DNA of 64,000 nt, taken from Candidatus Leucobacter sulfamidivorax. GTDB lineage: Bacteria; Actinomycetota; Actinomycetes; Actinomycetales; Microbacteriaceae. Location of the stretch: contig QZLF01000003.1 of NCBI GenBank assembly GCA_016771945.1, forward strand, positions 620,001-684,000. The letters are read 5' to 3'. The position numbers and the translations under genes were made by a program. Shown piece after piece: positions 1-64,000 of the stretch. Within the stretch, counting starts at the first letter, position 1. Each line of letters starts with the position of its first letter. The notes under the pieces were generated by a model. It worked only from the letters and a program-made list of their open reading frames with translations, did no database searches and was not told the origin of the DNA.

Positions 1-400
1 CGCCCCGCACGACCACGAGCAGCTCGTCGGAGTCCCCGTGGAAATAGGGCTCTCCCACGGAGCTCCCCGGCTGGAAGGTCCCCGCGAGCACCTGCATTGT
101 CTTCACCGCGGGAGGGAGCAGCCGCTCCTTCGTGTACTCGTCGATGCTGATGACGACCCGGTCGGCCCTGCGCATGAGAGCGGGGATCTCGGCGGGCGCG
201 GGCTCGAGCAGCTCACCGGGGGTGAGGTTGAACACGGCGGCGATGCGGAACAGCGCCTGCAGGCTCGGGAACGAACGACCGCGCTCGACCTGGCTCAGGA
301 AGCTCTCCGAGATCCCCGCCTGTTCCGCGACGCCCTTGAGCGTCATCCTGCGTGCTCGGCGGAGCTCCCGAAGGGAATCCCCGATAGCGATCTCGGTCAT
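1..400 (-). CDS. XRE-family regulator with C-terminal cupin domain (3' end outside the window)
   Basis: The gene reads leftward from ATG at 400; an in-frame stop lies four codons upstream, which fixes this start. An N-terminal helix-turn-helix (about residues 8-62, with the SESFLSQVERG recognition segment) is followed by the start of a cupin fold that carries HGDSDELLVVVRG near the edge. The architecture is that of small-molecule-responsive repressors in which the cupin senses a ligand. It is a clear paralogue of the regulator at 6415-7008, sharing the SESFLSQ segment and LFRIA-VF-LTPG downstream. It closes the leftward catabolic block. The C-terminus is missing because the window ends. Confidence 0.85.
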   Translation of the reverse strand, partial: MTEIAIGDSLRELRRARRMTLKGVAEQAGISESFLSQVERGRSFPSLQALFRIAAVFNLTPGELLEPAPAEIPALMRRADRVVISIDEYTKERLLPPAVKTMQVLAGTFQPGSSVGEPYFHGDSDELLVVVRG

Positions 401-443
401 GGTGTCGCACTCTCACTCGATGTCCTGAGGAACCGTTCGCATC

Positions 444-455
444 CGCATCGATGCG
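444..455. promoter_or_regulatory. 12-bp palindrome upstream of the XRE-cupin regulator
   Basis: CGCATCGATGCG is a perfect palindrome 44 bases upstream of the regulator start at 400, in the otherwise empty 401-568 interval. XRE repressors commonly bind such sites in their own promoters, so this is a candidate autoregulatory operator. In a GC-rich genome a 12-bp palindrome can arise by chance. Confidence 0.3.
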
Positions 456-568
456 CCATGCGTTCGGCAGGTGCAGACTATCAGCGACGAGAGGGCCGCC
501 CGTGCGCCGGCAGCGCGGAACGGCGCCAGCCGCGCGAGGCGCGGGCACCGCGCGAAGGGCGGCCCCCG

Positions 569-1087
569 CTACGCGAGCTTCGTGTGCTCGCCGATCACGT
601 GCCAGCCGCGGTTGTGGTAGACGAGCGGCGAGAGATCCGGCGATGCGTCGGCCGCATGCGGCTTGCTCTCCAGCGCCTCGACGACGACGAGGTTCGAGCC
701 GCCGGCGGGGACGACCTGGCTGACGCGACCGCGGATCCAGTCGGCGGCGCCCGGGTAGTACGGCTCGCCGGTGGGCAGGCGATCCCATTCGATCCCGGGA
801 CCGAAGCGGTCGACACCGCTCGTCGCGCCGAGCTTCGCGAGCTCGATCTGCTCGGCTCCGACGAGGTGCACGACCACGGTCTCCGCATTCAGGATCGTCG
901 GCGTGGCCGACGACATCGCCGAGGCCGAGAATACGAGCGTCGGGGGCTCGAGACCCACCGAGAAGAGCGAGCTCACGGTCAACGCCACGGGGCCGTTGTC
1001 GGTCTCGGCCGTCACGATGCCCACGCCGGCGGGGTGACCCCGGAACGCGAACTTGAAATCCTCTGCCGACAGCGCTTCTTCGCTCAT
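569..1087 (-). CDS. flavin reductase family protein (FMN reductase partner of the monooxygenase)
   Basis: This 172-residue protein belongs to the flavin_reduct (DIM6/NTAB) fold. The FMN-binding strand and loop TVSSLFSVGLEPP is near residue 40, and the C-terminal PLVYHNRGWHVIG strand is typical of the family. It is expected to reduce FMN with NAD(P)H and pass FMNH2 to a two-component monooxygenase. The adjacent upstream gene (1257-2642) is exactly such an enzyme. ATG at 1087 is chosen because the alignable family sequence begins there. The 169-base gap to the monooxygenase contains the 8-mer ACCACTAT twice (1142 and 1181), of unknown meaning. Confidence 0.88.
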   Translation of the reverse strand: MSEEALSAEDFKFAFRGHPAGVGIVTAETDNGPVALTVSSLFSVGLEPPTLVFSASAMSSATPTILNAETVVVHLVGAEQIELAKLGATSGVDRFGPGIEWDRLPTGEPYYPGAADWIRGRVSQVVPAGGSNLVVVEALESKPHAADASPDLSPLVYHNRGWHVIGEHTKLA

Positions 1088-1256
1088 CTTCGACGCTCTT
1101 CCTCTCTCATGATCTCCGCGGTGCGACACGGAGGGCCGCACACCACTATGGCACTATTGCACCCATTCCCGCCAATGGCCACCACTATTTCCGGTATGCG
1201 AAACTTTCCGTCAGAAATCGGCAAGCCGCCGGAGGCCCGGGACGGACCTTCCCGGC

Positions 1257-2642
1257 TCAGGCGCGGTGCCGGGCGCCCGGGTGCGAGTCGGCCAGGCGCT
1301 TCCGGCCCGGTCCGAAGAAATGCTCCCGCAGCGTGCTGCCCTCGTAGTCGGTGCGATACCGGCCGCGACGCTGCAGCTCGGGCACCACGTACCTCCCGAA
1401 GTCGCGCACAGTGCCGGGGTGCACGTAGTTGCGCAGCAGGTAGCCGTCGAGATCGAACTCCTCGAACCACGACTCGATCTGGTCGGCGACGGTCACCGGG
1501 TCGCCGTAGACGAACATCGGCTCGTTCCGGATGTCCGCGGCGGCGTCGATGATCTCGCCGATCGTCGCCTCGGGTCCGTGCCCGTAGGTGCCGCTGTCCT
1601 GCCGCGTCAGGCCGTCGAGGGCGAGCGCCTCGTCGAGCAGCCGCTCGCGCGGGTGCTTCATCGGGTCGAAGTTCGACATCCCGTACTCGTGCGCGAGATA
1701 GCCCTCGGGGCGGGTCCACTTCTGGAACTCCGCGACCTTGTCCTCGGCCTCGGCCATCGTCGGCGCGGTGATCACGTTCAGCTGCACCATCGCGAGCACC
1801 TCCTCGCGGCTCCTCCCGAAGGCCGAGGCGTTCCGGCGCAGATCCTCGACCGAGAGCTTCAAGCCGTCGAGGGTGCGGGCGACGAAGAAGACCGCCTCCG
1901 CGTGCTTCGCGGCGAACCTGCGGCCGCGATCCGACATGCCCGCCTGGAACAGCACGGGGGTGCGCTGCGGCGAGGGATCGACCATGTGCGGGCCCGAGCA
2001 GCTGTAGTACTCCCCCGCGTGATCGATGCGCCGCACCTTGCGCGGATCCGTGTACACCCCGTTCTCCCGATCGGCGAGCACCGCGTCCTCGTCCCACGAG
2101 GACTCCCAGAGCTTGTAGCAGACCTCCATGAAGTCGTCGCCCCGCTCGTAGCGCTCGAAGCTCGGCAGGCTGCCCGGCGCGATGCCGTGGTTCTCGTCGG
2201 CGTTGTGGTGGTAGGACATCACGATGTTCCATCCGATGCGGCCGTCGCTCAGATGGTCCATCGTCGACATGCGCCGTGCGAGGCCGAACGGGGGCTCGTA
2301 GCTCGCGGAGACGGTCACGCCCCAGCCGAGGCGCTCGGTCGCGCCCATGCCGACCGCGGCGAGCAGCATCGGATCGAGCTCGGGGATGTGGATCCCCTCG
2401 CGGATCGAGGTGTCCATCGAGCCGCCGAAGGCGTCGGCCACGCCGAGCACGTCGGCGATGAAGATCGCGTCCAGCAGCGCGGCCTCGGCCTCCCTCGCGC
2501 AGTCCCGCCAGAACTCGATGGTGTGGTAGAGATGCTTCCGATTGTCCGGATGCGCCCAGAGCCCGTAGTTATTGTGGCTGATCGTCGGCATCTCGAGACT
2601 GCAGACGTGGATCTGCCGCTTGCCGGATCCGGTGTCACTCAC
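1257..2642 (-). CDS. LLM-class flavin-dependent monooxygenase, NtaA/SnaA/DszA type
   Basis: The 461-residue TIM-barrel monooxygenase matches the nitrilotriacetate monooxygenase A/DszA family in length and in its blocks: AHPDNRKHLYHTIEFW near residue 31, GRIGWNIVMSYHHNADENHG near 130, and FQAGMSDRGRRFAAKHAEAVFF near 240. Such enzymes use FMNH2 and O2 to cleave C-N or C-S bonds. Its FMNH2 source is probably the flavin reductase at 569-1087. It lies 22 bases downstream of an ABC permease and in one direction with hyuAB, so the substrate is probably imported and N-containing. The exact substrate cannot be read from the sequence. Confidence 0.88.
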   Translation of the reverse strand: MSDTGSGKRQIHVCSLEMPTISHNNYGLWAHPDNRKHLYHTIEFWRDCAREAEAALLDAIFIADVLGVADAFGGSMDTSIREGIHIPELDPMLLAAVGMGATERLGWGVTVSASYEPPFGLARRMSTMDHLSDGRIGWNIVMSYHHNADENHGIAPGSLPSFERYERGDDFMEVCYKLWESSWDEDAVLADRENGVYTDPRKVRRIDHAGEYYSCSGPHMVDPSPQRTPVLFQAGMSDRGRRFAAKHAEAVFFVARTLDGLKLSVEDLRRNASAFGRSREEVLAMVQLNVITAPTMAEAEDKVAEFQKWTRPEGYLAHEYGMSNFDPMKHPRERLLDEALALDGLTRQDSGTYGHGPEATIGEIIDAAADIRNEPMFVYGDPVTVADQIESWFEEFDLDGYLLRNYVHPGTVRDFGRYVVPELQRRGRYRTDYEGSTLREHFFGPGRKRLADSHPGARHRA

Positions 2643-2664
2643 GATTCTTCGTCCTCATTTCCGT

Positions 2665-3702
2665 TCAGGAATTCGCCAGCTGCTTCTTCGCCGAGCTGCG
2701 CAACCGCATGCGCGCCCAGGCCTGCCGGACCAGGCCGCCGGTCCGGGAGTCGACGCCCACCGCGATCAGGATGATGGCGCCCTGCGCGATCGACTGGTAG
2801 AAGGGATCGATGTTCAGCAGGTTGAAGCCGTTGCCGATCATCGCGATCAGCAGCACGCCGAGCACCGCGCGCCAGATCGCTCCCTCTCCGCCCATGATCG
2901 AGATGCCGCCGACCACGACCGCGGCGATGACCGTCAGCTCGATGCCGGTGCCGGCGTCCGCCTGGCCGGTGCTGACCCGCGCCGCCGAGATCACGCCCGC
3001 GAAGCCGGCGGCCATGCCGCTGATCCCGAAGGCCACGAGACGCACCAGCTCGACGCGGATGCCCGAGAGCCGGGCGGCCTCCGCGTTGCCGCCCGCGGCG
3101 TAGAGGTAGCGGCCGTAGCGCGACTTCGCGAGGACGACCCCCGTGATGATCGCCACGAGGGCGAACATGTAGACCGGCATGGGCACCGTGAAGACCCTGC
3201 CGTTGCCGAACCACCGGAACTGCTCGTTGGCCGCGGAGACCAGGAAGCCGCCGGTCAGGATCGTCGCGATGCCCCGGAATATGAACCCCGTGGCGAGCGT
3301 CGCGATGAAGGAGTTGATGCCGAAGCCCGAGATCACCGCCCCGTTGATGAGGCCGAGTATCAGGCCGACCAGGATGCCGAGCAGGATCGCGAAGGTGGGA
3401 TCCATGACGTTCACGGCGAAGGCGGCGACGACGCCGCTCATCGCGAAGACCGCGCCGACGGAGAGGTCGAAGCCGCCGGAGATGATGACGAGCGCGGCGC
3501 CGCAGGCGGCGATGCCGACCGGGGCGGTCTGCGCCAGGATGTTGAGCAGGTTCCTCGTCGAGAGGAAAGCCGGTGACGCGATGGCGAGCACCGCGAACAG
3601 CGCGACGAACACCACGACGATGCCGTACTGCGAGAGGAATCGTCCGACCGAGATGCCTCGCTTCCGGCCCTCCTGTTGAGGCACTGATATCTGAGAGGTC
3701 AT
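2665..3702 (-). CDS. ABC transporter permease, RbsC/MglC type
   Basis: This 345-residue, strongly hydrophobic protein is a BPD_transp_2 (RbsC/AraH) permease with about ten membrane segments. GGFDLSVGAVFAMSG and SGFGINSFIATLATG are family landmarks. ATG at 3702 is preceded by AGGATGAGG and starts four bases after the ATPase stop codon, so the two are translated as a pair. With the ATPase (3707-5224) and the lipoprotein (5298-6359) it completes an importer of the sugar/nucleoside class. That class also imports purines and other heterocycles, which would fit the neighbouring hyuAB and monooxygenase genes. Confidence 0.92.
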   Translation of the reverse strand: MTSQISVPQQEGRKRGISVGRFLSQYGIVVVFVALFAVLAIASPAFLSTRNLLNILAQTAPVGIAACGAALVIISGGFDLSVGAVFAMSGVVAAFAVNVMDPTFAILLGILVGLILGLINGAVISGFGINSFIATLATGFIFRGIATILTGGFLVSAANEQFRWFGNGRVFTVPMPVYMFALVAIITGVVLAKSRYGRYLYAAGGNAEAARLSGIRVELVRLVAFGISGMAAGFAGVISAARVSTGQADAGTGIELTVIAAVVVGGISIMGGEGAIWRAVLGVLLIAMIGNGFNLLNIDPFYQSIAQGAIILIAVGVDSRTGGLVRQAWARMRLRSSAKKQLANS

Positions 3703-3706
3703 CGCC

Positions 3707-5224
3707 TCATCCTTTCTCTGCGGCCGCAGTCGCGCCGAACGCGGCAGCCATGATGTTTTCCTGGGTCGCATCCTCGCGGGGGAACTCGGCGACGATCGAG
3801 CCCTGGCGCATCACGAGGATGCGATCCGCGAGGCCGAGCAGCTCCTCGACCTCGGAGGAGACGACGACCATGCTCCGGCCCTGGGCGACCCAGTCGGAGA
3901 GGATCTCGTAGATGGCGAACTTGGCGCCGATGTCGACGCCGCGAGTCGGTTCGTCCACGAGGAGCACCTGGGGCTCGCGGGCGAGCCACTTCGCGAAGAG
4001 CGCCTTCTGCTGGTTGCCGCCGGAGAAGAGGCCCACCTCGCGCTCGGGGATCGCAGGACGGATGTCGAGCTCCTCGAGGCTCTTCACGACGTGCCGGCGT
4101 TCGCGGCGCCGGCTCACGAAGCCGAGCCTGCTCAGCTGCCTGAGGACGACCAGGGAGATGTTCTCCTTGAGGCTACGGCGGAGGAGGAGGCCGTCGGCCT
4201 TCCGGTCCTCGGAGATGAGCGCGATGCCCGCCGCGATCGCGCTGCCCGGACCCGTGAGGCGGACGGCCCGACCGCGGACGCTCACCTCGCCGGAGGCGAG
4301 GGGGTCCGCCCCGAACAGTCCGCGCAGCAGCTCGCTGCGGCCGGCCCCGACGAGACCCGCGATGCCGAGGATCTCGCCCTCGCGCACCTCGAGGCTGACG
4401 TTCTTGACGCCGGTGCCGGTGGTGATCCCGCTCGCCCGCAGCACCGTCCCGCGATCCGCACCCGGCTCGGGCCGGGTCGCGAACTCGTCCGAGACCTCGC
4501 GGCCGAGCATTCCGTGGATCAGCGAGGCCTTCGTCTCGGAGCGCGCGGGAACCGTGCGCACGAGCCTGCCGTTGCGCAGGATCGTGATGTTGTCGCTGAC
4601 CGCGAGCACCTCGTCGAGGAAGTGGGAGACGTAGACGATCGTGACCCCCTCGCGCTTCAGCGAGGCGATCACCGCCATCAGGCTCGCCGTCTCGTCGGGG
4701 GTGAGCGCCGCGGTCGGCTCGTCGAGGATGATGAGCGACGCGTCCCGTGCGATCGCCCGGAGGATCTCGACCTTCTGCTGATCGGCGATGCGGAGATCGC
4801 GCACGAGGGCGTCGGGCGGAAGATCGAACCCCGTGCGCTCGATCAGCTCCTGGAACTCGGCGCGGAGCCTCCTCGTGCGCACGAGTCCGAGTGTCGACGG
4901 CTCGCGGCCGAGGAACACGTTCTCGATGACGGTGCGGCCGGGCACGAGGGCGATCTCCTGCTGGATCGTCGCGATGCCCGCCTCGATCGCATCGTGCGGG
5001 GAGGAGAAGGAGTGCAGTTCCCCGCGCACGCGGATGGTGCCCCCGTCCGGGGTGTAGGTGCCGGATAGCACCTTGCCGAGCGTCGACTTGCCCGCGCCGT
5101 TCTCGCCGACGAAGGCGTGCACGGTGCCGGCCTCGATGTCGACGGAGACGTCGCTGAGCGCCGCCACGCCGCCGAAGCGCTTGTGAATGCCGCTGAGTTC
5201 TGCGAATACGATCGGTTCGTCCAT
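3707..5224 (-). CDS. ABC transporter ATP-binding protein with two NBDs, RbsA/MglA type
   Basis: The 505-residue protein has the usual double ATPase layout. The first domain has Walker A GENGAGKST (near residue 40) and Walker B IILDEPTAAL. The second has the degenerate A-loop GLVGAGRSE, the signature LFSGGNQQK and the Walker B LLVDEPTRGVD. This asymmetry, with one canonical and one degenerate Walker A, is normal for RbsA. It energises the permease at 2665-3702. A 73-base gap containing a strong hairpin separates it from the upstream substrate-binding protein gene. Confidence 0.93.
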   Translation of the reverse strand: MDEPIVFAELSGIHKRFGGVAALSDVSVDIEAGTVHAFVGENGAGKSTLGKVLSGTYTPDGGTIRVRGELHSFSSPHDAIEAGIATIQQEIALVPGRTVIENVFLGREPSTLGLVRTRRLRAEFQELIERTGFDLPPDALVRDLRIADQQKVEILRAIARDASLIILDEPTAALTPDETASLMAVIASLKREGVTIVYVSHFLDEVLAVSDNITILRNGRLVRTVPARSETKASLIHGMLGREVSDEFATRPEPGADRGTVLRASGITTGTGVKNVSLEVREGEILGIAGLVGAGRSELLRGLFGADPLASGEVSVRGRAVRLTGPGSAIAAGIALISEDRKADGLLLRRSLKENISLVVLRQLSRLGFVSRRRERRHVVKSLEELDIRPAIPEREVGLFSGGNQQKALFAKWLAREPQVLLVDEPTRGVDIGAKFAIYEILSDWVAQGRSMVVVSSEVEELLGLADRILVMRQGSIVAEFPREDATQENIMAAAFGATAAAEKG

Positions 5225-5249
5225 CGCCGCGCCTATCCGTTTCTGGGAG

Positions 5250-5282
5250 GTGTGCGCCGCTCGTGTCGCGAGCGGCGCACAC
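5250..5282 (-). terminator. intercistronic hairpin between substrate-binding protein and ATPase genes
   Basis: The arms GTGTGCGCCGCTCG (5250-5263) and CGAGCGGCGCACAC (5269-5282) form a perfect 14-bp stem with a 5-base loop. It lies immediately after the substrate-binding protein stop codon and before the ATPase start. No T-tract follows. Such hairpins behind binding-protein genes usually act as partial terminators or 3' stabilisers that make the binding protein more abundant than its membrane partners. Confidence 0.7.
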
Positions 5283-5297
5283 CCGACCGCCGAAGGG

Positions 5298-6359
5298 TCA
5301 GCCGAGCACCGTCCACTGAGGGGTGAAGTCCTCGGTGGTGTCCCGGGTGAAGGAGGCTCCGATCGGGCTGAGATCGATCAGGTTGACCTCGGTCTGCTCG
5401 ACCGTCTCGCCGCGGAGCGTCTTGATGAGCATCTCGGTGGCGATGCGGCCCTCGTCCTGGGGCAGGAACAGGGTCGTGCCGAACCAGGTGCCGTCCTTGA
5501 CCGCGGCGACGCCCTCCACCGCGGCGCCCATGCCGATGAGCGAGATGGTGCCGGTCTTGCCGGCGTCCTCGACGGCCTGGGCGACGCCGTAGGTCATCTG
5601 GTCGCCCGTGGCGGCGATCACGTTCACGTCGGGGTTCGCCTGGAGGATGTTCTCCGCCGCGGTGCGCGAGGCGTCGATCAGGTAGTTGCCCTCCTGCGAC
5701 GCGACGACCTCGATCGGGATGTCCGCGGCCTTGATGACCTCGTCGAAGGCCTCGCGCTTGGCGATCTCGAAGAGCACGGTGTTGCCGCCCGAGATGTACG
5801 CGACCTTGCACGGGTTCGCGTCGGAGTGCTCCTCCTTGCAGGCCTGCACCACGAGCTCGCCGTTGGCGGCGCCCATGACCTTGTCGGGGTGGAAGACGGT
5901 GCCGATGACGCCGTCGACCTGGGGCGTGGCGGTCGTGATGTCCGGGCCGATCGGCGCGTAGGCGGCGACGATCGGGAGGCCCTCCGCGGCGGCCTCCTCG
6001 ACGGCCGGGATGATCGCGACGCCGTCGTTCGGGAAGATCACGAAGCCGTCGTACTGCCCGGTGGCGATCGCGTCCTGCAGCTGCGCGAGCTGCGTCGCGC
6101 CGCTGAACTCCCCGTCGAAGATGGTGAGCTCGACGTTGCCGTCGGCCTCGGCGGCCATCTCCGCGCCCTCGATGTTCGCGGCGGCATAGGTGTTGGCCGT
6201 CGCCAGGGCGAGCACGCCGATGCGCAGGGCGCCGTCGTTGCCGCCGTCACCACCGGCGTCGCCGCCGGTGTCTCCGCCGCCGGCGCAGCCGGACAGCACG
6301 AGGCCGGCCGAGACGGCCAGGGCGCCGAGCCCCAGCAGGGATCGTTTGCGAGTAGACAT
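5298..6359 (-). CDS. substrate-binding lipoprotein, RbsB-like (periplasmic binding protein type I)
   Basis: The 353-residue protein starts with a lipoprotein signal peptide ending in LVLSGCAGG, so Cys is lipidated and the protein sits outside the membrane. A Gly/Asp-rich spacer follows, then a Peripla_BP_4 domain containing ANTYAAANIEGAEMAA and DGFVIFPNDGVA. It captures the ligand for the adjacent RbsA/RbsC-type transporter. The gene follows the XRE-cupin regulator by 55 bases. The ligand is unknown; from context a cyclic amide, nucleobase-like compound or sugar conjugate is possible. Confidence 0.92.
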   Translation of the reverse strand: MSTRKRSLLGLGALAVSAGLVLSGCAGGGDTGGDAGGDGGNDGALRIGVLALATANTYAAANIEGAEMAAEADGNVELTIFDGEFSGATQLAQLQDAIATGQYDGFVIFPNDGVAIIPAVEEAAAEGLPIVAAYAPIGPDITTATPQVDGVIGTVFHPDKVMGAANGELVVQACKEEHSDANPCKVAYISGGNTVLFEIAKREAFDEVIKAADIPIEVVASQEGNYLIDASRTAAENILQANPDVNVIAATGDQMTYGVAQAVEDAGKTGTISLIGMGAAVEGVAAVKDGTWFGTTLFLPQDEGRIATEMLIKTLRGETVEQTEVNLIDLSPIGASFTRDTTEDFTPQWTVLG

Positions 6360-6414
6360 GATTTCTCCGTTCGGTGTGGAATCGTTCAGGATCGGTTGAT
6401 TGATGGGTGGGGGG

Positions 6415-7008
6415 TCACGCCGGCGGCGCGATGATCCAGATCACATCGGCGACCGAGTCGCCGATGTTCACCAGCGTGTGAGGGGTCGAACTGCGGTAGT
6501 AGAGGCTGTCGCCCTCGGACATCTCGAAGGCCTGCTCGCCGACCTCGGCCCTGATGGAGCCCCGTACGACGACCAGCAGCTCGTCCGAGTCGCCGTGCGT
6601 GTACTGGGCGCCGACCGACATCCGCGGCTCCAGGGTCCCGCCGAGCACCTCGACCGACTTCACCATGTGCGGGATGAGACGCTGCTTGCTGTAGTCCTCT
6701 GTGGCGATCACCTGGCGCGAGTGCTTCCGGATCAGCACCGGGCTGCCGCCGAGCTGGTCGGCGAGCAGATCGCCCGGCGTGAGCCCGAAGACCGAGGCGA
6801 TGCGGAAGAGCACCTGCAGGCTCGGCGCCGCCTTGCCCCGCTCGATCTGGCTCAGGAAGCTCTCGGATATCGACGCCCGCTCGGCGACCGCCTGCAGTGT
6901 CAGCCGTCTCGCCAGCCTCAGCTCGCGCAGGGGCCGGCCGACCGAGAACTCTCCGGCTTCCGCCAGGTTCCCGGCCCCCACTTCGGCGGCCTGCTCGACG
7001 AAGGACAA
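6415..7008 (-). CDS. XRE-family regulator with C-terminal cupin domain
   Basis: The 197-residue protein has an N-terminal extension, a helix-turn-helix at about residues 27-80 (ERASISESFLSQIERG) and a cupin at about 110-195 containing YTHGDSDELLVVVRG. The reading starts at TTG 7008, four bases after the hyuA stop. A GTG at residue 10 is an alternative. The position between hyuA and the binding-protein gene suggests it is a local regulator of the catabolic block. It is paralogous to the truncated regulator at the left edge, so the block is bracketed by two related sensors. Confidence 0.88.
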   Translation of the reverse strand: MSFVEQAAEVGAGNLAEAGEFSVGRPLRELRLARRLTLQAVAERASISESFLSQIERGKAAPSLQVLFRIASVFGLTPGDLLADQLGGSPVLIRKHSRQVIATEDYSKQRLIPHMVKSVEVLGGTLEPRMSVGAQYTHGDSDELLVVVRGSIRAEVGEQAFEMSEGDSLYYRSSTPHTLVNIGDSVADVIWIIAPPA

Positions 7009-7012
7009 CAGA

Positions 7013-9091
7013 CTAGCCCTTCAGCGCGACGGAGATGAGGAAGCCGCCATCGGCTCGCACGGTCAGGCTGTCGCCGGAGTCCACGAGGATCGTGGTGGTG
7101 GGCGCCTGCAGGATCGCTGGGCCCTCGACCACCATGCCCGGGTCGAGGCGCAGCGCGTCGTAGTAGACCATGTCGACGAGCCCGCCCTCGACCGCGGAGT
7201 ACGCCCGCTCGGTCGCCACCCGCGCGTCCTCGACGGAGGTCGCGCCCGAGCTCTCGGGGAACCCGGGGTGGAACGGCGCCTTGCCGATGCCGGCGACGCG
7301 CCAGTGCAGGAACTCGACCGGCATCTCCTCGCGGGCGTAGGTGAACTGCTGGCGGTGCTCGGCATGGAAGCGCCGCACGATCTCCTCCATCGCCCCAGCC
7401 AGACCGGTCTCGGCGCTGTAGGGGAAGGTGATGGTCAGCTCGTGCACCTGGCCCGGGTAGCGGGCGTCCGCGCTCATCTCGAGCTCGATGTGCTCGGCGG
7501 GGATCCCGTTCTCGACGAGGCGCCCGATCACCCGATCGGACATCTCCCCGATGAGGGCGTCGATCTCGGCGAAGTCGCCCTGGTCGGAGATCGCGTGGCC
7601 GGTCACGGTCTCGTCGAGGCGGACGTCGGTCACGGTCATGCCGTAGGAGCAGAGCGTGCCGGCCTCGCGGGGGATGAGCACGGTCGCCATGCCGAGCTCG
7701 CGGGCGAGGCCCACCGCGTGCAGGCCGCCGGCGCCACCGCCGGCGATCAGGCTGAAGTTGCGGGGATCGATGCCGCGCTCCACCGAGACGCCGCGGATCG
7801 CCGCCACCATGTTGGCGTTCACCACCCGGATGATGCCGGCGGCGCCGTCGACGGTGCTGAGCCCGAGCGGACCCGCGACCGCGCGATCCACCGCCTGCTC
7901 GGCGAGATCCTTGCGGAGGTCGCGCCGGCCGCCGAGGAAGGCGGTGGGCGAGAGCAGGCCCAGTACGACGTTCGCGTCCGTCACGGTCGGCTCGGTGCCG
8001 CCCATGTCGTAGGCCGCCGGACCCGGACGGGCGCCCGCGGAGCGGGGGCCGACGCGCAGGGCGCCGCCGTTGTCCAGCCAGCCGATGGAGCCGCCGCCCG
8101 CGCCGACCGAGACCACCTCGACGGCGGGGACGCCGATCGGCTGATGCTCCACCTGGATGTCGCGCGACATGGTCGCGCGACCCTCCTGGATGAGTGCGAC
8201 GTCGAGGCTGGTGCCGCCCATGTCGATGGTGATCAGGTTGCCGTCGCCGTCCTCCTGCATCAGGCTCAGCGCGGCGGCGGGCGCCGCGGCGGGCCCCGAG
8301 CCGAGCACGTTCACCGGCTTCTTCACGATCTCGGCGACCGAGGCGCAACCGCCGTTGATCTGCATGATGAGCGGCCCGCGTCCGTAGCCCGAGGTCTCGA
8401 GCAGCTGCTCGAGCTCGGCGAGGTAGTCGCTGATCCCGGGGAGGATGTAGGCGCTGAGCACCGCGCAGGAGGTGCGCGGCCACTCGCGGATCTCGGGCAG
8501 CACCTCGGCCGAGCAGATCACCGGCACGCCGGGGAGCTCCTCGGCGAGGATCTCGCGGGTGCGCTGCTCGTGCGCCTGGTTGAGCATCGACCACAGGTAG
8601 CCGACGGCCACCGACTGCACGCCCTCCTCGCGGAAGACCTGCGCGGCGGCGCGGACGTCGTCCTCGTTCAGCGGCTCCAGCTCCTGGCCGCGGTGGTCGA
8701 TGCGGCCGCGGACGCCGAGGCGCAGGTAGCGGTCGACGAACGTGCCGGGGTGCTCGATGTGCAGGTTGTAGCGGTCGGGCTTGAAGCCGTCGCGCAGGTA
8801 CAGCACGTCGCGGAAGCCCTCCGTCGCGAGCAGGCCCACCTTCGGGCCGTTGCGCTGGATGAGGGTGTTGGTCGAGATGGTCGTGCCGTGCACGAACAGC
8901 GCGGTGTCGCCGAGCAGCTCGCTCAGCCCGAGACCGAGCTCGCCCGCGACCGCGTGCAGGCCGATCTCGATCGCCTTGGTCGGCTGCGCGGGATCGGTGT
9001 CCTGCTTCCAGAGGGTCAGACCGCCCTCTTCGTCGATGACCGTGAAGTCGGTGAAGGTGCCGCCGATGTCGACGCCGATTCTGTAGCTCAT
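7013..9091 (-). CDS. hyuA: hydantoinase/oxoprolinase subunit A (HyuA-like, N-methylhydantoinase ATP-dependent)
   Basis: This 692-residue protein has the actin-like ATPase layout of the family. Hydantoinase_A N begins with RIGVDIGGTFTDF, the central domain holds ITIDMGGTSLDVA (near residue 290) and GGGAGGLHAVGLARELGM (near 450), and an acetone-carboxylase-like C-terminal domain follows. Family members couple ATP hydrolysis to opening of cyclic amides (hydantoins, 5-oxoproline, caprolactam) or to acetone carboxylation. It needs the B subunit encoded 39 bases upstream. Length and motifs are complete. The actual ring substrate is not predictable. Confidence 0.92.
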   Translation of the reverse strand: MSYRIGVDIGGTFTDFTVIDEEGGLTLWKQDTDPAQPTKAIEIGLHAVAGELGLGLSELLGDTALFVHGTTISTNTLIQRNGPKVGLLATEGFRDVLYLRDGFKPDRYNLHIEHPGTFVDRYLRLGVRGRIDHRGQELEPLNEDDVRAAAQVFREEGVQSVAVGYLWSMLNQAHEQRTREILAEELPGVPVICSAEVLPEIREWPRTSCAVLSAYILPGISDYLAELEQLLETSGYGRGPLIMQINGGCASVAEIVKKPVNVLGSGPAAAPAAALSLMQEDGDGNLITIDMGGTSLDVALIQEGRATMSRDIQVEHQPIGVPAVEVVSVGAGGGSIGWLDNGGALRVGPRSAGARPGPAAYDMGGTEPTVTDANVVLGLLSPTAFLGGRRDLRKDLAEQAVDRAVAGPLGLSTVDGAAGIIRVVNANMVAAIRGVSVERGIDPRNFSLIAGGGAGGLHAVGLARELGMATVLIPREAGTLCSYGMTVTDVRLDETVTGHAISDQGDFAEIDALIGEMSDRVIGRLVENGIPAEHIELEMSADARYPGQVHELTITFPYSAETGLAGAMEEIVRRFHAEHRQQFTYAREEMPVEFLHWRVAGIGKAPFHPGFPESSGATSVEDARVATERAYSAVEGGLVDMVYYDALRLDPGMVVEGPAILQAPTTTILVDSGDSLTVRADGGFLISVALKG

Positions 9092-9130
9092 GTTGCTCTG
9101 TGCTCCTTAAAACTCGTGGGTCCGGCTCGG

Positions 9131-10990
9131 TTACTCGGCGGGGTTCAGCAGGTAGACGTCGCCCTCGCGCATCTCGCCCTGGAGCCAGGTGGAGGCGCTC
9201 GGCACGAGCGGCTCGACCATCGATGCGTCGCGCGCCGGCATGGAGGCCCGCTTGGCCTCGGTGGCCGCGAGATCGAGCACCGGATCGCGGTCGTCGCTGA
9301 GCACGACGCCGTAGACGTTCAGCGCGGCCTCGCGGCTGATCCAGCCGTCGCGCGCATCCCGGCGCACCCGCTCGGGATCGCGCTCGCGCGGATCGCCGTT
9401 GCCGCCGCCCCCGGTCGAGACGCCGACGTAGCGCTCGCCCTGCTTCACCCGCACCTGGCCGCTGGCCGAGAAGTACCGGCGATGGCCGGACTCGAGGTCC
9501 TCGACGTACTGGCCGCCGCCGCAGCCCTGGATACCGCCGGCGACGCCGTGGGGCGGGTTCTGCGCGCCGTCGCCGAAGGTGAAGCACTCCATCTCGCCCG
9601 TGCCGGCGCGCAGCGCCATGCGCACGCCGGGGCCGCCGATGTGACGGCCGTGCCCCATCGAGTCGGTCTCGACCTCGAGCAGGTCCACCTCCATCGGGTA
9701 GAGCATCTCGAGCTCCTCCACCGACTGCGCCTTGAGCCCGCCGAGAGCCGCGTGGCTCTCCATGAGCGGCCAGCCGTCCGCGTCGGAGGCCGCGCCCGAG
9801 GCGCCGGTGTTGTTGAACATCATGACGCCCCAGGGCTGGCCGTCGTAGCCCTCCTCGCCGGCGAACTGCGGGACGTTGGCCGTGCGGGCGGTGCCGCCGA
9901 GGACGCGATCGGGCAAAGCCTGCGAGAGCGCCTTGTTGATCGCATCCGACATCATGTCCGACGGCACCACCGTGGCGAGCGAGGTCGACGCGGGGTACTT
10001 CGCGAGGCAGATCGTGCCCTCCTTGAGCACGACCTTGATGTGGTCGATCGCGCCCTGGTTGTGGGGGATGTCGGGATCGATGTAGTACATGAACGGGGTG
10101 GCCGCCGCCGCGGTCGACGTGGCGAAGGATCCGTTCACGCCGCCCTGGGCCTGCGGGCCGCTCTCGGTGAAGTCGACCTCGACCTGGTCGCCGCTGATGG
10201 TGACCTTCGCCCGGATCGGGATGTCCTCGACGTCGATGCCGTCGCTGTCGATCCAGCCCTCGCCGTAGTAGACGCCGTCGGGCATCGCGAGGATCTCCTC
10301 CGACATGCGACGATCGGCGTAGGCGATGATCTCGTCGGTGTAGCGCATGACCTCCGCGGCGTCGTACTCCTCGCAGAGCTCCATCAGGCGCTGGCGGCCC
10401 TTCTCGATCGAGCCGAGCTGCGCCATGAGGTCCCCCTCGAGCAGCTCGCGGTAGCGCAGGTTCGACAGGTAGAGGTCGGTGATGTCCTTACGCTCCACTC
10501 CCCGGTCGAAGAGCTTGACCGGCGGGATCGTGAGGCCCTCCTGGTAGATGTTGCGGGCCGCGGCGGTGACGCTCGAGGCCACGAAGGCGCCGATGTCGAG
10601 CTGGTGGCCCTTGGTGACCGACCAGAAGAGATGCTCGCCGTTCACGAACACGGGCGCGGCGGTGACGACGTCGCCGACGTGCGTGTTGAAGCGGTAGGGG
10701 TCGTTGCAGATGAACACGTCGCCGTCGTTGACCTCGCCGTCGAAGGTGCGGGAGATCTCCGCGAGCACGAGGCCGAGGGAGGTGGTGTGGATCGGGAGCG
10801 CATCCTCCATCGCGAGCTGGCGGTTCTTCGCGTCGTACACCGCGCAGGAGTAGTCGCGGCAGAGCGCCAGGATCGAGGTCCAGGCGCTGCGCTCGAGCGC
10901 CAGCGTCATCTCGTTCGCGATGCTGTGGAAGCGGCTCATGATCACGCTGAACGTGATCGGGTCGAAACTCTGGTCTGTTCGTTCGGTCAT
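9131..10990 (-). CDS. hyuB: hydantoinase/oxoprolinase subunit B (HyuB-like)
   Basis: This 619-residue Hydantoinase_B protein contains the family blocks CRDYSCAVYDAKNRQLA (near residue 35), GDVFICNDPYRFNTHVGD and GGVNGSFATSTAAA. ATG at 10990 has GGAGGA eight bases upstream, while upstream in-frame codons lack family similarity, so the longer reading was discarded. It is the first gene of the leftward catabolic block. Its promoter should lie in the 367-base AT-rich interval before it. Together with HyuA it should form the ATP-dependent cyclic amidase. Confidence 0.92.
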   Translation of the reverse strand: MTERTDQSFDPITFSVIMSRFHSIANEMTLALERSAWTSILALCRDYSCAVYDAKNRQLAMEDALPIHTTSLGLVLAEISRTFDGEVNDGDVFICNDPYRFNTHVGDVVTAAPVFVNGEHLFWSVTKGHQLDIGAFVASSVTAAARNIYQEGLTIPPVKLFDRGVERKDITDLYLSNLRYRELLEGDLMAQLGSIEKGRQRLMELCEEYDAAEVMRYTDEIIAYADRRMSEEILAMPDGVYYGEGWIDSDGIDVEDIPIRAKVTISGDQVEVDFTESGPQAQGGVNGSFATSTAAAATPFMYYIDPDIPHNQGAIDHIKVVLKEGTICLAKYPASTSLATVVPSDMMSDAINKALSQALPDRVLGGTARTANVPQFAGEEGYDGQPWGVMMFNNTGASGAASDADGWPLMESHAALGGLKAQSVEELEMLYPMEVDLLEVETDSMGHGRHIGGPGVRMALRAGTGEMECFTFGDGAQNPPHGVAGGIQGCGGGQYVEDLESGHRRYFSASGQVRVKQGERYVGVSTGGGGNGDPRERDPERVRRDARDGWISREAALNVYGVVLSDDRDPVLDLAATEAKRASMPARDASMVEPLVPSASTWLQGEMREGDVYLLNPAE

Positions 10991-11357
10991 CTTCGACTCC
11001 TCCGGGTCATCTCGCTGTACTTCGTATGGGGGCGGGAGGGGTCCCGCCGGGGAACTCGCGATCGGCTCTCCGCCTGCGCTGCCGCCGTCGCCCGAGGGGA
11101 GCACCTCTGCGCCCCTCGTCCGTGCATTCAGCGATCGCCCCGCGCGATCCGCTCCGGGTCCGTCGGATCGAACGGTGAAATCTGAGGTTCGACACAAGCT
11201 GATTTCAAGTCAGAAATAAGTCTCATGCAGCACATTTTGATTTACTTTTTTTAAAAGTACAGATTTCTTAACTAATACGCAATGAAAGTTTACGTATTCG
11301 TTACCCGGGCGCGCCGGAACACCCGTCACCTCGGACGGCGAGCGAAGGGCGCAGCCT
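10991..11357. promoter_or_regulatory. AT-rich intergenic region and probable promoter of hyuB
   Basis: No gene is seen here. The part from 11195 to 11300 is very AT-rich against a surround of about 70% GC. It holds TACTTTT (11243-11249) facing AAAAGTA (11253-11259) with three T between, and AATACG (11274-11279) facing CGTATT (11293-11298) across 13 bases. These are candidate operator or terminator palindromes. The interval separates the resB stop from the hyuB leader and marks the seam between the cytochrome and catabolic blocks. Confidence 0.5.
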
Positions 11358-13061
11358 TCAGAGGCGCTCGCGGTGCTGCTCGCGCAGCTGGGCCACGGCC
11401 TGCTCGAGCGTCGGGTCGTCCCCGCGCGCCAGGGCCGCGTACTCCAGCCGGACCCCGCCCTCCACGGGCAGGGCCTTCACCCAGACGCGGCGCCTCGGCA
11501 CGAACAGCGAGGTGACGAGGCCGGCGATCGCGAGCACCGCGAAGACCAGGATCCACTCCTGCGCCGGGTTGTGCATGACGTCGAAGGAGGCGAAGCGCGG
11601 CACCGCCTCGAGGGTGACCGTGCCCATTCCGTCGGGCAGATCCGCCGTCTCCCCGATCGTGAGCTCGAGCGGCTTCACGTCGAGGGTGCGCGAGGCGACC
11701 GCCGTCATCGCGCTCGTGTCGAGCGCGTAGACCGATTGGGGGACGCCCTCGTCGATGCCGAGGTCCCCCACCCACACGTTGAGGGTGAGCACGGGGTTGT
11801 CGAGATCGGGGTAGCTCGAGGTGAAGGCCCCCGTGCCGAGGTCGGACTTCGTCGGGTAGAAGAAGCCCTGCAGGCCGAGCTGCGTGGGCTCGCCGTCGAA
11901 ATCGATGCCGTACGGCACCTTGACGACGCCCAGCGAGGTGAGGTTCTGATCCTGGGGGATGAAGGCCACCGACTCGCTGAAGACGATCTCGCCCTCCGCG
12001 TTCCGCACCGTGATGGTGGGCGCGTAGCCGTTCGCCACCAGGTAGACCGGCGATCCGAGCGTGCGCAGCGGATGATTGACGCGGATCGACTCGGCCCGCT
12101 CCGCCCCGTCGGCGACGAGCACGGTGACGCTCGCGGTGAAGTTCTTCGCCATGCCGGTGCCGTTGCCGTCCGCCTCCTCGGCCGTGACGTAGTCGACCGA
12201 GAGGTCGTCGAGGCGCATGCGGTAGGGATCGAGCTGGGCGCTGTCGAACCAGCGACCGGAGGTGGCCGAGTCGTAGTCGATGAGCTGGTTCACCATGGTC
12301 TCGCCCTCGACCAGCACCTTCTGGCCGTTGAAGCTGAAGAGTCCGCCGATGGCGACGCTCACGAGCACCCCGAGCAGCGCCAGGTGGAACACGAGGTTGC
12401 CGGTCTCGCGCAGGTAGCCGCGCTCGGCCGACGCGGAGATCTCGAGCTGCCCGCGCCGGGAGGCCGTGCGCTGCACGGAGACGCGGTAGCGCTGGCGGCG
12501 CAGCAGTGCGCGCGCCTCTTCTACCGCCTGCTCGGCGAAGGCCTCGCGCTCCGGGGCGCCCGCCTGCGGGTTCGAGATGAACAGCTCGGAGTAGCCGGCC
12601 ATGCGCGAGAGTCTCGCCGGCGTGCGCGGCGGGGCGCTGCGCAGCGCTCGCCAGTGATGGGCGATGCGCGGCAGCACGCAGCCGATGAGCGAGATGAACA
12701 GCAGCAGGTAGATCGCCGAGAACCAGACCGAGGAGTAGACGTCGAAGGCCTGGATCGGGAACGCGTCGAGCACCTTGAAGAGGCCCGGGTGATCGTCCTC
12801 GTACTGCAGCACGCCGTTGGGGTCGGCGCTGCGCTGCGGCAGCAGCGAGCCCGGGATCGCCGCGACGGCGAGCAGGAGCAGCAGGATCAGGGCGACCCGC
12901 ATGCTCGTGAGCTGGCGCCAGAACCAGCGCAGCCAGCCGCGCAGGCCGAAGCCCGGGCCCTCGGCGCCCGCGGCGGCGGTCGCGGCGCCGCCCGCGCCGT
13001 CCTCGTAGTCGCTCGGGCGCCCCTCGAACCCGGAGGGGGAGGTATCAGAGGAGCGTGACAT
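11358..13061 (-). CDS. resB: cytochrome c biogenesis protein ResB
   Basis: This 567-residue ResB/Ccs1 protein has a cytoplasmic N-terminus, four membrane segments (for example MRVALILLLLLAVAAIPGS near residue 54 and GNLVFHLALLGVLVSVAIGG near 220) and a large extracytoplasmic domain, ending with a last membrane helix (WILVFAVLAIAGLVTSLFV). With CcsA/ResC it would deliver heme and ligate it to apocytochrome c outside the membrane. Its start overlaps the ccdA 3' end by 17 bases, so the genes are translationally linked. The partner ccsA/resC gene that normally follows is not here. Confidence 0.92.
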   Translation of the reverse strand: MSRSSDTSPSGFEGRPSDYEDGAGGAATAAAGAEGPGFGLRGWLRWFWRQLTSMRVALILLLLLAVAAIPGSLLPQRSADPNGVLQYEDDHPGLFKVLDAFPIQAFDVYSSVWFSAIYLLLFISLIGCVLPRIAHHWRALRSAPPRTPARLSRMAGYSELFISNPQAGAPEREAFAEQAVEEARALLRRQRYRVSVQRTASRRGQLEISASAERGYLRETGNLVFHLALLGVLVSVAIGGLFSFNGQKVLVEGETMVNQLIDYDSATSGRWFDSAQLDPYRMRLDDLSVDYVTAEEADGNGTGMAKNFTASVTVLVADGAERAESIRVNHPLRTLGSPVYLVANGYAPTITVRNAEGEIVFSESVAFIPQDQNLTSLGVVKVPYGIDFDGEPTQLGLQGFFYPTKSDLGTGAFTSSYPDLDNPVLTLNVWVGDLGIDEGVPQSVYALDTSAMTAVASRTLDVKPLELTIGETADLPDGMGTVTLEAVPRFASFDVMHNPAQEWILVFAVLAIAGLVTSLFVPRRRVWVKALPVEGGVRLEYAALARGDDPTLEQAVAQLREQHRERL

Positions 13062-13812
13062 AGCTGCTCATCACCGCCTGCAACGAATACATGATCTGAC
13101 TCCAGACGCCCGTCACCATGAGCAGGCCGATCACGATCAGCAGACCGCCGCCGATCAGGTTCACGGCCCGTATATGCCGCTTGAAGAATGCGGTGGCCGT
13201 GGTCATCCAGCCGAAGCCGAACGCCGCCAGCACGAACGGCAGGCCGAGCCCGACGCAGTAGACGATCGCGAGCCAGGCCCCCCGCCCGGCGGTGCCGCCC
13301 TGCAGCGCCAGCGTGCCGATCACGGCGAGCGTCGGCCCGATGCACGGGGTCCAGCCGATGGCGAAGACCGCGCCGAGCAGCGGGGCGCCGGCGATCCCGA
13401 CCCGCGGTTTGAACCTCAGGCGCGCGGTGCGCTGCATCCCTCCGAACAGCCCGATGAAGACCAGGCCCATCAGGATGATGAGCACTCCCATGACCCGGGT
13501 GATCACGTTCTCCCACTGCAGCAGCCAGGACCCGACGCTCCCCGCCAGCGCCATCATCGCCACGAAGATCACGGTGAAGCCCAGGACGAAGAGCAGCGAG
13601 CCCGCCACCATCCTGCGCCGGGTGCGCCGCGCGGCCAGCCGCTCGTCGTCGGACGCGCGATCCCCCGATTCCGCGGCCCCCGAGACGTACGCGAGGTAGC
13701 CCGGAAGCAGCGGGAGCACGCAGGGCGAGAGGAAGGAGACGAGGCCCGCGGCGAGCGCGATCATCGAGGCGATCAGCAACTGGCCGTCGGCGACGATCCC
13801 CTGCAGCTCCAC
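13045..13812 (-). CDS. ccdA: cytochrome c biogenesis protein CcdA
   Basis: The 255-residue membrane protein has six or more helices and the family motif SFLSPCVLPLLPGYLAYVSG near residue 26 plus GWTPCIGPTLAVIG near 165. The paired cysteines in these two motifs pass electrons from cytoplasmic thioredoxin to extracytoplasmic ResA. The gene lies one base after the resA stop and overlaps resB. Everything needed for the reductive branch of the pathway is therefore in one transcript. Confidence 0.93.
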   Translation of the reverse strand: MELQGIVADGQLLIASMIALAAGLVSFLSPCVLPLLPGYLAYVSGAAESGDRASDDERLAARRTRRRMVAGSLLFVLGFTVIFVAMMALAGSVGSWLLQWENVITRVMGVLIILMGLVFIGLFGGMQRTARLRFKPRVGIAGAPLLGAVFAIGWTPCIGPTLAVIGTLALQGGTAGRGAWLAIVYCVGLGLPFVLAAFGFGWMTTATAFFKRHIRAVNLIGGGLLIVIGLLMVTGVWSQIMYSLQAVMSSYVTLL

Positions 13813-13813
13813 G

Positions 13814-14410
13814 TCAGCGCTCGGCCAGCGTCTCGTTGATGAGCGTGCGCAGCTGCGAGGCGCCGGCGATCTGCCCGAGCACCCGGTGCGCGACCCGGCC
13901 CTCGGCGTCGAGCACGAGCGTCGTCGGCACGGCGTTGAGCGGGATCTGCCCGGCGAAGGCGCGCTGCACGGCGCGATCGCCCTCGTTGTCCATGATCGAG
14001 GGGTACTCGACGCCGAACTGCTCGGCGAACTGCTTGGCCTGCGCCGAGCCGTCGCGCGTGTTCACCCCAACGAAGCTGACGCCCTGCGGGGCGAACTCCT
14101 CGTAGGCCTCGACCAGGTCGCCGGCCTCGGCCCGGCAGGGGGCGCAGCCGGCGTACCAGAAGTTCACGACGGTGACCGTGCCGAGCGTGTCGGCGGAGCC
14201 GAAGGTCTCCCCGTGCTCGGTGACGCCCTCGAACGAGATCGGCTCGCCGCGCTCCGCGGGCGGCAGGCTCAGGGCCGAGCCGTCGCCGGCGACGTAGCCC
14301 TTGTCGCTGCCCTCCTGGTACTGCTGCGCGAGATCGTCGCCCGACCCCGAGCAGCCGACGAGCGCCAGCGCCGCGGCGAGCGCGATCGCCGTATATGCCT
14401 TCTTGCGCAT
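13814..14410 (-). CDS. resA: TlpA/ResA-family thiol-disulfide lipoprotein
   Basis: This 198-residue protein has a lipoprotein signal (ALALVGCSGSG) and a thioredoxin fold with NFWYAGCAPCRAEAGD, giving a CAPC active site around residue 95, and a cis-Pro region NAVPTTLVLD. It should keep the heme-binding cysteines of apocytochrome c reduced on the outer face of the membrane, fed by CcdA. It is four bases downstream of the histidine phosphatase gene and one base upstream of ccdA. Confidence 0.92.
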   Translation of the reverse strand: MRKKAYTAIALAAALALVGCSGSGDDLAQQYQEGSDKGYVAGDGSALSLPPAERGEPISFEGVTEHGETFGSADTLGTVTVVNFWYAGCAPCRAEAGDLVEAYEEFAPQGVSFVGVNTRDGSAQAKQFAEQFGVEYPSIMDNEGDRAVQRAFAGQIPLNAVPTTLVLDAEGRVAHRVLGQIAGASQLRTLINETLAER

Positions 14411-14414
14411 GCGC

Positions 14415-15113
14415 CTACACCGCCCCCACGTCGACCGAGCCGGACATCAGGTCGGCGGCCGGGGTGCGGTAGTCGACCTCGACCCAGTCCCCGCCCCGCC
14501 GCTCGAAGCTCGTGATGCTCGACAGCTCGCAGCGCCGCGTCGCCGGGTTGTGGAACAGCGCCTTGCCCGCGATGTCGAGGTGCGCGAGCCAGATGACGGC
14601 CTGGTGGCTCACCATGACGATGTCCCCCGCGGCGGCGTCCCCGCCGAGGGCCTCGTCGCCGAGCGCGTCGGCGTCCCCGCTCGCGTCCCATGCCGCGTCC
14701 ATCGCCGCCCGCGTGCGCGCGGCGATGCTGCGGTAGGGCTCGCCCCAGCTGGGGCGGAAGGGATTGCGGTACCGGTACCAGTAGCGCGGGTTCAGCATCG
14801 CCGAGCCCCTGCCGCTCTTCACCTGGCCCTCGAAGTCGTTCGTCGGCTCGATGATCCGCTCGTCGGTGCCGATCTCGAGGCCGAAGGCGCGCGCGATGGG
14901 CTGCGCCGACTGCTGCGCGCGCTCGAGCGGCGAGGCGATGAGGGTGCCGACGGGCCTGCCCTGCCTCGCCAGCTCCTCGGCCGCCGCCTCGGCCATCCGG
15001 TGGCCGAGCGACGACAGCGGGTATCCCGGAAGCCGACCGTAGAGCACGCCGCCCGGGTTGTCGACCTCGCCGTGGCGCACCAGATGCAACCGTTTACCGC
15101 TCACGCGAACCAT
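14415..15113 (-). CDS. histidine phosphatase family protein
   Basis: This 232-residue protein begins at ATG 15113 (MVRVSGKRLHLVRHGEV). LVRHGE is the catalytic RHG motif with its phospho-accepting His, and IVMSHQAVIW near residue 178 supplies the second catalytic His. It is a broad-specificity phosphatase or phosphoglycerate-mutase-like protein whose substrate cannot be told from sequence. The gene heads the resA-ccdA-resB transcript, an arrangement I know from other actinobacteria. An N-terminal extension upstream has no family similarity and was discarded. Confidence 0.9.
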   Translation of the reverse strand: MVRVSGKRLHLVRHGEVDNPGGVLYGRLPGYPLSSLGHRMAEAAAEELARQGRPVGTLIASPLERAQQSAQPIARAFGLEIGTDERIIEPTNDFEGQVKSGRGSAMLNPRYWYRYRNPFRPSWGEPYRSIAARTRAAMDAAWDASGDADALGDEALGGDAAAGDIVMVSHQAVIWLAHLDIAGKALFHNPATRRCELSSITSFERRGGDWVEVDYRTPAADLMSGSVDVGAV

Positions 15114-15270
15114 CCTACGTTCGCGTGTCTGTGAACTCGGCTCGCCCAGTTCACCCGCCCTTCCCGACCGCGACTCCGCGGCGTCTCCGCCGCGCCTCCC
15201 CGACGTCATCCCGCTCGCCTAGCGTGGGCGGCGCCAGGCACACCCGTACCTGCGGAAAGGAAACACGGAC

Positions 15271-16128
15271 GTGAAGATCATCCAGATCTCCGATACCCAC
15301 ATCACCCACCTCGGCGGCACCACCAACGAGAACGCGGAGCGTGCGATCCGCTTCATCAACTCGCTCCAGGCCGACCTCGTCGTCCACACCGGCGACGTCA
15401 CGATCATGGATCCGGATCGCGACGCCGATCGCGAGGTCGCCGCGCGCATCCTCGCCGGCGTCGAGGCGCCGCTCAAGGTCATCCCGGGCAACCACGACGT
15501 GGGCGAGCCCGGCGACAACCCCTTCGGCGATCGCCCCGTCACGAGCGAGCGCGTCGCGGCCTACCGCGCCCACTTCGGCGACGACCGCTTCGTCGAGCTC
15601 GTCGGCGACTGGGCCGTCGTCGGCATCGACAGCGAGCTCTTCGAGTCGGGCCTGCCCGAGGAGGCGGAGCAGTGGGAGTGGCTCGAGCGGCTGCCCGAGG
15701 TCGTGGCCGAGCGTCCCGCGCTGGTCTTCACCCACAAGCCGATCCGCGCCCCGCGCGCCGAGCAGCAGGACACGCACCTCTCGATCGGCTCCGTCGCGGC
15801 ACCCCGCCTCGAGGAGTCGCTCGCGAAGATCGACGTACGCGGCTACGGCAGCGGCCACCTGCACCACTACGCGCTGACCTGGCTGGACGGCAGGCCCGTC
15901 GTCTCGGCCCCGTCGACCGCGTTCAACGTCGCCTCGGAGACCAGCGCCGAGCTCATGGGCCCCGGCCTCTCGCAGCTCGGCATCGTGGAGTGGGCGCTCG
16001 CCGAGCGGACCGCGAAGCCCTACTTCCGCGCTCCCCTCGACCTCGAGGACGCGTTCCTGCTCGAGATCGACGCGGTGCGGGCCGCGCTCGACGAGATGGG
16101 CATCTCGCTCACCGGCCTGAGCGCCTGA
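15271..16128 (+). CDS. metallophosphoesterase (Icc/CpdA-like)
   Basis: The 285-residue protein has the full calcineurin-like set: D-x-H in QISDTHITHL, GDV in HTGDVTIMD, GNHD in IPGNHDVG, H in VFTHKP, and GHLHHYA. These residues bind two metals. GTG at 15271 is preceded by GAAAGGAAA at good distance. The family includes cyclic nucleotide and glycerophosphodiester phosphodiesterases. A related enzyme is encoded at 22953-23864 inside a transporter operon. The gene is monocistronic and ends before a strong terminator. Confidence 0.9.
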   Translation: MKIIQISDTHITHLGGTTNENAERAIRFINSLQADLVVHTGDVTIMDPDRDADREVAARILAGVEAPLKVIPGNHDVGEPGDNPFGDRPVTSERVAAYRAHFGDDRFVELVGDWAVVGIDSELFESGLPEEAEQWEWLERLPEVVAERPALVFTHKPIRAPRAEQQDTHLSIGSVAAPRLEESLAKIDVRGYGSGHLHHYALTWLDGRPVVSAPSTAFNVASETSAELMGPGLSQLGIVEWALAERTAKPYFRAPLDLEDAFLLEIDAVRAALDEMGISLTGLSA

Positions 16129-16148
16129 GCGCTCGCCGCCCCCGAGAC

Positions 16149-16182
16149 GGAACGGGCCCCTCCGCGAGGAGGGGCCCGTTCC
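16149..16182. terminator. strong hairpin terminator after the metallophosphoesterase
   Basis: GGAACGGGCCCCTCC (16149-16163) pairs perfectly with GGAGGGGCCCGTTCC (16168-16182) over 15 bp, closed by a GCGA tetraloop. It starts 20 bases after the stop codon. There is no T-tract, as is common in actinobacteria. Confidence 0.8.
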
Positions 16183-16210
16183 GTGCGCTGCGGCGGACCC
16201 GCGATCCGCC

Positions 16211-16246
16211 GATCCCCAGCCCGACCCCGATCCCCAGCCCGACCCC
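16211..16246. repeat. 18-bp perfect tandem repeat, two copies
   Basis: GATCCCCAGCCCGACCCC occurs twice without a gap (16211-16228 and 16229-16246), followed by decayed CCGACCCGAGCC-type copies to about 16270. It lies in non-coding DNA between the terminator and the IS3 element and is probably a simple-sequence expansion. Confidence 0.7.
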
Positions 16247-16350
16247 AAGGCCGACCCGAGCCCGACCCGTGGATCCCGGCCCCGGCGCCGGCCCCGCTCC
16301 CGATCCACCGATGAATAGTGCAGGCACGCTCGGTGTCAAGCTGTGTTGAG

Positions 16351-17358
16351 TCACTGGGTCGTTGTTCTTATGGTTTTGCGCGTGTAGTTGATACCAACGG
16401 TAATAATTGGCGAGGGCATCACGGGCCGGCACGTGAAGCGCCCGGGATGCTGCTCGTAGTACGCCTGGAGCGCCTGGTTCCGGATCTCCCACTTCTGTTT
16501 CCAAGACCCGTCACTCACCTCGGACGGGGAGAACAACGCGATCCCGGAATGCTTGTGTCTCGTGTTGTACCAGAGCACGTACTCGTCGATATAGGCACGA
16601 GCCGCGTCGAGACTGGTGAAGATCCTCGGATAGCCCGGCCGGTACTTCATCGTCTTGAACGCGGCCTCGCTGAACGGGTTGTCGTTCGAGACGTATGGCC
16701 GGTTGTGCGTCATCTCGATCCTGTGCCCGGCGAGGAACTCACGCAGCAGCGTCGACGTCATCGAGGCACCATTATCCGCATGCACGACCCGCGGCGCGTC
16801 ATGCTTCGCGAGGGCATCGCGGAACATCTCGACCGCGAGCTGGTCACCCTCACAATCCTCGACCCGGTATCCCTTGATCTCACGGGAGCTGATATCGATG
16901 ATCTTGTACGCTTTGTACGTCACACCGCGCCACGGAGAATACACATCGGTGATGTCCCAGGACCACACCTCGCCCGGCGCGTGAGCGATCACCACCGGGG
17001 CGTCACGCTTGACGCGTTTCCCGGACTTGCGGGGCCTGACCGGGCGAAGCATCTGATTCTCGATGCGTCTCGCGATCCGCCACCACGTCCTTCGGGATGC
17101 CAGCATCACTCCCGCGTCCAACGCCGTCGCATACGCCCAGTCCACAGACTCGCCCTCGGCCCATGCCAGTTTGATGCGTTCCTCGATCCGTTCGGTGTCA
17201 GCCGTACTGATCCGGGACTCGTACGCGCGATCCGCCTGCCGAACCGGGTCCTGCACCCGGAGGCGCTGCTGCTGCCGGTACTGCCACGTCCCCCGCGAGA
17301 CTCCGACCATCGCCAGCGCCTGCCGCTGCGACCCCAGCACCGGGGCGAGAGTCTTCAC
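16351..17358 (-). CDS. IS3-family transposase, DDE catalytic protein (OrfB)
   Basis: This 335-residue protein carries the rve integrase core with WSWDITDVYS (first Asp), VVHADNGASM (second Asp) and NPFSEAAFKTMK (Glu), followed by the IS3-type C-terminus YNTRHKHSGIALFSP. It starts in an ATGA overlap (17355-17358) with the upstream OrfA. The product may therefore be made by translational coupling, or as an OrfAB fusion through frameshifting as in other IS3 elements. The reading is intact, so the element could be active. Confidence 0.92.
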   Translation of the reverse strand: MKTLAPVLGSQRQALAMVGVSRGTWQYRQQQRLRVQDPVRQADRAYESRISTADTERIEERIKLAWAEGESVDWAYATALDAGVMLASRRTWWRIARRIENQMLRPVRPRKSGKRVKRDAPVVIAHAPGEVWSWDITDVYSPWRGVTYKAYKIIDISSREIKGYRVEDCEGDQLAVEMFRDALAKHDAPRVVHADNGASMTSTLLREFLAGHRIEMTHNRPYVSNDNPFSEAAFKTMKYRPGYPRIFTSLDAARAYIDEYVLWYNTRHKHSGIALFSPSEVSDGSWKQKWEIRNQALQAYYEQHPGRFTCRPVMPSPIITVGINYTRKTIRTTTQ

Positions 17359-17780
17359 GAGCTCGTTTTCCGCCCGAATGAATCCTGCGGCTCGCTCGTC
17401 ACCGCAGTGTCGGGCTCTTGCACGTTCAACTGATGCAAGAGCCCGATAGCTTTTCCCAGCGCCTCGTTCGACTGTTCCAGCTGATCAACGCGCGCCTGCA
17501 ACCTCGCGACCTCGGCGGCGTGCTCCATGAGCTCCTGAGCGCGCGCTTTCTCGAACGCTGACCATTCCCCGGGAGTGCGAGTCATACCCCCATGCTCTCG
17601 CGGAATCAGGTTCCGGTCGAGGTCGCCCTCGTACAAGCTCTTCCGCCACCGCTGGAGCTGATACCGGCTGAATGGCTGCCGCGCAACCCATGCCCGCTTC
17701 GTCCCATGCGGCTGCATCTGGTACTCATGCACCAACTCGCGGATCTCCGCACTCGTATACCCCGGCGTGCCCGTCATCAC
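17355..17780 (-). CDS. IS3-family transposase DNA-binding protein (OrfA)
   Basis: This 141-residue protein has an N-terminal helix-turn-helix region (TSAEIRELVHEYQMQPHGTK then QPFSRYQLQRWRKSLYEGD). A C-terminal coiled coil (EHAAEVARLQARVDQLEQ) serves multimerisation, as usual for OrfA. It overlaps OrfB by four bases. The start is ATG at 17780; a second ATG follows directly. Confidence 0.85.
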   Translation of the reverse strand: MMTGTPGYTSAEIRELVHEYQMQPHGTKRAWVARQPFSRYQLQRWRKSLYEGDLDRNLIPREHGGMTRTPGEWSAFEKARAQELMEHAAEVARLQARVDQLEQSNEALGKAIGLLHQLNVQEPDTAVTSEPQDSFGRKTSS

Positions 17781-17827
17781 AGGCTCCTCCCTCTCTCAAG
17801 CCCAAACGACTCACAACCAGCCTGACA

Positions 17828-18305
17828 TTGAGGGGCATTGCTGCTCGGAGACGGGCTGAACAGCAATGCCTGCACTGATATGTGGTTGTGTTTGTCAAGT
17901 AAGCATGGTGGAACGATCCGAGAGGTGTACAGCCGCTCGGATCGTTCCAGTTCTACCGGCCGGACCCCTGAAAGGGGGATCCTGGGCCTGACGTGTCTTT
18001 CCGACGTTTACACGATCAGACTGATATGCGTGGGTTGGGTACCGCAGGACGAAACGTGCGAGTGGAGCGGTGCCACGGTCTATTCGCGAGCGTCACCGGT
18101 ATCGGCTGCTCATAGTGCAAGAGTGGGTCACTCCACGTGTTCGTAGGCCCCGCACCCTCGTTCACGGGCAGGCCGGCAGTCTCTGGGCGGCCGGTCACTC
18201 GGTGAGCGTCGCGAGGGACCAGCACCAGCCCGCGAGTTCTCTCGCGATCCCGACACAGGCGACCGTGCTGGCCGCGTCCCTTTGAGTGGTGGAAATTCGC
18301 GTCAC
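17828..18305. other. non-coding, structured interval between IS3 and IS256
   Basis: No convincing gene is seen. Two perfect inverted repeats lie close together: GGCATTGCTG (17834-17843) with CAGCAATGCC (17861-17870), and GGAACGATCCGAG (17910-17922) with CTCGGATCGTTCC (17936-17948). The rest has mixed codon character and several short broken readings, consistent with decayed mobile or foreign DNA between two insertion sequences. Confidence 0.5.
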
Positions 18306-19614
18306 CAGGGCAAGGGTCAGTAGCAGTAGTTTAGGCCGCGTTCAGCTCGGCGAGCATCACCTCCCCAGGCTGTTGGGGGAGGAGTTTCATGGAGTGCTCA
18401 CTGAAGTAGCGCCGCTCGGCTGCTTCCCACTCGTCGTGCTGCTCGATCAGCACATGCCCGGTCAGGCGCAGGAGCGCGTCGGGGTTCGGAAACGTGCCGA
18501 CGACATTCGTGCGCCGCTTGATCTCTTTGTTGAGGCGTTCGAGCGGGTTCGTCGACCAGATCTGCTGCCAATGCTGGGGCGGGAACTCCGTGAACGCGAG
18601 GAGATCATCCCTGGCCTCGTCGAGCATCACGGCGACCGCGGGATGGGACTTCTCAAGCAGCGTGACGACCTCGTCGAACTGGGCGTGCACGAGTTCCCTC
18701 TTTCCTCGAGGCACGAAGATCGTGCGGATGATCGCCGCGACCATGGGGCCGGCGACTTTCGGCACCCGGGCGAGCACGTTGCGCATGAAATGCACCCGGC
18801 ACCTCTGCCAGGCGGCCCCTTGGAACGCGACCCGGATCGCGCGGATGAGGCCGGTATGGGCGTCGCTGATCACGAGCTGCACCCCGGACAGGCCACGGCT
18901 TTTGAGATCGCGGAAGAACTCGGTCCAGAATGACTCGGATTCCGTGTCACCGACCTGGAAGCCCAGCACCTGCCGTCGGCCGTCTGCTGCGACGCCGATC
19001 GCGACCACGACCGCCTGGGAGACGATGCGCTTGCCGACGCGGGCTTTGCAATAGGTTGCGTCGACGAACACGTACGGGTAGCTCGTGTCTGAGAGAGCTC
19101 GGTGTTGGAACTCGGTGATGTCCTCATCAAGATCGGCGCAGATGCGCGATACCTCGGACTTCGAGATCCCAGTATCGGCGCCGAGCGCTTTCACGAGGTC
19201 GTCGACTTTCCTCGTGGAGACCCCGTGCACGTACGCTTCCATAACCACCGCGAACAGGGCCTGGTCAACTCTGCGACGCCGTTCGAGGAGTGAAGGGAAG
19301 AACGATCCTTGGCGGAGTTTCGGGATGCGCAGATCGAGATCGCCGGCAGTCGTGGTGAGCGTGCGGGCGCGGCTGCCGTTACGTTGTGTCGTCCGTTCTG
19401 CGGACCGTTGGTACGGGGCGGCGCCGATCACGGCTGTAGCTTCGGCATCAATGAGTTCCTGGAACGCGCGCTGTGTTAACGCGCGGATACGGTCGGTGGT
19501 GTCGGTGAGTTCGAGTTCCTTCAAGAGCTCGATCAAGGCAGACTGGGTCAGAGCCATCGTGCGATGTGTCCTTCCGTTGAGATCAGTAGAGAGTTCTCAC
19601 TGACCATCGCACGA
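18306..19614 (-). mobile_element. IS256-family insertion sequence, about 1.3 kb
   Basis: Boundaries are approximate. GGGCAAGGGTCAGT near 18308 resembles GTGCGATGGTCAGT read inward from about 19612, which would be the terminal repeats. In addition GAGCCATCGTGCGATG (19551-19566, over the transposase start) is perfectly inverted at 19605-19620. The transposase is intact. Confidence 0.6.
18331..19557 (-). CDS. IS256-family transposase (Transposase_mut)
   Basis: This 408-residue protein has the N-terminal block RTTQRNGSRARTLTTTAGDL, then catalytic-core blocks YPYVFVDATYCKAR (first Asp), LVISDAHTGLIRAI (second Asp) with the CRVHFMRN C/H segment, and STNPLERLNKEIKRRT (Glu). It is full length without internal stops. 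It reads leftward in parallel with the flanking IS3 and IS110 transposases. Confidence 0.93.
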   Translation of the reverse strand: MALTQSALIELLKELELTDTTDRIRALTQRAFQELIDAEATAVIGAAPYQRSAERTTQRNGSRARTLTTTAGDLDLRIPKLRQGSFFPSLLERRRRVDQALFAVVMEAYVHGVSTRKVDDLVKALGADTGISKSEVSRICADLDEDITEFQHRALSDTSYPYVFVDATYCKARVGKRIVSQAVVVAIGVAADGRRQVLGFQVGDTESESFWTEFFRDLKSRGLSGVQLVISDAHTGLIRAIRVAFQGAAWQRCRVHFMRNVLARVPKVAGPMVAAIIRTIFVPRGKRELVHAQFDEVVTLLEKSHPAVAVMLDEARDDLLAFTEFPPQHWQQIWSTNPLERLNKEIKRRTNVVGTFPNPDALLRLTGHVLIEQHDEWEAAERRYFSEHSMKLLPQQPGEVMLAELNAA

Positions 19615-19629
19615 TGGCTCGCTCGTCGC

Positions 19630-20700
19630 TCAGGACGACACACGAGCTTCAGGAATTACACCACCCACCGGGACGCGGCCGACCGTGCTCTTCTTCCGAC
19701 GGACGGTGTGACGCACCCATTGCCGGTGCAGCCGCTCGTTCCCGACCTGCCCGCGCGCTCGTGCGGCCGGGAACGCGAGCGCGAGACGCTTCTCCAGCGA
19801 GGGCGAATAGCCGGGACGGTACTCGCGTCGATGATGCCAGGCCGCTTCGACCAGCAGCCTGCGGGCGTGAGAGTTGCCGGTCTTCGTGATCGCTCCGAGC
19901 CTGCGCGATCCACCGGTCGAATACTCCGACGGAACGAGGCCGAGATAGGAGCCGATGGTCTTGCCGGTGAACCGGTCCCAGTCGCCGATCTCGACAGTGA
20001 GAGCGAACGCGGTGAGCGTGCCCATCCCGCGCAGGCACCCGAGCCGATGCACCACCGGGGTGAACTCGGAATCCGCTGCCATCTCCTTGATCGCGGCATC
20101 GAGCCGTGTTCTGCGGGTCAGGGTCTGCTCGACGGTCTCGTAGGCGGCATCGAATGCCGCTGTGTAGGCGGGGGTCCCGGGCCGGTGTGCCCGGCACCAG
20201 GCGAGGTGTTTCTGTGTCCAGGTGGTGCTGTCGTACACGTACCCGTGCCGGAGGAGGAGCTTTGAGAGGCGATGCCTGGCCGCCATGAGATCGTGTCGGC
20301 AGTCTTCCCGGGCGCGCACGAGATCCCTCGCGGTTTCGGCCGTGATCGTGGGGATCGCGACCGGGACGATCTGTCCGAGCTGGAGGAGTTTCGCGAGGTG
20401 TGCCGCGTCACGGGCATCGGTCTTCACCCGATCCCCGGTCGGGCGTTGCAGTTTCGAGGGGGCCGCGACCACGCACTCGATCCCGGCATCACTGAAGTGG
20501 CGGGCGAGGTCGTATCCGGTCGGGCCGGCCTCGTAGACAACCGTGGTCGGGCCGGGCAGCGTGCGCGCCCACTCGATGACCTGGAACGGGTCGTAGGGGA
20601 ACTTCTTCCGGACAGGTTGCTCGGCATCAATATTGATCGCGTGCGCGACCACAGATCGTGCGTGCACGTCCAGGCCGATGAACGTACGATAAGGGAACAC
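19630..20700 (-). CDS. IS110-family RNA-guided transposase/recombinase
   Basis: This 356-residue protein has the N-terminal RuvC-like DEDD domain (FIGLDVHARSVVA, VVYEAGPTGYDLA, VKTDARDAAHLA). The C-terminal Transposase_20 domain contains LGCLRGMGTLTAFAL and the serine-containing stretch YLGLVPSEYSTGG. GTG at 20700 has GGAGG six bases upstream, so it is preferred to a TTG four codons earlier. IS110 recombinases act with a bridge RNA encoded beside the gene; a candidate stem lies directly upstream. Confidence 0.92.
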   Translation of the reverse strand: MFPYRTFIGLDVHARSVVAHAINIDAEQPVRKKFPYDPFQVIEWARTLPGPTTVVYEAGPTGYDLARHFSDAGIECVVAAPSKLQRPTGDRVKTDARDAAHLAKLLQLGQIVPVAIPTITAETARDLVRAREDCRHDLMAARHRLSKLLLRHGYVYDSTTWTQKHLAWCRAHRPGTPAYTAAFDAAYETVEQTLTRRTRLDAAIKEMAADSEFTPVVHRLGCLRGMGTLTAFALTVEIGDWDRFTGKTIGSYLGLVPSEYSTGGSRRLGAITKTGNSHARRLLVEAAWHHRREYRPGYSPSLEKRLALAFPAARARGQVGNERLHRQWVRHTVRRKKSTVGRVPVGGVIPEARVSS

Positions 20701-20729
20701 TGGGGCCTCCAATCTCGACTGGTGATAGG

Positions 20730-20776
20730 CCAGCCCCTCGTTGCTCCAAGACTTCAGTTACTGGAACGAGGGCTGG
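20730..20776 (-). ncRNA. candidate bridge-RNA stem-loop of the IS110 element
   Basis: CCAGCCCCTCGTT (20730-20742) pairs with AACGAGGGCTGG (20765-20776) over 12 bp with one bulged C, and CCA/TGG inside the loop can extend it. It sits in the non-coding end just upstream of the recombinase start, where IS110-group bridge RNAs are encoded. The limits of the transcript and its guide loops cannot be defined by eye. Confidence 0.4.
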
Positions 20777-20858
20777 TAACCACCGATCATGCGAGTCGGG
20801 GCCCCAGTCCTGTCAAGGGGTGACCACCCCCATATCGTCTATTGCGGGGGGCGGGGAC

Positions 20859-20898
20859 AGAGCGGAGAGCGGAGCGGAGGGAGAAGAGCGGAGAGCGG
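20859..20898. repeat. 14-bp direct repeats between IS110 and the permease gene
   Basis: AGAGCGGAGAGCGG occurs at 20859-20872 and 20885-20898 in a purine-rich stretch. It is followed by a small hairpin, GCGGATC (20898-20904) with GATCCGC (20908-20914), at the permease stop codon. This hairpin may terminate the leftward transporter operon. Confidence 0.5.
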
Positions 20899-20913
20899 CG
20901 GATCCGCGATCCG

Positions 20914-21822
20914 CTACTTCAGTCCGGAGCGCACGAAGGCGTCGACCACGTAGCGCTGCAGGAAGATGTAGATGAGGAAGATGGGCAGGCAGGCGAGCGC
21001 GCTGGCGGCCATCACCGCGCCCCAGTTGTTGCCCTCGGCGCCCAGGAAGCTGCGGATGCCGACCTGGATCAGCGCGTCGCCCTGCTGCATGATGAGCGAG
21101 GGCCAGAGGTACTCGTTCCAGGCGCTGATGAAGAGCATGATGCCGAGCGCCGCGAGGGCGGGTCTGAGGTTCGGCACGACGACCTCCCACAGCGTGCGCC
21201 ACGGCCCGCGGCCGTCCATGTCGGAGGCGTCGAGCAGTTCGCGCGGGAACGACTCGAGGTGCTGCTTCAGCAGCATCACCGCGAAGGCCGCAGCGAGCTG
21301 CGGCACCATGACGCCGAGCACGGTGTTCAGCAGGCCCATGCGCGAGACGAGGAGGTAGTTCGGGATCATCGTCACCTGGAACGGCACGAGCCAGGACCCG
21401 ACGAACAGCAGGAACAGGATCTTCTGGCCTCGGAAGCTCCACCGCGCGAAGCCGTAGGCGGCGAGGATCGCGATGAAGAGCTGGCCGACCGCGAGCCCGA
21501 GCGCCATGCCGAAGGTGTTGAGCAGCATGCCGAGGATCGGGATCGTCTGCCACACGTACTCGAAGTTCTCGAGGCTGAAGGGACCGGGCAGCGGGTTCGT
21601 CGAGAGGGTGTCCTCGGCCGGCCGGAATGCCGTGACGAACATCCAGTAGACGGGGAAGATCGAGACGAACGCGAGCACGGTGAGCAGCACGAACGCCGGT
21701 ACGAGGCCGATGCGGCGGCGGACACGGGCCCGGGCCAGTGCCTGGGCCGCGGGATCGGCCTCGCGGTCGAGCCCCGGGACGTCCGCGATCGGGTGCTGCG
21801 GGGCGACGAGGGTGAAGGTCAT
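20914..21822 (-). CDS. carbohydrate ABC transporter permease, UgpE/MalG type
   Basis: The 302-residue protein has six predicted membrane segments and the EAA-type cytoplasmic loop ELLDASDMDGRGPWRTLWEVVVPNLRP (near residues 195-221). It pairs with the permease at 21952-22938, and the ATPase (26161-27357) and lipoprotein (24743-26092) complete the transporter. It is the last gene of the operon. A 129-base gap with two small hairpins precedes it. Confidence 0.92.
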   Translation of the reverse strand: MTFTLVAPQHPIADVPGLDREADPAAQALARARVRRRIGLVPAFVLLTVLAFVSIFPVYWMFVTAFRPAEDTLSTNPLPGPFSLENFEYVWQTIPILGMLLNTFGMALGLAVGQLFIAILAAYGFARWSFRGQKILFLLFVGSWLVPFQVTMIPNYLLVSRMGLLNTVLGVMVPQLAAAFAVMLLKQHLESFPRELLDASDMDGRGPWRTLWEVVVPNLRPALAALGIMLFISAWNEYLWPSLIMQQGDALIQVGIRSFLGAEGNNWGAVMAASALACLPIFLIYIFLQRYVVDAFVRSGLK

Positions 21823-21869
21823 GCGGGAATCCTCTGAGTCGTAGGAACGGCCATCCTGCGTTCGCCGCA

Positions 21870-21918
21870 GGCGGCGCAGTGGCGCCGCCGCGCATCGCGC
21901 ACGATCGTAAGACGATCG
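21870..21918 (-). other. two small hairpins in the gap between permease genes
   Basis: GGCGGCGC (21870-21877) pairs with GCGCCGCC (21882-21889) around AGTG. CGATCGT (21902-21908) pairs with ACGATCG (21912-21918) around AAG. They may tune expression of the distal permease or mark processing sites. Confidence 0.4.
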
Positions 21919-21951
21919 CCGGCAAGCAATGAGCGCGCAGGATCTCGGGGG

Positions 21952-22938
21952 TCAGTTGTCATGGAAGCTGAGCTTCTCGGAGAGCTCGACGAAGAGCAGC
22001 GCGATGAGCCCGAAGCCGAGGAAGAACACCACGCCCGCGGCCGCCGAGAGGCCGGCGTCGAAGTTGCGGAAGCCGAACTGGTAGAGCAGGTAGTAGATGT
22101 TCGTGGAGGATCCGCCGGGCCCGCCCTGGGTCACGAGATCGATGATCGGGAAGGTCCACTGCGCGGAGAGCAGGATCGTCATGAGCGAGAGGAACACGAG
22201 CGAGGGCGAGAGCAGCGGCAGGGTGATGCGCCAGGTGATCTGCCGCCCCGTCGCCCCGTCGGTGGAGGCGGCGTGGGCGTAGTCGGGGCTGATCCCCGCG
22301 AGGCCTGCGGAGACGACGAGCACGCCGAAGCCGAGCATCTGCCAGCCGACGATGACGATGACGGCCGCCATCGACCAGCTCGGATCGCGGAACACGTTGC
22401 CCATCTCCACGCCGAAGAGCGAGCGCGCCACGGCGGGGATCGTGCCGCCCTCCGGGGCGAAGAGCCAGCGCCAGATCGCGCTCGTCGCGACCGGAGTGAC
22501 GAGGAACGGCACGAAGATGAGCGCCTGGTAGATCGTCTTGGCCTTGCCCGAGACGCGGCGCGCGATGAGGGCGAAGACCACGGGCAGCGCCACCGAGAGC
22601 ACGAGGAAGGCGCCGATGTAGAGCACGGTGTTCCAAAGCGCCTGGTGCAGCTCGGGGAGCGTGAGCACGGTGGCGTAGTTGTCGAAGCCCACCGGGGTCT
22701 TCGGCTGGGTCGGCATCAGGTTCCAGTCGTAGAACGAGAGCTCGAAGGTCTGGGCGAGCGGCGCGTAGGTCCAGGTGATCAGCAGCGCGATCGCCGGGAG
22801 GACGTAGAGGTAGGGCGCCCACACGAAGCGGCGGCGGCGCTTCGCGCGGGCGGGCGGCTCGCCGGTCTCGGCGGGAGGTTCGGCGGCAGCGGTCTCGGCG
22901 GCAGCGGAGGCCCGCTGCGGAAGTACCTCGGTGAGCAT
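21952..22938 (-). CDS. carbohydrate ABC transporter permease, UgpA/MalF type
   Basis: This 328-residue protein has a Pro/Ala-rich cytoplasmic N-terminus, six membrane helices and the EAA loop DYAHAASTDGATGRQITWRITLPLLSP. ATG at 22938 lies 14 bases after the metallophosphoesterase stop; much longer upstream readings in this frame are out of character and were discarded. It forms the membrane channel together with the UgpE-type partner. Confidence 0.92.
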   Translation of the reverse strand: MLTEVLPQRASAAAETAAAEPPAETGEPPARAKRRRRFVWAPYLYVLPAIALLITWTYAPLAQTFELSFYDWNLMPTQPKTPVGFDNYATVLTLPELHQALWNTVLYIGAFLVLSVALPVVFALIARRVSGKAKTIYQALIFVPFLVTPVATSAIWRWLFAPEGGTIPAVARSLFGVEMGNVFRDPSWSMAAVIVIVGWQMLGFGVLVVSAGLAGISPDYAHAASTDGATGRQITWRITLPLLSPSLVFLSLMTILLSAQWTFPIIDLVTQGGPGGSSTNIYYLLYQFGFRNFDAGLSAAAGVVFFLGFGLIALLFVELSEKLSFHDN

Positions 22939-22952
22939 TCGATCCGTCCCGT

Positions 22953-23864
22953 TCAGGCGAGCGCCGGCTCGGCCGACCGCTCGAAGATCGCGTTCACCTC
23001 GTCCATCGACATGCTCGCGAAGGCGCGCATCTGCTCGGAGGTGATGCTGTAGACCGTCGAGAACTCCCCGATCGGCACGACGGTGTGCATCACGCGGTCG
23101 GCGTAGAAGTGCACCAGGTTGAAGCCCTGCGCCCCGTTCTGGCCCCGCATGGCACCGGCCTCGATGTTCAGATCCTGGGTGTAGCAGGTGGCCGAGGCGA
23201 CCGAGACGGGCACTCCGCCGATGTCGCTGAAGGTGTTGAAGTGCAGGTGTCCGCCGATCACCGCGCGCACGTCGGTGCCGCGGATCGCCTCGCCGAAGCG
23301 GGCCTGATCGCGCAGCTCGACGAAGGAGATGGGCTCGACGAGCGAGGGGACCGGAGGATGGTGCAGCGCGATGACCGTGCCGTCGGGGGCCGGGGTCGCG
23401 AGGATGTCGCCGAGCCAGGCGTACTGCTCGTCGCTGATCTCGCCGTAGTGCGAGCCGGGAACGGTCGAGTCGAGCGCGATGACGCGGAGGCCGTTCACGT
23501 CGTGGACCATGTCGACGCTCTGCTCCCCCGCCTCGGAGTCGAGCAGCTCCTTGCGGAAGGGCGTACGGGTGTCGTGGTTGCCCATGACCCAGATGACCTT
23601 CGCACCGATCTCGGCGGCCGCGGGCTCGACGAACGCGCGCAGGCGCCGGTAGGCGTCGGCGTCGCCGGTGTCCGCGAGGTCGCCGGTGAAGACGATGGCC
23701 TCGGGGCGCGCCTGGGTCTTCGCGAAGTCGCGGAAGAGGCGCTTGAGGTTCGCGTCGCTGTCGACCTTGCCGTGGAGGAGGCCGGCGCCGCCGACGAAGT
23801 GGGTGTCGCTGATGTGCAGGATGAAGTGCTCGGCGGGCGAGTGCTGCGAGGAGGGCTGGAACAC
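22953..23864 (-). CDS. metallophosphoesterase, Icc/CpdA-like, inside the transporter operon
   Basis: This 303-residue protein shows the metal ligands ISDTHFVG, FTGDLADTGD, MGNHDTR, ALHHPP and GGHLHFN. The start is GTG 23864, eight bases after GAAAGGA. It lacks a signal peptide and so is cytoplasmic. Lying between permease and phosphatase genes, it probably cleaves a phosphodiester imported by the transporter, such as a glycerophosphodiester. A role in cyclic nucleotide turnover cannot be excluded. It is distantly related to the enzyme at 15271-16128. Confidence 0.9.
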   Translation of the reverse strand: MFQPSSQHSPAEHFILHISDTHFVGGAGLLHGKVDSDANLKRLFRDFAKTQARPEAIVFTGDLADTGDADAYRRLRAFVEPAAAEIGAKVIWVMGNHDTRTPFRKELLDSEAGEQSVDMVHDVNGLRVIALDSTVPGSHYGEISDEQYAWLGDILATPAPDGTVIALHHPPVPSLVEPISFVELRDQARFGEAIRGTDVRAVIGGHLHFNTFSDIGGVPVSVASATCYTQDLNIEAGAMRGQNGAQGFNLVHFYADRVMHTVVPIGEFSTVYSITSEQMRAFASMSMDEVNAIFERSAEPALA

Positions 23865-23941
23865 GATGGTCCTTTCGGATCTGGCTCGCGCGCGGCATCG
23901 GGCGCGCGAAGAAGATGAAGAAGAGGGGATGGCGGATCGGC

Positions 23942-23967
23942 GCCCCGGCCCCTCGCGGGGCCGGGGC
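23942..23967 (-). terminator. GC-rich hairpin after the tyrosine phosphatase gene
   Basis: GCCCCGGCCCC (23942-23952) pairs with GGGGCCGGGGC (23957-23967) around a TCGC loop. It lies 13 bases past the phosphatase stop and upstream of the metallophosphoesterase, so it may cause partial termination inside the operon. Confidence 0.65.
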
Positions 23968-23980
23968 CGGGCGACACGCC

Positions 23981-24733
23981 CTAGGCGACGAGACGCGCCT
24001 GCAGGCGCGAGAGCGCGTCGTCGTCGATGCCGTGGCCGAGCAGCATCCGCTCGGCGCTGCCGTAGGTGTCGTCGATCACGTCGAGGGCGTCGGCGATGAA
24101 CTCGGCCGGGCTCGCCGTGACGAGCTCGAGCACGGTGTCGTCGACCTCGCCGTAGCGGGCGCGGAACGCCGTGAGCATGCTCTCGGCCCACTCGCCGGAG
24201 AGGTTCTCGGAGCTCGCCGCGTAGTCGGCGATCACCTGCTCGCGCGGTACGCCGACCGCGGTCAGCGTGGTCGCGACGACCATGCCGGTGCGATCTTTGC
24301 CCGCGGTGCAGTTGACGAGCACGCCGCCCTCGGGCGCGTCGGCGATGAGCCGCACGGCGCCCACGAGGGCCGCGACCCGCTCGACCGCGATCACCCGGTA
24401 CACCTCGACGAGCGAGGGGTTCCGCCGGCCCTTCGGCAGGGCGGCGCCCTCGAAGATCGGGTGGTGCACGGTCTCGACGAGCGCGCCCGGCACGGCGCTC
24501 GGCGCGATGCGCAGCTCCTCCGCGTCGCGCAGATCGATGATCCGCACGATGCCCTGCTCGACCAGGCGCTGCGCGCCGGGCTCGCCGATGCGGTGCAGGG
24601 CGTCCGAGCGGAAGAGCCCGCTCTCCCTCGTCACGCCGCCGCGCGCGGCGTAGCCGCCGGTGCTGCGGAGGTTGTAGGTGCCCTCGACGTGGATCGGAGC
24701 GCCGATGCGCGGCGCGATGCTCATGCTGCTCAT
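23981..24733 (-). CDS. tyrosine-protein phosphatase family protein (Y_phosphatase3)
   Basis: The 250-residue protein carries the P-loop NCTAGKDRTG at residues 141-150, giving Cys142 and Arg148 as catalytic residues, plus the upstream segment NLRSTGGYAA and IIDLRDAEE as in the family. The residue before the nucleophilic Cys is Asn where the family usually has His, which may change Cys acidity. Known members dephosphorylate phosphotyrosine, phosphoinositides or other phosphomonoesters. It lies nine bases after the binding-protein gene, so a role in processing the imported phosphate compound is plausible. Confidence 0.88.
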   Translation of the reverse strand: MSSMSIAPRIGAPIHVEGTYNLRSTGGYAARGGVTRESGLFRSDALHRIGEPGAQRLVEQGIVRIIDLRDAEELRIAPSAVPGALVETVHHPIFEGAALPKGRRNPSLVEVYRVIAVERVAALVGAVRLIADAPEGGVLVNCTAGKDRTGMVVATTLTAVGVPREQVIADYAASSENLSGEWAESMLTAFRARYGEVDDTVLELVTASPAEFIADALDVIDDTYGSAERMLLGHGIDDDALSRLQARLVA

Positions 24734-24742
24734 CTTAGGACC

Positions 24743-26092
24743 TCAGCCGACCAGCGCCTGGGCGCGATCGGCGGCCTCGGTCATGGTCTCCTCGGCCGGC
24801 TTGCCGTAGTAGACCACGTCCTCGATCGCGGTGCCGAGCAGGTCGTCGATCTGCACGTAGCTGTTGCCGGGGAAGGAGACCCAGGGCCGCAGGCGATCGA
24901 GCTGGTCGAGGTTCGGCTGGATCAGCGGGTTGGCCTGCGCCCAGTCGTAGAGGGCGCCGCCCTCCTCGACGAGGCCGGTGCGCAGCGGCAGGTAGCCGAT
25001 CTGGCTCGAGATGAGCTCGTAGGCCCGCTCGCTCGTGAGGACCTTGATGAGCTCCCAGCCGGCGCGCTGCTTGGCGGGGTCCTCGCTCAGCACGAAGAGG
25101 GCCGAGCCCGAGTTGGTGGGCACCGCCTCCTGGCCCGGGAACGCGGGCATCGGGGCCGCGTCGAGGGTCCAGCCGCCGGCGGAGGCGGCCTGCAGCATCA
25201 TCCCCTGCACCGCCGAGCTGTTGATCAGCATCGCGGTGTCGCCCTTGGCGAGGCCCTCGAGCTGCGACATCGCGTCGGAGTTGCGCAGCACGCCGGCGTC
25301 GAACATCTCGGCGAAGCGTTCCACCGTGGCGATCGCCTCGGGCGAGCCGAACTCGATGGTCGTGCGGTCGTCCGAGAGCACCTGGGCGCCGTTCGACTGG
25401 AACACGCCCTGCATGCACCAGTTGCCGCCCTTCGACACGCAGGCGATGTCGATCGAGGGCTTGCCCGTCGCCGCGGTGACCTTCTCGGCGACCTCCTGCA
25501 CCTTGTCCCAGGTGCTGAGATCGGGGTCGGTGACGCCGGCCTCGGCGAGCGCGGTGGAGTTGAAGAAGAGCACCGGGGTCGAGAAGACGTACGGCATGCC
25601 GATCGTCTTGCCGTTCCAGTCCGCGAGCGCGCGGGCGTTCGGGTGGATCGGGTTCTCGCCGCCGAAGGTCTCCTCGAGCTCCTCGGGGCTCACGAGGTCG
25701 GAGATCGGCTTCGCGCCGAGCTGCGTGGCGATGTACTCGAGCGAGTCGAAGGTGAGCTGGGCGACATCCGGCGGGTCGCCCGCGAGCACCTGCGTCTGGA
25801 CGCTCTGCACGGTCTGGGTCGCGCCGCCGCCCTGCGGGGGCTGTGCGGTGACCTTGATGTTGGGGTGAGCCGTCTCGAACTCGTCGATCAGCTGGTTGAC
25901 CGTGTCCGTCCAGACACCGGCCTGAGTGAGGTTGTAGCTCTCGAAGACGATCTCGACCTGCTGGTCGCTCGTCAGCTCGGGCACGACGTTGGCGGCGGAT
26001 TCGGTACCGGTGCCGCCGGAGGAGCAGGAGACCAGTGCGGTGCCCGCGAAGGCGGCGATCGCGGCGGTGGCGGCGAAGCGTCGGAGTCGCAT
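24743..26092 (-). CDS. extracellular solute-binding lipoprotein, UgpB/MalE type
   Basis: This 449-residue SBP_bac_1 protein has a lipoprotein signal ending in GTALVSCSSGG. ATG at 26092 is preceded by AAAGGATCA and begins the signal peptide; upstream in-frame codons are unrelated. Family blocks include VEIVFESYNLTQAGVW and NLDQLDRLRPW. It delivers substrate to the permeases at 20914-22938. The linked phosphodiesterase and phosphatase favour a phosphorylated ligand such as sn-glycerol-3-phosphate or its diesters over a simple sugar. Confidence 0.92.
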   Translation of the reverse strand: MRLRRFAATAAIAAFAGTALVSCSSGGTGTESAANVVPELTSDQQVEIVFESYNLTQAGVWTDTVNQLIDEFETAHPNIKVTAQPPQGGGATQTVQSVQTQVLAGDPPDVAQLTFDSLEYIATQLGAKPISDLVSPEELEETFGGENPIHPNARALADWNGKTIGMPYVFSTPVLFFNSTALAEAGVTDPDLSTWDKVQEVAEKVTAATGKPSIDIACVSKGGNWCMQGVFQSNGAQVLSDDRTTIEFGSPEAIATVERFAEMFDAGVLRNSDAMSQLEGLAKGDTAMLINSSAVQGMMLQAASAGGWTLDAAPMPAFPGQEAVPTNSGSALFVLSEDPAKQRAGWELIKVLTSERAYELISSQIGYLPLRTGLVEEGGALYDWAQANPLIQPNLDQLDRLRPWVSFPGNSYVQIDDLLGTAIEDVVYYGKPAEETMTEAADRAQALVG

Positions 26093-26160
26093 AGTGGGGG
26101 TGATCCTTTCAGGATTCTTCGTATCGTGCGGGTGGGTGTCGGTCGGAACGGTCGGATGGA

Positions 26161-27357
26161 TCAGGGGGCTGCGGGGAGGCTCTCGGGGGTGAGGCCGGCG
26201 CTCCCTCCGGCGGCGAGCTCGGAGGAGGGACCCGCTTCGAGGGCGGCCGGAACCACGTCCGGCTCCCACACCAGCCTGCGCCCGCTGCCGCGGTCGAAGA
26301 GGTGCACCCGGGCGAGCGGCGCGGCGAGCACGACCTGCTCGCCGATCGCCCAGGAGGCCTCGCGGCCGTAGGAGACGGTGACGCGCTCCTCGCCGACGAT
26401 GCAGTGCACGAGCTGCTCGCGCCCGAGGTTCTCGACGAGCTCCACGGTCGCCCGCAGCGCGACGCCGGCGGTGGGCACGGCCTCGGGGGCGCCGCCGGCG
26501 AACACCGACAGGTGCTCGGGCCGCACGCCGACGACGATGTCGCGATCGGGGGCCGAGCCCTCCCAGAGCACCGCCTCGAGGCCCGGGGCGAAGGCCGAGA
26601 TCCGCCCGTCCGTGGTGGTGAGCGTCGCGTCGATCAGGTTCATCGCGGGCGAGCCGATGAACCCGGCCGCGAAGACCGAGCTGGGCGTGTCGTAGAGCTC
26701 CTCGGGGGTGCCGTACTGCTCGATCCTGCCGCCGTTCAGCAGCACGATCTTCGTCGCCATGGTCATGGCCTCGACCTGGTCGTGCGTGACGTAGACGAAG
26801 GTCGCGCCGAGCCGGCGGTGCAGCGCGGCGAGCTCGCGCCGGGTGGCGGTGCGCAGCTTCGCGTCGAGGTTCGAGAGCGGCTCGTCCATGAGGAAGGCCT
26901 TGGGCTCGCGCACGAGCGCGCGGGCGACGGCCACGCGCTGGCGCTGGCCGCCGGAGAGCTCCTTGGGCTTGCGCTCGAGCAGGTGGTCGATCTCGACCGT
27001 CTCGGCCGCGGCACGGACGCGCGCTGCGACCTCGGCCTTCGGCACGCCACGGACCTTCAGCGGGAAGGCGAGGTTCTTCGCGACCGAGAGGTGCGGGTAG
27101 AGGGCGTAGCTCTGGAACACCATCGCGAGGTCGCGCCTGCGCGCAGGCAGCGCGGTCACGTCCTCGTCGTCGATCCTGATGCTGCCGCTCGTCGGCTCGA
27201 GCAGCCCCGCGATCATGCGCAGCAGCGTGGTCTTGCCGCAGCCCGACGGCCCGAGGAGCACGAGGAAGTCGCCGTGCTCGATGTCGAGCGAGATGCGATC
27301 GGTCGCGGTGAAGTCACCAAACTCTCGGGTGATCTGATCGAGTACGAGGCGCGCCAC
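26161..27357 (-). CDS. ABC transporter ATP-binding protein, UgpC/MalK type
   Basis: The 398-residue protein has Walker A LGPSGCGKTT (near residue 35), the signature LSGGQRQRVAVARAL, Walker B AFLMDEPLSNLDAKLR and switch VTHDQVEAMTMA. A C-terminal TOBE/MalK regulatory domain contains VGVRPEHLSV. It is the first gene of the operon and energises the two permeases. The final 30 residues are a Gly/Ser/Pro-rich tail. Confidence 0.94.
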   Translation of the reverse strand: MARLVLDQITREFGDFTATDRISLDIEHGDFLVLLGPSGCGKTTLLRMIAGLLEPTSGSIRIDDEDVTALPARRRDLAMVFQSYALYPHLSVAKNLAFPLKVRGVPKAEVAARVRAAAETVEIDHLLERKPKELSGGQRQRVAVARALVREPKAFLMDEPLSNLDAKLRTATRRELAALHRRLGATFVYVTHDQVEAMTMATKIVLLNGGRIEQYGTPEELYDTPSSVFAAGFIGSPAMNLIDATLTTTDGRISAFAPGLEAVLWEGSAPDRDIVVGVRPEHLSVFAGGAPEAVPTAGVALRATVELVENLGREQLVHCIVGEERVTVSYGREASWAIGEQVVLAAPLARVHLFDRGSGRRLVWEPDVVPAALEAGPSSELAAGGSAGLTPESLPAAP

Positions 27358-27521
27358 CTAGGACCTCCGGGAATCGGGCACCCCGAATCTCGGTTCTCGG
27401 GGGCGGGTGATTCCAGGGTGCGCGGCCAGGGTGAACGGGAGGGCACGGGAGCGGAAACGGCGGGCGCCCCTCCGCTGAATTCGCCGTGAGCGGCGCCTCC
27501 CGCCCTCCGCCGCCCCGAGCG

Positions 27522-27571
27522 GTCGTCACGGATGTGCCGTTGTCGGCGGTGCGCTGCACATCCGTGACGAC
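27522..27571. promoter_or_regulatory. 16-bp perfect inverted repeat upstream of the ugp-like operon
   Basis: GTCGTCACGGATGTGC (27522-27537) is perfectly inverted at 27556-27571 across 18 bases. It lies in the 245-base gap between the acetyltransferase stop and the ATPase start, about 165 bases before the latter. It can act as a terminator for the upstream operon, or as a bipartite operator for the transporter. No other gene is seen in 27358-27602. Confidence 0.55.
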
Positions 27572-27602
27572 TCCCGCCCGAGGCAAGGGGCCGAAGCCCC
27601 GG

Positions 27603-28187
27603 CTACGGCGAAGGACGAAGCGGATAGACGTAGGTGAAGAGGTCGAGCACGCGCACCCCGTCGATCCAGAGCCCGTCGCGCTCCGGGGCCCGCACGAAGC
27701 CCAGCGCCTCGTAGAGCCGGTGCGCGCCGGTCATGTTCGGCGCGGTCTTCAGCACCACCGCGTCGAAGCCCGAATCGCCCGCGGCGGCGATCACCCGGCG
27801 CATGATCGCGGCGGCGACGCCCCGGCGGCGCGCGGCGAGCGAGCCCCCGAGCAGCCGCAGGTCGAGCTCCGCCGGTCGCACGTCCTCGTGCAGGCTCGGC
27901 CCGCCCGCGCGGCGGGTGGTGACGCTGCCGAGCAGCACCCCGCCGGCGGAGGGGTCCCGCGCGACCCACACGTCGAAGCGCTCGGCCCGCGCCCGGGCGC
28001 GATGCATCGGATCCTCGTGCTCGTCCGACGGCCCGTAGTCGTGCGCGTACGCCGCATCGATGAGCGCGTCGATCGCGTCGAAGTCGGTCTCGAGCGCGAG
28101 CGCGATCTCGAGTGCGGGGCCTCCCGGATCCGCGGCATCCGGATCCGCTCCCCCGGCCCGGGCGGGCGCCTCCGCGAAGCCGCTCAT
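27603..28187 (-). CDS. GNAT-family N-acetyltransferase
   Basis: This 194-residue protein has the GNAT core: the acetyl-CoA motif RRRGVAAAIMRRVI (near residue 122) and the C-terminal LYEALGFVRAPE segment. It begins at ATG 28187 in an ATGA overlap with the monooxygenase stop and is the last gene of a sulfur-type operon. In Bacillus the ytmI (snaA) acetyltransferase acts on S-modified cysteines next to a cystine-type transporter and luciferase-like monooxygenase. By that analogy this enzyme may N-acetylate an imported cysteine derivative; that is inference. Confidence 0.85.
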   Translation of the reverse strand: MSGFAEAPARAGGADPDAADPGGPALEIALALETDFDAIDALIDAAYAHDYGPSDEHEDPMHRARARAERFDVWVARDPSAGGVLLGSVTTRRAGGPSLHEDVRPAELDLRLLGGSLAARRRGVAAAIMRRVIAAAGDSGFDAVVLKTAPNMTGAHRLYEALGFVRAPERDGLWIDGVRVLDLFTYVYPLRPSP

Positions 28188-29251
28188 CGCGCCTGCCCCT
28201 CCTCGGCCGGGCGCCACCCCAGCGCGGGCCCGATGCGGGTCGCGATGAGGTACACGATGTGCTTCCAGTCGGCGAGCTCGAACTCGAACGGCAGCTCGAA
28301 GAGGTAGTCGTCGGCGGCCTGATAGGCGACGTCGGCGAGGATCGCCTCGATGATCTCGTCGGCGGATCCCAGCAGGTCGCGCGCGATGATCATGTTCCGC
28401 GGGTGCACCTTCGTCGTGCGCGGCGTGCGGCCCTCGACGTAGGCGCGGTACTTGCGCTCCTGCTCGGGGGTCGCGCCGTCGAGCGGCACGATCACGCGGG
28501 CGACCGCGACGCGCCCCTCGCCGGCGGGGGCGTACGGGACGGGGGGATCCGCTGCGGCCCGCGCCGCGCGGAACGCGTCGATCTGCGCCCGCTGCGCCAG
28601 CGCGAAGTCGGTGACGCCGCCCTCCGAGGTGCTGATGTTGCTGACGAGCCAGTTCAGGCCGGCGGCGCCCGCCCACTCCGCGGAGCGGAGCGATCCGCCC
28701 CCGTACCAGAGCCGGCTCGCGAGACCCGGGCTGAAGGGCTCGACCCGGTCGCTGTCGAAGTCGCCGCCGACCCCCTGGTACTCGGGCACCTCGCGGATCG
28801 GCCTGCCCGCGAGCAGCTCGCGGAGGCGCTCGATGCGGCCGTAGCCGTAGTCCTCCTCGCGCCAGCCGGCGTCGTGCACGATGTCGTTCACCGCCTCCTC
28901 GTAGCCGGGGGCGTGCACGCTCAGCCCGGGCAGCAGTCGCCCGCCCGAGAGCACGTCGGCGGTGCCGAGATCCTCGGCCAGGCGGAAGGGGTTCTCGAAG
29001 CCGACCGGCATCACGGCCGTGCCGAGTCCGATGCGCCTGGTGTGCTGCGCGACCGCGCCGAAGAACACCGCCGGCGAGGAGAGGCCGTGCTGCAGGTGCC
29101 GGGTGCGCACCCAGCCGCTGTCGATCCCGAGCCCCTCGGCGTAGCGGAAGAGCTCGATGCCGTCGAGGTGGCCCTCGCGGGGGCTGTCCCGGTCGAACGG
29201 CACGAGGTGCACGAAGCCGATGCTGCGCGGCGGGCGGGGTGTGGAGGTCAT
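28184..29251 (-). CDS. LLM-class flavin-dependent monooxygenase (luciferase-like)
   Basis: This 355-residue protein is a luciferase-like TIM-barrel enzyme with VFFGAVAQHTRRIGLGTAVMPV (near residue 62) and RLWYGGGSLRSAEWAGAAGLNW (near 185), both typical of the FMN-dependent bacterial luciferase superfamily. It probably oxidises an organosulfur compound brought in by the linked transporter. No flavin reductase is adjacent; the one at 569-1087 or another genomic copy would have to serve. Confidence 0.9.
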   Translation of the reverse strand: MTSTPRPPRSIGFVHLVPFDRDSPREGHLDGIELFRYAEGLGIDSGWVRTRHLQHGLSSPAVFFGAVAQHTRRIGLGTAVMPVGFENPFRLAEDLGTADVLSGGRLLPGLSVHAPGYEEAVNDIVHDAGWREEDYGYGRIERLRELLAGRPIREVPEYQGVGGDFDSDRVEPFSPGLASRLWYGGGSLRSAEWAGAAGLNWLVSNISTSEGGVTDFALAQRAQIDAFRAARAAADPPVPYAPAGEGRVAVARVIVPLDGATPEQERKYRAYVEGRTPRTTKVHPRNMIIARDLLGSADEIIEAILADVAYQAADDYLFELPFEFELADWKHIVYLIATRIGPALGWRPAEEGQAR

Positions 29252-29266
29252 TGCGGATCCTTCCGA

Positions 29267-30028
29267 TCAGATCTGGTACTCGGGGCGGCCCCTGGCCGCA
29301 TGATATTCGCGCAGGAAGGCGCGCGTGCGCGATTGCACGTCGGGTCCGAAGAAGACCTCCGGGCTCGCGTCGTCGAGCACGCGGCCCTGGTCGAGGAAGA
29401 CGACCCGGTTCGACACCTGCCGCACGAAGTCCATCTCGTGCGAGACGATGACCATCGTTTGCCCCGCCTCGGCGATCCCGCGGATCGTCGCGAGCACCTC
29501 GCCCACCAGCTCGGGGTCGAGCGCGCTCGTCGGCTCGTCGAGCAGCAGCACCTCCGGTCGCATCGCCAGCGCGCGGGCGATGCCCACCCGCTGCTGCTGG
29601 CCGCCCGAGAGCTGCGCCGGGTACTTGTCGAGATGCTCGGAGAGGCCCACGCGGTCGAGCTGCTCGCGGGCCTCGCGATCCGCCTCGACGCGATCCCGGC
29701 CCCGCACGACCCGCAGCCCCTCGGCCACGTTCTGCAGCGCGGTCTTGCGCGAGAACAGGGCGAAGTGCTGGAACACCATGGCGGTGCGGCGGCGCAGCTG
29801 CAGGATCTCCTGCCGGCTCGCGCTCGCTGCGTCGACCGTGAGGTCGCCGATCGTCACCCGGCCGGCGTCGGGGCGCTCGAGGAAGTCGATGCAGCGCAGC
29901 AGCGTCGACTTGCCGGCGCCCGAGGAGCCGACGATCGCGGTGACCTCGCCCTCGGCGAAGTCGAGCGAGAGCCCGTCGAGGATCCTGCGCTCGCCGAACG
30001 ACTTCTCGATGTTCTCGACGGAGATCAT
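29267..30028 (-). CDS. amino acid ABC transporter ATP-binding protein, GlnQ/TcyC type
   Basis: This 253-residue protein has Walker A GSSGAGKST, signature QLSGGQQQRVGIARALA, Walker B VLLLDEPTSALDPE and the switch IVSHEMDFVRQ. ATG at 30028 overlaps the permease stop by four bases. It powers the permease at 30025-30837 and belongs to the polar amino acid subfamily that includes cystine importers. Confidence 0.93.
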   Translation of the reverse strand: MISVENIEKSFGERRILDGLSLDFAEGEVTAIVGSSGAGKSTLLRCIDFLERPDAGRVTIGDLTVDAASASRQEILQLRRRTAMVFQHFALFSRKTALQNVAEGLRVVRGRDRVEADREAREQLDRVGLSEHLDKYPAQLSGGQQQRVGIARALAMRPEVLLLDEPTSALDPELVGEVLATIRGIAEAGQTMVIVSHEMDFVRQVSNRVVFLDQGRVLDDASPEVFFGPDVQSRTRAFLREYHAARGRPEYQI

Positions 30029-30837
30029 ACGCCCAGCTGCTCCAATGTCCTGTCCCTGTCGACGGTACCGCCACCGGTCCCGCCGCGGTTCCGATCGACG
30101 GCTCTGCCGCCGCTTCTGCCGCCGCTCCTGTCTCCGCCCGCCGGCGGCCGCTGCATGCGGCGCTCGATCACCCGCGCCAGCTGCTCGACGACCACGGTCA
30201 TCGCCCAGTAGATGATCGCCGTCGCGAGATACGCCTCGAAGTAGCGGTAGTCGCGGCCGCCGATGATCTTCGCATAGGCGGTGACCTCGACGACCGAGAC
30301 CACGAAGGCCAGCGACGAGGCCTTGAGCATGCCGATGAAGTTGTTGACGAGCGTGGGGAAGGCGACGACCGAGGCGATCGGGATCGTGATGCGGCGCAGC
30401 GTCTGCCACGACGTCATGCCGAGCGCGTGGGCCGCCTCGATCTCGCGGCGATCGACCGAGAGCAAGGCGGCGCGGATCGACTCCGAGCCGGACGCGGCCT
30501 CGTTCAGCGCGAAGGTGAAGGCCGCCACCACGAAGGGCGAGAGCACGAGCGCGTCGAACTCGGTGCCGAAGGCGTGGTTGAGGTAGAGCACGGCGATCGG
30601 CACGGCGTTGATGTTCAGCAGCAGCTGCACGAGGATCGGCGTGCCGCGCAGATACGACACGAGCACGGCGTTCAGCTGGCTGAGCACGGGGACGCGGCTC
30701 ATCTTGACGAGCGCCATGACGAGGCCGATGACGATGCCGAGCGCGGTCGCGACCACGCTCAGCGCGAGGGTCATCGGCACGTACGGCAGCAGCGCGAGCG
30801 CGTACTCGCCGATGGCGCCGAAGTCGATGATGTTCAC
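30025..30837 (-). CDS. amino acid ABC transporter permease (HisM/GlnP family)
   Basis: The 270-residue protein has about five membrane helices, the N-terminal SYLRGTPILVQLLL block and the EAA loop EIEAAHALGMTSWQTLRRITIP. The C-terminus is a low-complexity Gly/Arg/Asp stretch (from about residue 230) not usual in the family, encoded by DNA rich in simple GCCGCC/CGG repeats. It follows the binding-protein gene by 63 bases containing a strong hairpin. Confidence 0.92.
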   Translation of the reverse strand: MNIIDFGAIGEYALALLPYVPMTLALSVVATALGIVIGLVMALVKMSRVPVLSQLNAVLVSYLRGTPILVQLLLNINAVPIAVLYLNHAFGTEFDALVLSPFVVAAFTFALNEAASGSESIRAALLSVDRREIEAAHALGMTSWQTLRRITIPIASVVAFPTLVNNFIGMLKASSLAFVVSVVEVTAYAKIIGGRDYRYFEAYLATAIIYWAMTVVVEQLARVIERRMQRPPAGGDRSGGRSGGRAVDRNRGGTGGGTVDRDRTLEQLGV

Positions 30838-30865
30838 GGGGTTCCTGTCTGGACGGGGTCGGGAG

Positions 30866-30893
30866 GGTTCCCGGGCCGGGAGGCCCGGGAACC
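30866..30893 (-). terminator. intercistronic hairpin after the amino acid binding-protein gene
   Basis: GGTTCCCGGGCC (30866-30877) pairs perfectly with GGCCCGGGAACC (30882-30893) around a GGGA loop, between the binding-protein stop (30901) and the permease start (30837). Partial termination or mRNA protection here would raise the binding protein over the permease. Confidence 0.7.
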
Positions 30894-30900
30894 GATCCGC

Positions 30901-31758
30901 TCAGGAGCGGGGTGTGACGTCGAGGCCGTCGAAGAACTTCTTGCTCAGCTCGGAGGCGGTGCCGTCGGCCAGCAGCTCCTCGAGCACGGCGTCGATCTCG
31001 GCGAGCTGCGCGCTGCGATCCTTGGCCTTCGTGACCGCGTACGCCGAGTAGAGGTTCGTGCCGAAGCTGTCGCTCAGGTAGGCGCCGTCGAGCTCGTGGA
31101 ACTCGAGGCCGAGGTCGGCGCTGCCGCCGTAGCCCTGGAAGACGACGCGCTCGTTGAACAGGAAGTCGATCGCGCCCGTGGCCAGGTTGTTGTACTGCGT
31201 CTGCAGGTCGAGCTCGGTGTACTCGATCTCGACCTGCTTGTCCGGGTTCTGCTCGTTGTAGGCCTCGAGCACGCGGGTGAAGTTGAGGCCGGGCTCGCCG
31301 TAGGTCTTCTTGCCGGCGAGCTCGTCGAGCGAGACGATCTCGCCCGCACCCTCCTTCGTGATGATGCCGAACTGCCCCTCGATGTAGGGCACCGAGAAGT
31401 CGTACTTCTCGCGGCGCTCGTCGGTCGCGCTCAGGTTGTTGGCGACGATGTCGAAGCGACCCGAGTCGAGGCCGGCGAAGAGCGCCGGGAACTCGGCGAC
31501 CTGGAAGTCGAATGCGATGCCGTCGAGCTTCTCGTCGACGAGGCGCAGCAGCTCGATGTCGTAGCCGGTGAGCTCGTCGTTCTCGTCGAGGAAGGTGTAG
31601 GGCCTGGGCTGGGCGCCCGTGGCGACGACGAGCGTCTCGATCTCGGGTCCCTGCTCGGTCGCGGCCGGCTGCTCGCCGGCCGACGAACAGGCCGCGAGGC
31701 CGAACGCGGCGATGACGAGGGCGCCGAGCGCGGCGCCGGTCCGGGTGATACGGGGCAT
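30901..31758 (-). CDS. amino acid substrate-binding lipoprotein (SBP_bac_3), cystine-type
   Basis: This 285-residue protein has a lipoprotein signal (IAAFGLAACSSAG) and the SBP_bac_3 core: YTFLDENDELTGYDIELLR, FDIVANNLSATDERREKYDFS and the C-terminal helix block. The pattern is close to L-cystine-binding proteins such as FliY/TcyA, which is only suggestive. It is the first gene of the operon that continues with permease, ATPase, monooxygenase and acetyltransferase. Confidence 0.9.
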   Translation of the reverse strand: MPRITRTGAALGALVIAAFGLAACSSAGEQPAATEQGPEIETLVVATGAQPRPYTFLDENDELTGYDIELLRLVDEKLDGIAFDFQVAEFPALFAGLDSGRFDIVANNLSATDERREKYDFSVPYIEGQFGIITKEGAGEIVSLDELAGKKTYGEPGLNFTRVLEAYNEQNPDKQVEIEYTELDLQTQYNNLATGAIDFLFNERVVFQGYGGSADLGLEFHELDGAYLSDSFGTNLYSAYAVTKAKDRSAQLAEIDAVLEELLADGTASELSKKFFDGLDVTPRS

Positions 31759-31810
31759 GGGAGTGGTCCTTTCGTCGGTGTGTCCTTCGGCAGGCTAGGG
31801 ATCCTCGACG

Positions 31811-31849
31811 AATAACGACAAATGATGCGTCACATGATGACCCGTTATT
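31811..31849. promoter_or_regulatory. AT-rich divergent promoter region with palindromes
   Basis: AATAACG (31811-31817) is inverted at 31843-31849 (CGTTATT), and the sequence between them holds the near-palindrome ATGATGCGTCACATGAT. It lies about 53 bases upstream of the binding-protein start and in the 226-base gap shared with aspS, so it may be the control site of the amino acid transporter operon. Confidence 0.45.
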
Positions 31850-31984
31850 TCTCCATATATTTCACCCGGTGTCGCGATGTGTCGGCGCGGCGGTGCGACG
31901 GCGCTCGCGCGTGCTAGAAGGGGCGCTCCGGATCCGCCCTCGCGCGCGGCGATCCGGCCCCCGTCGCGCCGATAGACTGGAGGG

Positions 31985-33328
31985 ATGCAAGAGCGTGTGT
32001 TGATCAAGGATCTGGCCGCCCGCCAGGACGGCCCGGTCCGTGTCTCCGGCTGGGTCGAGAAGGTGCGCGACCAGCGCTACGTGCAGTTCGTCGTGCTGCG
32101 CGACGAGAGCGGTGCGGTGCAGCTGGTGAACGGCGGCGTGCTGCGCGAGCCCGATCCGGAGAACCCGCGATCCGACATCCTCGTGCCGCGCACCCGCACC
32201 ATCTCCGAGCTCACGCACGGCACCTTCGTGACCGTGAGCGGCGAGCTCCAGCACAACGAGCGGGTGAAGCTCGGCGGCGTCGAGATCCAGATCGACGAGA
32301 TCGAGGTCATCACCCGGGCGCTGCCCGACAACCCGGTCGCCGACGATTCGGGCATCGACGTGCGCCTCGACTGGCGCTTCCTCGACCTGCGCCGGCCCGA
32401 GCAGAACCTGGTCTTCCGCATCCAGACCACCTTCCTGCACGCGCTGCGCCAGGTGTGGGTCGACCGCGGCTTCATCGAGCTCCAGACCCCGAAGCTCATG
32501 GCCTCGGCCTCCGAGTCGCGCGCCGAGCTCTTCGAGGTCGAGTACTTCGAGGGCAAGGCGTTCCTCGCGCAGAGCCCCCAGTTCTTCAAGCAGATGGCGC
32601 AGGCGGCGGGCTTCGGCGGCATCTTCGAGGTGGGCCCCGCGTTCCGCGCCGACCCCTCCTTCACCTCGCGCCACGCGACCGAGTTCACGTCGATCGACTC
32701 GGAGCTCAGCTGGATCGACTCGCACGAGGACGTCATGGAGTTGCACGAGGAGCTCATCGTGGCCGGCCTCTCCGCGGTCAAGGAGAAGCACGGCGCCGAG
32801 ATCGAGAAGCTCTTCGGCTTCGAGCTCGAGGTGCCCTCGCGCCCGTTCCCGCGCATCCCCCTCGCCGAGGCGAAGGAGATCGTGAAGCAGCGCGGCTACG
32901 AGGTGCCCCGCGCCGACGCCGACATGGACCCCGAGGGCGAGCGGCAGATCGCCGCCTACGTCGCCGAGACCTACGGCCACGACTTCGTGTTCCTGACCGA
33001 CTACGCCTGGTCGATCCGCCCCTTCTACCACATGCGCCACGAGGGCGATCCCTCGCTCACGCGCAGCTACGACCTCATCTACCGCGGCACCGAGATCTCG
33101 ACCGGCGCCCAGCGCGAGCACCGCATCGAGGTGCTCGAGGCGCAGGCGGTCGAGAAGGGGCTCGATCCCGAGGAGCTCGGCTTCTACCTCGACTTCTTCC
33201 GCTACGGGGTGCCGCCGCACGGCGGCTTCGGCATGGGCTTGAACCGGGTGCTGATGCTCATGCTGCGGCAGTCGTCGATCCGTGAGGTCACCTACCTGTT
33301 CAGGGGACCGACGCGGTTGCTCCCCTGA
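31985..33328 (+). CDS. aspS: aspartate-tRNA ligase, archaeal type (probably non-discriminating Asp/Asn)
   Basis: This 447-residue class II synthetase lacks the bacterial GAD insertion, so it is the short archaeal-type AspRS found in several actinobacteria. An N-terminal OB fold (residues 1-105) binds the anticodon. The catalytic domain has motif 2 at FRADPSFTSRHATEFTSID and motif 3 at GFGMGLNRVLM, where Asn replaces the usual Glu before Arg. Such enzymes often also charge tRNA-Asn, which is then amidated by GatCAB. The gene is monocistronic and divergent from the amino acid transporter. Confidence 0.93.
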   Translation: MQERVLIKDLAARQDGPVRVSGWVEKVRDQRYVQFVVLRDESGAVQLVNGGVLREPDPENPRSDILVPRTRTISELTHGTFVTVSGELQHNERVKLGGVEIQIDEIEVITRALPDNPVADDSGIDVRLDWRFLDLRRPEQNLVFRIQTTFLHALRQVWVDRGFIELQTPKLMASASESRAELFEVEYFEGKAFLAQSPQFFKQMAQAAGFGGIFEVGPAFRADPSFTSRHATEFTSIDSELSWIDSHEDVMELHEELIVAGLSAVKEKHGAEIEKLFGFELEVPSRPFPRIPLAEAKEIVKQRGYEVPRADADMDPEGERQIAAYVAETYGHDFVFLTDYAWSIRPFYHMRHEGDPSLTRSYDLIYRGTEISTGAQREHRIEVLEAQAVEKGLDPEELGFYLDFFRYGVPPHGGFGMGLNRVLMLMLRQSSIREVTYLFRGPTRLLP

Positions 33329-33407
33329 GCTTCAGCGAGGCGTCACCGCAGGTCGATGCACACGCCTTCGACGCGATAAGGCGCACGCGGAGTGAGGCCT
33401 GAGAGAG

Positions 33408-34187
33408 CTACCCCGCGCGGCGCACGACGACGAGCGAGTCTTCGAGCATCGCGGTCTCGCCGTTCGGACCCGTGGCCTCGCGGCTGCGCGTCTCGGCGAC
33501 GAGCACCTCGAACGCCGGGGCCGGGGTTTCGGAGTCGGTGAGGCCGGCGGCGGATCCGCCCAGCCCCAGATCGCCGAGCTCGCTCTCGGGCGTGTGGAAG
33601 TGCGCCGGTCCGCCGCTGTGGCCATCTGCGGTGTGCCCGTCGGCGTGCCCCTCGGCGTGCGCATGCCCGCCCGGCGGCGCGTCCGCCGGCGCCCACGGCG
33701 GGGGCGAGGCGTGGGCGATCAGCACGAGGCGTCCGCCCGGGGCCAGGCGCCGCAGCGCGGCGCGCAGGATCCGCTGCCGCGGCAACTCGACGGGCGACTG
33801 CAGGAAGCTCGCCGTGATGAGGTCGAACGGCTCCACCGATGCGTCGATCCGCTCCGGGTCCTCCGCCCAGTCGGCGAGGTCCGCGGCCGCGAAGCGAACG
33901 CGCCCGGGCGGGAGCCCGCGATCCGCCGCCGCGATCCGCGCCCGCTCGATCGCGGTGGACGAGAGGTCGAGGCCGCTCGCCTCCCAGCCGCGCTCGGCGA
34001 GCCAGAGCACGTCGCCGCCCTCGCCGCAGCCGAGGTCGAGCGAGCGCCCGGGCGGGAGATCCGCGACCGCCTCGGCGAGAGTGCGGTTCACCCGCCCCGA
34101 CCACACCGGGCCGGAACCGGCGTAGCGCTGCTCCCAGAACTCGACGGGGTCGACCCGTTCCTCCGTCGCGATCTCATGATCAGTCAT
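33408..34187 (-). CDS. class I SAM-dependent methyltransferase with His-rich insertion
   Basis: The 259-residue protein has Rossmann motif I SLDLGCGEGGDVLWLAERG (near residue 50), an acidic residue in SGLDLS and post-I AADLADW. A conspicuous His-rich stretch near residue 180 (HAHAEGHADGHTADGH) could bind metal. The start at ATG 34187 matches the family length. It is divergent from an XRE-cupin regulator whose operator lies between them, so it is probably controlled by it. TehB-like metalloid detoxification is one possible role; the substrate is not identified. Confidence 0.85.
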   Translation of the reverse strand: MTDHEIATEERVDPVEFWEQRYAGSGPVWSGRVNRTLAEAVADLPPGRSLDLGCGEGGDVLWLAERGWEASGLDLSSTAIERARIAAADRGLPPGRVRFAAADLADWAEDPERIDASVEPFDLITASFLQSPVELPRQRILRAALRRLAPGGRLVLIAHASPPPWAPADAPPGGHAHAEGHADGHTADGHSGGPAHFHTPESELGDLGLGGSAAGLTDSETPAPAFEVLVAETRSREATGPNGETAMLEDSLVVVRRAG

Positions 34188-34228
34188 GTCTCCAGCATGC
34201 GGGAACCGTAGAATGATCGCAAACGACT

Positions 34229-34243
34229 TTGCCGAATCGGCAA
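34229..34243. promoter_or_regulatory. 15-bp palindromic operator between methyltransferase and XRE-cupin genes
   Basis: TTGCCGA and TCGGCAA flank a single A (34229-34243). It sits 21 bases before the regulator's GTG start and 42 bases from the divergent methyltransferase start, an ideal place for autoregulation and co-control. Confidence 0.65.
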
Positions 34244-34263
34244 GCACGGAGAACGGAGCGACC

Positions 34264-34854
34264 GTGGAGCATCTCGACGACCTGCGCCGACTCGGCCCCC
34301 GCCTGCGCTCGGCCAGGCGGGAGCGCGGCTGGACCCTGGAGGAGCTCGCCGACCGGGCGGGCATGTCGACGAGCACGCTCTCGCGACTCGAGTCGGGCAA
34401 ACGGCAGGCGACCCTCGAACTGCTGATGCCGCTCACCCGCCAGCTCGGGATCCGCATCGACGACCTCCTCGATCCGCCCGACCGGGATCCTCGCGTGCGC
34501 GCACGGGCGATCCGTCGCAGCGGCATGACGATCGCGCCGCTCACCCGCGAGGAGTCGGAGGTGCGCGCCTTCAAGATCACCTACCATCCGGGCGCCGCCG
34601 AGGTGCCGCCGAAGACGCATCCGGGGCACGAATGGCTCTACGTGCTCTCGGGCCGCCTCGAACTGCACCTCGGCGAGCGGACGCTCATGCTCGGGCGCGG
34701 CGAGGCCGCCGAGTTCGACACGACGGTGCCCCATCGGCTGCGCGCGCAGGGCGCGCGACCCGCGGAGGTCATCAGCATCTTCAACGCCGTGGGCGAGCGC
34801 CTGCACCTGCACGGCGAGGGATCGACCGGCGGCGAGGCCGAACAGGCGGGATGA
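34264..34854 (+). CDS. XRE-family regulator with cupin domain
   Basis: This 196-residue protein has a helix-turn-helix at about residues 10-65 (ADRAGMSTSTLSRLESGKRQ) and a cupin at about 110-185 with HPGHEWLYVLSGRLELHLG. GTG at 34264 has GGAG seven bases upstream, and the palindrome at 34229-34243 would be coding if an earlier ATG were used; both favour this start. It is related in layout, but not closely in sequence, to the two XRE-cupin proteins near the left edge. Confidence 0.88.
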   Translation: MEHLDDLRRLGPRLRSARRERGWTLEELADRAGMSTSTLSRLESGKRQATLELLMPLTRQLGIRIDDLLDPPDRDPRVRARAIRRSGMTIAPLTREESEVRAFKITYHPGAAEVPPKTHPGHEWLYVLSGRLELHLGERTLMLGRGEAAEFDTTVPHRLRAQGARPAEVISIFNAVGERLHLHGEGSTGGEAEQAG

Positions 34855-34867
34855 GACGCCGGACGCC

Positions 34868-35512
34868 TCAGACCTCCTGGGCGACGCCCTCGCTCAGCAC
34901 CACGAGCTCCGCCGGCACCAGGTTGCGGATCAGCTGGTAGTGCAGCTGCCGGTGCACCTCGGCGAGCCCGGCCTGGTGGATCGGCACGACCACCCGCGGG
35001 GCGACCGCCCGGGCGAAGTCGATGGCGTCGGAGACCTTCATCCACGGCCCGCCGACCGGCAGCAGCAGCACGTCCACGCCGCCCGCCGCCTCCACCTCCG
35101 CCTCGAGCGCATCGCCCGGGTGCCACAGCCGGTCGTCGAGCACGAAGCCCGTGTTCTGCAGCGGCGGCAGATCGGGGTGGATCGGGGCGTGCGGCGAGTT
35201 CGTCGGCCGCACGCGGACGCCTGCCGCCTCGAAGGGCGAGTCGTCGGAGACGAGGCGATCCGCCGGCCTCCCCTCGCCCGCCATCGCGGCGGCCGCGTCG
35301 TTCGCGACGAGGATCGCCGCGGGGTTCGCCTCGCGCAGCGCCGGGAGCCGTTCGGCGTCGACGTGGTCGGGGTGGGCGTGGGTGACGAGGATGAGGTCCA
35401 GGCCGGTGAGTGACTCGAAGCCGCTGGAGTAGGTCCCCGGGTCGAAGAGCGCGGTCGCCCCCGAGTCGGTCTCGACGAGCACTGCGGCGTGTCCGAAATG
35501 GGTGAGCTTCAT
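34868..35512 (-). CDS. MBL-fold metallo-hydrolase
   Basis: This 214-residue protein starts MKLTHFGHAAVLVE and has the metal-binding motif THAHPDHVD (near residue 57), the Asp in WHPGD and VVPIHQAG near the end, as in UlaG/YtnP-like lactonase or hydrolase members. It faces the XRE-cupin gene (convergent, 13-base gap). It follows the cupin/aldolase operon after 80 bases, so it may be its last cistron. The substrate is unknown. Confidence 0.9.
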   Translation of the reverse strand: MKLTHFGHAAVLVETDSGATALFDPGTYSSGFESLTGLDLILVTHAHPDHVDAERLPALREANPAAILVANDAAAAMAGEGRPADRLVSDDSPFEAAGVRVRPTNSPHAPIHPDLPPLQNTGFVLDDRLWHPGDALEAEVEAAGGVDVLLLPVGGPWMKVSDAIDFARAVAPRVVVPIHQAGLAEVHRQLHYQLIRNLVPAELVVLSEGVAQEV

Positions 35513-35592
35513 CGCTTCGTTCTCCTTCGTGTGTGCGGGGATGGGCGGGAATGTGCGGGGTGCGCGCCGGGGTATGCGCGGACGCGCGCGGA

Positions 35593-36285
35593 TCAGATCC
35601 AGGTTCTGGGCCGGGGACGGGGCATCGCGCTCGTCGAATCGCCGAACCCCTCGGTGCGCCCCGTCGCCCAGGCCAGAAGGGCTCTCGGGGACGCCGCGAC
35701 GATCGTGGTCCCGCCATCGGCCGCGGAGGCCTCGAGCCCCGCGAGCTCGGGGCGGACCTCGATGCCGATACCGGCGAGCTCCTCGCCCAGCACGACGGGC
35801 AGCAGCCTCGCTGCGGCGATCGCGTCCTCCTCGGGCAGCTCGTCCCACGGGCGGCCGAGGTCGGCATGGTGCACGACGAGCTGCAGCAGACGACGGCCGG
35901 GGATCGCGCGGATCGACTCGCCCTGCGCCGACCAGTCCCCGACGCCGGCGAGCGCATCCCCCAGACGATCGGCCGAGGCGTGCAGATCGTCGATCAGCAC
36001 CGCCCCGGGGCGCAGGCCCCCCGTCTCCACGTCCCACTGCCGACCGGGGTCGGGCAGCGGCGCGGGGCGGCCGGTCGCCGCGAGCAGCTCGTCGGCCATC
36101 CGGTCGGCCCCGCGCGCCAGATGGGTGACGACGTGTCCGCCGGTGGTGACCCCGCCGAGCACCGAGTGATCCTGGAAGTCGATGTCCAGGAAGTCCCGCA
36201 GCATGTGCTCGAGCAGAGCGCCCGTCTCGCGTTCGACCCCCTCCAGCACGGTTCGCGGCACGGCATCCGTCTCCGTCATGATCAC
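35593..36285 (-). CDS. maleylpyruvate isomerase / DinB-like family protein (mycothiol type)
   Basis: This 230-residue protein has the MDMPI N-terminal pattern, with THLARGADRMADELL and a second His motif LLQLVVHHADLG that would bind a metal. The GTG start at 36285 overlaps the aldolase stop (GTGA) and has AGGAGG five bases upstream; an ATG two codons later is the alternative. Family members isomerise maleylpyruvate with mycothiol or act as mycothiol S-transferases. Position at the end of an aromatic-type operon supports ring-cleavage product processing. Confidence 0.82.
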   Translation of the reverse strand: MIMTETDAVPRTVLEGVERETGALLEHMLRDFLDIDFQDHSVLGGVTTGGHVVTHLARGADRMADELLAATGRPAPLPDPGRQWDVETGGLRPGAVLIDDLHASADRLGDALAGVGDWSAQGESIRAIPGRRLLQLVVHHADLGRPWDELPEEDAIAAARLLPVVLGEELAGIGIEVRPELAGLEASAADGGTTIVAASPRALLAWATGRTEGFGDSTSAMPRPRPRTWI

Positions 36286-37013
36286 GCTTCCCTCCTCGCG
36301 GTCCGAACCAGATAGTCGTAGCCCGCGCGCAGCTGAGCGGGGTTCCACACCTGCTCCCGCTTGAACGCGGTCTCCCGCTCGTCGCTCCAGACCTTGGCGC
36401 CGCCGGCGGCGAGCGCGTCCAGCTCGGTGCGGCAGGCCCGCTCCAGCAGCACCGCGTACATGACGGCCGTCGCCACGTCGGGGCCGACCGTCACCGCCCC
36501 ATGGCTCGGCAGCAGCACGCCGTTCGCCGAGCCGAGGGCCTCCGCGACGGAGTCGCCCAGCTCGTCGCTCGCGATCAGGGGCCCGGTGACCGTGGTGAAG
36601 CGCGGCAACTGCGGATAGGTGAAGGGCACCCCGTCGTGGGAGAGCGGGTGCAGGGGCTCGTCGAGCGAGGCGAAGGCCGCGAGCGCCGGCGCGTGCGTGT
36701 GGACCACCGCCCCGACATCGGACCTGGCCAGGCACACGCGGGTGTGGATCGGGTACTCGATGTGGCGCGGTCCATCGCCCCCGAGCACCTCTCCCGACCA
36801 GGAGACCAGCACGACCCGTCCGGCGTCCATCTCCTCGAAGCCGTGGCCGGCGGCCTTCATCCACACGCCGCGGCCCTGCCGATCGCGCACCGAGGGATGG
36901 CCCCAGACCATGTCGCCGATGCCGGCGGCCCCGAGCGCGGCGCAGGCCGCGACGACCTCGGCGATCTGCTCGCCATCACCGGCAACCGCGTCGCCCGCAT
37001 CGCCGCCGCTCAC
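36282..37013 (-). CDS. class II aldolase/adducin family protein
   Basis: This 243-residue protein has the zinc-site motif VVHTHAPALAAF (near residue 103) and the second ligand in LLPSHGAVTVG. Members are fuculose- or ribulose-phosphate aldolases/epimerases and carboxylate aldolases or decarboxylases in aromatic pathways. The start is GTG 37013 in a GTGA overlap with the ferredoxin stop. Here it would split or decarboxylate a ring-cleavage product. Confidence 0.9.
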   Translation of the reverse strand: MSGGDAGDAVAGDGEQIAEVVAACAALGAAGIGDMVWGHPSVRDRQGRGVWMKAAGHGFEEMDAGRVVLVSWSGEVLGGDGPRHIEYPIHTRVCLARSDVGAVVHTHAPALAAFASLDEPLHPLSHDGVPFTYPQLPRFTTVTGPLIASDELGDSVAEALGSANGVLLPSHGAVTVGPDVATAVMYAVLLERACRTELDALAAGGAKVWSDERETAFKREQVWNPAQLRAGYDYLVRTARREA

Positions 37014-37345
37014 CTGTCGGCCGCGATCCGGCTCGCGAGGGGCGTGTCGGCGCCGACCGGGCCGACGGCCGATGCCCCGCCGGGGCTGCCGAGGGGCTCG
37101 TCGCGCCCCGGCAGCATCTCATCGAAGAAGACCCGGTTGTCCTCGGCCCAGACCGGATCCTGCGGATCGTTCGGTCCGAAGATCGCCGAGACCGGGCACG
37201 CGGTGACGCAGGCGCCGCAGTCGATGCACTCGTCCGGATTGATGTAGCGCTTCTCGACCCCCTCGTAGATGCAGTCCACCGGGCAGACGTCGACGCAGGA
37301 GGCGTCCATCTCGCCGATGCAGGCGTCCGTGATCACGTGCGTCAT
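37010..37345 (-). CDS. fdxA: 7Fe ferredoxin (FdxA type)
   Basis: This 111-residue protein has the FdxA cysteine pattern CVDVCPVDCIYEG, giving a 3Fe-4S-type site, and CIDCGACVTACPV, giving a 4Fe-4S site. ATG at 37345 lies three bases after the reductase stop. It should carry electrons from the adjacent NAD(P)H-ferredoxin reductase to an acceptor oxygenase, though no Rieske oxygenase is visible in the operon. Confidence 0.93.
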   Translation of the reverse strand: MTHVITDACIGEMDASCVDVCPVDCIYEGVEKRYINPDECIDCGACVTACPVSAIFGPNDPQDPVWAEDNRVFFDEMLPGRDEPLGSPGGASAVGPVGADTPLASRIAADR

Positions 37346-37348
37346 GGT

Positions 37349-38395
37349 TCAGACTCCAATCCCCGCCCCGACGGCGCGCGGCAGCTCAGAGGAATGTCCG
37401 GGGAAGACGTCCTCCCCCGGACGCAGCAGCACGGCGATGTTGTTGACGGCCGTCGCCGCCTCGCCGAATCCGACCGCCATGAGGCGGACCTTTCCCGGGT
37501 AGTCGGTGATGTCCCCCGCCGCGAAGACCCGCGGGCGCCCGGTGGACATGTCGGTGCCCACCTCGATCTGGCGCGCCTCGACCCGGAGCCCCCAGCCCGA
37601 GATCGGACCGAGCGCGGCGATGTGGCCGAGGGCGGGGACGACGACCGAGGCGGGGATCGTCTCGAGGAAGTCCTGCTTCGCTCCCTTGACGATCACCTGC
37701 TCGACGGCGGGATCGCCGAGCAGTTCGACGAGCTCGGCCTCCATGATCACCCGCGCCGACGACTCGCGGAGACGGGCGACCGAGCTCTCGTGCGCGGTGA
37801 AACGCGCGCGGCGGTGCACGATCGTGACCGATCGCGCCGTCTCGGCGAGCATGTTCGCCCAGTCGACGGCGCTGTCGCCGCCGCCCACGATGACGACGTC
37901 GTGCTCCGCGTACTCCTCGGCGGGGCCCACCGCGCGGTGGATCCCGCCACCGGTGTAGGCGTCGACCGCGGGCAGCGGCCGCGGCGTGAAGCGGCCGATC
38001 CCGCCCGTGATGAGCACCGCGCCGCAGTGGATCCGGGTGCCGGCGGTCGTGGCGGCGATCAGCGTGCCGTCGGGCTGGTCCTCGAGCGTGGAGCACTCCT
38101 CGCCGAGCAGGATCCGCGGATCGGCGCTCGCCGCCTGCTCCACGAGGCCCGCGATGAGGTCCCGCCCCCGGACCGCGGGGAAGCCCGCGACGTCGTAGAT
38201 GAACTTCTCGGGGTAGAGCGCCGCGACCTGGCCTCCGAGATGATCGAGGCTGTCCACGAGCACGACGTCGAGCCCCCGCATGCCGGCGTAGTAGCTCGCG
38301 AAGAGCCCGGCCGGCCCGGCGCCGATGATGAGGATGTCGGCGTCGATGAGATCGGCGCTGCTGAGATCTGCGTTGCTGAGATCACTGTCGGCCAT
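37349..38395 (-). CDS. ferredoxin-NAD(P)+ reductase, thioredoxin-reductase-like (YumC type)
   Basis: This 348-residue flavoprotein has the FAD motif ILIIGAGPAGLFASYYAG (near residue 21), the NAD(P) motif VVIVGGGDSAVDWA (near 167) and the C-terminal FAD contact VFAAGDITDYPGK. The CxxC disulfide of true thioredoxin reductases is absent, which places it with YumC-type ferredoxin reductases. The N-terminus carries a small repetitive segment (SNADLSSADL) of unknown use. It is paired with the ferredoxin gene. Confidence 0.9.
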   Translation of the reverse strand: MADSDLSNADLSSADLIDADILIIGAGPAGLFASYYAGMRGLDVVLVDSLDHLGGQVAALYPEKFIYDVAGFPAVRGRDLIAGLVEQAASADPRILLGEECSTLEDQPDGTLIAATTAGTRIHCGAVLITGGIGRFTPRPLPAVDAYTGGGIHRAVGPAEEYAEHDVVIVGGGDSAVDWANMLAETARSVTIVHRRARFTAHESSVARLRESSARVIMEAELVELLGDPAVEQVIVKGAKQDFLETIPASVVVPALGHIAALGPISGWGLRVEARQIEVGTDMSTGRPRVFAAGDITDYPGKVRLMAVGFGEAATAVNNIAVLLRPGEDVFPGHSSELPRAVGAGIGV

Positions 38396-38398
38396 GGC

Positions 38399-39412
38399 TC
38401 AGGTCCAGATCAGTCCGTCGGTGAGAGGGCCCTCGCCGACGAGATCGTCGTAGGCGCGCGCCGCGCTCCCGTGCAGCGGCACCGGGGTCTGCCGCATCTC
38501 GGCGGGGTCGAGGGGGTAGCCGAGCGGCGTGTAGTCCTGCGGCATGTGCCGGTACTGGGCTTCGAGCGCGAGTCGCGTCTTGACCATGCACCACGTCGCG
38601 AGGTAGGCGACCTCCGGATCGAGGTCCTCGCGGCAGAGCAGCAGGAAGTCGGAGAAGTCGAGCGTGGTGAGATCGCGCTCGAGCCCGGGCAGATAGCCCT
38701 GCTCGACGACGGCGCTCGGCCAGCCGAGACGGGCAAAGCCCTCGATGGCCGCCTCGCCCCACTCGAGGTAGCGCACGGGTCGCCGCTCCGCGATCCGCTG
38801 CCACGCGGGCATCATGACCGCCTCCTGGATCAGCACGTTCGTCCTGCCCGTCGCGAAGGCGTGCACCAGCGGGAACGGCCGCTCGTCGTAGACCAACTCC
38901 GCTCCCTCCGCTCGCAGCAGTTCGGGATCGGCGCCGGCCAGCTGCAGGCCGTGGTGCGCCGCCAGGCCGATGGCGTTGATCCCGTCGTCCTGGGAGGTGG
39001 CGATGACGAGCTCGGAGGCAACGCCCGCGAGGTCGCCGACGGTCTCCGGCGGCAGCGCCGCGTCGACGACGACGACGAGCCGGTCCCGGTGGGCGATCTT
39101 GCCGAGCGCGCGCAGCCACGGCAGCGGCGGCCGCGCGTGCGGCCCGCTGCCGTCGAACAGCAGACGGGCCGCCGCCGCGGGGGTGGCGAGCGCGATGTCG
39201 ACGTCGCCGGCCTGCAGCGCGTTGATCGCGTCGATCCCGCCGCGGCCCGCGTGGATCGAGAACTCCGACCCCTCGGGCGCGCGATCGCCGATCTCCTGGT
39301 TCAGCCAGCCCGCGATGCGGGTGAGATTCGCCTGCCCCCAGTCGGCCTTGAAGCGCAGCTTTACCGGCTTCGACAGCCGGGGACCGGCGGTGGGCGTCTG
39401 CATCGGGGTCAC
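38399..39412 (-). CDS. TAXI/NMT1-like binding-protein-fold protein without export signal
   Basis: This 337-residue protein resembles TAXI-type or NMT1 periplasmic binding proteins (IHAGRGGIDAINALQAGDVDIALATPAAAA near residue 55). However, it has no signal peptide or lipobox: it begins with about 20 polar residues and goes straight into the first strand. It starts at GTG 39412 in a GTGA overlap with the upstream small gene and ends three bases before the reductase. A cytosolic ligand-binding or catalytic role within the pathway is inferred. Its function is not recognised. Confidence 0.7.
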   Translation of the reverse strand: MTPMQTPTAGPRLSKPVKLRFKADWGQANLTRIAGWLNQEIGDRAPEGSEFSIHAGRGGIDAINALQAGDVDIALATPAAAARLLFDGSGPHARPPLPWLRALGKIAHRDRLVVVVDAALPPETVGDLAGVASELVIATSQDDGINAIGLAAHHGLQLAGADPELLRAEGAELVYDERPFPLVHAFATGRTNVLIQEAVMMPAWQRIAERRPVRYLEWGEAAIEGFARLGWPSAVVEQGYLPGLERDLTTLDFSDFLLLCREDLDPEVAYLATWCMVKTRLALEAQYRHMPQDYTPLGYPLDPAEMRQTPVPLHGSAARAYDDLVGEGPLTDGLIWT

Positions 39413-39675
39413 GCCGGCATCGCGTCGAGGGTGGCCTTGTCCATTGCGTACTGGACCTCGGTCACCGTGTCGACCGGCCAGCCGATGCGGTCGAACTCGT
39501 CACGGACCGCCTGCTCCGACTCGCCCTCGTAGACCGTGACGATGTAGCCCTGGTCGAGGTTGATGAAGCACTGCTGGAAGGTCGCGTGCGTATACTGCTT
39601 GATATCGGGGACGTACGAGGCCACCTCCGCGGGATCGAGTGCGGGGGCCTGGTGGACGCTGACGAACGTGGTCAT
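39409..39675 (-). CDS. small DUF4242-like protein
   Basis: This 88-residue protein has the ferredoxin-like layout of DUF4242 (nickel-binding SCO4226-like): a first strand FVSVHQAP, a middle strand INLDQGYIVTVYEGESEQAVRDE and DRIGWPVDTVTEV. ATG at 39675 follows AGAGA at reasonable distance. It is translationally coupled to the TAXI-like gene. A metal-chaperone or substrate-handling function is possible but not shown. Confidence 0.65.
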   Translation of the reverse strand: MTTFVSVHQAPALDPAEVASYVPDIKQYTHATFQQCFINLDQGYIVTVYEGESEQAVRDEFDRIGWPVDTVTEVQYAMDKATLDAMPA

Positions 39676-39745
39676 GGTGTTCTCTCTTTCGTGGTGTCGC
39701 GGTTGCGCGGCGGGCGGCATCGCCCACCGTGCGATGGGCAGTGGA

Positions 39746-40288
39746 TCAGGCGGATACGGGCTCGGCCGACCAGCCGAGGCGCTCAAGCGAGATCTCCTCG
39801 GCGACCGTGCCGCAGGCGCTGCAGGTGCGGTGCTCGAGATCCTCGTTGAAGCGGCGGGCGAGCTCGGCGTAGATGGCCGTGGCCTCGACCTCGAGATCCT
39901 GCTGCCACTCGAGTCGATCGAGCTCGCCGCCGCACTGCTCGCAGGCGAAGACCGCTGCGCGGTACGCGGGGTCGTTGCCGATGAAGCGGATCAGCACGCT
40001 CTCCTCCTCCGGCTCCAGCCGGTGCGGCGTACCGGCGGGCACGTAGACGTGGTCGCCCGGGATCATCGGCCAGTAGTTCACGTTCGTGTCGCGAAGCCGC
40101 ACTCGCGCGCGACCCGACATCAGCGCGATGACCGTGTCCTCCGCGAAGGCGAGGTAGAAGGGCTGCGTCTCGGTGTTGCGCGAGAGCGTGATCTGCGGAT
40201 CCACGTCCACCGGCATGACCGGCACGTCGGCGTAGTTCCCGATCTCCTTGGCCGCGTCGAAGGCCTGCAGCATGCGTCGACGAGCCAT
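39746..40288 (-). CDS. cupin protein, 3-hydroxyanthranilate 3,4-dioxygenase-like
   Basis: The 180-residue protein has the cupin core (MIPGDHVYVPAGTPHRLEPEEE) and a C-terminal rubredoxin-like pair CEQCGG and CSACGT, the layout of bacterial 3-hydroxyanthranilate dioxygenase. It should be an iron-dependent ring-cleaving dioxygenase or a relative. Its ATG (40288) shares one base with the stop of the preceding gene. The Cys pairs probably hold a second iron. Confidence 0.78.
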   Translation of the reverse strand: MARRRMLQAFDAAKEIGNYADVPVMPVDVDPQITLSRNTETQPFYLAFAEDTVIALMSGRARVRLRDTNVNYWPMIPGDHVYVPAGTPHRLEPEEESVLIRFIGNDPAYRAAVFACEQCGGELDRLEWQQDLEVEATAIYAELARRFNEDLEHRTCSACGTVAEEISLERLGWSAEPVSA

Positions 40289-41037
40289 CAGCCCTGCGCT
40301 CCCTTCGCGGCCGCTTCGAGGGAGCGGTACGCCTCGTTCGCGATCCTGGTCTTGTCGTAGAAGACGTTCCAGCCCCACGGCATCTGATCGAAGATGTAGT
40401 TCTCGTGGCCGCACTCCTGGCAGGTCCTGCCCTCCTCGGAGTTGCGGATCTTCACGAACTCCTGGCTGCCCCACATCGTCGAGAACTGCAGGAACGGATC
40501 CCCCTCCTGCCCGCCGAAGGCGGTGGGATCGTAGTCGGGCGCGCCTTCCGGGGCCGAGGCGTACTCGAGCTTCACAAGCTCTTGCTTGCATTTCTCGCAC
40601 TTCGCCGAGAGCGCCTCGCGCTGACCGGCCTCGCTCGATTGGCGCTGGGTGATCGTCGCCAGCATGAAGGCGCCCTCCTTCTTCTCGTCGCGCAGGAAGG
40701 AGTTCACGCCGTGGAAGGGCTGGGTGGCCATCAGGGACCCGGTCGCGATCATGCCCTCGTTGCAGCCCCACGCGACGAGCAGCTCGGACACCGTGTTCCA
40801 GTGGAAGAAGTGCCCGTGAGTGCGATCCGGCCCGCCGTAGAGCACGGCGCCGCAGGGCACGATCGCGCCGGCCCCGTCGTAGGGGAAGATCGGCATCAGC
40901 TGGGCGTTCGACTTCGACATGCGCTCGTACACGCTCACCTTGAGAGGCTCACGGGGCCCGCTCGGCGGCGGCACGTGCCGGCTCCTCGTGATCTCGGGCA
41001 GCGCGACGGTCGTCGGGCTGTCTACAGCGGTCGTCAT
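40288..41037 (-). CDS. cupin-like protein with two CxxC pairs, first gene of the operon
   Basis: This 249-residue protein contains PCGAVLYGGPDRTHGHFFHWNT, a likely cupin strand pair with His ligands, and two Cys pairs, CEKCKQE (near residue 160) and CQECGHE (near 212). It resembles the dioxygenase-like protein encoded next, so the two may form a hetero-oligomer with one active and one structural subunit. ATG at 41037 has AGGAG seven bases upstream. I do not recognise a named family. Confidence 0.65.
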   Translation of the reverse strand: MTTAVDSPTTVALPEITRSRHVPPPSGPREPLKVSVYERMSKSNAQLMPIFPYDGAGAIVPCGAVLYGGPDRTHGHFFHWNTVSELLVAWGCNEGMIATGSLMATQPFHGVNSFLRDEKKEGAFMLATITQRQSSEAGQREALSAKCEKCKQELVKLEYASAPEGAPDYDPTAFGGQEGDPFLQFSTMWGSQEFVKIRNSEEGRTCQECGHENYIFDQMPWGWNVFYDKTRIANEAYRSLEAAAKGAQG

Positions 41038-41069
41038 GAGATCTCCTTTGATCGATGAATGTGTCACAA

Positions 41070-41088
41070 TACGGAACACTTATCCGTA
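41070..41088. promoter_or_regulatory. palindrome in the catabolic operon promoter, proximal
   Basis: TACGGA (41070-41075) and TCCGTA (41083-41088) flank 7 bases, 33 bases before the first gene of the operon. Position and symmetry suit a regulator such as the nearby IclR protein. Confidence 0.45.
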
Positions 41089-41164
41089 AATTGACAACAG
41101 CTTAACTCTCGGTCGCCGGCATGGCAAGGCTCGGATACGCGCGAATTCGCCCAGAAATGCGCCG

Positions 41165-41179
41165 ATTCATCAGATGAAT
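41165..41179. promoter_or_regulatory. palindrome in the catabolic operon promoter, middle
   Basis: ATTCATC and GATGAAT flank a single A (41165-41179). It lies between the proximal and distal palindromes and may be an additional regulator or promoter element. Confidence 0.4.
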
Positions 41180-41211
41180 GGCGGATATGACACCTCGAAG
41201 GCGGGGGAATT

Positions 41212-41233
41212 TATTGACAGCGTGCTGTCAATA
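41212..41233. promoter_or_regulatory. 22-bp palindrome, probable MarR operator
   Basis: TATTGACAG (41212-41220) is perfectly inverted at 41225-41233 (CTGTCAATA) around four bases, 15 bases after the MarR stop codon. TTGACA/TGTCAA half-sites are typical of MarR-family operators. Repression of the 41037-35593 operon is the likely outcome. Confidence 0.65.
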
Positions 41234-41247
41234 TGCGCGTGAGGTGC

Positions 41248-41718
41248 TCACTCCTCGTCGCGCTGCAACCGGGATCGGTGCTGCAGCAGTCCGCGCAGAC
41301 GGCGGAGCCGGCGCATCGTCTCGACGATCTCGTCCTCGGTGAGGATCTCCTCCATGCGGGCGGTCCACTCGGAGCGCCAGTGCGCGATCGCCTGGTCGTA
41401 GGCGGCCTCGCCCTCGACCGTCAGCACGACGAGGCGCGCCCGGCGATGCTTGGGGTTGTCGCGGAACTCGATGAGCCCGGTCGACGACATCTCGTTCGCC
41501 AGGCGCTGCACGGCCTGCCGGGTGAGCCCCATGTTCCGCGCGATCTGGGCCACCGTCAGCGGGGTGGCGGAGAGCGCGACGGCGCCGAGCACGAGCCAGC
41601 GCGCGCTGGTCAGACCGAAGTCCTTCACGGCAGCGTCGCCCACCGCGATCAGACGGTCGTTCAGACGGAATACCTCGAACACCAGCTCATCGATCGCCCG
41701 GGTCTCTCTGTTCAGCAC
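41248..41718 (-). CDS. MarR-family transcriptional regulator
   Basis: This 156-residue protein has the winged-helix core with LTVAQIARNMGLTRQAVQRLANEM as recognition helix region and the wing DNPKHRRARLVVLT. The start is GTG 41718. It reads in the same direction as the catabolic operon, with three palindromes between. MarR proteins often sense aromatic carboxylates, in agreement with the predicted pathway. Confidence 0.92.
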   Translation of the reverse strand: MLNRETRAIDELVFEVFRLNDRLIAVGDAAVKDFGLTSARWLVLGAVALSATPLTVAQIARNMGLTRQAVQRLANEMSSTGLIEFRDNPKHRRARLVVLTVEGEAAYDQAIAHWRSEWTARMEEILTEDEIVETMRRLRRLRGLLQHRSRLQRDEE

Positions 41719-41811
41719 CCGTCAATCGTCCCACAGCGCCGGATGCCGCCCCACCGGGCATCGGTGATGAGCGCGATCCCCTCGCAGGAGCGGACGGATC
41801 CCGGATCCCGC

Positions 41812-42597
41812 TCACCCGAGGACGTCGGGGAACTCCTCCCCGAGCGACCGCACCTGCTCGGCCGACGTCCTCATCCACGCCTCGTCACCGCGGGTCCGGG
41901 GAGCGGTCACCGACACCGCGGCGCGGGCGCGCCCCTCCGGATCGCGCAGGACGATCCCGATGGCGCTGATGTCGGGCTCGCACTCGCCGAAGTTGGTCGC
42001 ATAGCCCCGCGCGCGGATGAACTCGAGCTCGGCGAGCAGGTCGATCCTGCGCAGCGGCGCGCCCCGGGAGCGGCCCCCGATGACGGCGTCCGGGAAGATC
42101 GCGGCGATCTCGTCCTCCGGCAGCTCCGCGAGCAGCGCCTTGCCCGAGGCGGCGGTCTGGGCCGGCAGGTTCCATCCCGCCCGGCTGGGGGTGCCGTCGC
42201 CGCGATCGCTCTCGATGCTGTCCAGGCACAGCACGTGGTCGCCCTGCAGCACCATCAGGTGGGCGGTCTCGCCGGTGGCCTCGGCGATCCGATCGAGCAG
42301 AGCCCTGGCCCGGGTGCGCAGATCGCTGCGCTGCGCCGCTGCGAGGCCGATGCCCGCCAGGGCCGGCCCGGGACGGTACGCGCGCGAGGCCGGGTCCTGC
42401 TCGACGAAGCCGTAGGCCGCGAGCGTCGCCAGCAGCCGATGGACGGTGGAGCGCGAGACGCCGAGCTCCCGCCCGGCCTGATTCACGTGGATGTCGGCGC
42501 CGCGCGCGAACATCTGGAGCAGCTCGAGCGCCTTCGCGACGGATCCGACGACCCCGGCGGGTCGGCCGTCGGGGGAATCCGCGCCCTGATCATCCAT
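41812..42597 (-). CDS. IclR-family transcriptional regulator
   Basis: This 261-residue protein has an N-terminal winged helix (GRELGVSRSTVHRLLATLAAYGFVEQD, about residues 30-70) and the C-terminal effector domain with TAASGKALLAELPEDE and YATNFGECEPDISAIG. ATG 42597 is chosen, as upstream codons are unrelated. IclR proteins commonly control aromatic catabolism, so it may co-regulate the downstream operon with MarR. Confidence 0.92.
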   Translation of the reverse strand: MDDQGADSPDGRPAGVVGSVAKALELLQMFARGADIHVNQAGRELGVSRSTVHRLLATLAAYGFVEQDPASRAYRPGPALAGIGLAAAQRSDLRTRARALLDRIAEATGETAHLMVLQGDHVLCLDSIESDRGDGTPSRAGWNLPAQTAASGKALLAELPEDEIAAIFPDAVIGGRSRGAPLRRIDLLAELEFIRARGYATNFGECEPDISAIGIVLRDPEGRARAAVSVTAPRTRGDEAWMRTSAEQVRSLGEEFPDVLG

Positions 42598-42745
42598 GAC
42601 TGGAAGTATCCCAGCCTGCGCTGCGCGGGTGGTCGCATGCGGTCGCGTGGCGCGTGCCTCGGGTGAGCGTATCCTCTCGCGAGCAGGGAGCAGGCGGATC
42701 AGCCCTCGAAGGACCCGGGCCAGTAGGCCCGGCACGGAATTTGGC

Positions 42746-42762
42746 TGAACGCGATGCGTTCA
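42746..42762 (-). terminator. small hairpin at the end of the VOC gene
   Basis: TGAACGC (42746-42752) pairs with GCGTTCA (42756-42762) around GAT and includes the VOC stop codon. Together with GGGCC/GGCCC at about 42717-42730 it may end leftward transcription. The 42598-42759 gap holds no gene. Confidence 0.35.
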
Positions 42763-43263
42763 CCCTTCAAAGGAGCGTGCCCACTCCCTCACGCGGGCGG
42801 CGCTCTCCTCCTCCGAGAGGTCCTCGACGCGGGTCATGACCGACCAGCGGACGCCGAAGGGGTCGCGGATGCTCGCGTAGCGATCCCCCGACACGAAGTC
42901 GGCGGGCTCCTCGCGCACCGTCGCACCCGCCGCGACCGCGCGCGCCACCGTCGCATCCACATCGGGCACGTAGAGCCCGATCGAGTAGCAGTCGTCGTCG
43001 CCCGAGGGCGGGGGCACCAGGTGGTAGTCGGGCACCGGCTCGCCGAGCTGCAGATGGCCCGTGCCGAAGTCGAGCTCGGCGTGCGCCACCATCCCGCCCA
43101 TTTCGGTGACATCGACGACGCGCGCGCCGAAGACGTCGCGGTAGAACTCGATCGCCTCCCCCGCCCGCGGGATCGCGAGGAACGGGGTCAGGCTGGTCGA
43201 GCCGTGCGGCATGCCGTTCGTGGTGTGCGCGCCGGTCGCGGCGCGGTTCTCGTTCGCACTCAT
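42760..43263 (-). CDS. VOC-family protein (PhnB/glyoxalase-like)
   Basis: This 167-residue protein has the vicinal-oxygen-chelate pattern: SLTPFLAIPRAGEAIEFYRDVFGA, then the metal-ligand region AHAELDFGTGHLQLGE and the final RDPFGVRWSVMTRVED. ATG at 43263 is chosen. Members bind metal and act as glyoxalases, dioxygenases or resistance proteins; the role here is unknown. It is divergent from an AraC-type regulator. Confidence 0.88.
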   Translation of the reverse strand: MSANENRAATGAHTTNGMPHGSTSLTPFLAIPRAGEAIEFYRDVFGARVVDVTEMGGMVAHAELDFGTGHLQLGEPVPDYHLVPPPSGDDDCYSIGLYVPDVDATVARAVAAGATVREEPADFVSGDRYASIRDPFGVRWSVMTRVEDLSEEESAARVREWARSFEG

Positions 43264-43366
43264 GCGATCAGCATAGGATCGGCAGCGACCGGACGGCTTG
43301 CGGATTCGCGCCAGATCCGAGACGTATCCGCGCGAGCACGAGCTCCGGTCGGCGAGGGGGGCGAGC

Positions 43367-44171
43367 ATGGGCGAGGACCGCCGCGGAGTGCTCTACCCCG
43401 CGCGCCTCCCCGAGTTCCATCGACTGCCGGTCCCGCCCGGACTCGAGCACGCGGTGCGCTGGATCTGGATCCCCGAGTGGAGCCTGCCACCGGGCCGGGA
43501 GCTGCGCCAGGAGATCCTCCCCTTCCCCGCCTGCAACCTGGTCGTCGAGCCGGACGGCATCACCCTCGTCGGCCCGCCGACCCGCCGCTCCGAGCGGGTG
43601 CTGAGCGGCAGCGGCTGGGCGGTCGGCGCACTGCTCAGACCGGCCGCGGCACCCGCGATGGCCCGCGGCGGTGCCCGCGATCGTGGATCTGCGCGACTCC
43701 GCGGCGGCGATCGACGAGCCCGTGCTGCTGAGAGAGGTCGCCGGGGCGATGGCGGATCCGCAGCTCGCGCCCGACACCCGCCGCGACCGTGCGGCTGCCG
43801 CCCTGGCCCGCTGGATCGCGACACGCGCGCCGGAGCCGAGCACCGACGGCGCCCTCGCGAACGAGCTCGCCGAGGCGCTCGCCGATCCGGCGATCATCCG
43901 CGTCGACCAGCTCGCCCCGCGGCTGCACGCCTCGACGCGCACTCTGCAGCGCATCGCCGACCGCTTCTTCGGGCTCTCGCTCCACTCGATGATCCGCAGG
44001 CGGCGTGTGCAGGAGGCGGCCGAGCGTCTGCGCGAGGATCCCTCCGTCACGGTCTCGACCATCGCGCTCGAGCTGGGCTACGCCGACCAGGCCCACTTCG
44101 CGACGGACTTCAAGGCCGTCGTCGGCGTCACGCCGAGCGAGTACCGCGCGGAGGCGGCGGATCGCCCGTAA
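43367..44171 (+). pseudogene. AraC-family regulator interrupted by a frameshift
   Basis: The N-terminal domain (about 100 residues, with FHRLPVPPGLEHAVRWIW and GALLRPAAAPA) is read in one frame from ATG 43367. The C-terminal part with the AraC DNA-binding domain (LHASTRTLQRIADRFFGLSL, IALELGYADQAHFATDFKAV) is read from about 43671 in the next frame. Removing one base in the CGGCGGTG run at 43664-43671 restores a continuous protein of about 267 residues, a normal family length. Either the gene is inactivated or the base is an assembly error. Confidence 0.75.
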
Positions 44172-44269
44172 AGCCGCGTAATCTCGGTGCGCATCGGCGC
44201 GACGCCTGCCTAGCATGAGCAGTGCCGGGCCCTCCGGCTATCGGGCCCGGGGATTTCGGAGACCCGCTC

Positions 44270-44701
44270 ATGGACGCGACGACGGCACTCGGCGTCATCG
44301 CGGCGCTGCTCGTCATCGCCGCGCTGGCCGGCATGCTGCTCGCCCGGCGAAGCGGGCGCATCCGGCGGACCGGATCGGCGCAGCCCATCGACCCGGCCGA
44401 CTTCGGCGGCGGTCCGTTCGGAACCGCCGGCACGATCATCCAGTTCAGCACCGTCTACTGCTCCCGCTGCCCGTCGGTGCGCAGGCTGATCTCGCAGGCG
44501 GTGGAGAGCCGGGCCGGAGTCGAGTTCATCCACGTCGACGTGACCGACCGCCCCGAGCTCTCCTCGCGCTATCGACTGACCCAGACCCCGACCGTGCTGA
44601 TCCTCGACGGCTCGGGCGCGCCCCGCAGCAGGCTCGCGGGCGCGTTCTCCCGCGAGACGCTGCACGGGGGCATCGAATCGACGATTGGAAACGCAGCATG
44701 A
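44270..44701 (+). CDS. membrane-anchored thioredoxin-family protein
   Basis: This 143-residue protein has one N-terminal membrane helix (GVIAALLVIAALAGMLLA) and a thioredoxin fold with FSTVYCSRCPSVRR, giving a CSRC active site, plus QTPTVLILDGSG. It overlaps the following DUF4395 gene by ATGA. The pairing of a thioredoxin with DUF4395 recurs in actinobacteria and suggests a membrane thiol-transfer unit. A GGAG lies eight bases before ATG 44270. Confidence 0.87.
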   Translation: MDATTALGVIAALLVIAALAGMLLARRSGRIRRTGSAQPIDPADFGGGPFGTAGTIIQFSTVYCSRCPSVRRLISQAVESRAGVEFIHVDVTDRPELSSRYRLTQTPTVLILDGSGAPRSRLAGAFSRETLHGGIESTIGNAA

Positions 44702-45276
44702 CCGGCCCCATCGAGAACTCGGAGCACCCCGAGCGCCCCGAGCGCTCTGAGCATCGCGGGTCCGCTTCGGCCCCGAGCCGGCCCGCCGGCACCGTGGACC
44801 CGCGGCAGCCCCGCACGAACGCCGCGATCACCGCCGCGATCCTGCTCGTCGGCACCTACTTCGCGCTCGTCGGGAGCTCGGCCGATCCGGCTCGCGGCCT
44901 CGCCGCGCGCGTGCTCGACCCCGGGTTCCTGCTCCTGCTCGTCGCGGCCGTGCTCTTCGCCTGGTCGCTGGTGTCGGCGCGCACTCAGCCCCTCAACGTC
45001 CTCTTCCGGCTGGTCGTGGCGCCCCGCCTCGGAGCCCCCGAGGAGTGGGAGGACGCGCGACCGCCGCGCTTCGCGCAGGGGGTGGGCCTCGTGGTCGTCG
45101 GGGTCGGGCTGATCCTGCACCTGCTCGCCGTGCCGTGGGCGCTCGCGATCGCGGGGGCCGCGGCCTTCATCGCCGCCTTCCTCAACACGGCCTTCGGGTT
45201 CTGCCTGGGCTGCGAGATCTACCTGCTGCTCGTGCGGGCGGGCCTGCTCGGACGCCGGACCGGGGCTCAGGCGTAG
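44698..45276 (+). CDS. DUF4395 membrane protein
   Basis: This 192-residue protein has a charged N-terminal extension and then about four membrane helices ending with FLNTAFGFCLGCEIYLLLVR, a CLGC motif typical of DUF4395. The paired cysteines in the membrane could relay electrons to the partner thioredoxin. It ends overlapping the convergent NUDIX gene by ten bases. Confidence 0.85.
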   Translation: MTGPIENSEHPERPERSEHRGSASAPSRPAGTVDPRQPRTNAAITAAILLVGTYFALVGSSADPARGLAARVLDPGFLLLLVAAVLFAWSLVSARTQPLNVLFRLVVAPRLGAPEEWEDARPPRFAQGVGLVVVGVGLILHLLAVPWALAIAGAAAFIAAFLNTAFGFCLGCEIYLLLVRAGLLGRRTGAQA

Positions 45277-45761
45277 TTCGAGAGCCCCGCCCGCCGCAGG
45301 GCGTCCCCGAGGATCCGCTCGTGGTCGAAGGCCAGGCGCCCGGGCTCGAGCGCCTCGGAAACCGGCACCCAGTCGGCCGAGGCCGCATCGTCGCCGCCCT
45401 GCACGGGCAGCGGCTCGGCGGCGAGCGCGAGGAACGCGACGCTCACGATCTCGCCGCGCGGATCACGGCGCCCTGCCGGGCCGTAGGCGGCCAGCTGCTC
45501 GAAGCGCCCGGGGAAGTCGTCGATCCCGGTCTCCTCCGCGAGCTCTCGCCGGGCGGCCTGCTCGGCGGTCTCGCCCGGGTCGACGAAGCCGCCGGGCAGG
45601 GCGAGGCGGCCCCGGTAGGGCTCGTTCCGCCGCTCGATCAAGAGCACGCGCACACCAGCCTCGGGCTCGCGCCCGCTCCCGGCGGCGACCAGCGCGACCA
45701 CGTCGGCCGCGACGTGGAAGCGGGCCGGCTCGCGCGAGGGCTGCGCCCCGGGCCCTGACAT
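45267..45761 (-). CDS. NUDIX hydrolase
   Basis: This 164-residue protein carries the Nudix box GGFVDPGETAEQAARRELAEETG (near residues 57-79) with the required REL...EE core. FHVAADVVALV forms the first strand. The substrate is an X-linked nucleoside diphosphate, possibly an ADP-ribose-type compound. It lies one base from the Dabb gene stop side and is probably cotranscribed with it. Confidence 0.92.
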   Translation of the reverse strand: MSGPGAQPSREPARFHVAADVVALVAAGSGREPEAGVRVLLIERRNEPYRGRLALPGGFVDPGETAEQAARRELAEETGIDDFPGRFEQLAAYGPAGRRDPRGEIVSVAFLALAAEPLPVQGGDDAASADWVPVSEALEPGRLAFDHERILGDALRRAGLSNYA

Positions 45762-45762
45762 C

Positions 45763-46065
45763 TCAGACCTCGGCGTCGACGGCGACGCGCTGGGTCGTGA
45801 AACCCTTGGTCGCGGCCAGCACTGCCTGATGGTCGGGGTGATCGGCGTAGGCGGCGAGGCCCTCGGCGTCGTCGAACTGGGCGACGAGGGTGAGATCCCA
45901 GTTCTCGCCCTCGAAGAGGCTGTTGCGATACAGTGCGATCGCGCGCAGGCTCGGCACCTTCCCCACGAGGCCGTGCAGCAGCTCCGTCATCTTCTCCGCC
46001 TGGGCGTCCCGGTCGGCGAGCGTCTCACCGCTCAGCTTCCAGGTGACGATGTGGTGCAGGGCCAT
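45763..46065 (-). CDS. Dabb-family (stress-responsive A/B barrel) protein
   Basis: This 100-residue protein begins ALHHIVTWKLSG and contains LTLVAQFDDAEGLAAYADHPDHQA, the characteristic pattern of the Dabb dimeric alpha/beta barrel. Its role is unknown; some family members are enzymes or stress proteins. It sits between the NUDIX and glutaredoxin genes, all reading leftward. Confidence 0.88.
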   Translation of the reverse strand: MALHHIVTWKLSGETLADRDAQAEKMTELLHGLVGKVPSLRAIALYRNSLFEGENWDLTLVAQFDDAEGLAAYADHPDHQAVLAATKGFTTQRVAVDAEV

Positions 46066-46126
46066 GGGTGCTCCTTCGTGTCGATTTCGTGTCGATGGCG
46101 GACGCGGTGCCGCCCTTCGTGGCGGA

Positions 46127-46408
46127 CTAGCGGGCGAACGCGCGCCCGCGCTTCTCGATCGCTGCGGTGAGGCGATCCGGATCGACCCGCCAGATGGCGT
46201 GGCGCCGCCCGTTCACGAGCACGACGGGGATCTCCTCCGCATGCAGTCGGGCGAGCTTCGGATCGCCCAGGATGTCGATCTCGTCGAACGAGACCGGCGC
46301 ACCGCGGCGCTCGAAATCGGCCAGTACGCCCCGCACGACCGCACGGGCGTCGTCGCAGAGATGGCACCCCGGCTTCGAGAGCAGCGTGATGGCGACGGGC
46401 TTCGGCAC
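46127..46408 (-). CDS. glutaredoxin-like family protein
   Basis: This 93-residue protein is a DUF836/glutaredoxin-like thioredoxin fold with KPGCHLCDDARAVV, giving a CHLC motif at the N-terminal end of helix 1, and a cis-Pro in EEIPVVLVNG. Probably a cytosolic thiol-disulfide protein of the actinobacterial mycoredoxin/glutaredoxin range. Confidence 0.88.
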   Translation of the reverse strand: MPKPVAITLLSKPGCHLCDDARAVVRGVLADFERRGAPVSFDEIDILGDPKLARLHAEEIPVVLVNGRRHAIWRVDPDRLTAAIEKRGRAFAR

Positions 46409-46483
46409 CAGCTCAGTCTACGGTGCGTCGAGCGGGGCCGGCCGGCGGGCGGGCGAGCGACGGCGCTGCGAGGGCACAGCAAA

Positions 46484-46506
46484 GGCGTCGGGCAACGCCC
46501 GACGCC
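46484..46506 (-). terminator. terminator of the bS22 gene
   Basis: GGCGTCGGGC (46484-46493) pairs with GCCCGACGCC (46497-46506) around a 3-base loop. Read leftward it is followed by TTTGCTG. It begins 20 bases beyond the small ribosomal gene stop. Confidence 0.75.
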
Positions 46507-46525
46507 CGCCGCTCCCGCGCCGCGA

Positions 46526-46624
46526 CTACTTCTTGTTGCGACGCTGGTGACGCGTCTTGCGAAGCAGCTTGCGGTGCTTCTTCTTCGACATGCGCTTGCG
46601 GCGCTTCTTGATGACTGAACCCAC
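46526..46624 (-). CDS. 30S ribosomal protein bS22 (AURKAIP1/COX24 domain), 32 residues
   Basis: The 32-residue basic protein reads from GTG 46624 and ends in KTRHQRRNKK; it contains KKRRKRMSKKKHRKLLRK. This matches the AURKAIP1/COX24 domain protein that is the actinobacterial bS22, located at the 30S decoding region in mycobacterial ribosomes. TGAGG lies seven bases before the GTG. It is flanked by a good terminator. Confidence 0.93.
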   Translation of the reverse strand: MGSVIKKRRKRMSKKKHRKLLRKTRHQRRNKK

Positions 46625-46741
46625 GGTGAACCTCACAACGTCTCAGAGCCGCGCGCGTTCGCGGCCCACAAAACACTTATCCTACCGCGGGATCCTGACC
46701 CGCGCGAACGCGCGAACGCGGCGCCCCGGTGGCCGCTGGTC

Positions 46742-46804
46742 CCGCAATGAGACGCGAATTGCCGTCTCGGAGGTCGCGGGACGACGATTCGCGTCCCATT
46801 GCGG
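46742..46804. repeat. 18-bp near-perfect inverted repeat
   Basis: CCGCAATGAGACGCGAAT (46742-46759) is inverted at 46787-46804 with one mismatch. GAGACG and CGTCTC pair inside it, and GCGAACGCG-type repeats surround it. It lies in the gene-free 46625-46849 interval and may be a palindromic intergenic repeat of the genome. Confidence 0.6.
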
Positions 46805-46849
46805 CCGGGCCGAGGCACGAACGCGGGATCCGCACAGGTGCGAACGCGG

Positions 46850-47308
46850 TCAGTGCAGGCGGAAGCGCGCCACCAGCTCCTTGACGCGGTGCTCGGCGCT
46901 CGCGACGGCCCGGCCGAGATTGCCGGCCGCGGTGGCGACCTCCTCGGAGAGCACGTCGTCCCCATCCGGATCCTCGGGGTCGGGCAGGCGCTCCCCCGTG
47001 GCCGAGAGGTACTCGACCGTGACCTCGGTGTCGAAGCCGGCGGAGAGGAAGGGGATCACGAAGTCCTCCACCATCTCCAGCGGCTCGGGGTCGAGGGAGT
47101 AGAAGCGGTGCTGCCCCTCTTCCCGCACGGTCACCAGCTCGGCGTCGCGCAGCACCTTCAGGTGCTTCGATACCGTGGGCTGGCTCAGCTCGAGCTGGGC
47201 GACGATCTCGGAGACGCTGATCTCGGCGCTCTGCACGTGCTTCTCCAGGAGGATCTGGAGAATGTCGCGCCTCGTCGCATCGGCGATGACTCCGAAAATG
47301 TCTGGCAT
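46850..47308 (-). CDS. ArsR-family winged-helix regulator
   Basis: This 152-residue protein has the ArsR core DATRRDILQILLEK, SVSEIVAQLELSQPTVSKHLKVLRDAELV and REEGQHRFYSLDPEPL. The usual metal-binding cysteines before the recognition helix are absent, so it probably senses something else. ATG at 47308 begins MPDIFGVIADATRRDIL, the natural start. It is divergent from trkH, with 173 bases between. Confidence 0.9.
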   Translation of the reverse strand: MPDIFGVIADATRRDILQILLEKHVQSAEISVSEIVAQLELSQPTVSKHLKVLRDAELVTVREEGQHRFYSLDPEPLEMVEDFVIPFLSAGFDTEVTVEYLSATGERLPDPEDPDGDDVLSEEVATAAGNLGRAVASAEHRVKELVARFRLH

Positions 47309-47481
47309 AGCCTCAAGATTAGCGGGCAAAACGGGCTGCGCGTCATTCCCGTCCCGGCGAAGCCGATGCGCGACGGCGGGCCCCGCGGGGCCGGACGCGA
47401 ACTTCCCCCCGGTGCGGAGTAGCATGACAACCGCGGAGGCCCGCGCGCGGGCCGGTACCCATCCGCGGAAAGCAGGGCGAG

Positions 47482-48930
47482 GTGAGGGTGCGACGAGAGC
47501 TTCTCAGAGCCTCGGCGCCTCGGCCGGGGGGCTCGGCGAGGTCGCGCACCCGCGGCTTCCTGCAGTCGTCGCCCGCGCGATCCGCCCTGCTGATCTTCAC
47601 CGCCCTGATCCTGCTCTGGACCGCGCTGCTCTCGCTGCCGATCTCGTCGCAGGAGGGCGTCATCACCCCGCTCGCCGACGCGCTCTTCACCGCGGTCTCG
47701 GCGATCTGCGTGACCGGCCTCGCGACGGTCGACATGACGACGCACTGGTCGCTCTTCGGCGACGTGGTCATCCTCATCGGTCTGCAGATCGGCGGCATCG
47801 GCGTGCTGACGCTCGCCAGCATCCTCGGCCTCACGATCACCCGGCGGCTCGGCCTCAAGCAGCGCCTGCTCGCGGCGACCGACACCAATCCCGCCCGCAC
47901 GAGCCGCGGGGCGAGCGAGAGTCAGGCGATCGGCCTCGGCGACATCGGCGGCCTGCTCTCGGCGGTCGCCCTCAGCCTGCTCGTGATCGAGGCCGCACTG
48001 ACCGCGCTGATCCTGCCCCGCCTCCTGCTCGCCGGCCAGGAGTTCTGGCACGCGCTCTGGCACGCCTTCTACCTCGCGGCGAGCGCCTTCACCAACACCG
48101 GCTTCGTGCCCATGGCCGGCGGGCTCGAGCCCTTCGCCACCGACCTGTACATGCTGAGCGTGCTCGCGGTCGGCGTCTTCCTCGGCAGCATCGGCTTCCC
48201 CGTGATCTTCGCCCTCTACCGCTACCTCAAGGGGGGCGGACGACGACGGCACCAGCGCATCGGCCTGCACTCGAAGCTGACGCTCACCACGACGATCGCC
48301 TTCGTGATCCTCGGCTGGCTCTTCATCGCCGCGCTCGAGGCCGACAATCCGGCGACCTTCGGCGAGCAGAACTTCTGGCAGACCATCATGAGCTCGGGGT
48401 ACATGTCGGTGATGACCCGCTCGGGCGGGCTCGGCGTCGTCGACCCGGTCGACATGAACGGCTCCACCAGGCTCGTCATGGACATGCTCATGTTCGTGGG
48501 CGGCGGATCCGCCTCCACCGCCGGCGGCATCAAGGTGACCACGATCGCCGTGCTCTTCCTCGCCGCCTACGCGGAGGCGCGCGGCTACCAGGACATGCAG
48601 GTGTTCGGCCGCCGGATCCCCGTCGAGATGCTGCGGCTCGCAGTCTCGGTCGTGATCTGGGGCGCGACGATCGTCGCGACCGCGACCATCACCATCATGC
48701 ACATGACGAAGCTTCCCCTCGACCACGTGCTCTTCGAGGTGATCTCCGCGTTCGGCACCTGCGGTCTGTCCACAGGTGTGTCCGAAGCCCTCCCCGACGC
48801 GGGCAAGTACGTGCTCGCCGCCACCATGTGGGCGGGACGCGTGGGTACGGTGACGCTGGCCGCGGCCGTCGCGGCCACGAGCCGCTCCCGCCTGTTCCGC
48901 CTGCCCGAAGAAAGGCCGATCGTTGGTTGA
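47482..48930 (+). CDS. potassium uptake protein TrkH/KtrB
   Basis: This 482-residue membrane protein has four P-loop repeats: TAVSAICVTGLATVD, ASAFTNTGFVP, MTRSGGLGVVD with its neighbours, and SAFGTCGLSTGVSE, whose glycines line the K+ filter. It has a basic N-terminus. GTG at 47482 follows AGGGCGAG. It overlaps trkA by eight bases, and the two proteins form the complete K+ transporter with its regulatory ring. Confidence 0.93.
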   Translation: MRVRRELLRASAPRPGGSARSRTRGFLQSSPARSALLIFTALILLWTALLSLPISSQEGVITPLADALFTAVSAICVTGLATVDMTTHWSLFGDVVILIGLQIGGIGVLTLASILGLTITRRLGLKQRLLAATDTNPARTSRGASESQAIGLGDIGGLLSAVALSLLVIEAALTALILPRLLLAGQEFWHALWHAFYLAASAFTNTGFVPMAGGLEPFATDLYMLSVLAVGVFLGSIGFPVIFALYRYLKGGGRRRHQRIGLHSKLTLTTTIAFVILGWLFIAALEADNPATFGEQNFWQTIMSSGYMSVMTRSGGLGVVDPVDMNGSTRLVMDMLMFVGGGSASTAGGIKVTTIAVLFLAAYAEARGYQDMQVFGRRIPVEMLRLAVSVVIWGATIVATATITIMHMTKLPLDHVLFEVISAFGTCGLSTGVSEALPDAGKYVLAATMWAGRVGTVTLAAAVAATSRSRLFRLPEERPIVG

Positions 48931-49588
48931 TATTCGCAGTGACGCCCCCGTGCTCGTGATCGGGCTCGGCCGCTTCGGCGCCGCAACGGCGGGGCAGTTG
49001 GACCGGCAGGATCGCGAGGTGCTGGTCGTCGACACCGACCCCGGGCTCGTGCAGAAATGGGCGGATCGCGTCACCCACGCGGTGCAGGCCGACGCGCGCT
49101 CGATGGAGGCGCTCAGGCAGATCGGCGCCGAGGAGTTCCAGATCGCCGTGCTCGCCACGGGCGCCTCGGTCGAGGCGAGCGTGCTCATCGCCGCGAACCT
49201 CGTCGACCTCGGCATCCCGCAGATCTGGGCGAAGGCGATCTCGCTGTCGCACGGCAAGATCCTCGAGCGCATCGGCGTGAACCACGTCATCTACCCCGAG
49301 CGCGAGGCGGGCGAGCGGATCGCGCACCTCCTGAGCGGCAGCATGCTCGACTTCATCCAGTTCGACGACAACTACGTCATCGCCAAGATGTATCCGCCGC
49401 GGTCGATCCGGGGCGTCTCGCTCGAGGCGAGCGGCGTGCGCACCCGCTACAAGGTGACGGTGGTCGGGGTGAAGACGCCGGGGCAGCCGTTCACGCACGC
49501 GGTGCCCGAGACGGTGGTGTCGCCGCACGACCTGATCATCGTGTCGGGGACGGCCGCCGACGTGGAGCGCTTCGCCGCGATCGGGTAG
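48923..49588 (+). CDS. TrkA/KtrA-type potassium channel regulatory subunit
   Basis: This 221-residue protein has the RCK N-terminal Rossmann motif VLVIGLGRFGAATA and a C-terminal TrkA_C domain (IRGVSLEASGVRTRYKVTVVG). Start TTG 48923 lies within the trkH end, preceded by AAAGG. It binds nucleotides and gates TrkH. The downstream DNA begins the sigma-dependent locus. Confidence 0.92.
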   Translation: MVDIRSDAPVLVIGLGRFGAATAGQLDRQDREVLVVDTDPGLVQKWADRVTHAVQADARSMEALRQIGAEEFQIAVLATGASVEASVLIAANLVDLGIPQIWAKAISLSHGKILERIGVNHVIYPEREAGERIAHLLSGSMLDFIQFDDNYVIAKMYPPRSIRGVSLEASGVRTRYKVTVVGVKTPGQPFTHAVPETVVSPHDLIIVSGTAADVERFAAIG

Positions 49589-49612
49589 CTCGGAAAAAAT
49601 TTTCGGGATCCC

Positions 49613-49644
49613 GGGAACATTCCGGCTCTCTTCCGCATCGGATA
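49613..49644 (+). promoter_or_regulatory. predicted ECF-sigma promoter 1
   Basis: GGGAAC (49613-49618), then 16 bases, then GCATC (49635-49639) followed by GGATA, 43 bases before the ATG at 49687. The same two elements at exactly the same spacing precede the genes at 51944 and 59135. This is typical of an ECF-type -35/-10 pair and was found by comparing the three sites. Confidence 0.7.
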
Positions 49645-49686
49645 GTGCAGGACACCGCTTTCTCCGATCCAGCAGACAGGAGCGCC

Positions 49687-50004
49687 ATGAACGACAACGT
49701 GCTCGGCGAACCGCCCGAACCCCCGGCGGAGGTGTGGGAGCGCGCCCTCGCCCACGCCTTCGATCCTGCGAACTCCTTCGATCCCGGGCTGCTGCCCGAG
49801 CCCGTCGAGGCGGGGTCGGGCGGGGACGAACAGGGCGAGGCCGAGTGGGGCGACGACGCGGAGCCCGCGCAGGATCCCGCCGATGCGCTTCCCGACGACG
49901 CGTTCTGGGACGGGGGCGAGGATCTTCTCGGAGATCACGACGGTCACGACCAGGGCGGCCCGGTCGATCACGACGGCTTCGACGCCCCGGATCTCGCGCC
50001 ATGA
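49687..50004 (+). CDS. acidic Asp/Glu/Gly-rich protein of unknown function
   Basis: This 105-residue protein has no signal peptide or membrane segment. It starts LGEPPEPPAEVWERALAHAF and continues with repeated FDP, EPV and DHDG-type acidic segments. It is the first gene behind promoter 1 and overlaps the GTPase gene by ATGA. The composition suggests a disordered acidic partner of the downstream GTPase, analogous in position to IniB of mycobacteria, but no sequence similarity is claimed. I do not recognise a family. Confidence 0.6.
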   Translation: MNDNVLGEPPEPPAEVWERALAHAFDPANSFDPGLLPEPVEAGSGGDEQGEAEWGDDAEPAQDPADALPDDAFWDGGEDLLGDHDGHDQGGPVDHDGFDAPDLAP

Positions 50005-51803
50005 CGGGCGAGCCGCAGCCTGCGCTCCACCTCGCGCCGACGACGACGCACGCGGCGCGGAAGGCGGCACTCGCACTGCAGGGCACGCGCTGGGAGGACG
50101 AGGCGCGGCGGCTGCAGCTGCGGTTGCAGGGCGGCGGGCCGACCCCGCCGGTGCTCGTGGTCGCGGGAGAGACCGGACGCGGCAAGAGCACCCTCGTGAA
50201 CGCGCTGCTCGGCCGGCCGGAGGCCTCCCCCACCGGCCGCGGCGGCGTCACCGCGCTGCCGATCGTCTTCGCACCGCCCGAGCCCGGGTCGTCGGCCGGA
50301 CCGGGCACGACGCGGCTGATCTTCGACGACGGCGGATCGCGCGAGATCCCCGCCGAGCGGCTCGCGGACTGGGCGTGCAGCGGCGGTGCGGCGCGGCACG
50401 ACGACGCGGCGGATCCGCCCCGATCCGTGCTCCGCGTCATCGACGACACCCCGCTTCCGGGCATCACCGTCATCGACACCCCGGGGGCGGGCGGGCACAA
50501 CCCGGTCTACGCGCGCGCGGCCATAGCGGCTGCGGGCGACGCGGGGGTCCTGCTCGTGGTCACCGACGCCGGCGGGCGCCTCACCGCACCGGCCCTCGGA
50601 TTCGTGAAGGAGTGCGCGCGGGGCGTCGACCACGCGATCGTCGCGATGAACGGCATCGACACGAACCGCTCGTGGCCGGTCATCGCGGAGGAGAACCGCG
50701 AGCTGCTCGCGCAGGCCCTGCCCGGGATCGACGCGGAGGTCGTCGGCGTCTCGGCGCTGCGCGGGACCGCCGCGCTGAGCGAGCCCGACGAAGGCCGCCG
50801 CGGTCGCCTCTGGGACGCCAGCGGCGTGCCGGAGCTGCTCTCACGGATCGCCGACGCCTTCGCACGTGGGCACGCCCGGCGCGCGAAGCGGGCGCTCGGG
50901 GAGTTCGACGTCATGCTCGCCGCCGCCCACCGCGAGGCCCAGGACGAGCTCGAGGCGCTCTCGCCGGAGGAGCCCGCGGGCCCCTCGCCGAAGGAGCGGC
51001 TGAAGCGATTCGGCGAGGCGAAGGCCGAGGCCGAGAAGGGCTTCACCCGGGAGGCCCAGGATCTCTGGGACGAGCTCACCGAGCGACTGCAGCGCGTGCA
51101 GTTCGCGCTCACCAATCAGTGGGTCGACCGACTCGGGCAGGCGCCCCTGCTCGGCCTCAGGGAGGAGGAGCGACTGCAGATGCTCGGCCAGTTCAAGGCC
51201 GAACTCGAGTTCGAGGGCTACGGGATCCTCACCGCAGCCGCGGAGGGCGCCGTCGACATGACGGTCCGGCTCTTCGCCGGGCCGGGCCTCGTGTGCCCGC
51301 CGAGCCTCACCGACACCCTCTCGCAGGTGCCGGCGCTGTTCACCTTCGAGCTGCAGCCGCAGGGCGCGCTCTCGAGCGCGGCCAAGGGCAAGGGCCTGAT
51401 GCGGGGCGGCATGTACGGCATGATGGTCGGCCGCATGCTGGGGCCCTACGGGCTGCTCGCCGGCGGCGTCACCGGATTGCTGGGCGGCGCGACACTGATC
51501 CGGCGATTCGAGACGCCGAAGCTCATGCGCGAGGAGATCACCCGCGCGCTGCAGGAGTGCTTCATGCACCTGCGCCAGCAGCTGAACGCGCTGCTCAAGC
51601 GCCTGCGCTACCAGACGCTCGACGAGTTCCGCGACGGCTGCGACGCCGAGGCGCAGCGCCTTCGCGCCCTCAACGAGCAGGCCAGTCGGGAGGCGGCGGA
51701 GCGCGGTCGTGCGACGGCCGCGGCGAAATCGTCGATGTCGGATCTGCACACCGCCAGGCAGCTGCTGCGCGACGAGGCGCAGCGCCTCGCGCGCGAGGTC
51801 TGA
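50001..51803 (+). CDS. dynamin-family GTPase
   Basis: This 600-residue protein has G1 GETGRGKS (residues 56-63), G3 DTPG (159-162) and an N-x-x-D G4 at NGID (217-220), where Lys is replaced by Gly. A long helical middle (about 290-410, EAKAEAEKGFTREAQDLWDEL) leads to a Gly-rich hydrophobic segment (464-500) like the membrane-inserting paddle of IniA/BDLP, then a second helical tip. The layout is that of bacterial dynamin-like membrane remodelling proteins. It is coupled to the acidic gene before it. Confidence 0.85.
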   Translation: MTGEPQPALHLAPTTTHAARKAALALQGTRWEDEARRLQLRLQGGGPTPPVLVVAGETGRGKSTLVNALLGRPEASPTGRGGVTALPIVFAPPEPGSSAGPGTTRLIFDDGGSREIPAERLADWACSGGAARHDDAADPPRSVLRVIDDTPLPGITVIDTPGAGGHNPVYARAAIAAAGDAGVLLVVTDAGGRLTAPALGFVKECARGVDHAIVAMNGIDTNRSWPVIAEENRELLAQALPGIDAEVVGVSALRGTAALSEPDEGRRGRLWDASGVPELLSRIADAFARGHARRAKRALGEFDVMLAAAHREAQDELEALSPEEPAGPSPKERLKRFGEAKAEAEKGFTREAQDLWDELTERLQRVQFALTNQWVDRLGQAPLLGLREEERLQMLGQFKAELEFEGYGILTAAAEGAVDMTVRLFAGPGLVCPPSLTDTLSQVPALFTFELQPQGALSSAAKGKGLMRGGMYGMMVGRMLGPYGLLAGGVTGLLGGATLIRRFETPKLMREEITRALQECFMHLRQQLNALLKRLRYQTLDEFRDGCDAEAQRLRALNEQASREAAERGRATAAAKSSMSDLHTARQLLRDEAQRLAREV

Positions 51804-51845
51804 GGCGAGGCCGGAGCCGCCGATCCGAGAAAATCTCCGATTCAC

Positions 51846-51872
51846 GGGAACTTTCAGGGCCCTTCGGGCATC
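51846..51872 (+). promoter_or_regulatory. predicted ECF-sigma promoter 2
   Basis: GGGAAC (51846-51851), exactly 16 bases, then GCATC (51868-51872), 71 bases before the ATG at 51944. It matches promoters 1 and 3 in both boxes and in spacing. Confidence 0.7.
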
Positions 51873-51943
51873 TACTCTTCCGAACACACCGAGAGCGGCC
51901 CCCGGGCCGGCGACCGACCACCGCACAGAAACCGGAGCAGATC

Positions 51944-53323
51944 ATGAGCGACTTCCCCGACGTCGATTTCAACACCGACGACTTCAACGCCGACTTCGAA
52001 GACTTCACCGCCGACCCCTCGCAGACCCCCGTCGCCGTGCCGCCGGACTTCGAGTCGGGCAGCGGCACCACCGAGGTGCTCACCTTCAATCTCGGCGGCA
52101 ACCTGATCGAGCTCTCGACCCACGAGTGGGGTCAGCTGAGCGACGGCTCGAGCTACGCGATCGTCGATGTCGACGAGAACGGACGGGCCGACAGCATGGT
52201 GCTCGACACGGACGGCGACGGCATCGTCGACTCGGCGATCGTGCGGCTCGAGGACGGGTCCTTCCTGCTCGGGATCGACGGCGATGGCAACGGCAGCTTC
52301 GAGAGCGAGCTCCCCCTCAGCGAGGCCGAGCTGCAGGCGGCGGCCCCCGACGCCTACGACATCATGGTCGCCCACGATGTCGAGCTCATCCCCGGCGAGG
52401 CGGATCCGGGAGCCGATCCCGGGGTCGACCCCGCCGCGGATCCCGGCGTCGTCTACCCCGAGGTCGACGAGGGGCGGATCATCGGCGATCCCTTCGCCTA
52501 CGGCGACGACTGGTTCTACCAGTCCTTCGACGGCTCATGCCTGCCCGCCGCGCTCGCGCAGATCTACAGCGAGTACATGGGCGTCCAGGTGGGCGACGAG
52601 GCCTTCGTGCAGATCGCGAACGAGCTCGGGGCGTGGATCGTGGACAGCGAGGGCGGGCCCGGGATCGCTCCCGGCAGCGCCGCCGAGATGCTGAACGCGG
52701 CGGGGATCCCGGCCGAGTACTTGACCGACCAGACCATCAACGATCTGGCCGGCTACCTCTCCGCGCCGCCGCACGCGGTCATGGTCGCGGTCGACGCCGA
52801 CGTCTACTGGAGCGGTGAGCCCGCCGACGGCATCAACCACGCCGTGCTGCTCACCGGCATCGACCCCGTGAACGGCGTCGTCTACCTGAGCGACACCGGC
52901 ACCCCCGACGGCAACATGATCGAGGTCGACATCGAGGCCTTCCTCGAGGCCTGGGGCGTCGGCGGCAACCAGCTCGTCGTGACCGAGCTGTCGGTGGCGG
53001 AGTTCCAGGACGCCCAGTTCGCGGACCCCGCGGTCGAGCCGATGCCGGCGGACGCCCTTCCGAGCGACGCGGCACCCGACTTCGAGGCCGCACCGCCCGT
53101 CGATCCGGCTCTCGATCCGGCAGGAGCCATGGCCGGATCGGACACCGCTCCCCTGCGCGGCGAGGGGACGGTCCCGGAGCTGAACCTCGAGGGCGCGACG
53201 CTGACCTCCCAGGGCCCGATCGGCCAGGCCACCGACTGGGTGCGGACCCACCCCTGGGTCCTGGTCCCGGTCGTCATCGGCGCCGGCGCCGTCATCGCCG
53301 GTGCCCTGCAGAAGCGCGGCTGA
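51944..53323 (+). CDS. C39-like cysteine peptidase with calcium-type loops and C-terminal membrane anchor
   Basis: This 459-residue protein starts with an Asp/Phe-rich segment (FNTDDFNADFEDF). Three EF-hand-like Asp loops follow at about residues 75, 88 and 112 (DVDENGRAD, DTDGDGIVD, DGDGNGSFE), then a C39-like papain fold with GSCLPAALAQI (Cys199), GINHAVLLTGID (His299) and LSDTG (Asp317). A C-terminal helix (about 438-455) is followed by QKRG. There is no signal peptide, so it is probably a tail-anchored protein with a cytosolic peptidase. An outer orientation cannot be excluded. Confidence 0.75.
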   Translation: MSDFPDVDFNTDDFNADFEDFTADPSQTPVAVPPDFESGSGTTEVLTFNLGGNLIELSTHEWGQLSDGSSYAIVDVDENGRADSMVLDTDGDGIVDSAIVRLEDGSFLLGIDGDGNGSFESELPLSEAELQAAAPDAYDIMVAHDVELIPGEADPGADPGVDPAADPGVVYPEVDEGRIIGDPFAYGDDWFYQSFDGSCLPAALAQIYSEYMGVQVGDEAFVQIANELGAWIVDSEGGPGIAPGSAAEMLNAAGIPAEYLTDQTINDLAGYLSAPPHAVMVAVDADVYWSGEPADGINHAVLLTGIDPVNGVVYLSDTGTPDGNMIEVDIEAFLEAWGVGGNQLVVTELSVAEFQDAQFADPAVEPMPADALPSDAAPDFEAAPPVDPALDPAGAMAGSDTAPLRGEGTVPELNLEGATLTSQGPIGQATDWVRTHPWVLVPVVIGAGAVIAGALQKRG

Positions 53324-53324
53324 G

Positions 53325-53894
53325 ATGAGCCCCGAGACGGTCCTGCTCATCGCCCTGGCCGGCGTGCTGCTCATCGCAGCCGCCGGCCTCGGCGCGGTCG
53401 CGGCGCGCAGCAGCAGGCGCATCCGGACGCTCGAGGAGCACGTCGCCGAGTGGCGGTCGACCGCGAACCGGTTGAACGCCGAGCTGCAGCGCCTGCGCGA
53501 GCAGGGCGCCGCCGCGGCCCCCGTCCCGGTCCCCGATCCCGCGGCGAGCACCGCGATCCCCGGCGCGGAGAGCGCCGGCACGGCGGCTGCCGGGACTCCC
53601 CGCGCAGTGATCGACGAGCTCGTCCACCTCGCCGACCTCGCCAGCGGGTCGGCGCTCGAGGTGCAGGCCCGGCGCGCACTCGTCGCAGCGGGGCTCGAGG
53701 AGAGCTCGCCGGTACCCGGCGACGCCTTCGACCCCGTGCGGCACACGGCGGCGAATCTGGAGCCCTCGGATCGCTTCGATCCGGGCACGGTGCTCCGCGT
53801 CGAACGCCCGGGCTGGCGCCTCGGCGGTACGCTGATTCGCACCGCGGATGTCACCGTCACCGCCGCGCCGGAGCCCGAGGAGGTGCAGCCATGA
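53325..53894 (+). CDS. membrane-anchored GrpE-like nucleotide exchange factor
   Basis: This 189-residue protein has an N-terminal membrane helix (residues 4-26), then a coiled-coil region (RTLEEHVAEWRSTANRLNAELQRLRE), a Pro/Ala-rich linker and a C-terminal GrpE beta-domain-like end (GTVLRVERPGWRLGG, then RTADVTV). GrpE opens the nucleotide cleft of Hsp70. The next gene encodes a membrane-anchored Hsp70, so this would be its dedicated exchange factor. It overlaps that gene by ATGA. Confidence 0.72.
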   Translation: MSPETVLLIALAGVLLIAAAGLGAVAARSSRRIRTLEEHVAEWRSTANRLNAELQRLREQGAAAAPVPVPDPAASTAIPGAESAGTAAAGTPRAVIDELVHLADLASGSALEVQARRALVAAGLEESSPVPGDAFDPVRHTAANLEPSDRFDPGTVLRVERPGWRLGGTLIRTADVTVTAAPEPEEVQP

Positions 53895-56033
53895 GCTGGG
53901 AGCTCGCCGTCGACTTCGGCACCTCGAACACCACCGCCGCGATCCTGCGCGACGGGCAGGTCTCGGTATTGCGGCTCGAGAGCGGCGGATCGATGCCCTC
54001 GGCGGTCGCGCTCGTCGGCGGAGAGTTCCGCATCGGCACCCACGCGCTCAACGCCCGGCGCGCGGTGCCCGACGCGTTCGAGGGCACCCCGAAGCTGCTC
54101 GTCGGCGGAGGCACGACCGTGCTCGACGGCGACGTGTACCCCGCGCAGCGCATCGTGAGCGCCGTGCTCGCACGGGTGCGGGCCGTGGCGAGCGAGCGAG
54201 CCGGCCATGAGGAGCCCAGCCGCATCGTACTCACCCATCCGATCGCCTGGACTCCGCAGCAGCTCGACGAACTCGCCGCCGCCGCGGTGGAGGCGGGGTT
54301 CTCGCGCGAGCGCATGGTCATGATCCCCGAGCCGATCGCCGCGGCCTACGGCCTCGCCGATTCGGGGCTGCGGCTCGGCGACCGGGTCGCGATCGTCGAC
54401 TGGGGCGGCGGCACCTGCGACGTCGCCGTGCTCGAGCGCTCGCCCGGACAGCCCGACGCTCCCTTCATCGTCACCTGCTGGGCGGGCGACGGCGCCCTCG
54501 GCGGCAACGATCTCGACAATCGGCTGTTCCGGCTCGTGCTCTCCCGCCTCCTCGAGGCCGGCGAGCAGGCCATCGTGGAGCGCCTCGGCACGGCCCAGGG
54601 CCTCGGGGCGCGGCTCACGCTCATGGAGGACGTGCGCCGGGCGAAGGAGGAGCTGTCGTGGCACGAGACCGCGCAGGTGCTCGTCGCGACGGGCGACGAC
54701 GAGGCGACGCTCACCATCACCCGTCAGGACTACGAACAGGTGATCGCCGACGAGATCGCGCGAGTGCTCGGCACGCTCGAAGAGGGTCTCGGCTCCCCGG
54801 GCTCGACGGGCCTCTCGCAGGTGATCCTCACCGGCGGATCATCGCTCACCCCTGCGCTCGCGCGCGCGATCGAGGAGCGGATCGGCGTGCCGCCGGTGCA
54901 CTCGGGCGATCCGAAGCTCATCGTGGCCGAAGGCGCGCTGCGCGTCCCCCGGGAGTTCATCGCCGCCAAGCCGGCCGCCGCAGAGGCCCGGCCGCAGGAT
55001 CCGCCCGCCGAGACGTCCGCACCGGCGCCCGACGCCGCGGAGTCCGCGGTCCCCATCGTGCACCCGAGCCTTCCGCAGCAGCCGCTGCCGCCGGTCCCAT
55101 CCGCGGCGCAGCCGCCGGCACCGCAACCGCCGGCACCGCAACCGCCCGCACCGCAGCCGCCGGAGCCGCGGGCTCCCGAGCCGATGGCCACCGGACCCCA
55201 GCCGCCCGCGCCGCAGCAGCAGTCATTCGTCGCGCCGGCCTGGCAGCCGGCGCAGCCCGTGCCCCAGGCCACCGCACCGGTGCCGCAGTACCTGCCCGTG
55301 GCTCCCCCGATACCCCAGCCCGGCCCGCCCGGCGCGAAGCGAGGCAAGGGCGGCGCCACGGCGCTCATCGTGATCGGCTCGGTCGTCGGCGGTATCCTGG
55401 TCATCGTGCTGCTGGTGGTACTCCTCGGCGTTCTCGGCTCTCTCGGGCAGTCGGGCGGCGGAAGCACGGGAGGCAGCGGGGACACCGACGGCGGCGGCAC
55501 CGGCGGCGGGGACACGACGGAGTCGGTGCTCTGCTGGAACGGCACCTCCGCGAGCCGCGCCTCCGCATGTCCGAGCTTCACCGGACCGTTTAGCGCTGGA
55601 GTGGGCGTTCGAGGACATCCAGGCCGAACCGGTGACCTGCGAGACGAACATGAACGGCGACGCCGAGGAGCGGCTCTGCGGCTTCGACGCCTATCCGGAG
55701 GCCACGATCTTCGTCTTCGACACCTCCACCCCCGAGGGGCGGGACGACCTCGCGCGACTGAGCGGCCTCACCATCGACGGCACGGAGTCCGTCACTCTGG
55801 ACAACGGCGACACGGTCGGCACGGTCACCTATACGAGCACCTCGACCGACGGTGTGCAGCGCGAACTGATCACCGTCTTCGAGTACACCGATCTGCCCAT
55901 CGCCATCTGGATCCAGGTCGCCTCCGACACCGCGCTCACCGCGGATCAGATGGCCGACCAGGTCGCGGCCTGGGAGGCGACGTACCTGCGGTACCAGGAG
56001 GACATCGACCGAGCGGCCCCACTCGTACCATGA
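53891..56033 (+). CDS. transmembrane Hsp70-family ATPase (reading frame shifted near 55589)
   Basis: The gene encodes an Hsp70/actin-fold ATPase domain (VDFGTSNTT, VAIVDWGGGTCDVAVL, VILTGGSSLTPA), no classical substrate domain, a Pro/Gln-rich linker (about 370-480), a membrane helix (about 488-516) and an outside domain. After residue 566 the frame is broken: skipping one T at 55589 restores TGPLALEWAFED and continues to TGA at 56033, overlapping the next ATG. The corrected protein is 713 residues. Without correction the frame runs on into the next gene. Probably a sensor or chaperone spanning the membrane. Confidence 0.75.
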
Positions 56034-58420
56034 CCCATTCGCCCTGGCGCGTCGCCATCGACCTGCGCTCCCCGATCGCCGTCGCGGTCGGGGAGCGCGG
56101 CGGCGCGCGCGTCCCGGGCGAGCGACGTGCGCGCACGGTCCTCCGCGCCGAGCGGGGAGGACCGCAGAACGAGGCCGAACTCGTCCGGCAGCTGGTGCTG
56201 CGGCTCGCGGAGGTCGACGGGATCCGTCCCGCGGGACAGGAGCAGGCGCTGCGGCCCGACGAGCTGCTGCTCGTGCACCCACCGGGAGGCGACGACGCGT
56301 CGATCGCGGAGCTGCTCCGCCTCGCGGAGGGCCTGCACGCGCGGCGCGTGCGCGCGGTGCCCGGTCACATCGCGGTCGCCCACCACTGCGCCCACGCCGA
56401 TCCGCCCCCGATCGGGAACGGCGTCGCAGTCGTCGAGTTCGGCGCCGCGTCCTGCGGCGTGGACGGGCTGCGACGCGAGGCCGACGGCTCCTTCGCCCCG
56501 CTCCCGCACCGCGACATGCCGGGGCTCGGCAGCGACGCCCTCGACCGACTCGTGCTCGATTGGGCCGAGCGGCAGCTGGGCGAGCGCGGCGAGACGGAAC
56601 TGCTCGGCCTGCTCGTCGATCCCACGGCGGAGGCCTTCGCCCAGCGGATCGCGCGACGCGCCGGGGAGGCCAGGGAGGCCCTCGGCGAGATGCCCGTGGC
56701 CACCATCCTGGTGGACTCGGACCGCCGGAGGGTCGCGCTGGAGATCACCCGCTCCGAGTTCGAGGAGCTCGCCGAGGCGGCGCTCGCGCCGGTGGCCGAG
56801 GCGCTCCGGATCGCGGCGGCCGAGACGCCCGGGGGCCTCGCGGCCGTCCACCTGTCGGGTGCCGGCGCCCGGCTGCCCGTGCTGGCGGCGGTGATCCAGC
56901 GCAGCACCGGCCTGCTGCCCGCGGTCGTCGAGCGCCCGGACGCCGCCGCGGCCACCGGGGCGCTGCTCGTCCCCCGCGCCGAGCCGGATGCGGCGGATGA
57001 GCCGCCGCCGGACCTGCCGACCGCCCGCGGGCCCCGGGACGAGACGGCCCGCAGGGTCTCCGAGGAGATCCTGCACCTGACCGCTGCCGTCGAGGCACTG
57101 CTCGGGGACGCGGCGACGCCGCTCGCCTCGGAACTGCGCGAGAGGGCGGAGCGGGTGCCGCGGGTCGCCGTCGTCGGCCGGGTCAAGGCGGGCAAATCGA
57201 CGCTCGTGAACGCCGTCATCGGCCGCCGCGCCGCGCCGACCGACGACCGCGAATGCACCCTCATCGTGACCCGGTACCAGTACGGCGCGCCCGAACGCTG
57301 CGAGGTGCTGCTGCGCACCGGCGAATCGCGCTCGCTGCCTCTCGAGAACGGCGGCCTCCCCGCCGACCTCGGTGCCGAGCCGGGCGAGATCGAGCACGCG
57401 ACCGTCCATCTCAGCTGCGACGCGCTGCGCGATTTCACGCTGATCGACACCCCGGGCCTCGCGTCCACCACCGAGCAGACCCGCGAGACGGCGCGGCGCT
57501 ACCTCTTCGGCGAGCGCCAGGCCGAGAACGCCGACGCCATCGTCTACGTCTTCCGCCACGCCCAGTTCGCCGACGACTCCGCCGCGCTGCGAGCGCTCGC
57601 GATCTCGAACGGCGCCATCGGCGTGCTCTCCTTCGCCGACGTGCACACGAGCCCGTGGGGGGAGGACGATCCGCTCGAGCACGCCGCGGCCGACGCGGCC
57701 GCGATCGCCGCCGCGACCCCCGAGCTCGCGACCGTGATCCCGCTCGCGGGCAGGCTCGCGGAGGCCGCGACCGCCGGCCTGATCCGAGAGTCGGACGCAT
57801 CGGCGCTCGCGTCCTACACCGCGGTCGACACCCTCGACCTCGAACTCGGCGCCGTGGACGACGCCGAAGGGCTCGAGCGCCTGAGCAGCCTGCTCGGCGA
57901 GTACGGGCTGCGCCACGGCAGGGCCGTCGCCGGCGACGGCGCGGCGTCCCTGCGGCAGTGGGCGCGATCCGCCTCGGGCATCGACGACCTCGCACGGGAG
58001 CTCGCGGCGCGCTCGATCGGCCGCTACCACCACCTCATCGCGCACTCGAGCCTGCGCCGCCTCGAGGCGCTCGCCCGAGAGCTCGCCCGCATGGATGCGC
58101 TCGGCGTCGTGCAGCAGGCCCGCCAGCAGCCCCACATGCACGGGGTCGTCGAGCTGGAGGCGATGATCCGCCTCGCCGAGGCCGTTCCCCAGCACCCCCT
58201 GCTCGACGAGCTCGCGCTGCAGCTCGACGCCCGCAACGACGGCGAACGCGTACGCGCACCGGCGGGAAGCGACGCCGCGGAGATCCGCAGTCGCGCCCTC
58301 GCCGCGGCAGGGCGAGCCCGGACCCGCGCCTCCGTCTCGATCGACCCTCGGGAGGAGTTCGCCCTGCGCACCCTCATCCGCTCGTACGCGCTCATCGCCG
58401 ACCGCAGCGCAGCCTCCTGA
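56030..58420 (+). CDS. fusion of degenerate Hsp70-like domain and dynamin-like GTPase
   Basis: This 796-residue protein has an N-terminal actin/Hsp70-like region (about 1-325, RVAIDLRSPIAVAV to VHLSGAGARLPVLAA). In it the phosphate-binding loops are poorly kept, so ATPase activity is doubtful. It continues into a GTPase with P-loop GRVKAGKST (about 379-387), DTPG (about 471) and a helical C-terminal part. ATG 56030 lies in an ATGA overlap with the transmembrane Hsp70 gene. It may couple the Hsp70 partner to membrane-acting GTPases. I know of no close described protein. Confidence 0.75.
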   Translation: MTHSPWRVAIDLRSPIAVAVGERGGARVPGERRARTVLRAERGGPQNEAELVRQLVLRLAEVDGIRPAGQEQALRPDELLLVHPPGGDDASIAELLRLAEGLHARRVRAVPGHIAVAHHCAHADPPPIGNGVAVVEFGAASCGVDGLRREADGSFAPLPHRDMPGLGSDALDRLVLDWAERQLGERGETELLGLLVDPTAEAFAQRIARRAGEAREALGEMPVATILVDSDRRRVALEITRSEFEELAEAALAPVAEALRIAAAETPGGLAAVHLSGAGARLPVLAAVIQRSTGLLPAVVERPDAAAATGALLVPRAEPDAADEPPPDLPTARGPRDETARRVSEEILHLTAAVEALLGDAATPLASELRERAERVPRVAVVGRVKAGKSTLVNAVIGRRAAPTDDRECTLIVTRYQYGAPERCEVLLRTGESRSLPLENGGLPADLGAEPGEIEHATVHLSCDALRDFTLIDTPGLASTTEQTRETARRYLFGERQAENADAIVYVFRHAQFADDSAALRALAISNGAIGVLSFADVHTSPWGEDDPLEHAAADAAAIAAATPELATVIPLAGRLAEAATAGLIRESDASALASYTAVDTLDLELGAVDDAEGLERLSSLLGEYGLRHGRAVAGDGAASLRQWARSASGIDDLARELAARSIGRYHHLIAHSSLRRLEALARELARMDALGVVQQARQQPHMHGVVELEAMIRLAEAVPQHPLLDELALQLDARNDGERVRAPAGSDAAEIRSRALAAAGRARTRASVSIDPREEFALRTLIRSYALIADRSAAS

Positions 58421-58514
58421 CGGCCCGCGGCAGTCTGTCCAATACCTCTCCGACAGGGCTATCATTGGCTGCACCGAACGCGCGCATTGGTGCGCCTCCC
58501 GAGAGGGCGACGAC

Positions 58515-59036
58515 GTGGACACTCCCGCACCCGACCCGGCTCCCGTGAAGGCCCGGCTCGATGACCGTGCGTTCCGCGAGCTCGTCGAGCCGCACCGGGC
58601 CCGGCTCTGGGGCGTCTGCCTGGCGGTCACCGGCAACCCCTCCGACGCCGAGGACGCCCTGCAGGAGTGCCTGATCGCGGCCTGGCGGTCACTCCCCGGC
58701 TTCCGCGGCGACTCGAGCTTCTCGACCTGGATCTACCGCATCGCGGTCAACGCCTCGCGCGCGCTGCTGCGTCGTCGACGAGAGCTCGCGGAGGAGCTCG
58801 GCGAGTACGCCGACCCGCGGCACGGCTTCGACGAGCGGATCGCCGTGCGCGACCGGGTGCAGCGCGCGCTGGCGCAGCTCAGCGAGGATCGCCGGGTCGC
58901 GCTCGTGCTGCGCGAATACGGCGAGCTCAGCTACAACGAGATCGCCGAGCAGCAGGGGATCCCGGTGCAGACCGTGAAGTCGCGCATCAGCCGCGCCCGA
59001 GACGACATGCGCCGCATCCTGAGCGAAGAGATGTAG
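58515..59036 (+). CDS. ECF-family RNA polymerase sigma factor
   Basis: This 173-residue protein has sigma region 2 (DAEDALQECLIAAWRSLPGFRG, then FSTWIYRIAVNASRALLRRRR) and region 4 (LREYGELSYNEIAEQQGIPVQTVKSRISRAR). GTG 58515 follows GAGAGGG at eight bases. No anti-sigma gene is adjacent, which is unusual for this class. Its own upstream lacks the GGGAAC box; TATCAT near 58460 may be a housekeeping -10 element. It is placed between two of its predicted target units, so it likely drives the surrounding genes. Confidence 0.92.
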   Translation: MDTPAPDPAPVKARLDDRAFRELVEPHRARLWGVCLAVTGNPSDAEDALQECLIAAWRSLPGFRGDSSFSTWIYRIAVNASRALLRRRRELAEELGEYADPRHGFDERIAVRDRVQRALAQLSEDRRVALVLREYGELSYNEIAEQQGIPVQTVKSRISRARDDMRRILSEEM

Positions 59037-59051
59037 GACGTCGCCTCCTCG

Positions 59052-59078
59052 GGGAACATTTCGGCGGATCCGCGCATC
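59052..59078 (+). promoter_or_regulatory. predicted ECF-sigma promoter 3
   Basis: GGGAAC (59052-59057), exactly 16 bases, then GCATC (59074-59078) with GAATA next, 56 bases before the ATG at 59135. The match to promoters 1 and 2 in boxes and spacing supports one shared sigma factor. Confidence 0.7.
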
Positions 59079-59134
59079 GAATAGGTATCGAGGTTCGGAC
59101 GGACCGGACCTCCATACCGGAAAGGGTGAGGATC

Positions 59135-59614
59135 ATGATCTCCGAGATCTTCGACAACGACTTCGACGGCTACTTCGAGACCACCGGCTTCGACACCGAC
59201 GGCGACGGCCGCTTCGACGTCATCATGACCGACACGAACCTCGACGGCTACTGGGACACCGCCTGGTGCGACACCGACTTCAACGGCTCCTTCAACACCG
59301 TGGCGGTCGACACCGACGGCGACGGGAGCATGGACTGGATCGCCGCAGACGCAGACGGCGACGGCATCCCGGAGACCCCCGTCGACATCGCCTCCATCTA
59401 CACCCAGAACGCCACGGTGTACCCGAGCACCTCCTACGTCTCCGCGCCCACGGACCCGGATCCGTATTACACCTTCCTGACCTCGCCCGCCGTGGTCAAC
59501 AACACGGATCCCTACATCCAAGGACTGATCAACGACTTCCAGACCAGTCTCGAGATCCAGACCAGCGTCTGGACCCTCCCCGATGGCTGGACCATCGAGC
59601 GCGAGTACCGCTGA
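59135..59614 (+). CDS. secreted-looking or disordered Asp-rich repeat protein with calcium-type loops
   Basis: This 159-residue protein has a first half of repeated DxDxDG-type loops (FDTDGDGRFD, DTNLDGYWD, DTDFNGSFN, DTDGDGSMD, DADGDGIPE). The second half is Tyr/Thr-rich. No signal peptide or membrane segment is seen. The repeats resemble those in the peptidase at 51944-53323, so both may bind calcium. It has its own predicted sigma promoter and ends 12 bases from the convergent proC gene. The function is unknown. Confidence 0.65.
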   Translation: MISEIFDNDFDGYFETTGFDTDGDGRFDVIMTDTNLDGYWDTAWCDTDFNGSFNTVAVDTDGDGSMDWIAADADGDGIPETPVDIASIYTQNATVYPSTSYVSAPTDPDPYYTFLTSPAVVNNTDPYIQGLINDFQTSLEIQTSVWTLPDGWTIEREYR

Positions 59615-59626
59615 TCCTGCGGCGGA

Positions 59627-60505
59627 TCAATCGGCGCTGGAACCGGCGGCGAGCTCCTCCGACCGCGCGATCGCAGCCGCGAGCGCGCGGTCGAATGTCT
59701 CGGCGAAGCCGCCCTCCTGCAGCACCGCGATCGCCCGCTCGGTCGTGCCGTTCGGGCTCGTCACGCGGCGGCGCAGCTCGGCCGGATCCTCGCCGGATCG
59801 CGCCAGCAGCTCCGCGGCGCCCGTGACCGTGCCCTCGGCCATCAGCCTCGCGTCCTCCTCGGAGAAGCCGAGGCGCCCGGCTGCGGCGGTGAGCTGCTCG
59901 ACGAAGAAGAACAGGTAGGCGGGCCCCGATGCGGACACGGCGCCGAGCGCGTCCATGCGATCCTCGTCGATCACGAGCACCCGCCCGACGGTCTCGAACA
60001 CGCGCCGAACGATGCCGACCTGCGCAGAGCCTGCTGATCCGCCCCCGGCGAGCCCGGTCACGCCGCGCCCGACCAGCGAGGGCGTGTTCGGCATCGCACG
60101 CACCACCGCGACGCCGGCCGGCACCAGCGCCTCCATGCTCCGCGTGGTGATGCCGGCCGCCACGCTCACCACGATCGCGTCCGGAGCGAGATCGTCGGCC
60201 ACCTCCTGCAGCAGGTCGTGGATCGCCCAGGGCTTCACCGCGAGGATCACCACGCCCGCGCCGCGCACCGCCCGGCGGTTGGCGTCGGGATCCGCCTCGC
60301 CCGCGAAGGCCACGACGCCGCTCGCCGCCTCGTACTCGGCCGCGCTCGCCGTCGATCTCGTGGTGACCGCGATCGGGCCGTCGATGCGGACGCCGGGGGC
60401 GCGGAGCCCCGCGAGGATCGCGCCGCCCATCGAGCCGACGCCCAGCAGGGCCACGCGGGGCAGGGCCTCCCCCGGATTCGCAATGGATTCGTTCACGTCG
60501 TTCAC
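59627..60505 (-). CDS. proC: pyrroline-5-carboxylate reductase
   Basis: This 292-residue protein has the Rossmann motif LLGVGSMGGAILAGL (near residue 20), VVRAMPNTPSLVGRGVTGL, the signature SASGPAYLFFFVEQL and TSPNGTTERAI. It reduces pyrroline-5-carboxylate to proline with NAD(P)H as the last step of proline synthesis. It is housekeeping, convergent with the sigma locus, which marks the end of that locus. Confidence 0.95.
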   Translation of the reverse strand: MNDVNESIANPGEALPRVALLGVGSMGGAILAGLRAPGVRIDGPIAVTTRSTASAAEYEAASGVVAFAGEADPDANRRAVRGAGVVILAVKPWAIHDLLQEVADDLAPDAIVVSVAAGITTRSMEALVPAGVAVVRAMPNTPSLVGRGVTGLAGGGSAGSAQVGIVRRVFETVGRVLVIDEDRMDALGAVSASGPAYLFFFVEQLTAAAGRLGFSEEDARLMAEGTVTGAAELLARSGEDPAELRRRVTSPNGTTERAIAVLQEGGFAETFDRALAAAIARSEELAAGSSAD

Positions 60506-60607
60506 GGCTTCAGCCTAGGGCAAGGTTCGGGCGCGACGAGGCTCCCGGAAGCCGTTCGGGCTGGGGTTCTAGGATGGTTCGCATCACTGGCTCGAGAGAG
60601 GATCGGA

Positions 60608-60913
60608 ATGGCTGAGAGCACCGACGACGCGACGACGATCGAGGCGGCCCTGCTCGAGGGTGCGAACATCGCGCACGTGATCGAGCTGGAGCTGATGAAC
60701 GAGGAGGACGGCGGACTGATCGTGTGCGCCCGAGTCGACATCCCCGCCGAGCGCACGATGCGCGAGGTCTCGACGATCCTCTACCAAGCGAAGCGGCGCG
60801 TGACCGAGGCCGTGCCGGCGGCGCACACCGTCTACCTCGAGCCCGACGTGTGGGTCGACCCCGACACTGCGCAGCCGACGACGAGCGCCGTGGTGATGCT
60901 GGGGCTCGACTAG
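60608..60913 (+). CDS. small protein resembling a cation-efflux C-terminal (ZT-dimer) domain
   Basis: This 101-residue protein contains IVCARVDIPAERTMREVSTI and AHTVYLEPDVWVD, like the cytoplasmic dimerisation domain of cation diffusion facilitators, which forms a ferredoxin-like fold. No membrane domain is attached or visible nearby. ATG 60608 follows GGATCGGA. It overlaps the convergent tadA end by four bases. A free-standing metal-binding or regulatory role is possible. Confidence 0.6.
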   Translation: MAESTDDATTIEAALLEGANIAHVIELELMNEEDGGLIVCARVDIPAERTMREVSTILYQAKRRVTEAVPAAHTVYLEPDVWVDPDTAQPTTSAVVMLGLD

Positions 60914-61398
60914 CGCCGAGCCTTGAAGAACGTCTCGAGCAGCCCCGCGCACTCGGCAGCCCGCACCCCGCCGACGACCTCCGGCACGGGATGCGGCAGG
61001 CGCCCGTCGCGCAGCAGATCGTAGACGCTGCCGGCGGCCCCCGCCTTCTCGTCCCAGGCGCCGAACACCACCCGCGGCAGTCGCGCGGCGAGGATCGCGC
61101 CGGCGCACATGACGCAGGGCTCGAGGGTGACCACGATCGCGCAGCCGTCGAGCACCCGGTCCCCGAGCGCCTCGGCCGCGCGGCGGATCGCCGCCACCTC
61201 GGCGTGCCCGGTCGGGTCGTGGCTCGACTCGCGCGCGTTGCGACCGCTCGCGATCACGCGACCGTCGGGGCCCACGATCACCGCGCCCACGGGGATCTCC
61301 CCCTCCGCCGCGGCCAGTCGCGCCTCGTCGAGCGCGAGGCCCATGAGCGCGAGCTCCCGGTCGTCGGGAGGGATGGAGGCAGAGGGGTTCACGGGCAT
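60910..61398 (-). CDS. tadA: tRNA adenosine(34) deaminase
   Basis: This 162-residue protein has the zinc-deaminase signature GHAEVAAIRRAAE (the HAE general base and ligand) and LEPCVMCAGAIL (PCxxC ligands). It converts A34 to inosine in tRNA-Arg(ACG), an essential activity. ATG at 61398 follows GGGAGGAG. Divergent from upp with 78 bases between. Confidence 0.94.
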   Translation of the reverse strand: MPVNPSASIPPDDRELALMGLALDEARLAAAEGEIPVGAVIVGPDGRVIASGRNARESSHDPTGHAEVAAIRRAAEALGDRVLDGCAIVVTLEPCVMCAGAILAARLPRVVFGAWDEKAGAAGSVYDLLRDGRLPHPVPEVVGGVRAAECAGLLETFFKARR

Positions 61399-61476
61399 CT
61401 CCTCCCCGATAGTTCCGGCCGGTCCTCCTGCCGGGCGGCCGCGTCCCGCGCCTCGGCTACGCCCTAAGCTTGACGC

Positions 61477-62112
61477 ATGCGCGTCATCACCGCGGATCAC
61501 CCGCTGATCACCCACAAGCTTACGGTTCTGCGCAACCGGCTGACACCCCCGCCGACCTTCCGGCAGCTGGTCGAGGAGCTGATGACGCTGCTCGCCTACG
61601 AGGCCACGCGCGAGGTGCGCGTGCGCCCGCTCGAGATCGAGACGCCCGTGGCCCCCACGGTCGGGGTGCGCCTGAGCGATCCGGTGCCGCTCGTCGTGCC
61701 GATCCTGCGCGCCGGGCTCGGCATGCTCGAGGGCATGGTGAAGCTCATGCCGACCGCCGAGGTGGGCTTCCTGGGCATGGCCCGCGACGAGCAGACCCTG
61801 CAGCCCACCACGTACGCCGAGCGACTGCCCGACTCGCTCTCGGGCCGGCAGTGCTTCGTGCTCGACCCGATGCTCGCCACGGGCGGATCGCTCGCGGCCG
61901 CCATCGAGTTCCTCTTCGAACGGGGAGCCGACGAGGTCACCGCGGTCTGCATCCTCGGCACCCCCGAGGGGGTCGAGACGATCCGCAGCGCCGCGGGCGA
62001 ACGGCCCGTGACGCTCGTGCTCGGCGCCCTCGACCAGGGCCTGAACGAGCACGCCTACATCGTGCCCGGACTCGGCGACGCCGGCGATCGCCTGTACGGC
62101 ACGATCGGCTGA
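61477..62112 (+). CDS. upp: uracil phosphoribosyltransferase
   Basis: This 211-residue protein has the PRPP site [18 protein letters not shown] (near residue 130) and the uracil-binding region around [16 protein letters not shown] at the C-terminus, plus [14 protein letters not shown]. It salvages uracil to UMP. The IS element begins about 50 bases after its stop codon. The end of the gene is intact. Confidence 0.95.
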
Positions 62113-62162
62113 ACCGCTCGATCGACTCGGCGATCCGCCCCTTCCTCGCGTCGTCGACCGTG

Positions 62163-63602
62163 GTGCCTCATGTCAAGTTGATCGCGTAATCGGTGTTGTG
62201 CCTCACATAGATTGATCGCATAACCCATTGCTCAGGCGGTGCGGAGTTTCACCCCACCGGTCTGGCGTTTGCGCCGGTTCTTCTTCGCGTCCTCGACCTC
62301 GGCGGTGAGCACCTCGGTCTTCCACTTCGCCTTGGTGATGAGCATGCCCTGGTACCTCACGATGTCGCGGGTGAGTTCGACCGGGTTGAGTTTCATATAC
62401 TGTGCCCGCAGCGCTCGTTCTTGCACGCGGGAGAGCACCCCTGACTCGAGAACCCGCTGGTACGGGGTCTTCGGCTTGTCATACACGCGCAGTCTCCGCC
62501 CCTGCCCGTCACTTACCCAGCCGATGGGTTTTCTTGTCGGGGTGAAGAAGTTCATCTTCAGCGTCACTACCTGCCAGAGTTTGGCGAGCACCTCTCGCTC
62601 GTCGGTGGTGTCGTATCGGTAGTAGAACCCGTACTTGCGGACGATGTGGTTGTTCTTTGATTCCACGACGGCTTGATCGTTCTTTTTGTACGGGCGCGAG
62701 CGAGTGAAGAAGATCTTCCGCTCACCTGCCCACTCGACGACTTTGTCGTTGATGAACTCGCTCCCGTTATCGCAGTCCAGGCCCGCAATCCCGAACGGCA
62801 ACGCGGCCTCGACCCGATCAAGGGCTGCGAGCATGTGCACTCGGGCGTTGTTGCGCAGCACTTCCAGGTGGGTCCATCCTGTCTCCACACAGGTGGCGGT
62901 GAGGGTTCTCGCGAACTCGCCCTTCAACGTTGGCCCGCAATGCGCGACGGTGTCACACTCCATGAACCCGGGCTCGTGCTCTGCCTCGTCCCCGGCTTTC
63001 CTGATCGTGATCGAGGTGCGCAGCAGCGCACCAGAACGAGTCGCGGAGATCCCTTTCAGCTCGAGTGCGTTCCGGTGTTCGCGGAGGTATCGCTCGATCG
63101 TCGCCGCAGACATCCGGAGCAACTCGTCACGCACCCGAGCCGAGTACTCATGCTCACCCTCGCGCAGCTCGCCATGCGCTTCAAGCCGGCTAATCCATTC
63201 AGGGAGCATCGGTTTCATGTACTTCCCACACGGGTACATCATCACCCGCCACAACCACACCAGCACTCGTTTCGACGCGGCCGAATACTTCGTGGGACGG
63301 TGACGGCGTCGGTCGATCTTTGTGACGTTCTTCACCCCGAGCAACGGGTCAGTGAGATACCGTCTCGCAGTGACCCTGGAGACCCCGGTCGAGCTGCAGA
63401 AATGATCCAGAATCCCAGACTTCTCAGACCGTGTCGCAACTCGATACGCCTGCTTGAGTTGTTTCGTCACCTCGATACGAGTCGCCACCGACACCACACC
63501 CTTGTTCATACCTGCCGAGCGTAGGAAGTACGCGATCAAAGTATGTGAGGCACGACTTGGGCTACGCGATCAATAAACGTAAGGTACGTCGTCGACTTGA
63601 CA
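62163..63602 (-). mobile_element. insertion sequence with symmetrical paired end repeats (ISNCY/IS1202-like), about 1.4 kb
   Basis: The ends carry the same nested pattern. A 12-mer TTGATCGCGTAA-type box occurs at 62178 and 62212 on the left and, inverted, at 63528 and 63562 on the right, 34 bases apart on both sides, with GTGCCTCA (62198 and 63546) between. TGTCAAG is found near both outer ends (62171 and 63602). The precise ends and any target duplication cannot be fixed by eye. Confidence 0.65.
62232..63509 (-). CDS. DDE transposase (rve integrase core)
   Basis: This 425-residue protein has a helix-turn-helix N-terminus (HFCSSTGVSRVTARRYL) and an integrase core with ECDTVAHCG (first Asp), GLDCDNGSEF (second Asp) and QAVVESKNN (Glu), matching the D,D,E order. 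TRSRPYKKNDQAVVE is a family hallmark. ATG 63509 (MNKGVVSVAT) is chosen; a TTG ten codons upstream lies inside the end repeats. The gene is intact. Confidence 0.9.
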   Translation of the reverse strand: MNKGVVSVATRIEVTKQLKQAYRVATRSEKSGILDHFCSSTGVSRVTARRYLTDPLLGVKNVTKIDRRRHRPTKYSAASKRVLVWLWRVMMYPCGKYMKPMLPEWISRLEAHGELREGEHEYSARVRDELLRMSAATIERYLREHRNALELKGISATRSGALLRTSITIRKAGDEAEHEPGFMECDTVAHCGPTLKGEFARTLTATCVETGWTHLEVLRNNARVHMLAALDRVEAALPFGIAGLDCDNGSEFINDKVVEWAGERKIFFTRSRPYKKNDQAVVESKNNHIVRKYGFYYRYDTTDEREVLAKLWQVVTLKMNFFTPTRKPIGWVSDGQGRRLRVYDKPKTPYQRVLESGVLSRVQERALRAQYMKLNPVELTRDIVRYQGMLITKAKWKTEVLTAEVEDAKKNRRKRQTGGVKLRTA

Positions 63603-63633
63603 CGCGGGGCAATGATTTGCAAAACTTCTCGTT

Positions 63634-63735
63634 ATGCATGACATTCAGCGAACCCAGTCCGCCAGTGAGGTGAACTTCGGGACGACCGGCATGATGATGG
63701 CCGGCAGCTGCGTCATGTGCTGTCGAATGCAGTAG
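63634..63735 (+). CDS. cysteine-rich leader peptide, probable attenuator
   Basis: This 33-codon reading (MHDIQRTQ... to CRMQ) ends in MAGSCVMCCRMQ, with three Cys among its last eight codons. It starts about 30 bases after the IS right end and lies 169 bases before the next gene. A hairpin at 63784-63803 lies between. Actinobacterial cysteine-attenuation leaders of this type control sulfur-metabolism genes. The small size gives limited certainty. Confidence 0.6.
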   Translation: MHDIQRTQSASEVNFGTTGMMMAGSCVMCCRMQ

Positions 63736-63783
63736 CACGAGGCGCTCTAGAGCAACACTCCTCTCTTCGTTGCGCGCCTTGTG

Positions 63784-63803
63784 CCGAGGTCGTCAGACCT
63801 CGG
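63784..63803 (+). terminator. hairpin in the leader, probable attenuator
   Basis: CCGAGGTC (63784-63791) pairs with GACCTCGG (63796-63803) around GTCA, 48 bases after the leader peptide stop. It could terminate transcription or hide an upstream element when ribosomes stall at the Cys codons. Confidence 0.45.
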
Positions 63804-63904
63804 ATCCGCACACGCATCCAGCATTCACCCGGGGCATCGCCCCTCCGCACCGCCGGGCTCAGCTCCCGCCACGCAGGCACGACAGCACAAAGGACTTCAT
63901 CATC

Positions 63905-64000
63905 ATGACCATCCAGACCCTCTCCCAGGCCCGTCCCGATCTCACCGCCGAGCAGCCGGCGGCCCCCGCGCACACCGGCGAGCACCGCGTGCCGGAGGGC
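63905..64000 (+). CDS. N-terminus of an unidentified gene controlled by the leader (3' end outside window)
   Basis: ATG 63905 follows AAAGGA by nine bases. The first 32 residues (MTIQTLSQARPDL, then Ala/Pro-rich, ending EHRVPEG) do not identify a family. The position after a cysteine-rich leader suggests a sulfur assimilation or cysteine pathway gene, for example a sulfite reductase, which is inference only. Confidence 0.55.
   Translation, partial: MTIQTLSQARPDLTAEQPAAPAHTGEHRVPEG

What the first reader, a model, noticed from the sequence alone, without database searches (positions are those of the whole stretch)
49600..59614. ECF-sigma-linked dynamin/Hsp70/GrpE/C39-peptidase locus
Eight genes combine two dynamin-like GTPases, two Hsp70-like ATPases (one membrane-anchored, one fused to a GTPase), a membrane GrpE-like factor, a tail-anchored C39-like cysteine peptidase and two acidic proteins with an ECF sigma factor. 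Several cistrons overlap by ATGA. The closest known parallel is the mycobacterial iniBAC operon, where dynamin-like IniA/IniC sit with IniB in a cell-envelope stress response. The presence of chaperone and peptidase parts suggests a membrane-remodelling or envelope-damage response machine. No close described system is known to me.
Basis: partly seen in the sequence, partly recalled or inferred. Interest (0 to 1): 0.92.

Follow-up and report, generated by a model that had tools for sequence, protein, structure and literature searches.

The report
Dedicated-sigma dynamin, Hsp70 and protease locus
A bacterial chromosome carries a self-contained set of eight genes, apparently switched on by its own sigma factor, that couples two membrane-shaping dynamin GTPases to a membrane-anchored Hsp70-type ATPase, its exchange factor and a C39-type protease with calcium-binding-like repeats; relatives of this set recur in distant bacteria and I found no description of it.

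Summary
Eight plus-strand genes (49687-59614) encode acidic protein A, dynamin B, C39-like C, GrpE-like D, Hsp70-like E, an Hsp70-dynamin fusion F, ECF sigma G and acidic repeat protein H. E changes reading frame near 55590 in this assembly. Three copies of GGGAAC-N16-GCATC lie before A, C and H (0.05 expected). The same element precedes system genes on Rhodococcus plasmids, so the sigma factor probably has a dedicated regulon. Related sets recur in Rhodococcus, Gordonia, Aeromicrobium, Streptomyces and Dactylosporangium. C39 relatives sit near dynamin genes in 15 of 17 loci titled outside Actinomycetota and on an Anabaena plasmid. It is not iniBAC: the genome has a separate iniBAC-type locus, and B and F fall outside the IniA and IniC clades. 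IniB (35 loci) and the ECF gene (14 loci) never share a locus among 66. Best reading: an ECF-switched, membrane-bound dynamin/Hsp70 remodelling or repair module. C and H carry DxDxDG repeats, which suggests calcium gating (inferred). The locus lies at the trkA-proC junction, a variable site in the genus. Ten searches of the held papers found no description; function is untested.

The parts
49613..49639 (+). ECF-type promoter 1 (GGGAAC-N16-GCATC) before A-B
   Evidence: 3 exact matches in the window against 0.05 expected
49687..50004 (+). A: small acidic protein, 105 aa, N-terminal PP-x2-VW-x2-AL-type motif and acidic tail
   Evidence: relatives in Rhodococcus, Gordonia and G727 (F and B identical to Aeromicrobium L089) loci; net charge about -29; no Pfam or NCBIfam family
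50001..51803 (+). B: dynamin-like GTPase, 600 aa
   Evidence: Dynamin_N 4.6e-8; PDB match IniA 6j72 7.2e-11; tree
51846..51872 (+). ECF-type promoter 2, before C-D-E-F(-G)
51944..53323 (+). C: C39-like cysteine peptidase, 459 aa, with three D-x-D-x-D-G loops (residues 75, 88, 112) and a C-terminal hydrophobic tail
   Evidence: C199/H299/D317 invariant in 31 sequences; model me3de65ba55a1; loops and tail
53325..53894 (+). D: GrpE-like protein with N-terminal membrane segment, 189 aa
   Evidence: GrpE 7.7e-13; hydropathy
53891..55591 (+). E (first part): Hsp70-type nucleotide-binding domain, Pro-rich linker, membrane segment (about residues 487-522)
   Evidence: HSP70 1.6e-29; hydropathy; end approximate because the frame changes near 55590
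55590..56033 (+). E (second part): predicted ectodomain, in another frame in this assembly
   Evidence: GC3 phase; no relative by BLASTP among the loci held
56030..58420 (+). F: degenerate Hsp70 nucleotide-binding domain fused to a dynamin-like GTPase, 796 aa
   Evidence: Dynamin_N 1.8e-12, HSP70 1.4e-5; no other such fusion in the loci scanned; lost ATP motifs
58515..59036 (+). G: ECF sigma factor, 173 aa
   Evidence: Sigma70_r2 and r4_2; 48-54% identical to the ECF proteins of related loci
59052..59078 (+). ECF-type promoter 3, before H
59135..59614 (+). H: acidic protein, 159 aa, six D-x-[DN]-x-[DN]-G loops at exact 13-residue spacing, no hydrophobic stretch
   Evidence: 0 of 2000 shuffles reach six

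Best explanation
A dedicated, ECF-sigma-switched membrane remodelling or repair module. SHOWN: the gene set, three matching promoter elements before A, C and H, conserved linkage of the parts in distant genomes, an intact C39 Cys-His-Asp set, predicted membrane segments on C, D and E, and D-x-D-x-D-G repeats on C and H. INFERRED: after a membrane or envelope insult G transcribes A-B, C-D-E-F and H. D and E, anchored in the membrane, form a GrpE/Hsp70-type ATP switch with E's ectodomain outside. F, whose dead Hsp70 domain is fused to a dynamin, docks the dynamin pair B/F on that switch, and the pair tethers, fuses or cuts the inner membrane. C is a cytosolic, membrane-tethered protease, and the D-x-D-x-D-G repeats of C and H bind calcium entering through a leak, so protease and module become active only at damage. 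How G is controlled is unknown; no anti-sigma factor was found and A is one candidate.
For: Domain calls. Promoter element: 3 in the window against 0.05 expected; of 7 whole-genome matches the only 3 with the extended form GGGAACnTTY are in this locus. The strict form gives 19 sites in 15 related loci (339 kb; 8 of the 15 loci, some near-copies of each other) and 0 in 35 IniB loci, 20 random regions, 9 Streptomyces loci and 11 other ECF loci; the loose form gives 24, 2, 2, 0 and 0. 18 of the 19 start 76-296 bases before a system-gene match. Linkage: of 66 dynamin-F loci, Hsp70 55, ECF 14, GrpE in 12 of the 14 ECF loci. B and F trees agree on the same C39/ECF grouping. C39 with a dynamin gene within 10 kb in 32 of 42 named loci, 15 of 17 titled outside Actinomycetota. 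In 14 of those 17 the C39 reading frame itself starts with 5 to 66 acidic loops and shows no hydrophobic N-terminus. Membrane segments. F alone fuses both domains among loci scanned.
Against: No expression or phenotype data. The loose promoter form is not enriched genome-wide (7 matches, 6 for the reversed control), and 7 of the 15 related loci lack the strict form. Calcium binding is inferred from the pattern only, and outside Actinomycetota the loops are mostly not at 13-residue spacing. C39 is in only 2 of 14 ECF loci and 3 of 66 loci overall; class-wide, 17 of 394 genomes have the C39 profile, and in 14 of the 17 no C39 place lies within 20 kb of an F-type place. C's tail is not shared by the relatives aligned. 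E is frame-broken in this assembly, so the module may be inactive here.
Confidence: 0.5

Rival explanations
1. Anti-phage or anti-plasmid defence: infection triggers the protease and dynamins to alter the membrane and abort infection.
For: Patchy distribution and carriage on Rhodococcus, Gordonia and Anabaena plasmids; PADLOC matches to LeoA (B 1.4e-8, F 1.6e-10), LeoBC (B 1.7e-7, F 9.4e-8) and mads_8 (B 0.0041); printed GTPase/HSP70/GrpE systems are read as conflict systems (PMC7159879, sections 27 and 29).
Against: PADLOC lists no family for A, C, D, G and H and only a weak PDC-M61B match to E (0.018). Of 10 sampled proteins from other genomes' inserts at the same trkA-proC site, 7 are enzymes or transporters, 2 regulators and 1 unassigned, with no PADLOC match but one short match in a LuxR-type HTH. 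Switching by a dedicated ECF sigma factor is unusual for defence (recall).
Confidence: 0.2
2. Assembly or export of the acidic repeat proteins: H, A and C are cargo, moved to or across the membrane by the dynamin/Hsp70 machine, with C39 as maturation protease.
For: H and A are small, very acidic and without hydrophobic stretch and have ECF-type promoters; in 10 of 17 loci titled outside Actinomycetota the H-type profile and C39 lie in one reading frame; IniB plays a comparable part beside IniA/IniC (inference).
Against: No leader or GG-type cleavage site was sought; I know of no export route for such proteins (recall).
Confidence: 0.2
3. Only an iniBAC paralogue with extra genes.
For: B's best PDB match is IniA and the F-family profile matches IniA best; an Hsp70-type gene lies in the 20-kb stretch of 35 of 35 IniB loci.
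Against: No IniB in the locus; B and F outside the IniA and IniC clades; a separate locus whose IniB N-terminal domain passes the NCBIfam cut-off in the same genome (L013); no shared promoter element.
Confidence: 0.07
4. Chance neighbours without a common function.
For: The set is rare in the genus.
Against: Same gene families together, in shuffled order, on Rhodococcus plasmids and in Aeromicrobium and Streptomyces; shared promoter element.
Confidence: 0.03

Closest known systems
iniBAC operon (IniB, IniA, IniC) of mycobacteria
   Same: Two dynamin-like GTPases, B and F related to IniA and IniC; an Hsp70-type gene in the 20-kb stretch of 35 of 35 IniB loci (some may be the housekeeping dnaK); envelope-stress role known for iniBAC (passages of PMC5760070 and PMC6715688).
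   Different: No IniB; own ECF sigma factor and promoter element; GrpE, C39 peptidase, acidic repeat proteins and Hsp70-dynamin fusion; B and F in other clades. IniR, an ATPase regulator, controls iniBAC (PMC5760070, passages).
GAP1-N2 double-GTPase (DO-GTPase) systems with HSP70 and GrpE (Kaur et al. 2020, PMC7159879)
   Same: GTPase(s) with HSP70, GrpE and sometimes a second HSP70 lacking the peptide-binding domain, near the membrane (section 29).
   Different: No GAP1 or FNIII component found and DO-GTPase2 far below cut-off in F (13.9 bits against 27); the word dynamin does not occur in the held main text.
Paired bacterial dynamins: Campylobacter DLP1/2, E. coli LeoABC
   Same: Heterotypic dynamin pair encoded side by side.
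   Different: The passages read name an HcpA-like beta-lactamase, not Hsp70, GrpE, C39 or ECF, as operon partner (PMC6104087); the LeoABC paper (PMC4159319) was seen only in a search listing.
Peptidase C39-like proteins (PDB 3erv)
   Same: Sequence-level family match (E 2e-4) and conserved Cys-His-Asp.
   Different: Fused or linked to acidic D-x-D-x-D-G repeats and to dynamin genes.

Membership tests
iniBAC | IniB gene in the locus | tested here: not met
   IniB profile has no hit in the window; NCBIfam lists no IniB model for the nine protein pieces
iniBAC | dynamins orthologous to IniA and IniC | tested here: not met
   F outside the 48-row IniC clade (100*); B outside the 48-row IniA clade (100*); quick trees, and the window rows have long branches flagged by the program
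iniBAC | two dynamin-like GTPases in one locus | tested here: met
   (in the window B and F are separated by C, D and E)
iniBAC | induction by cell-wall inhibitors | not testable with these tools
   needs expression data
GAP1-N2 DO-GTPase system | DO-GTPase | tested here: not met
   DO-GTPase2 13.9 bits against cut-off 27 in F; Dynamin_N 48 bits
GAP1-N2 DO-GTPase system | GAP1 and FNIII proteins | tested here: not met
   no such Pfam family at E 1 in the nine protein pieces scanned
GAP1-N2 DO-GTPase system | HSP70 plus GrpE | tested here: met
ECF sigma factor | regions 2 and 4 in a short protein | tested here: met
ECF sigma factor | cognate promoter element at its targets | tested here: inconclusive
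   a shared element is present, but that G binds it was not tested
ECF sigma factor | linked anti-sigma factor | tested here: inconclusive
   none recognised by Pfam in the locus; A or E could serve
C39-like peptidase | catalytic Cys, His, Asp | tested here: met
   C199, H299, D317 invariant in 31 sequences; activity not tested
Hsp70 chaperone | nucleotide-binding domain | tested here: met
   E 1.6e-29; in F the phosphate motifs are lost
Hsp70 chaperone | peptide-binding domain | tested here: not met
   E's best Pfam stretch stops at profile position 368 of 599; a Pro-rich linker and membrane segment follow
Eleos/LeoABC defence | LeoA and LeoBC | tested here: inconclusive
   LeoA: B 1.4e-8, F 1.6e-10; LeoBC: B 1.7e-7, F 9.4e-8; best LeoA stretches short

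The most novel reading that the evidence does not exclude
The window holds one branch of an undescribed, cross-phylum bacterial membrane-damage system: a cytosolic, calcium-gated C39 protease (a functional analogue of calpain-triggered membrane repair) working with two or three dynamins, tuned in many lineages by an NBD-only Hsp70/GrpE switch and here placed under a dedicated ECF sigma factor.
Probability: 0.25. Interest if true: 0.93.

Novelty: new variant of a known kind. Interest (0 to 1): 0.8.

Why it matters
Bacterial dynamins are widespread but mostly without a known trigger, partner or switch (recall). This locus names candidates for each: a sigma factor with a readable promoter element (trigger), an Hsp70/GrpE pair of which the Hsp70 type is also physically fused to a dynamin (switch), and a C39 protease with calcium-binding-like repeats (sensor or effector). 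The recurrence of C39-dynamin linkage in several phyla, with a roughly 180-residue family that gave no Pfam match in the three members scanned, gives a concrete way into what bacterial dynamins do. It also splits the iniBAC-type loci of Actinomycetes into IniB-bearing and ECF-bearing kinds.

Tried and rejected
Single-protein search for B relatives in genome contigs: 66 pattern matches, none confirmed. H alone by tblastn in plasmids: no match, although BLASTP without the low-complexity filter finds H-like genes on these plasmids. Megablast of 47-62 kb against plasmids: none. Rfam and tRNA scans of the window: nothing. Defence-island idea: 10 sampled proteins from other genomes' inserts at the trkA-proC site are mostly enzymes, transporters and regulators; the inserts were not scanned in full. 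Relatives of E's ectodomain: none by BLASTP in the loci held. X_180, a family of about 180 residues found in 26 of 42 named C39 loci, was not found in the window. Fold comparison of the C model could not be run: the machine was busy or the library absent. A second model, of H, could not be started.

The ECF classification paper (doi 10.1093/nar/gkaa1229) is not held. The literature was searched only in the held open-access library, so 'not described' means not found there.
Full report
OBSERVATION. Open reading frames and GC3 phase give eight plus-strand genes between 49687 and 59614. Pfam confirms dynamin (B, F), GrpE (D), HSP70 (E, and weakly F) and ECF sigma (G); C39 in C is below the Pfam cut-off but is supported by its family: Cys199, His299 and Asp317 are invariant in 31 of 31 aligned sequences, the family profile matches PDB 3erv (E 2e-4), and the AlphaFold2 model has 10-residue block means of 79-97 over residues 181-360 (overall mean 69.2; residues 1-45 and 375-459 below 50, so the hydrophobic tail is not modelled with confidence). 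ATGA overlaps exist at A/B, D/E and E/F. In E the GC3 phase jumps by one base near 55590, so the predicted ectodomain is out of frame here.

SURROUNDINGS. trkH and trkA lie upstream and a proC-type gene downstream. Of 38 genomes searched (the window's own and 37 of the same genus), 37 have a trkH hit and 35 of these have it on the same contig as the proC-type gene. In 21 the trkH-proC gap is 663-916 bases, room for trkA only; in 12 it is 2.2-34 kb, in one 677 kb, and in the window 10.7 kb. The locus is therefore an accessory insert at a variable site. I took the 12 inserts. Of 10 proteins sampled from them, 7 are enzymes or transporters, 2 regulators and 1 unassigned, with no PADLOC match but one short one in a LuxR-type HTH; the rest was judged by eye only.

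REGULATION. GGGAAC-N16-GCATC occurs three times in the window, ending 47, 71 and 56 bases before the start codons of A, C and H, against 0.05 expected and no shuffle of 100 with three. The whole genome has 7 matches, against 6 for the reversed control, so the loose form is not enriched; of the 7 only the 3 here carry the extended form GGGAACnTTY. The strict form appears 19 times in 15 C39/ECF-type loci, in 8 of them (window 3, L021 1, L052 3, L053 2, L054 3, L078 1, L096 3, L097 3; L021/L053 and L052/L054/L097 are close relatives, so the sites are not all independent), and 0 times in 35 IniB loci, 20 random regions, 9 Streptomyces C39 loci and 11 other ECF loci. 18 of the 19 begin 76-296 bases before a system-gene match. 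G has no such site directly before it in the window; it starts 95 bases after F and could be read through from the promoter before C (inference).

DISTRIBUTION. An IniC-like profile (A1) matched 65 of 394 class genomes. I examined 66 loci from it: 60 fetched already held; fragments with E worse than 1e-60 and the second-dynamin hits were dropped before the count. Of 66: B-type dynamin 66, Hsp70 55, IniB 35, GrpE 19, ECF (E up to 1e-30) 14, acidic H 9, C39 3, A 2, X_180 1. IniB and ECF never coincide (0 of 66; Fisher p 3.4e-6, which ignores relatedness); GrpE is in 12 of 14 ECF loci and 2 of 35 IniB loci. The profiles were trained on 6 to 12 sequences each, from loci that include seven of these 66 (window, L013, L076, L077, L082, L084, and L128 which is the same place as L014), so those seven are not independent. 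Some mycobacterial-type Hsp70 hits may be the housekeeping dnaK (recall), so 55 is an upper bound. My IniB profile was made by eye; NCBIfam confirms the IniB N-terminal domain above cut-off in 5 of 5 training proteins scanned (of 6). None of the profiles hits 20 random 20-kb regions at the same thresholds.

Rhodococcus plasmid L053 has all eight families, L052 and L054 all but GrpE; L021, L055 (Gordonia) and L020 are partial in the stretches fetched. Aeromicrobium (L088, L089) and Streptomyces (L107, L109-L115, L126) carry related sets. A scan of named genomes with the C39 profile gave 42 loci; 32 have a dynamin gene within 10 kb. The ten without are seven Williamsia, one Kitasatospora record, L103 (contig ends) and L105. 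Of 17 loci titled outside Actinomycetota (Bacillota, Bacteroidota, Verrucomicrobiota and Kiritimatiellota, one only 'bacterium'; most are metagenome-assembled) 15 have a dynamin gene. A family of about 180 residues (X_180) lies after C39 in 26 of 42; three members scanned gave no Pfam match at E 0.5, and the gene in the same position on the Anabaena plasmid only one below cut-off. That plasmid has Hsp70, four unknown genes, C39, the unknown gene and two dynamins. Against a tight link: class-wide, the 31-row C39 profile hits 17 of 394 genomes; 3 (G000, G727, G753) are in dynamin loci and in the other 14, mostly one genus, often with several copies, no C39 place lies within 20 kb of an F-type place. 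Of six order-search loci examined, three carry IniB (L014, L079, L082), one is ECF-type (L078) and two have neither (L015, L081).

PHYLOGENY. F of the window lies with C39/ECF rows (14 rows, 99*), outside the IniC clade (48 rows, 100*), while the second locus of the same genome (L013) lies inside it. B gives the same picture (15 rows, 98*; IniA clade 48 rows, 100*). Both are quick trees, and the program flags the window rows as long branches whose place is unsure.

ANATOMY. H has six D-x-[DN]-x-[DN]-G loops at exactly 13-residue spacing and C has three, at spacings 13 and 24 (0 of 2000 shuffles reach these numbers). In 14 of 17 C39 frames titled outside Actinomycetota a similar loop (relaxed pattern) is repeated 5 to 66 times upstream of C39 in the same frame, mostly not at 13-residue spacing, and no strongly hydrophobic N-terminus is seen (starts taken as the first Met), which points to a cytosolic protein. 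E and 6 of 9 related Hsp70 proteins (Rhodococcus, Gordonia, G727) have a nucleotide-binding domain, linker, membrane segment and tail; L020, L077 and L078 show no membrane segment. F's Hsp70 part lacks both phosphate motifs, and the fusion is unique to the window among loci scanned.

MECHANISM. My reading is an ECF-switched membrane remodelling or repair module, with the dynamin pair as engine, Hsp70/GrpE as nucleotide switch docked through F, and C39 plus acidic repeats as a possibly calcium-gated protease. Steps from the promoter element onward to function are inferred. Defence, export of acidic proteins and an iniBAC paralogue are the rivals.

KNOWN SYSTEMS. iniBAC (passages of PMC6715688 and PMC5760070) and the GAP1-N2 GTPase systems with HSP70/GrpE (PMC7159879, passages and sections 27 and 29) are the nearest; defining features of both were tested and not met. 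Searches combining dynamin with Hsp70, C39, GrpE, ECF-related or ini terms in the held library found no description of this set (listings only, apart from the papers named here).

Noticed in passing
L013 (same genome, contig 2, about 591-597 kb): A second, iniBAC-type locus (IniB, two dynamins, divergent Hsp70) in the same genome; NCBIfam confirms the IniB N-terminal domain.
   Followed up: yes
window 49588-59627: The trkA-proC junction is a variable insertion site in the genus; 12 other genomes carry inserts of 2 to 34 kb there, with enzymes, transporters and regulators among the proteins sampled.
   Followed up: partly
L098-L106, L108, L116, L118, L122-L124 and others: X_180, a conserved family of about 180 residues after C39 and before dynamins in several phyla, with no Pfam match in the three members scanned.
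   Followed up: partly
window 53891-56033: Frame change in the Hsp70 gene near 55590; sequencing error or real change not resolved.
   Followed up: partly
L054 13286-14554, L055 6119-7426: DUF7373 proteins with lipoprotein-like starts lie near the dynamin gene, on the opposite strand, on Rhodococcus and Gordonia plasmids.
   Followed up: no
L077 8699-9880: A protein-kinase-like gene (29.4 bits, Pfam cut-off 31.7) precedes the Streptomyces-type version, where no ECF gene was found.
   Followed up: no
L085-L087, L091, L093-L095 (Williamsia); L090 (labelled Kitasatospora, very similar ends): C39 relatives without nearby dynamin; L090 may be a mislabelled or contaminated record (judged by eye).
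   Followed up: no
window 62232-63539: Integrase-core (rve) gene on the minus strand in a lower-GC stretch (0.61).
   Followed up: no
search rows: Prescottella equi plasmids also show dynamin, C39 and Hsp70 matches; listings only, not fetched.
   Followed up: no
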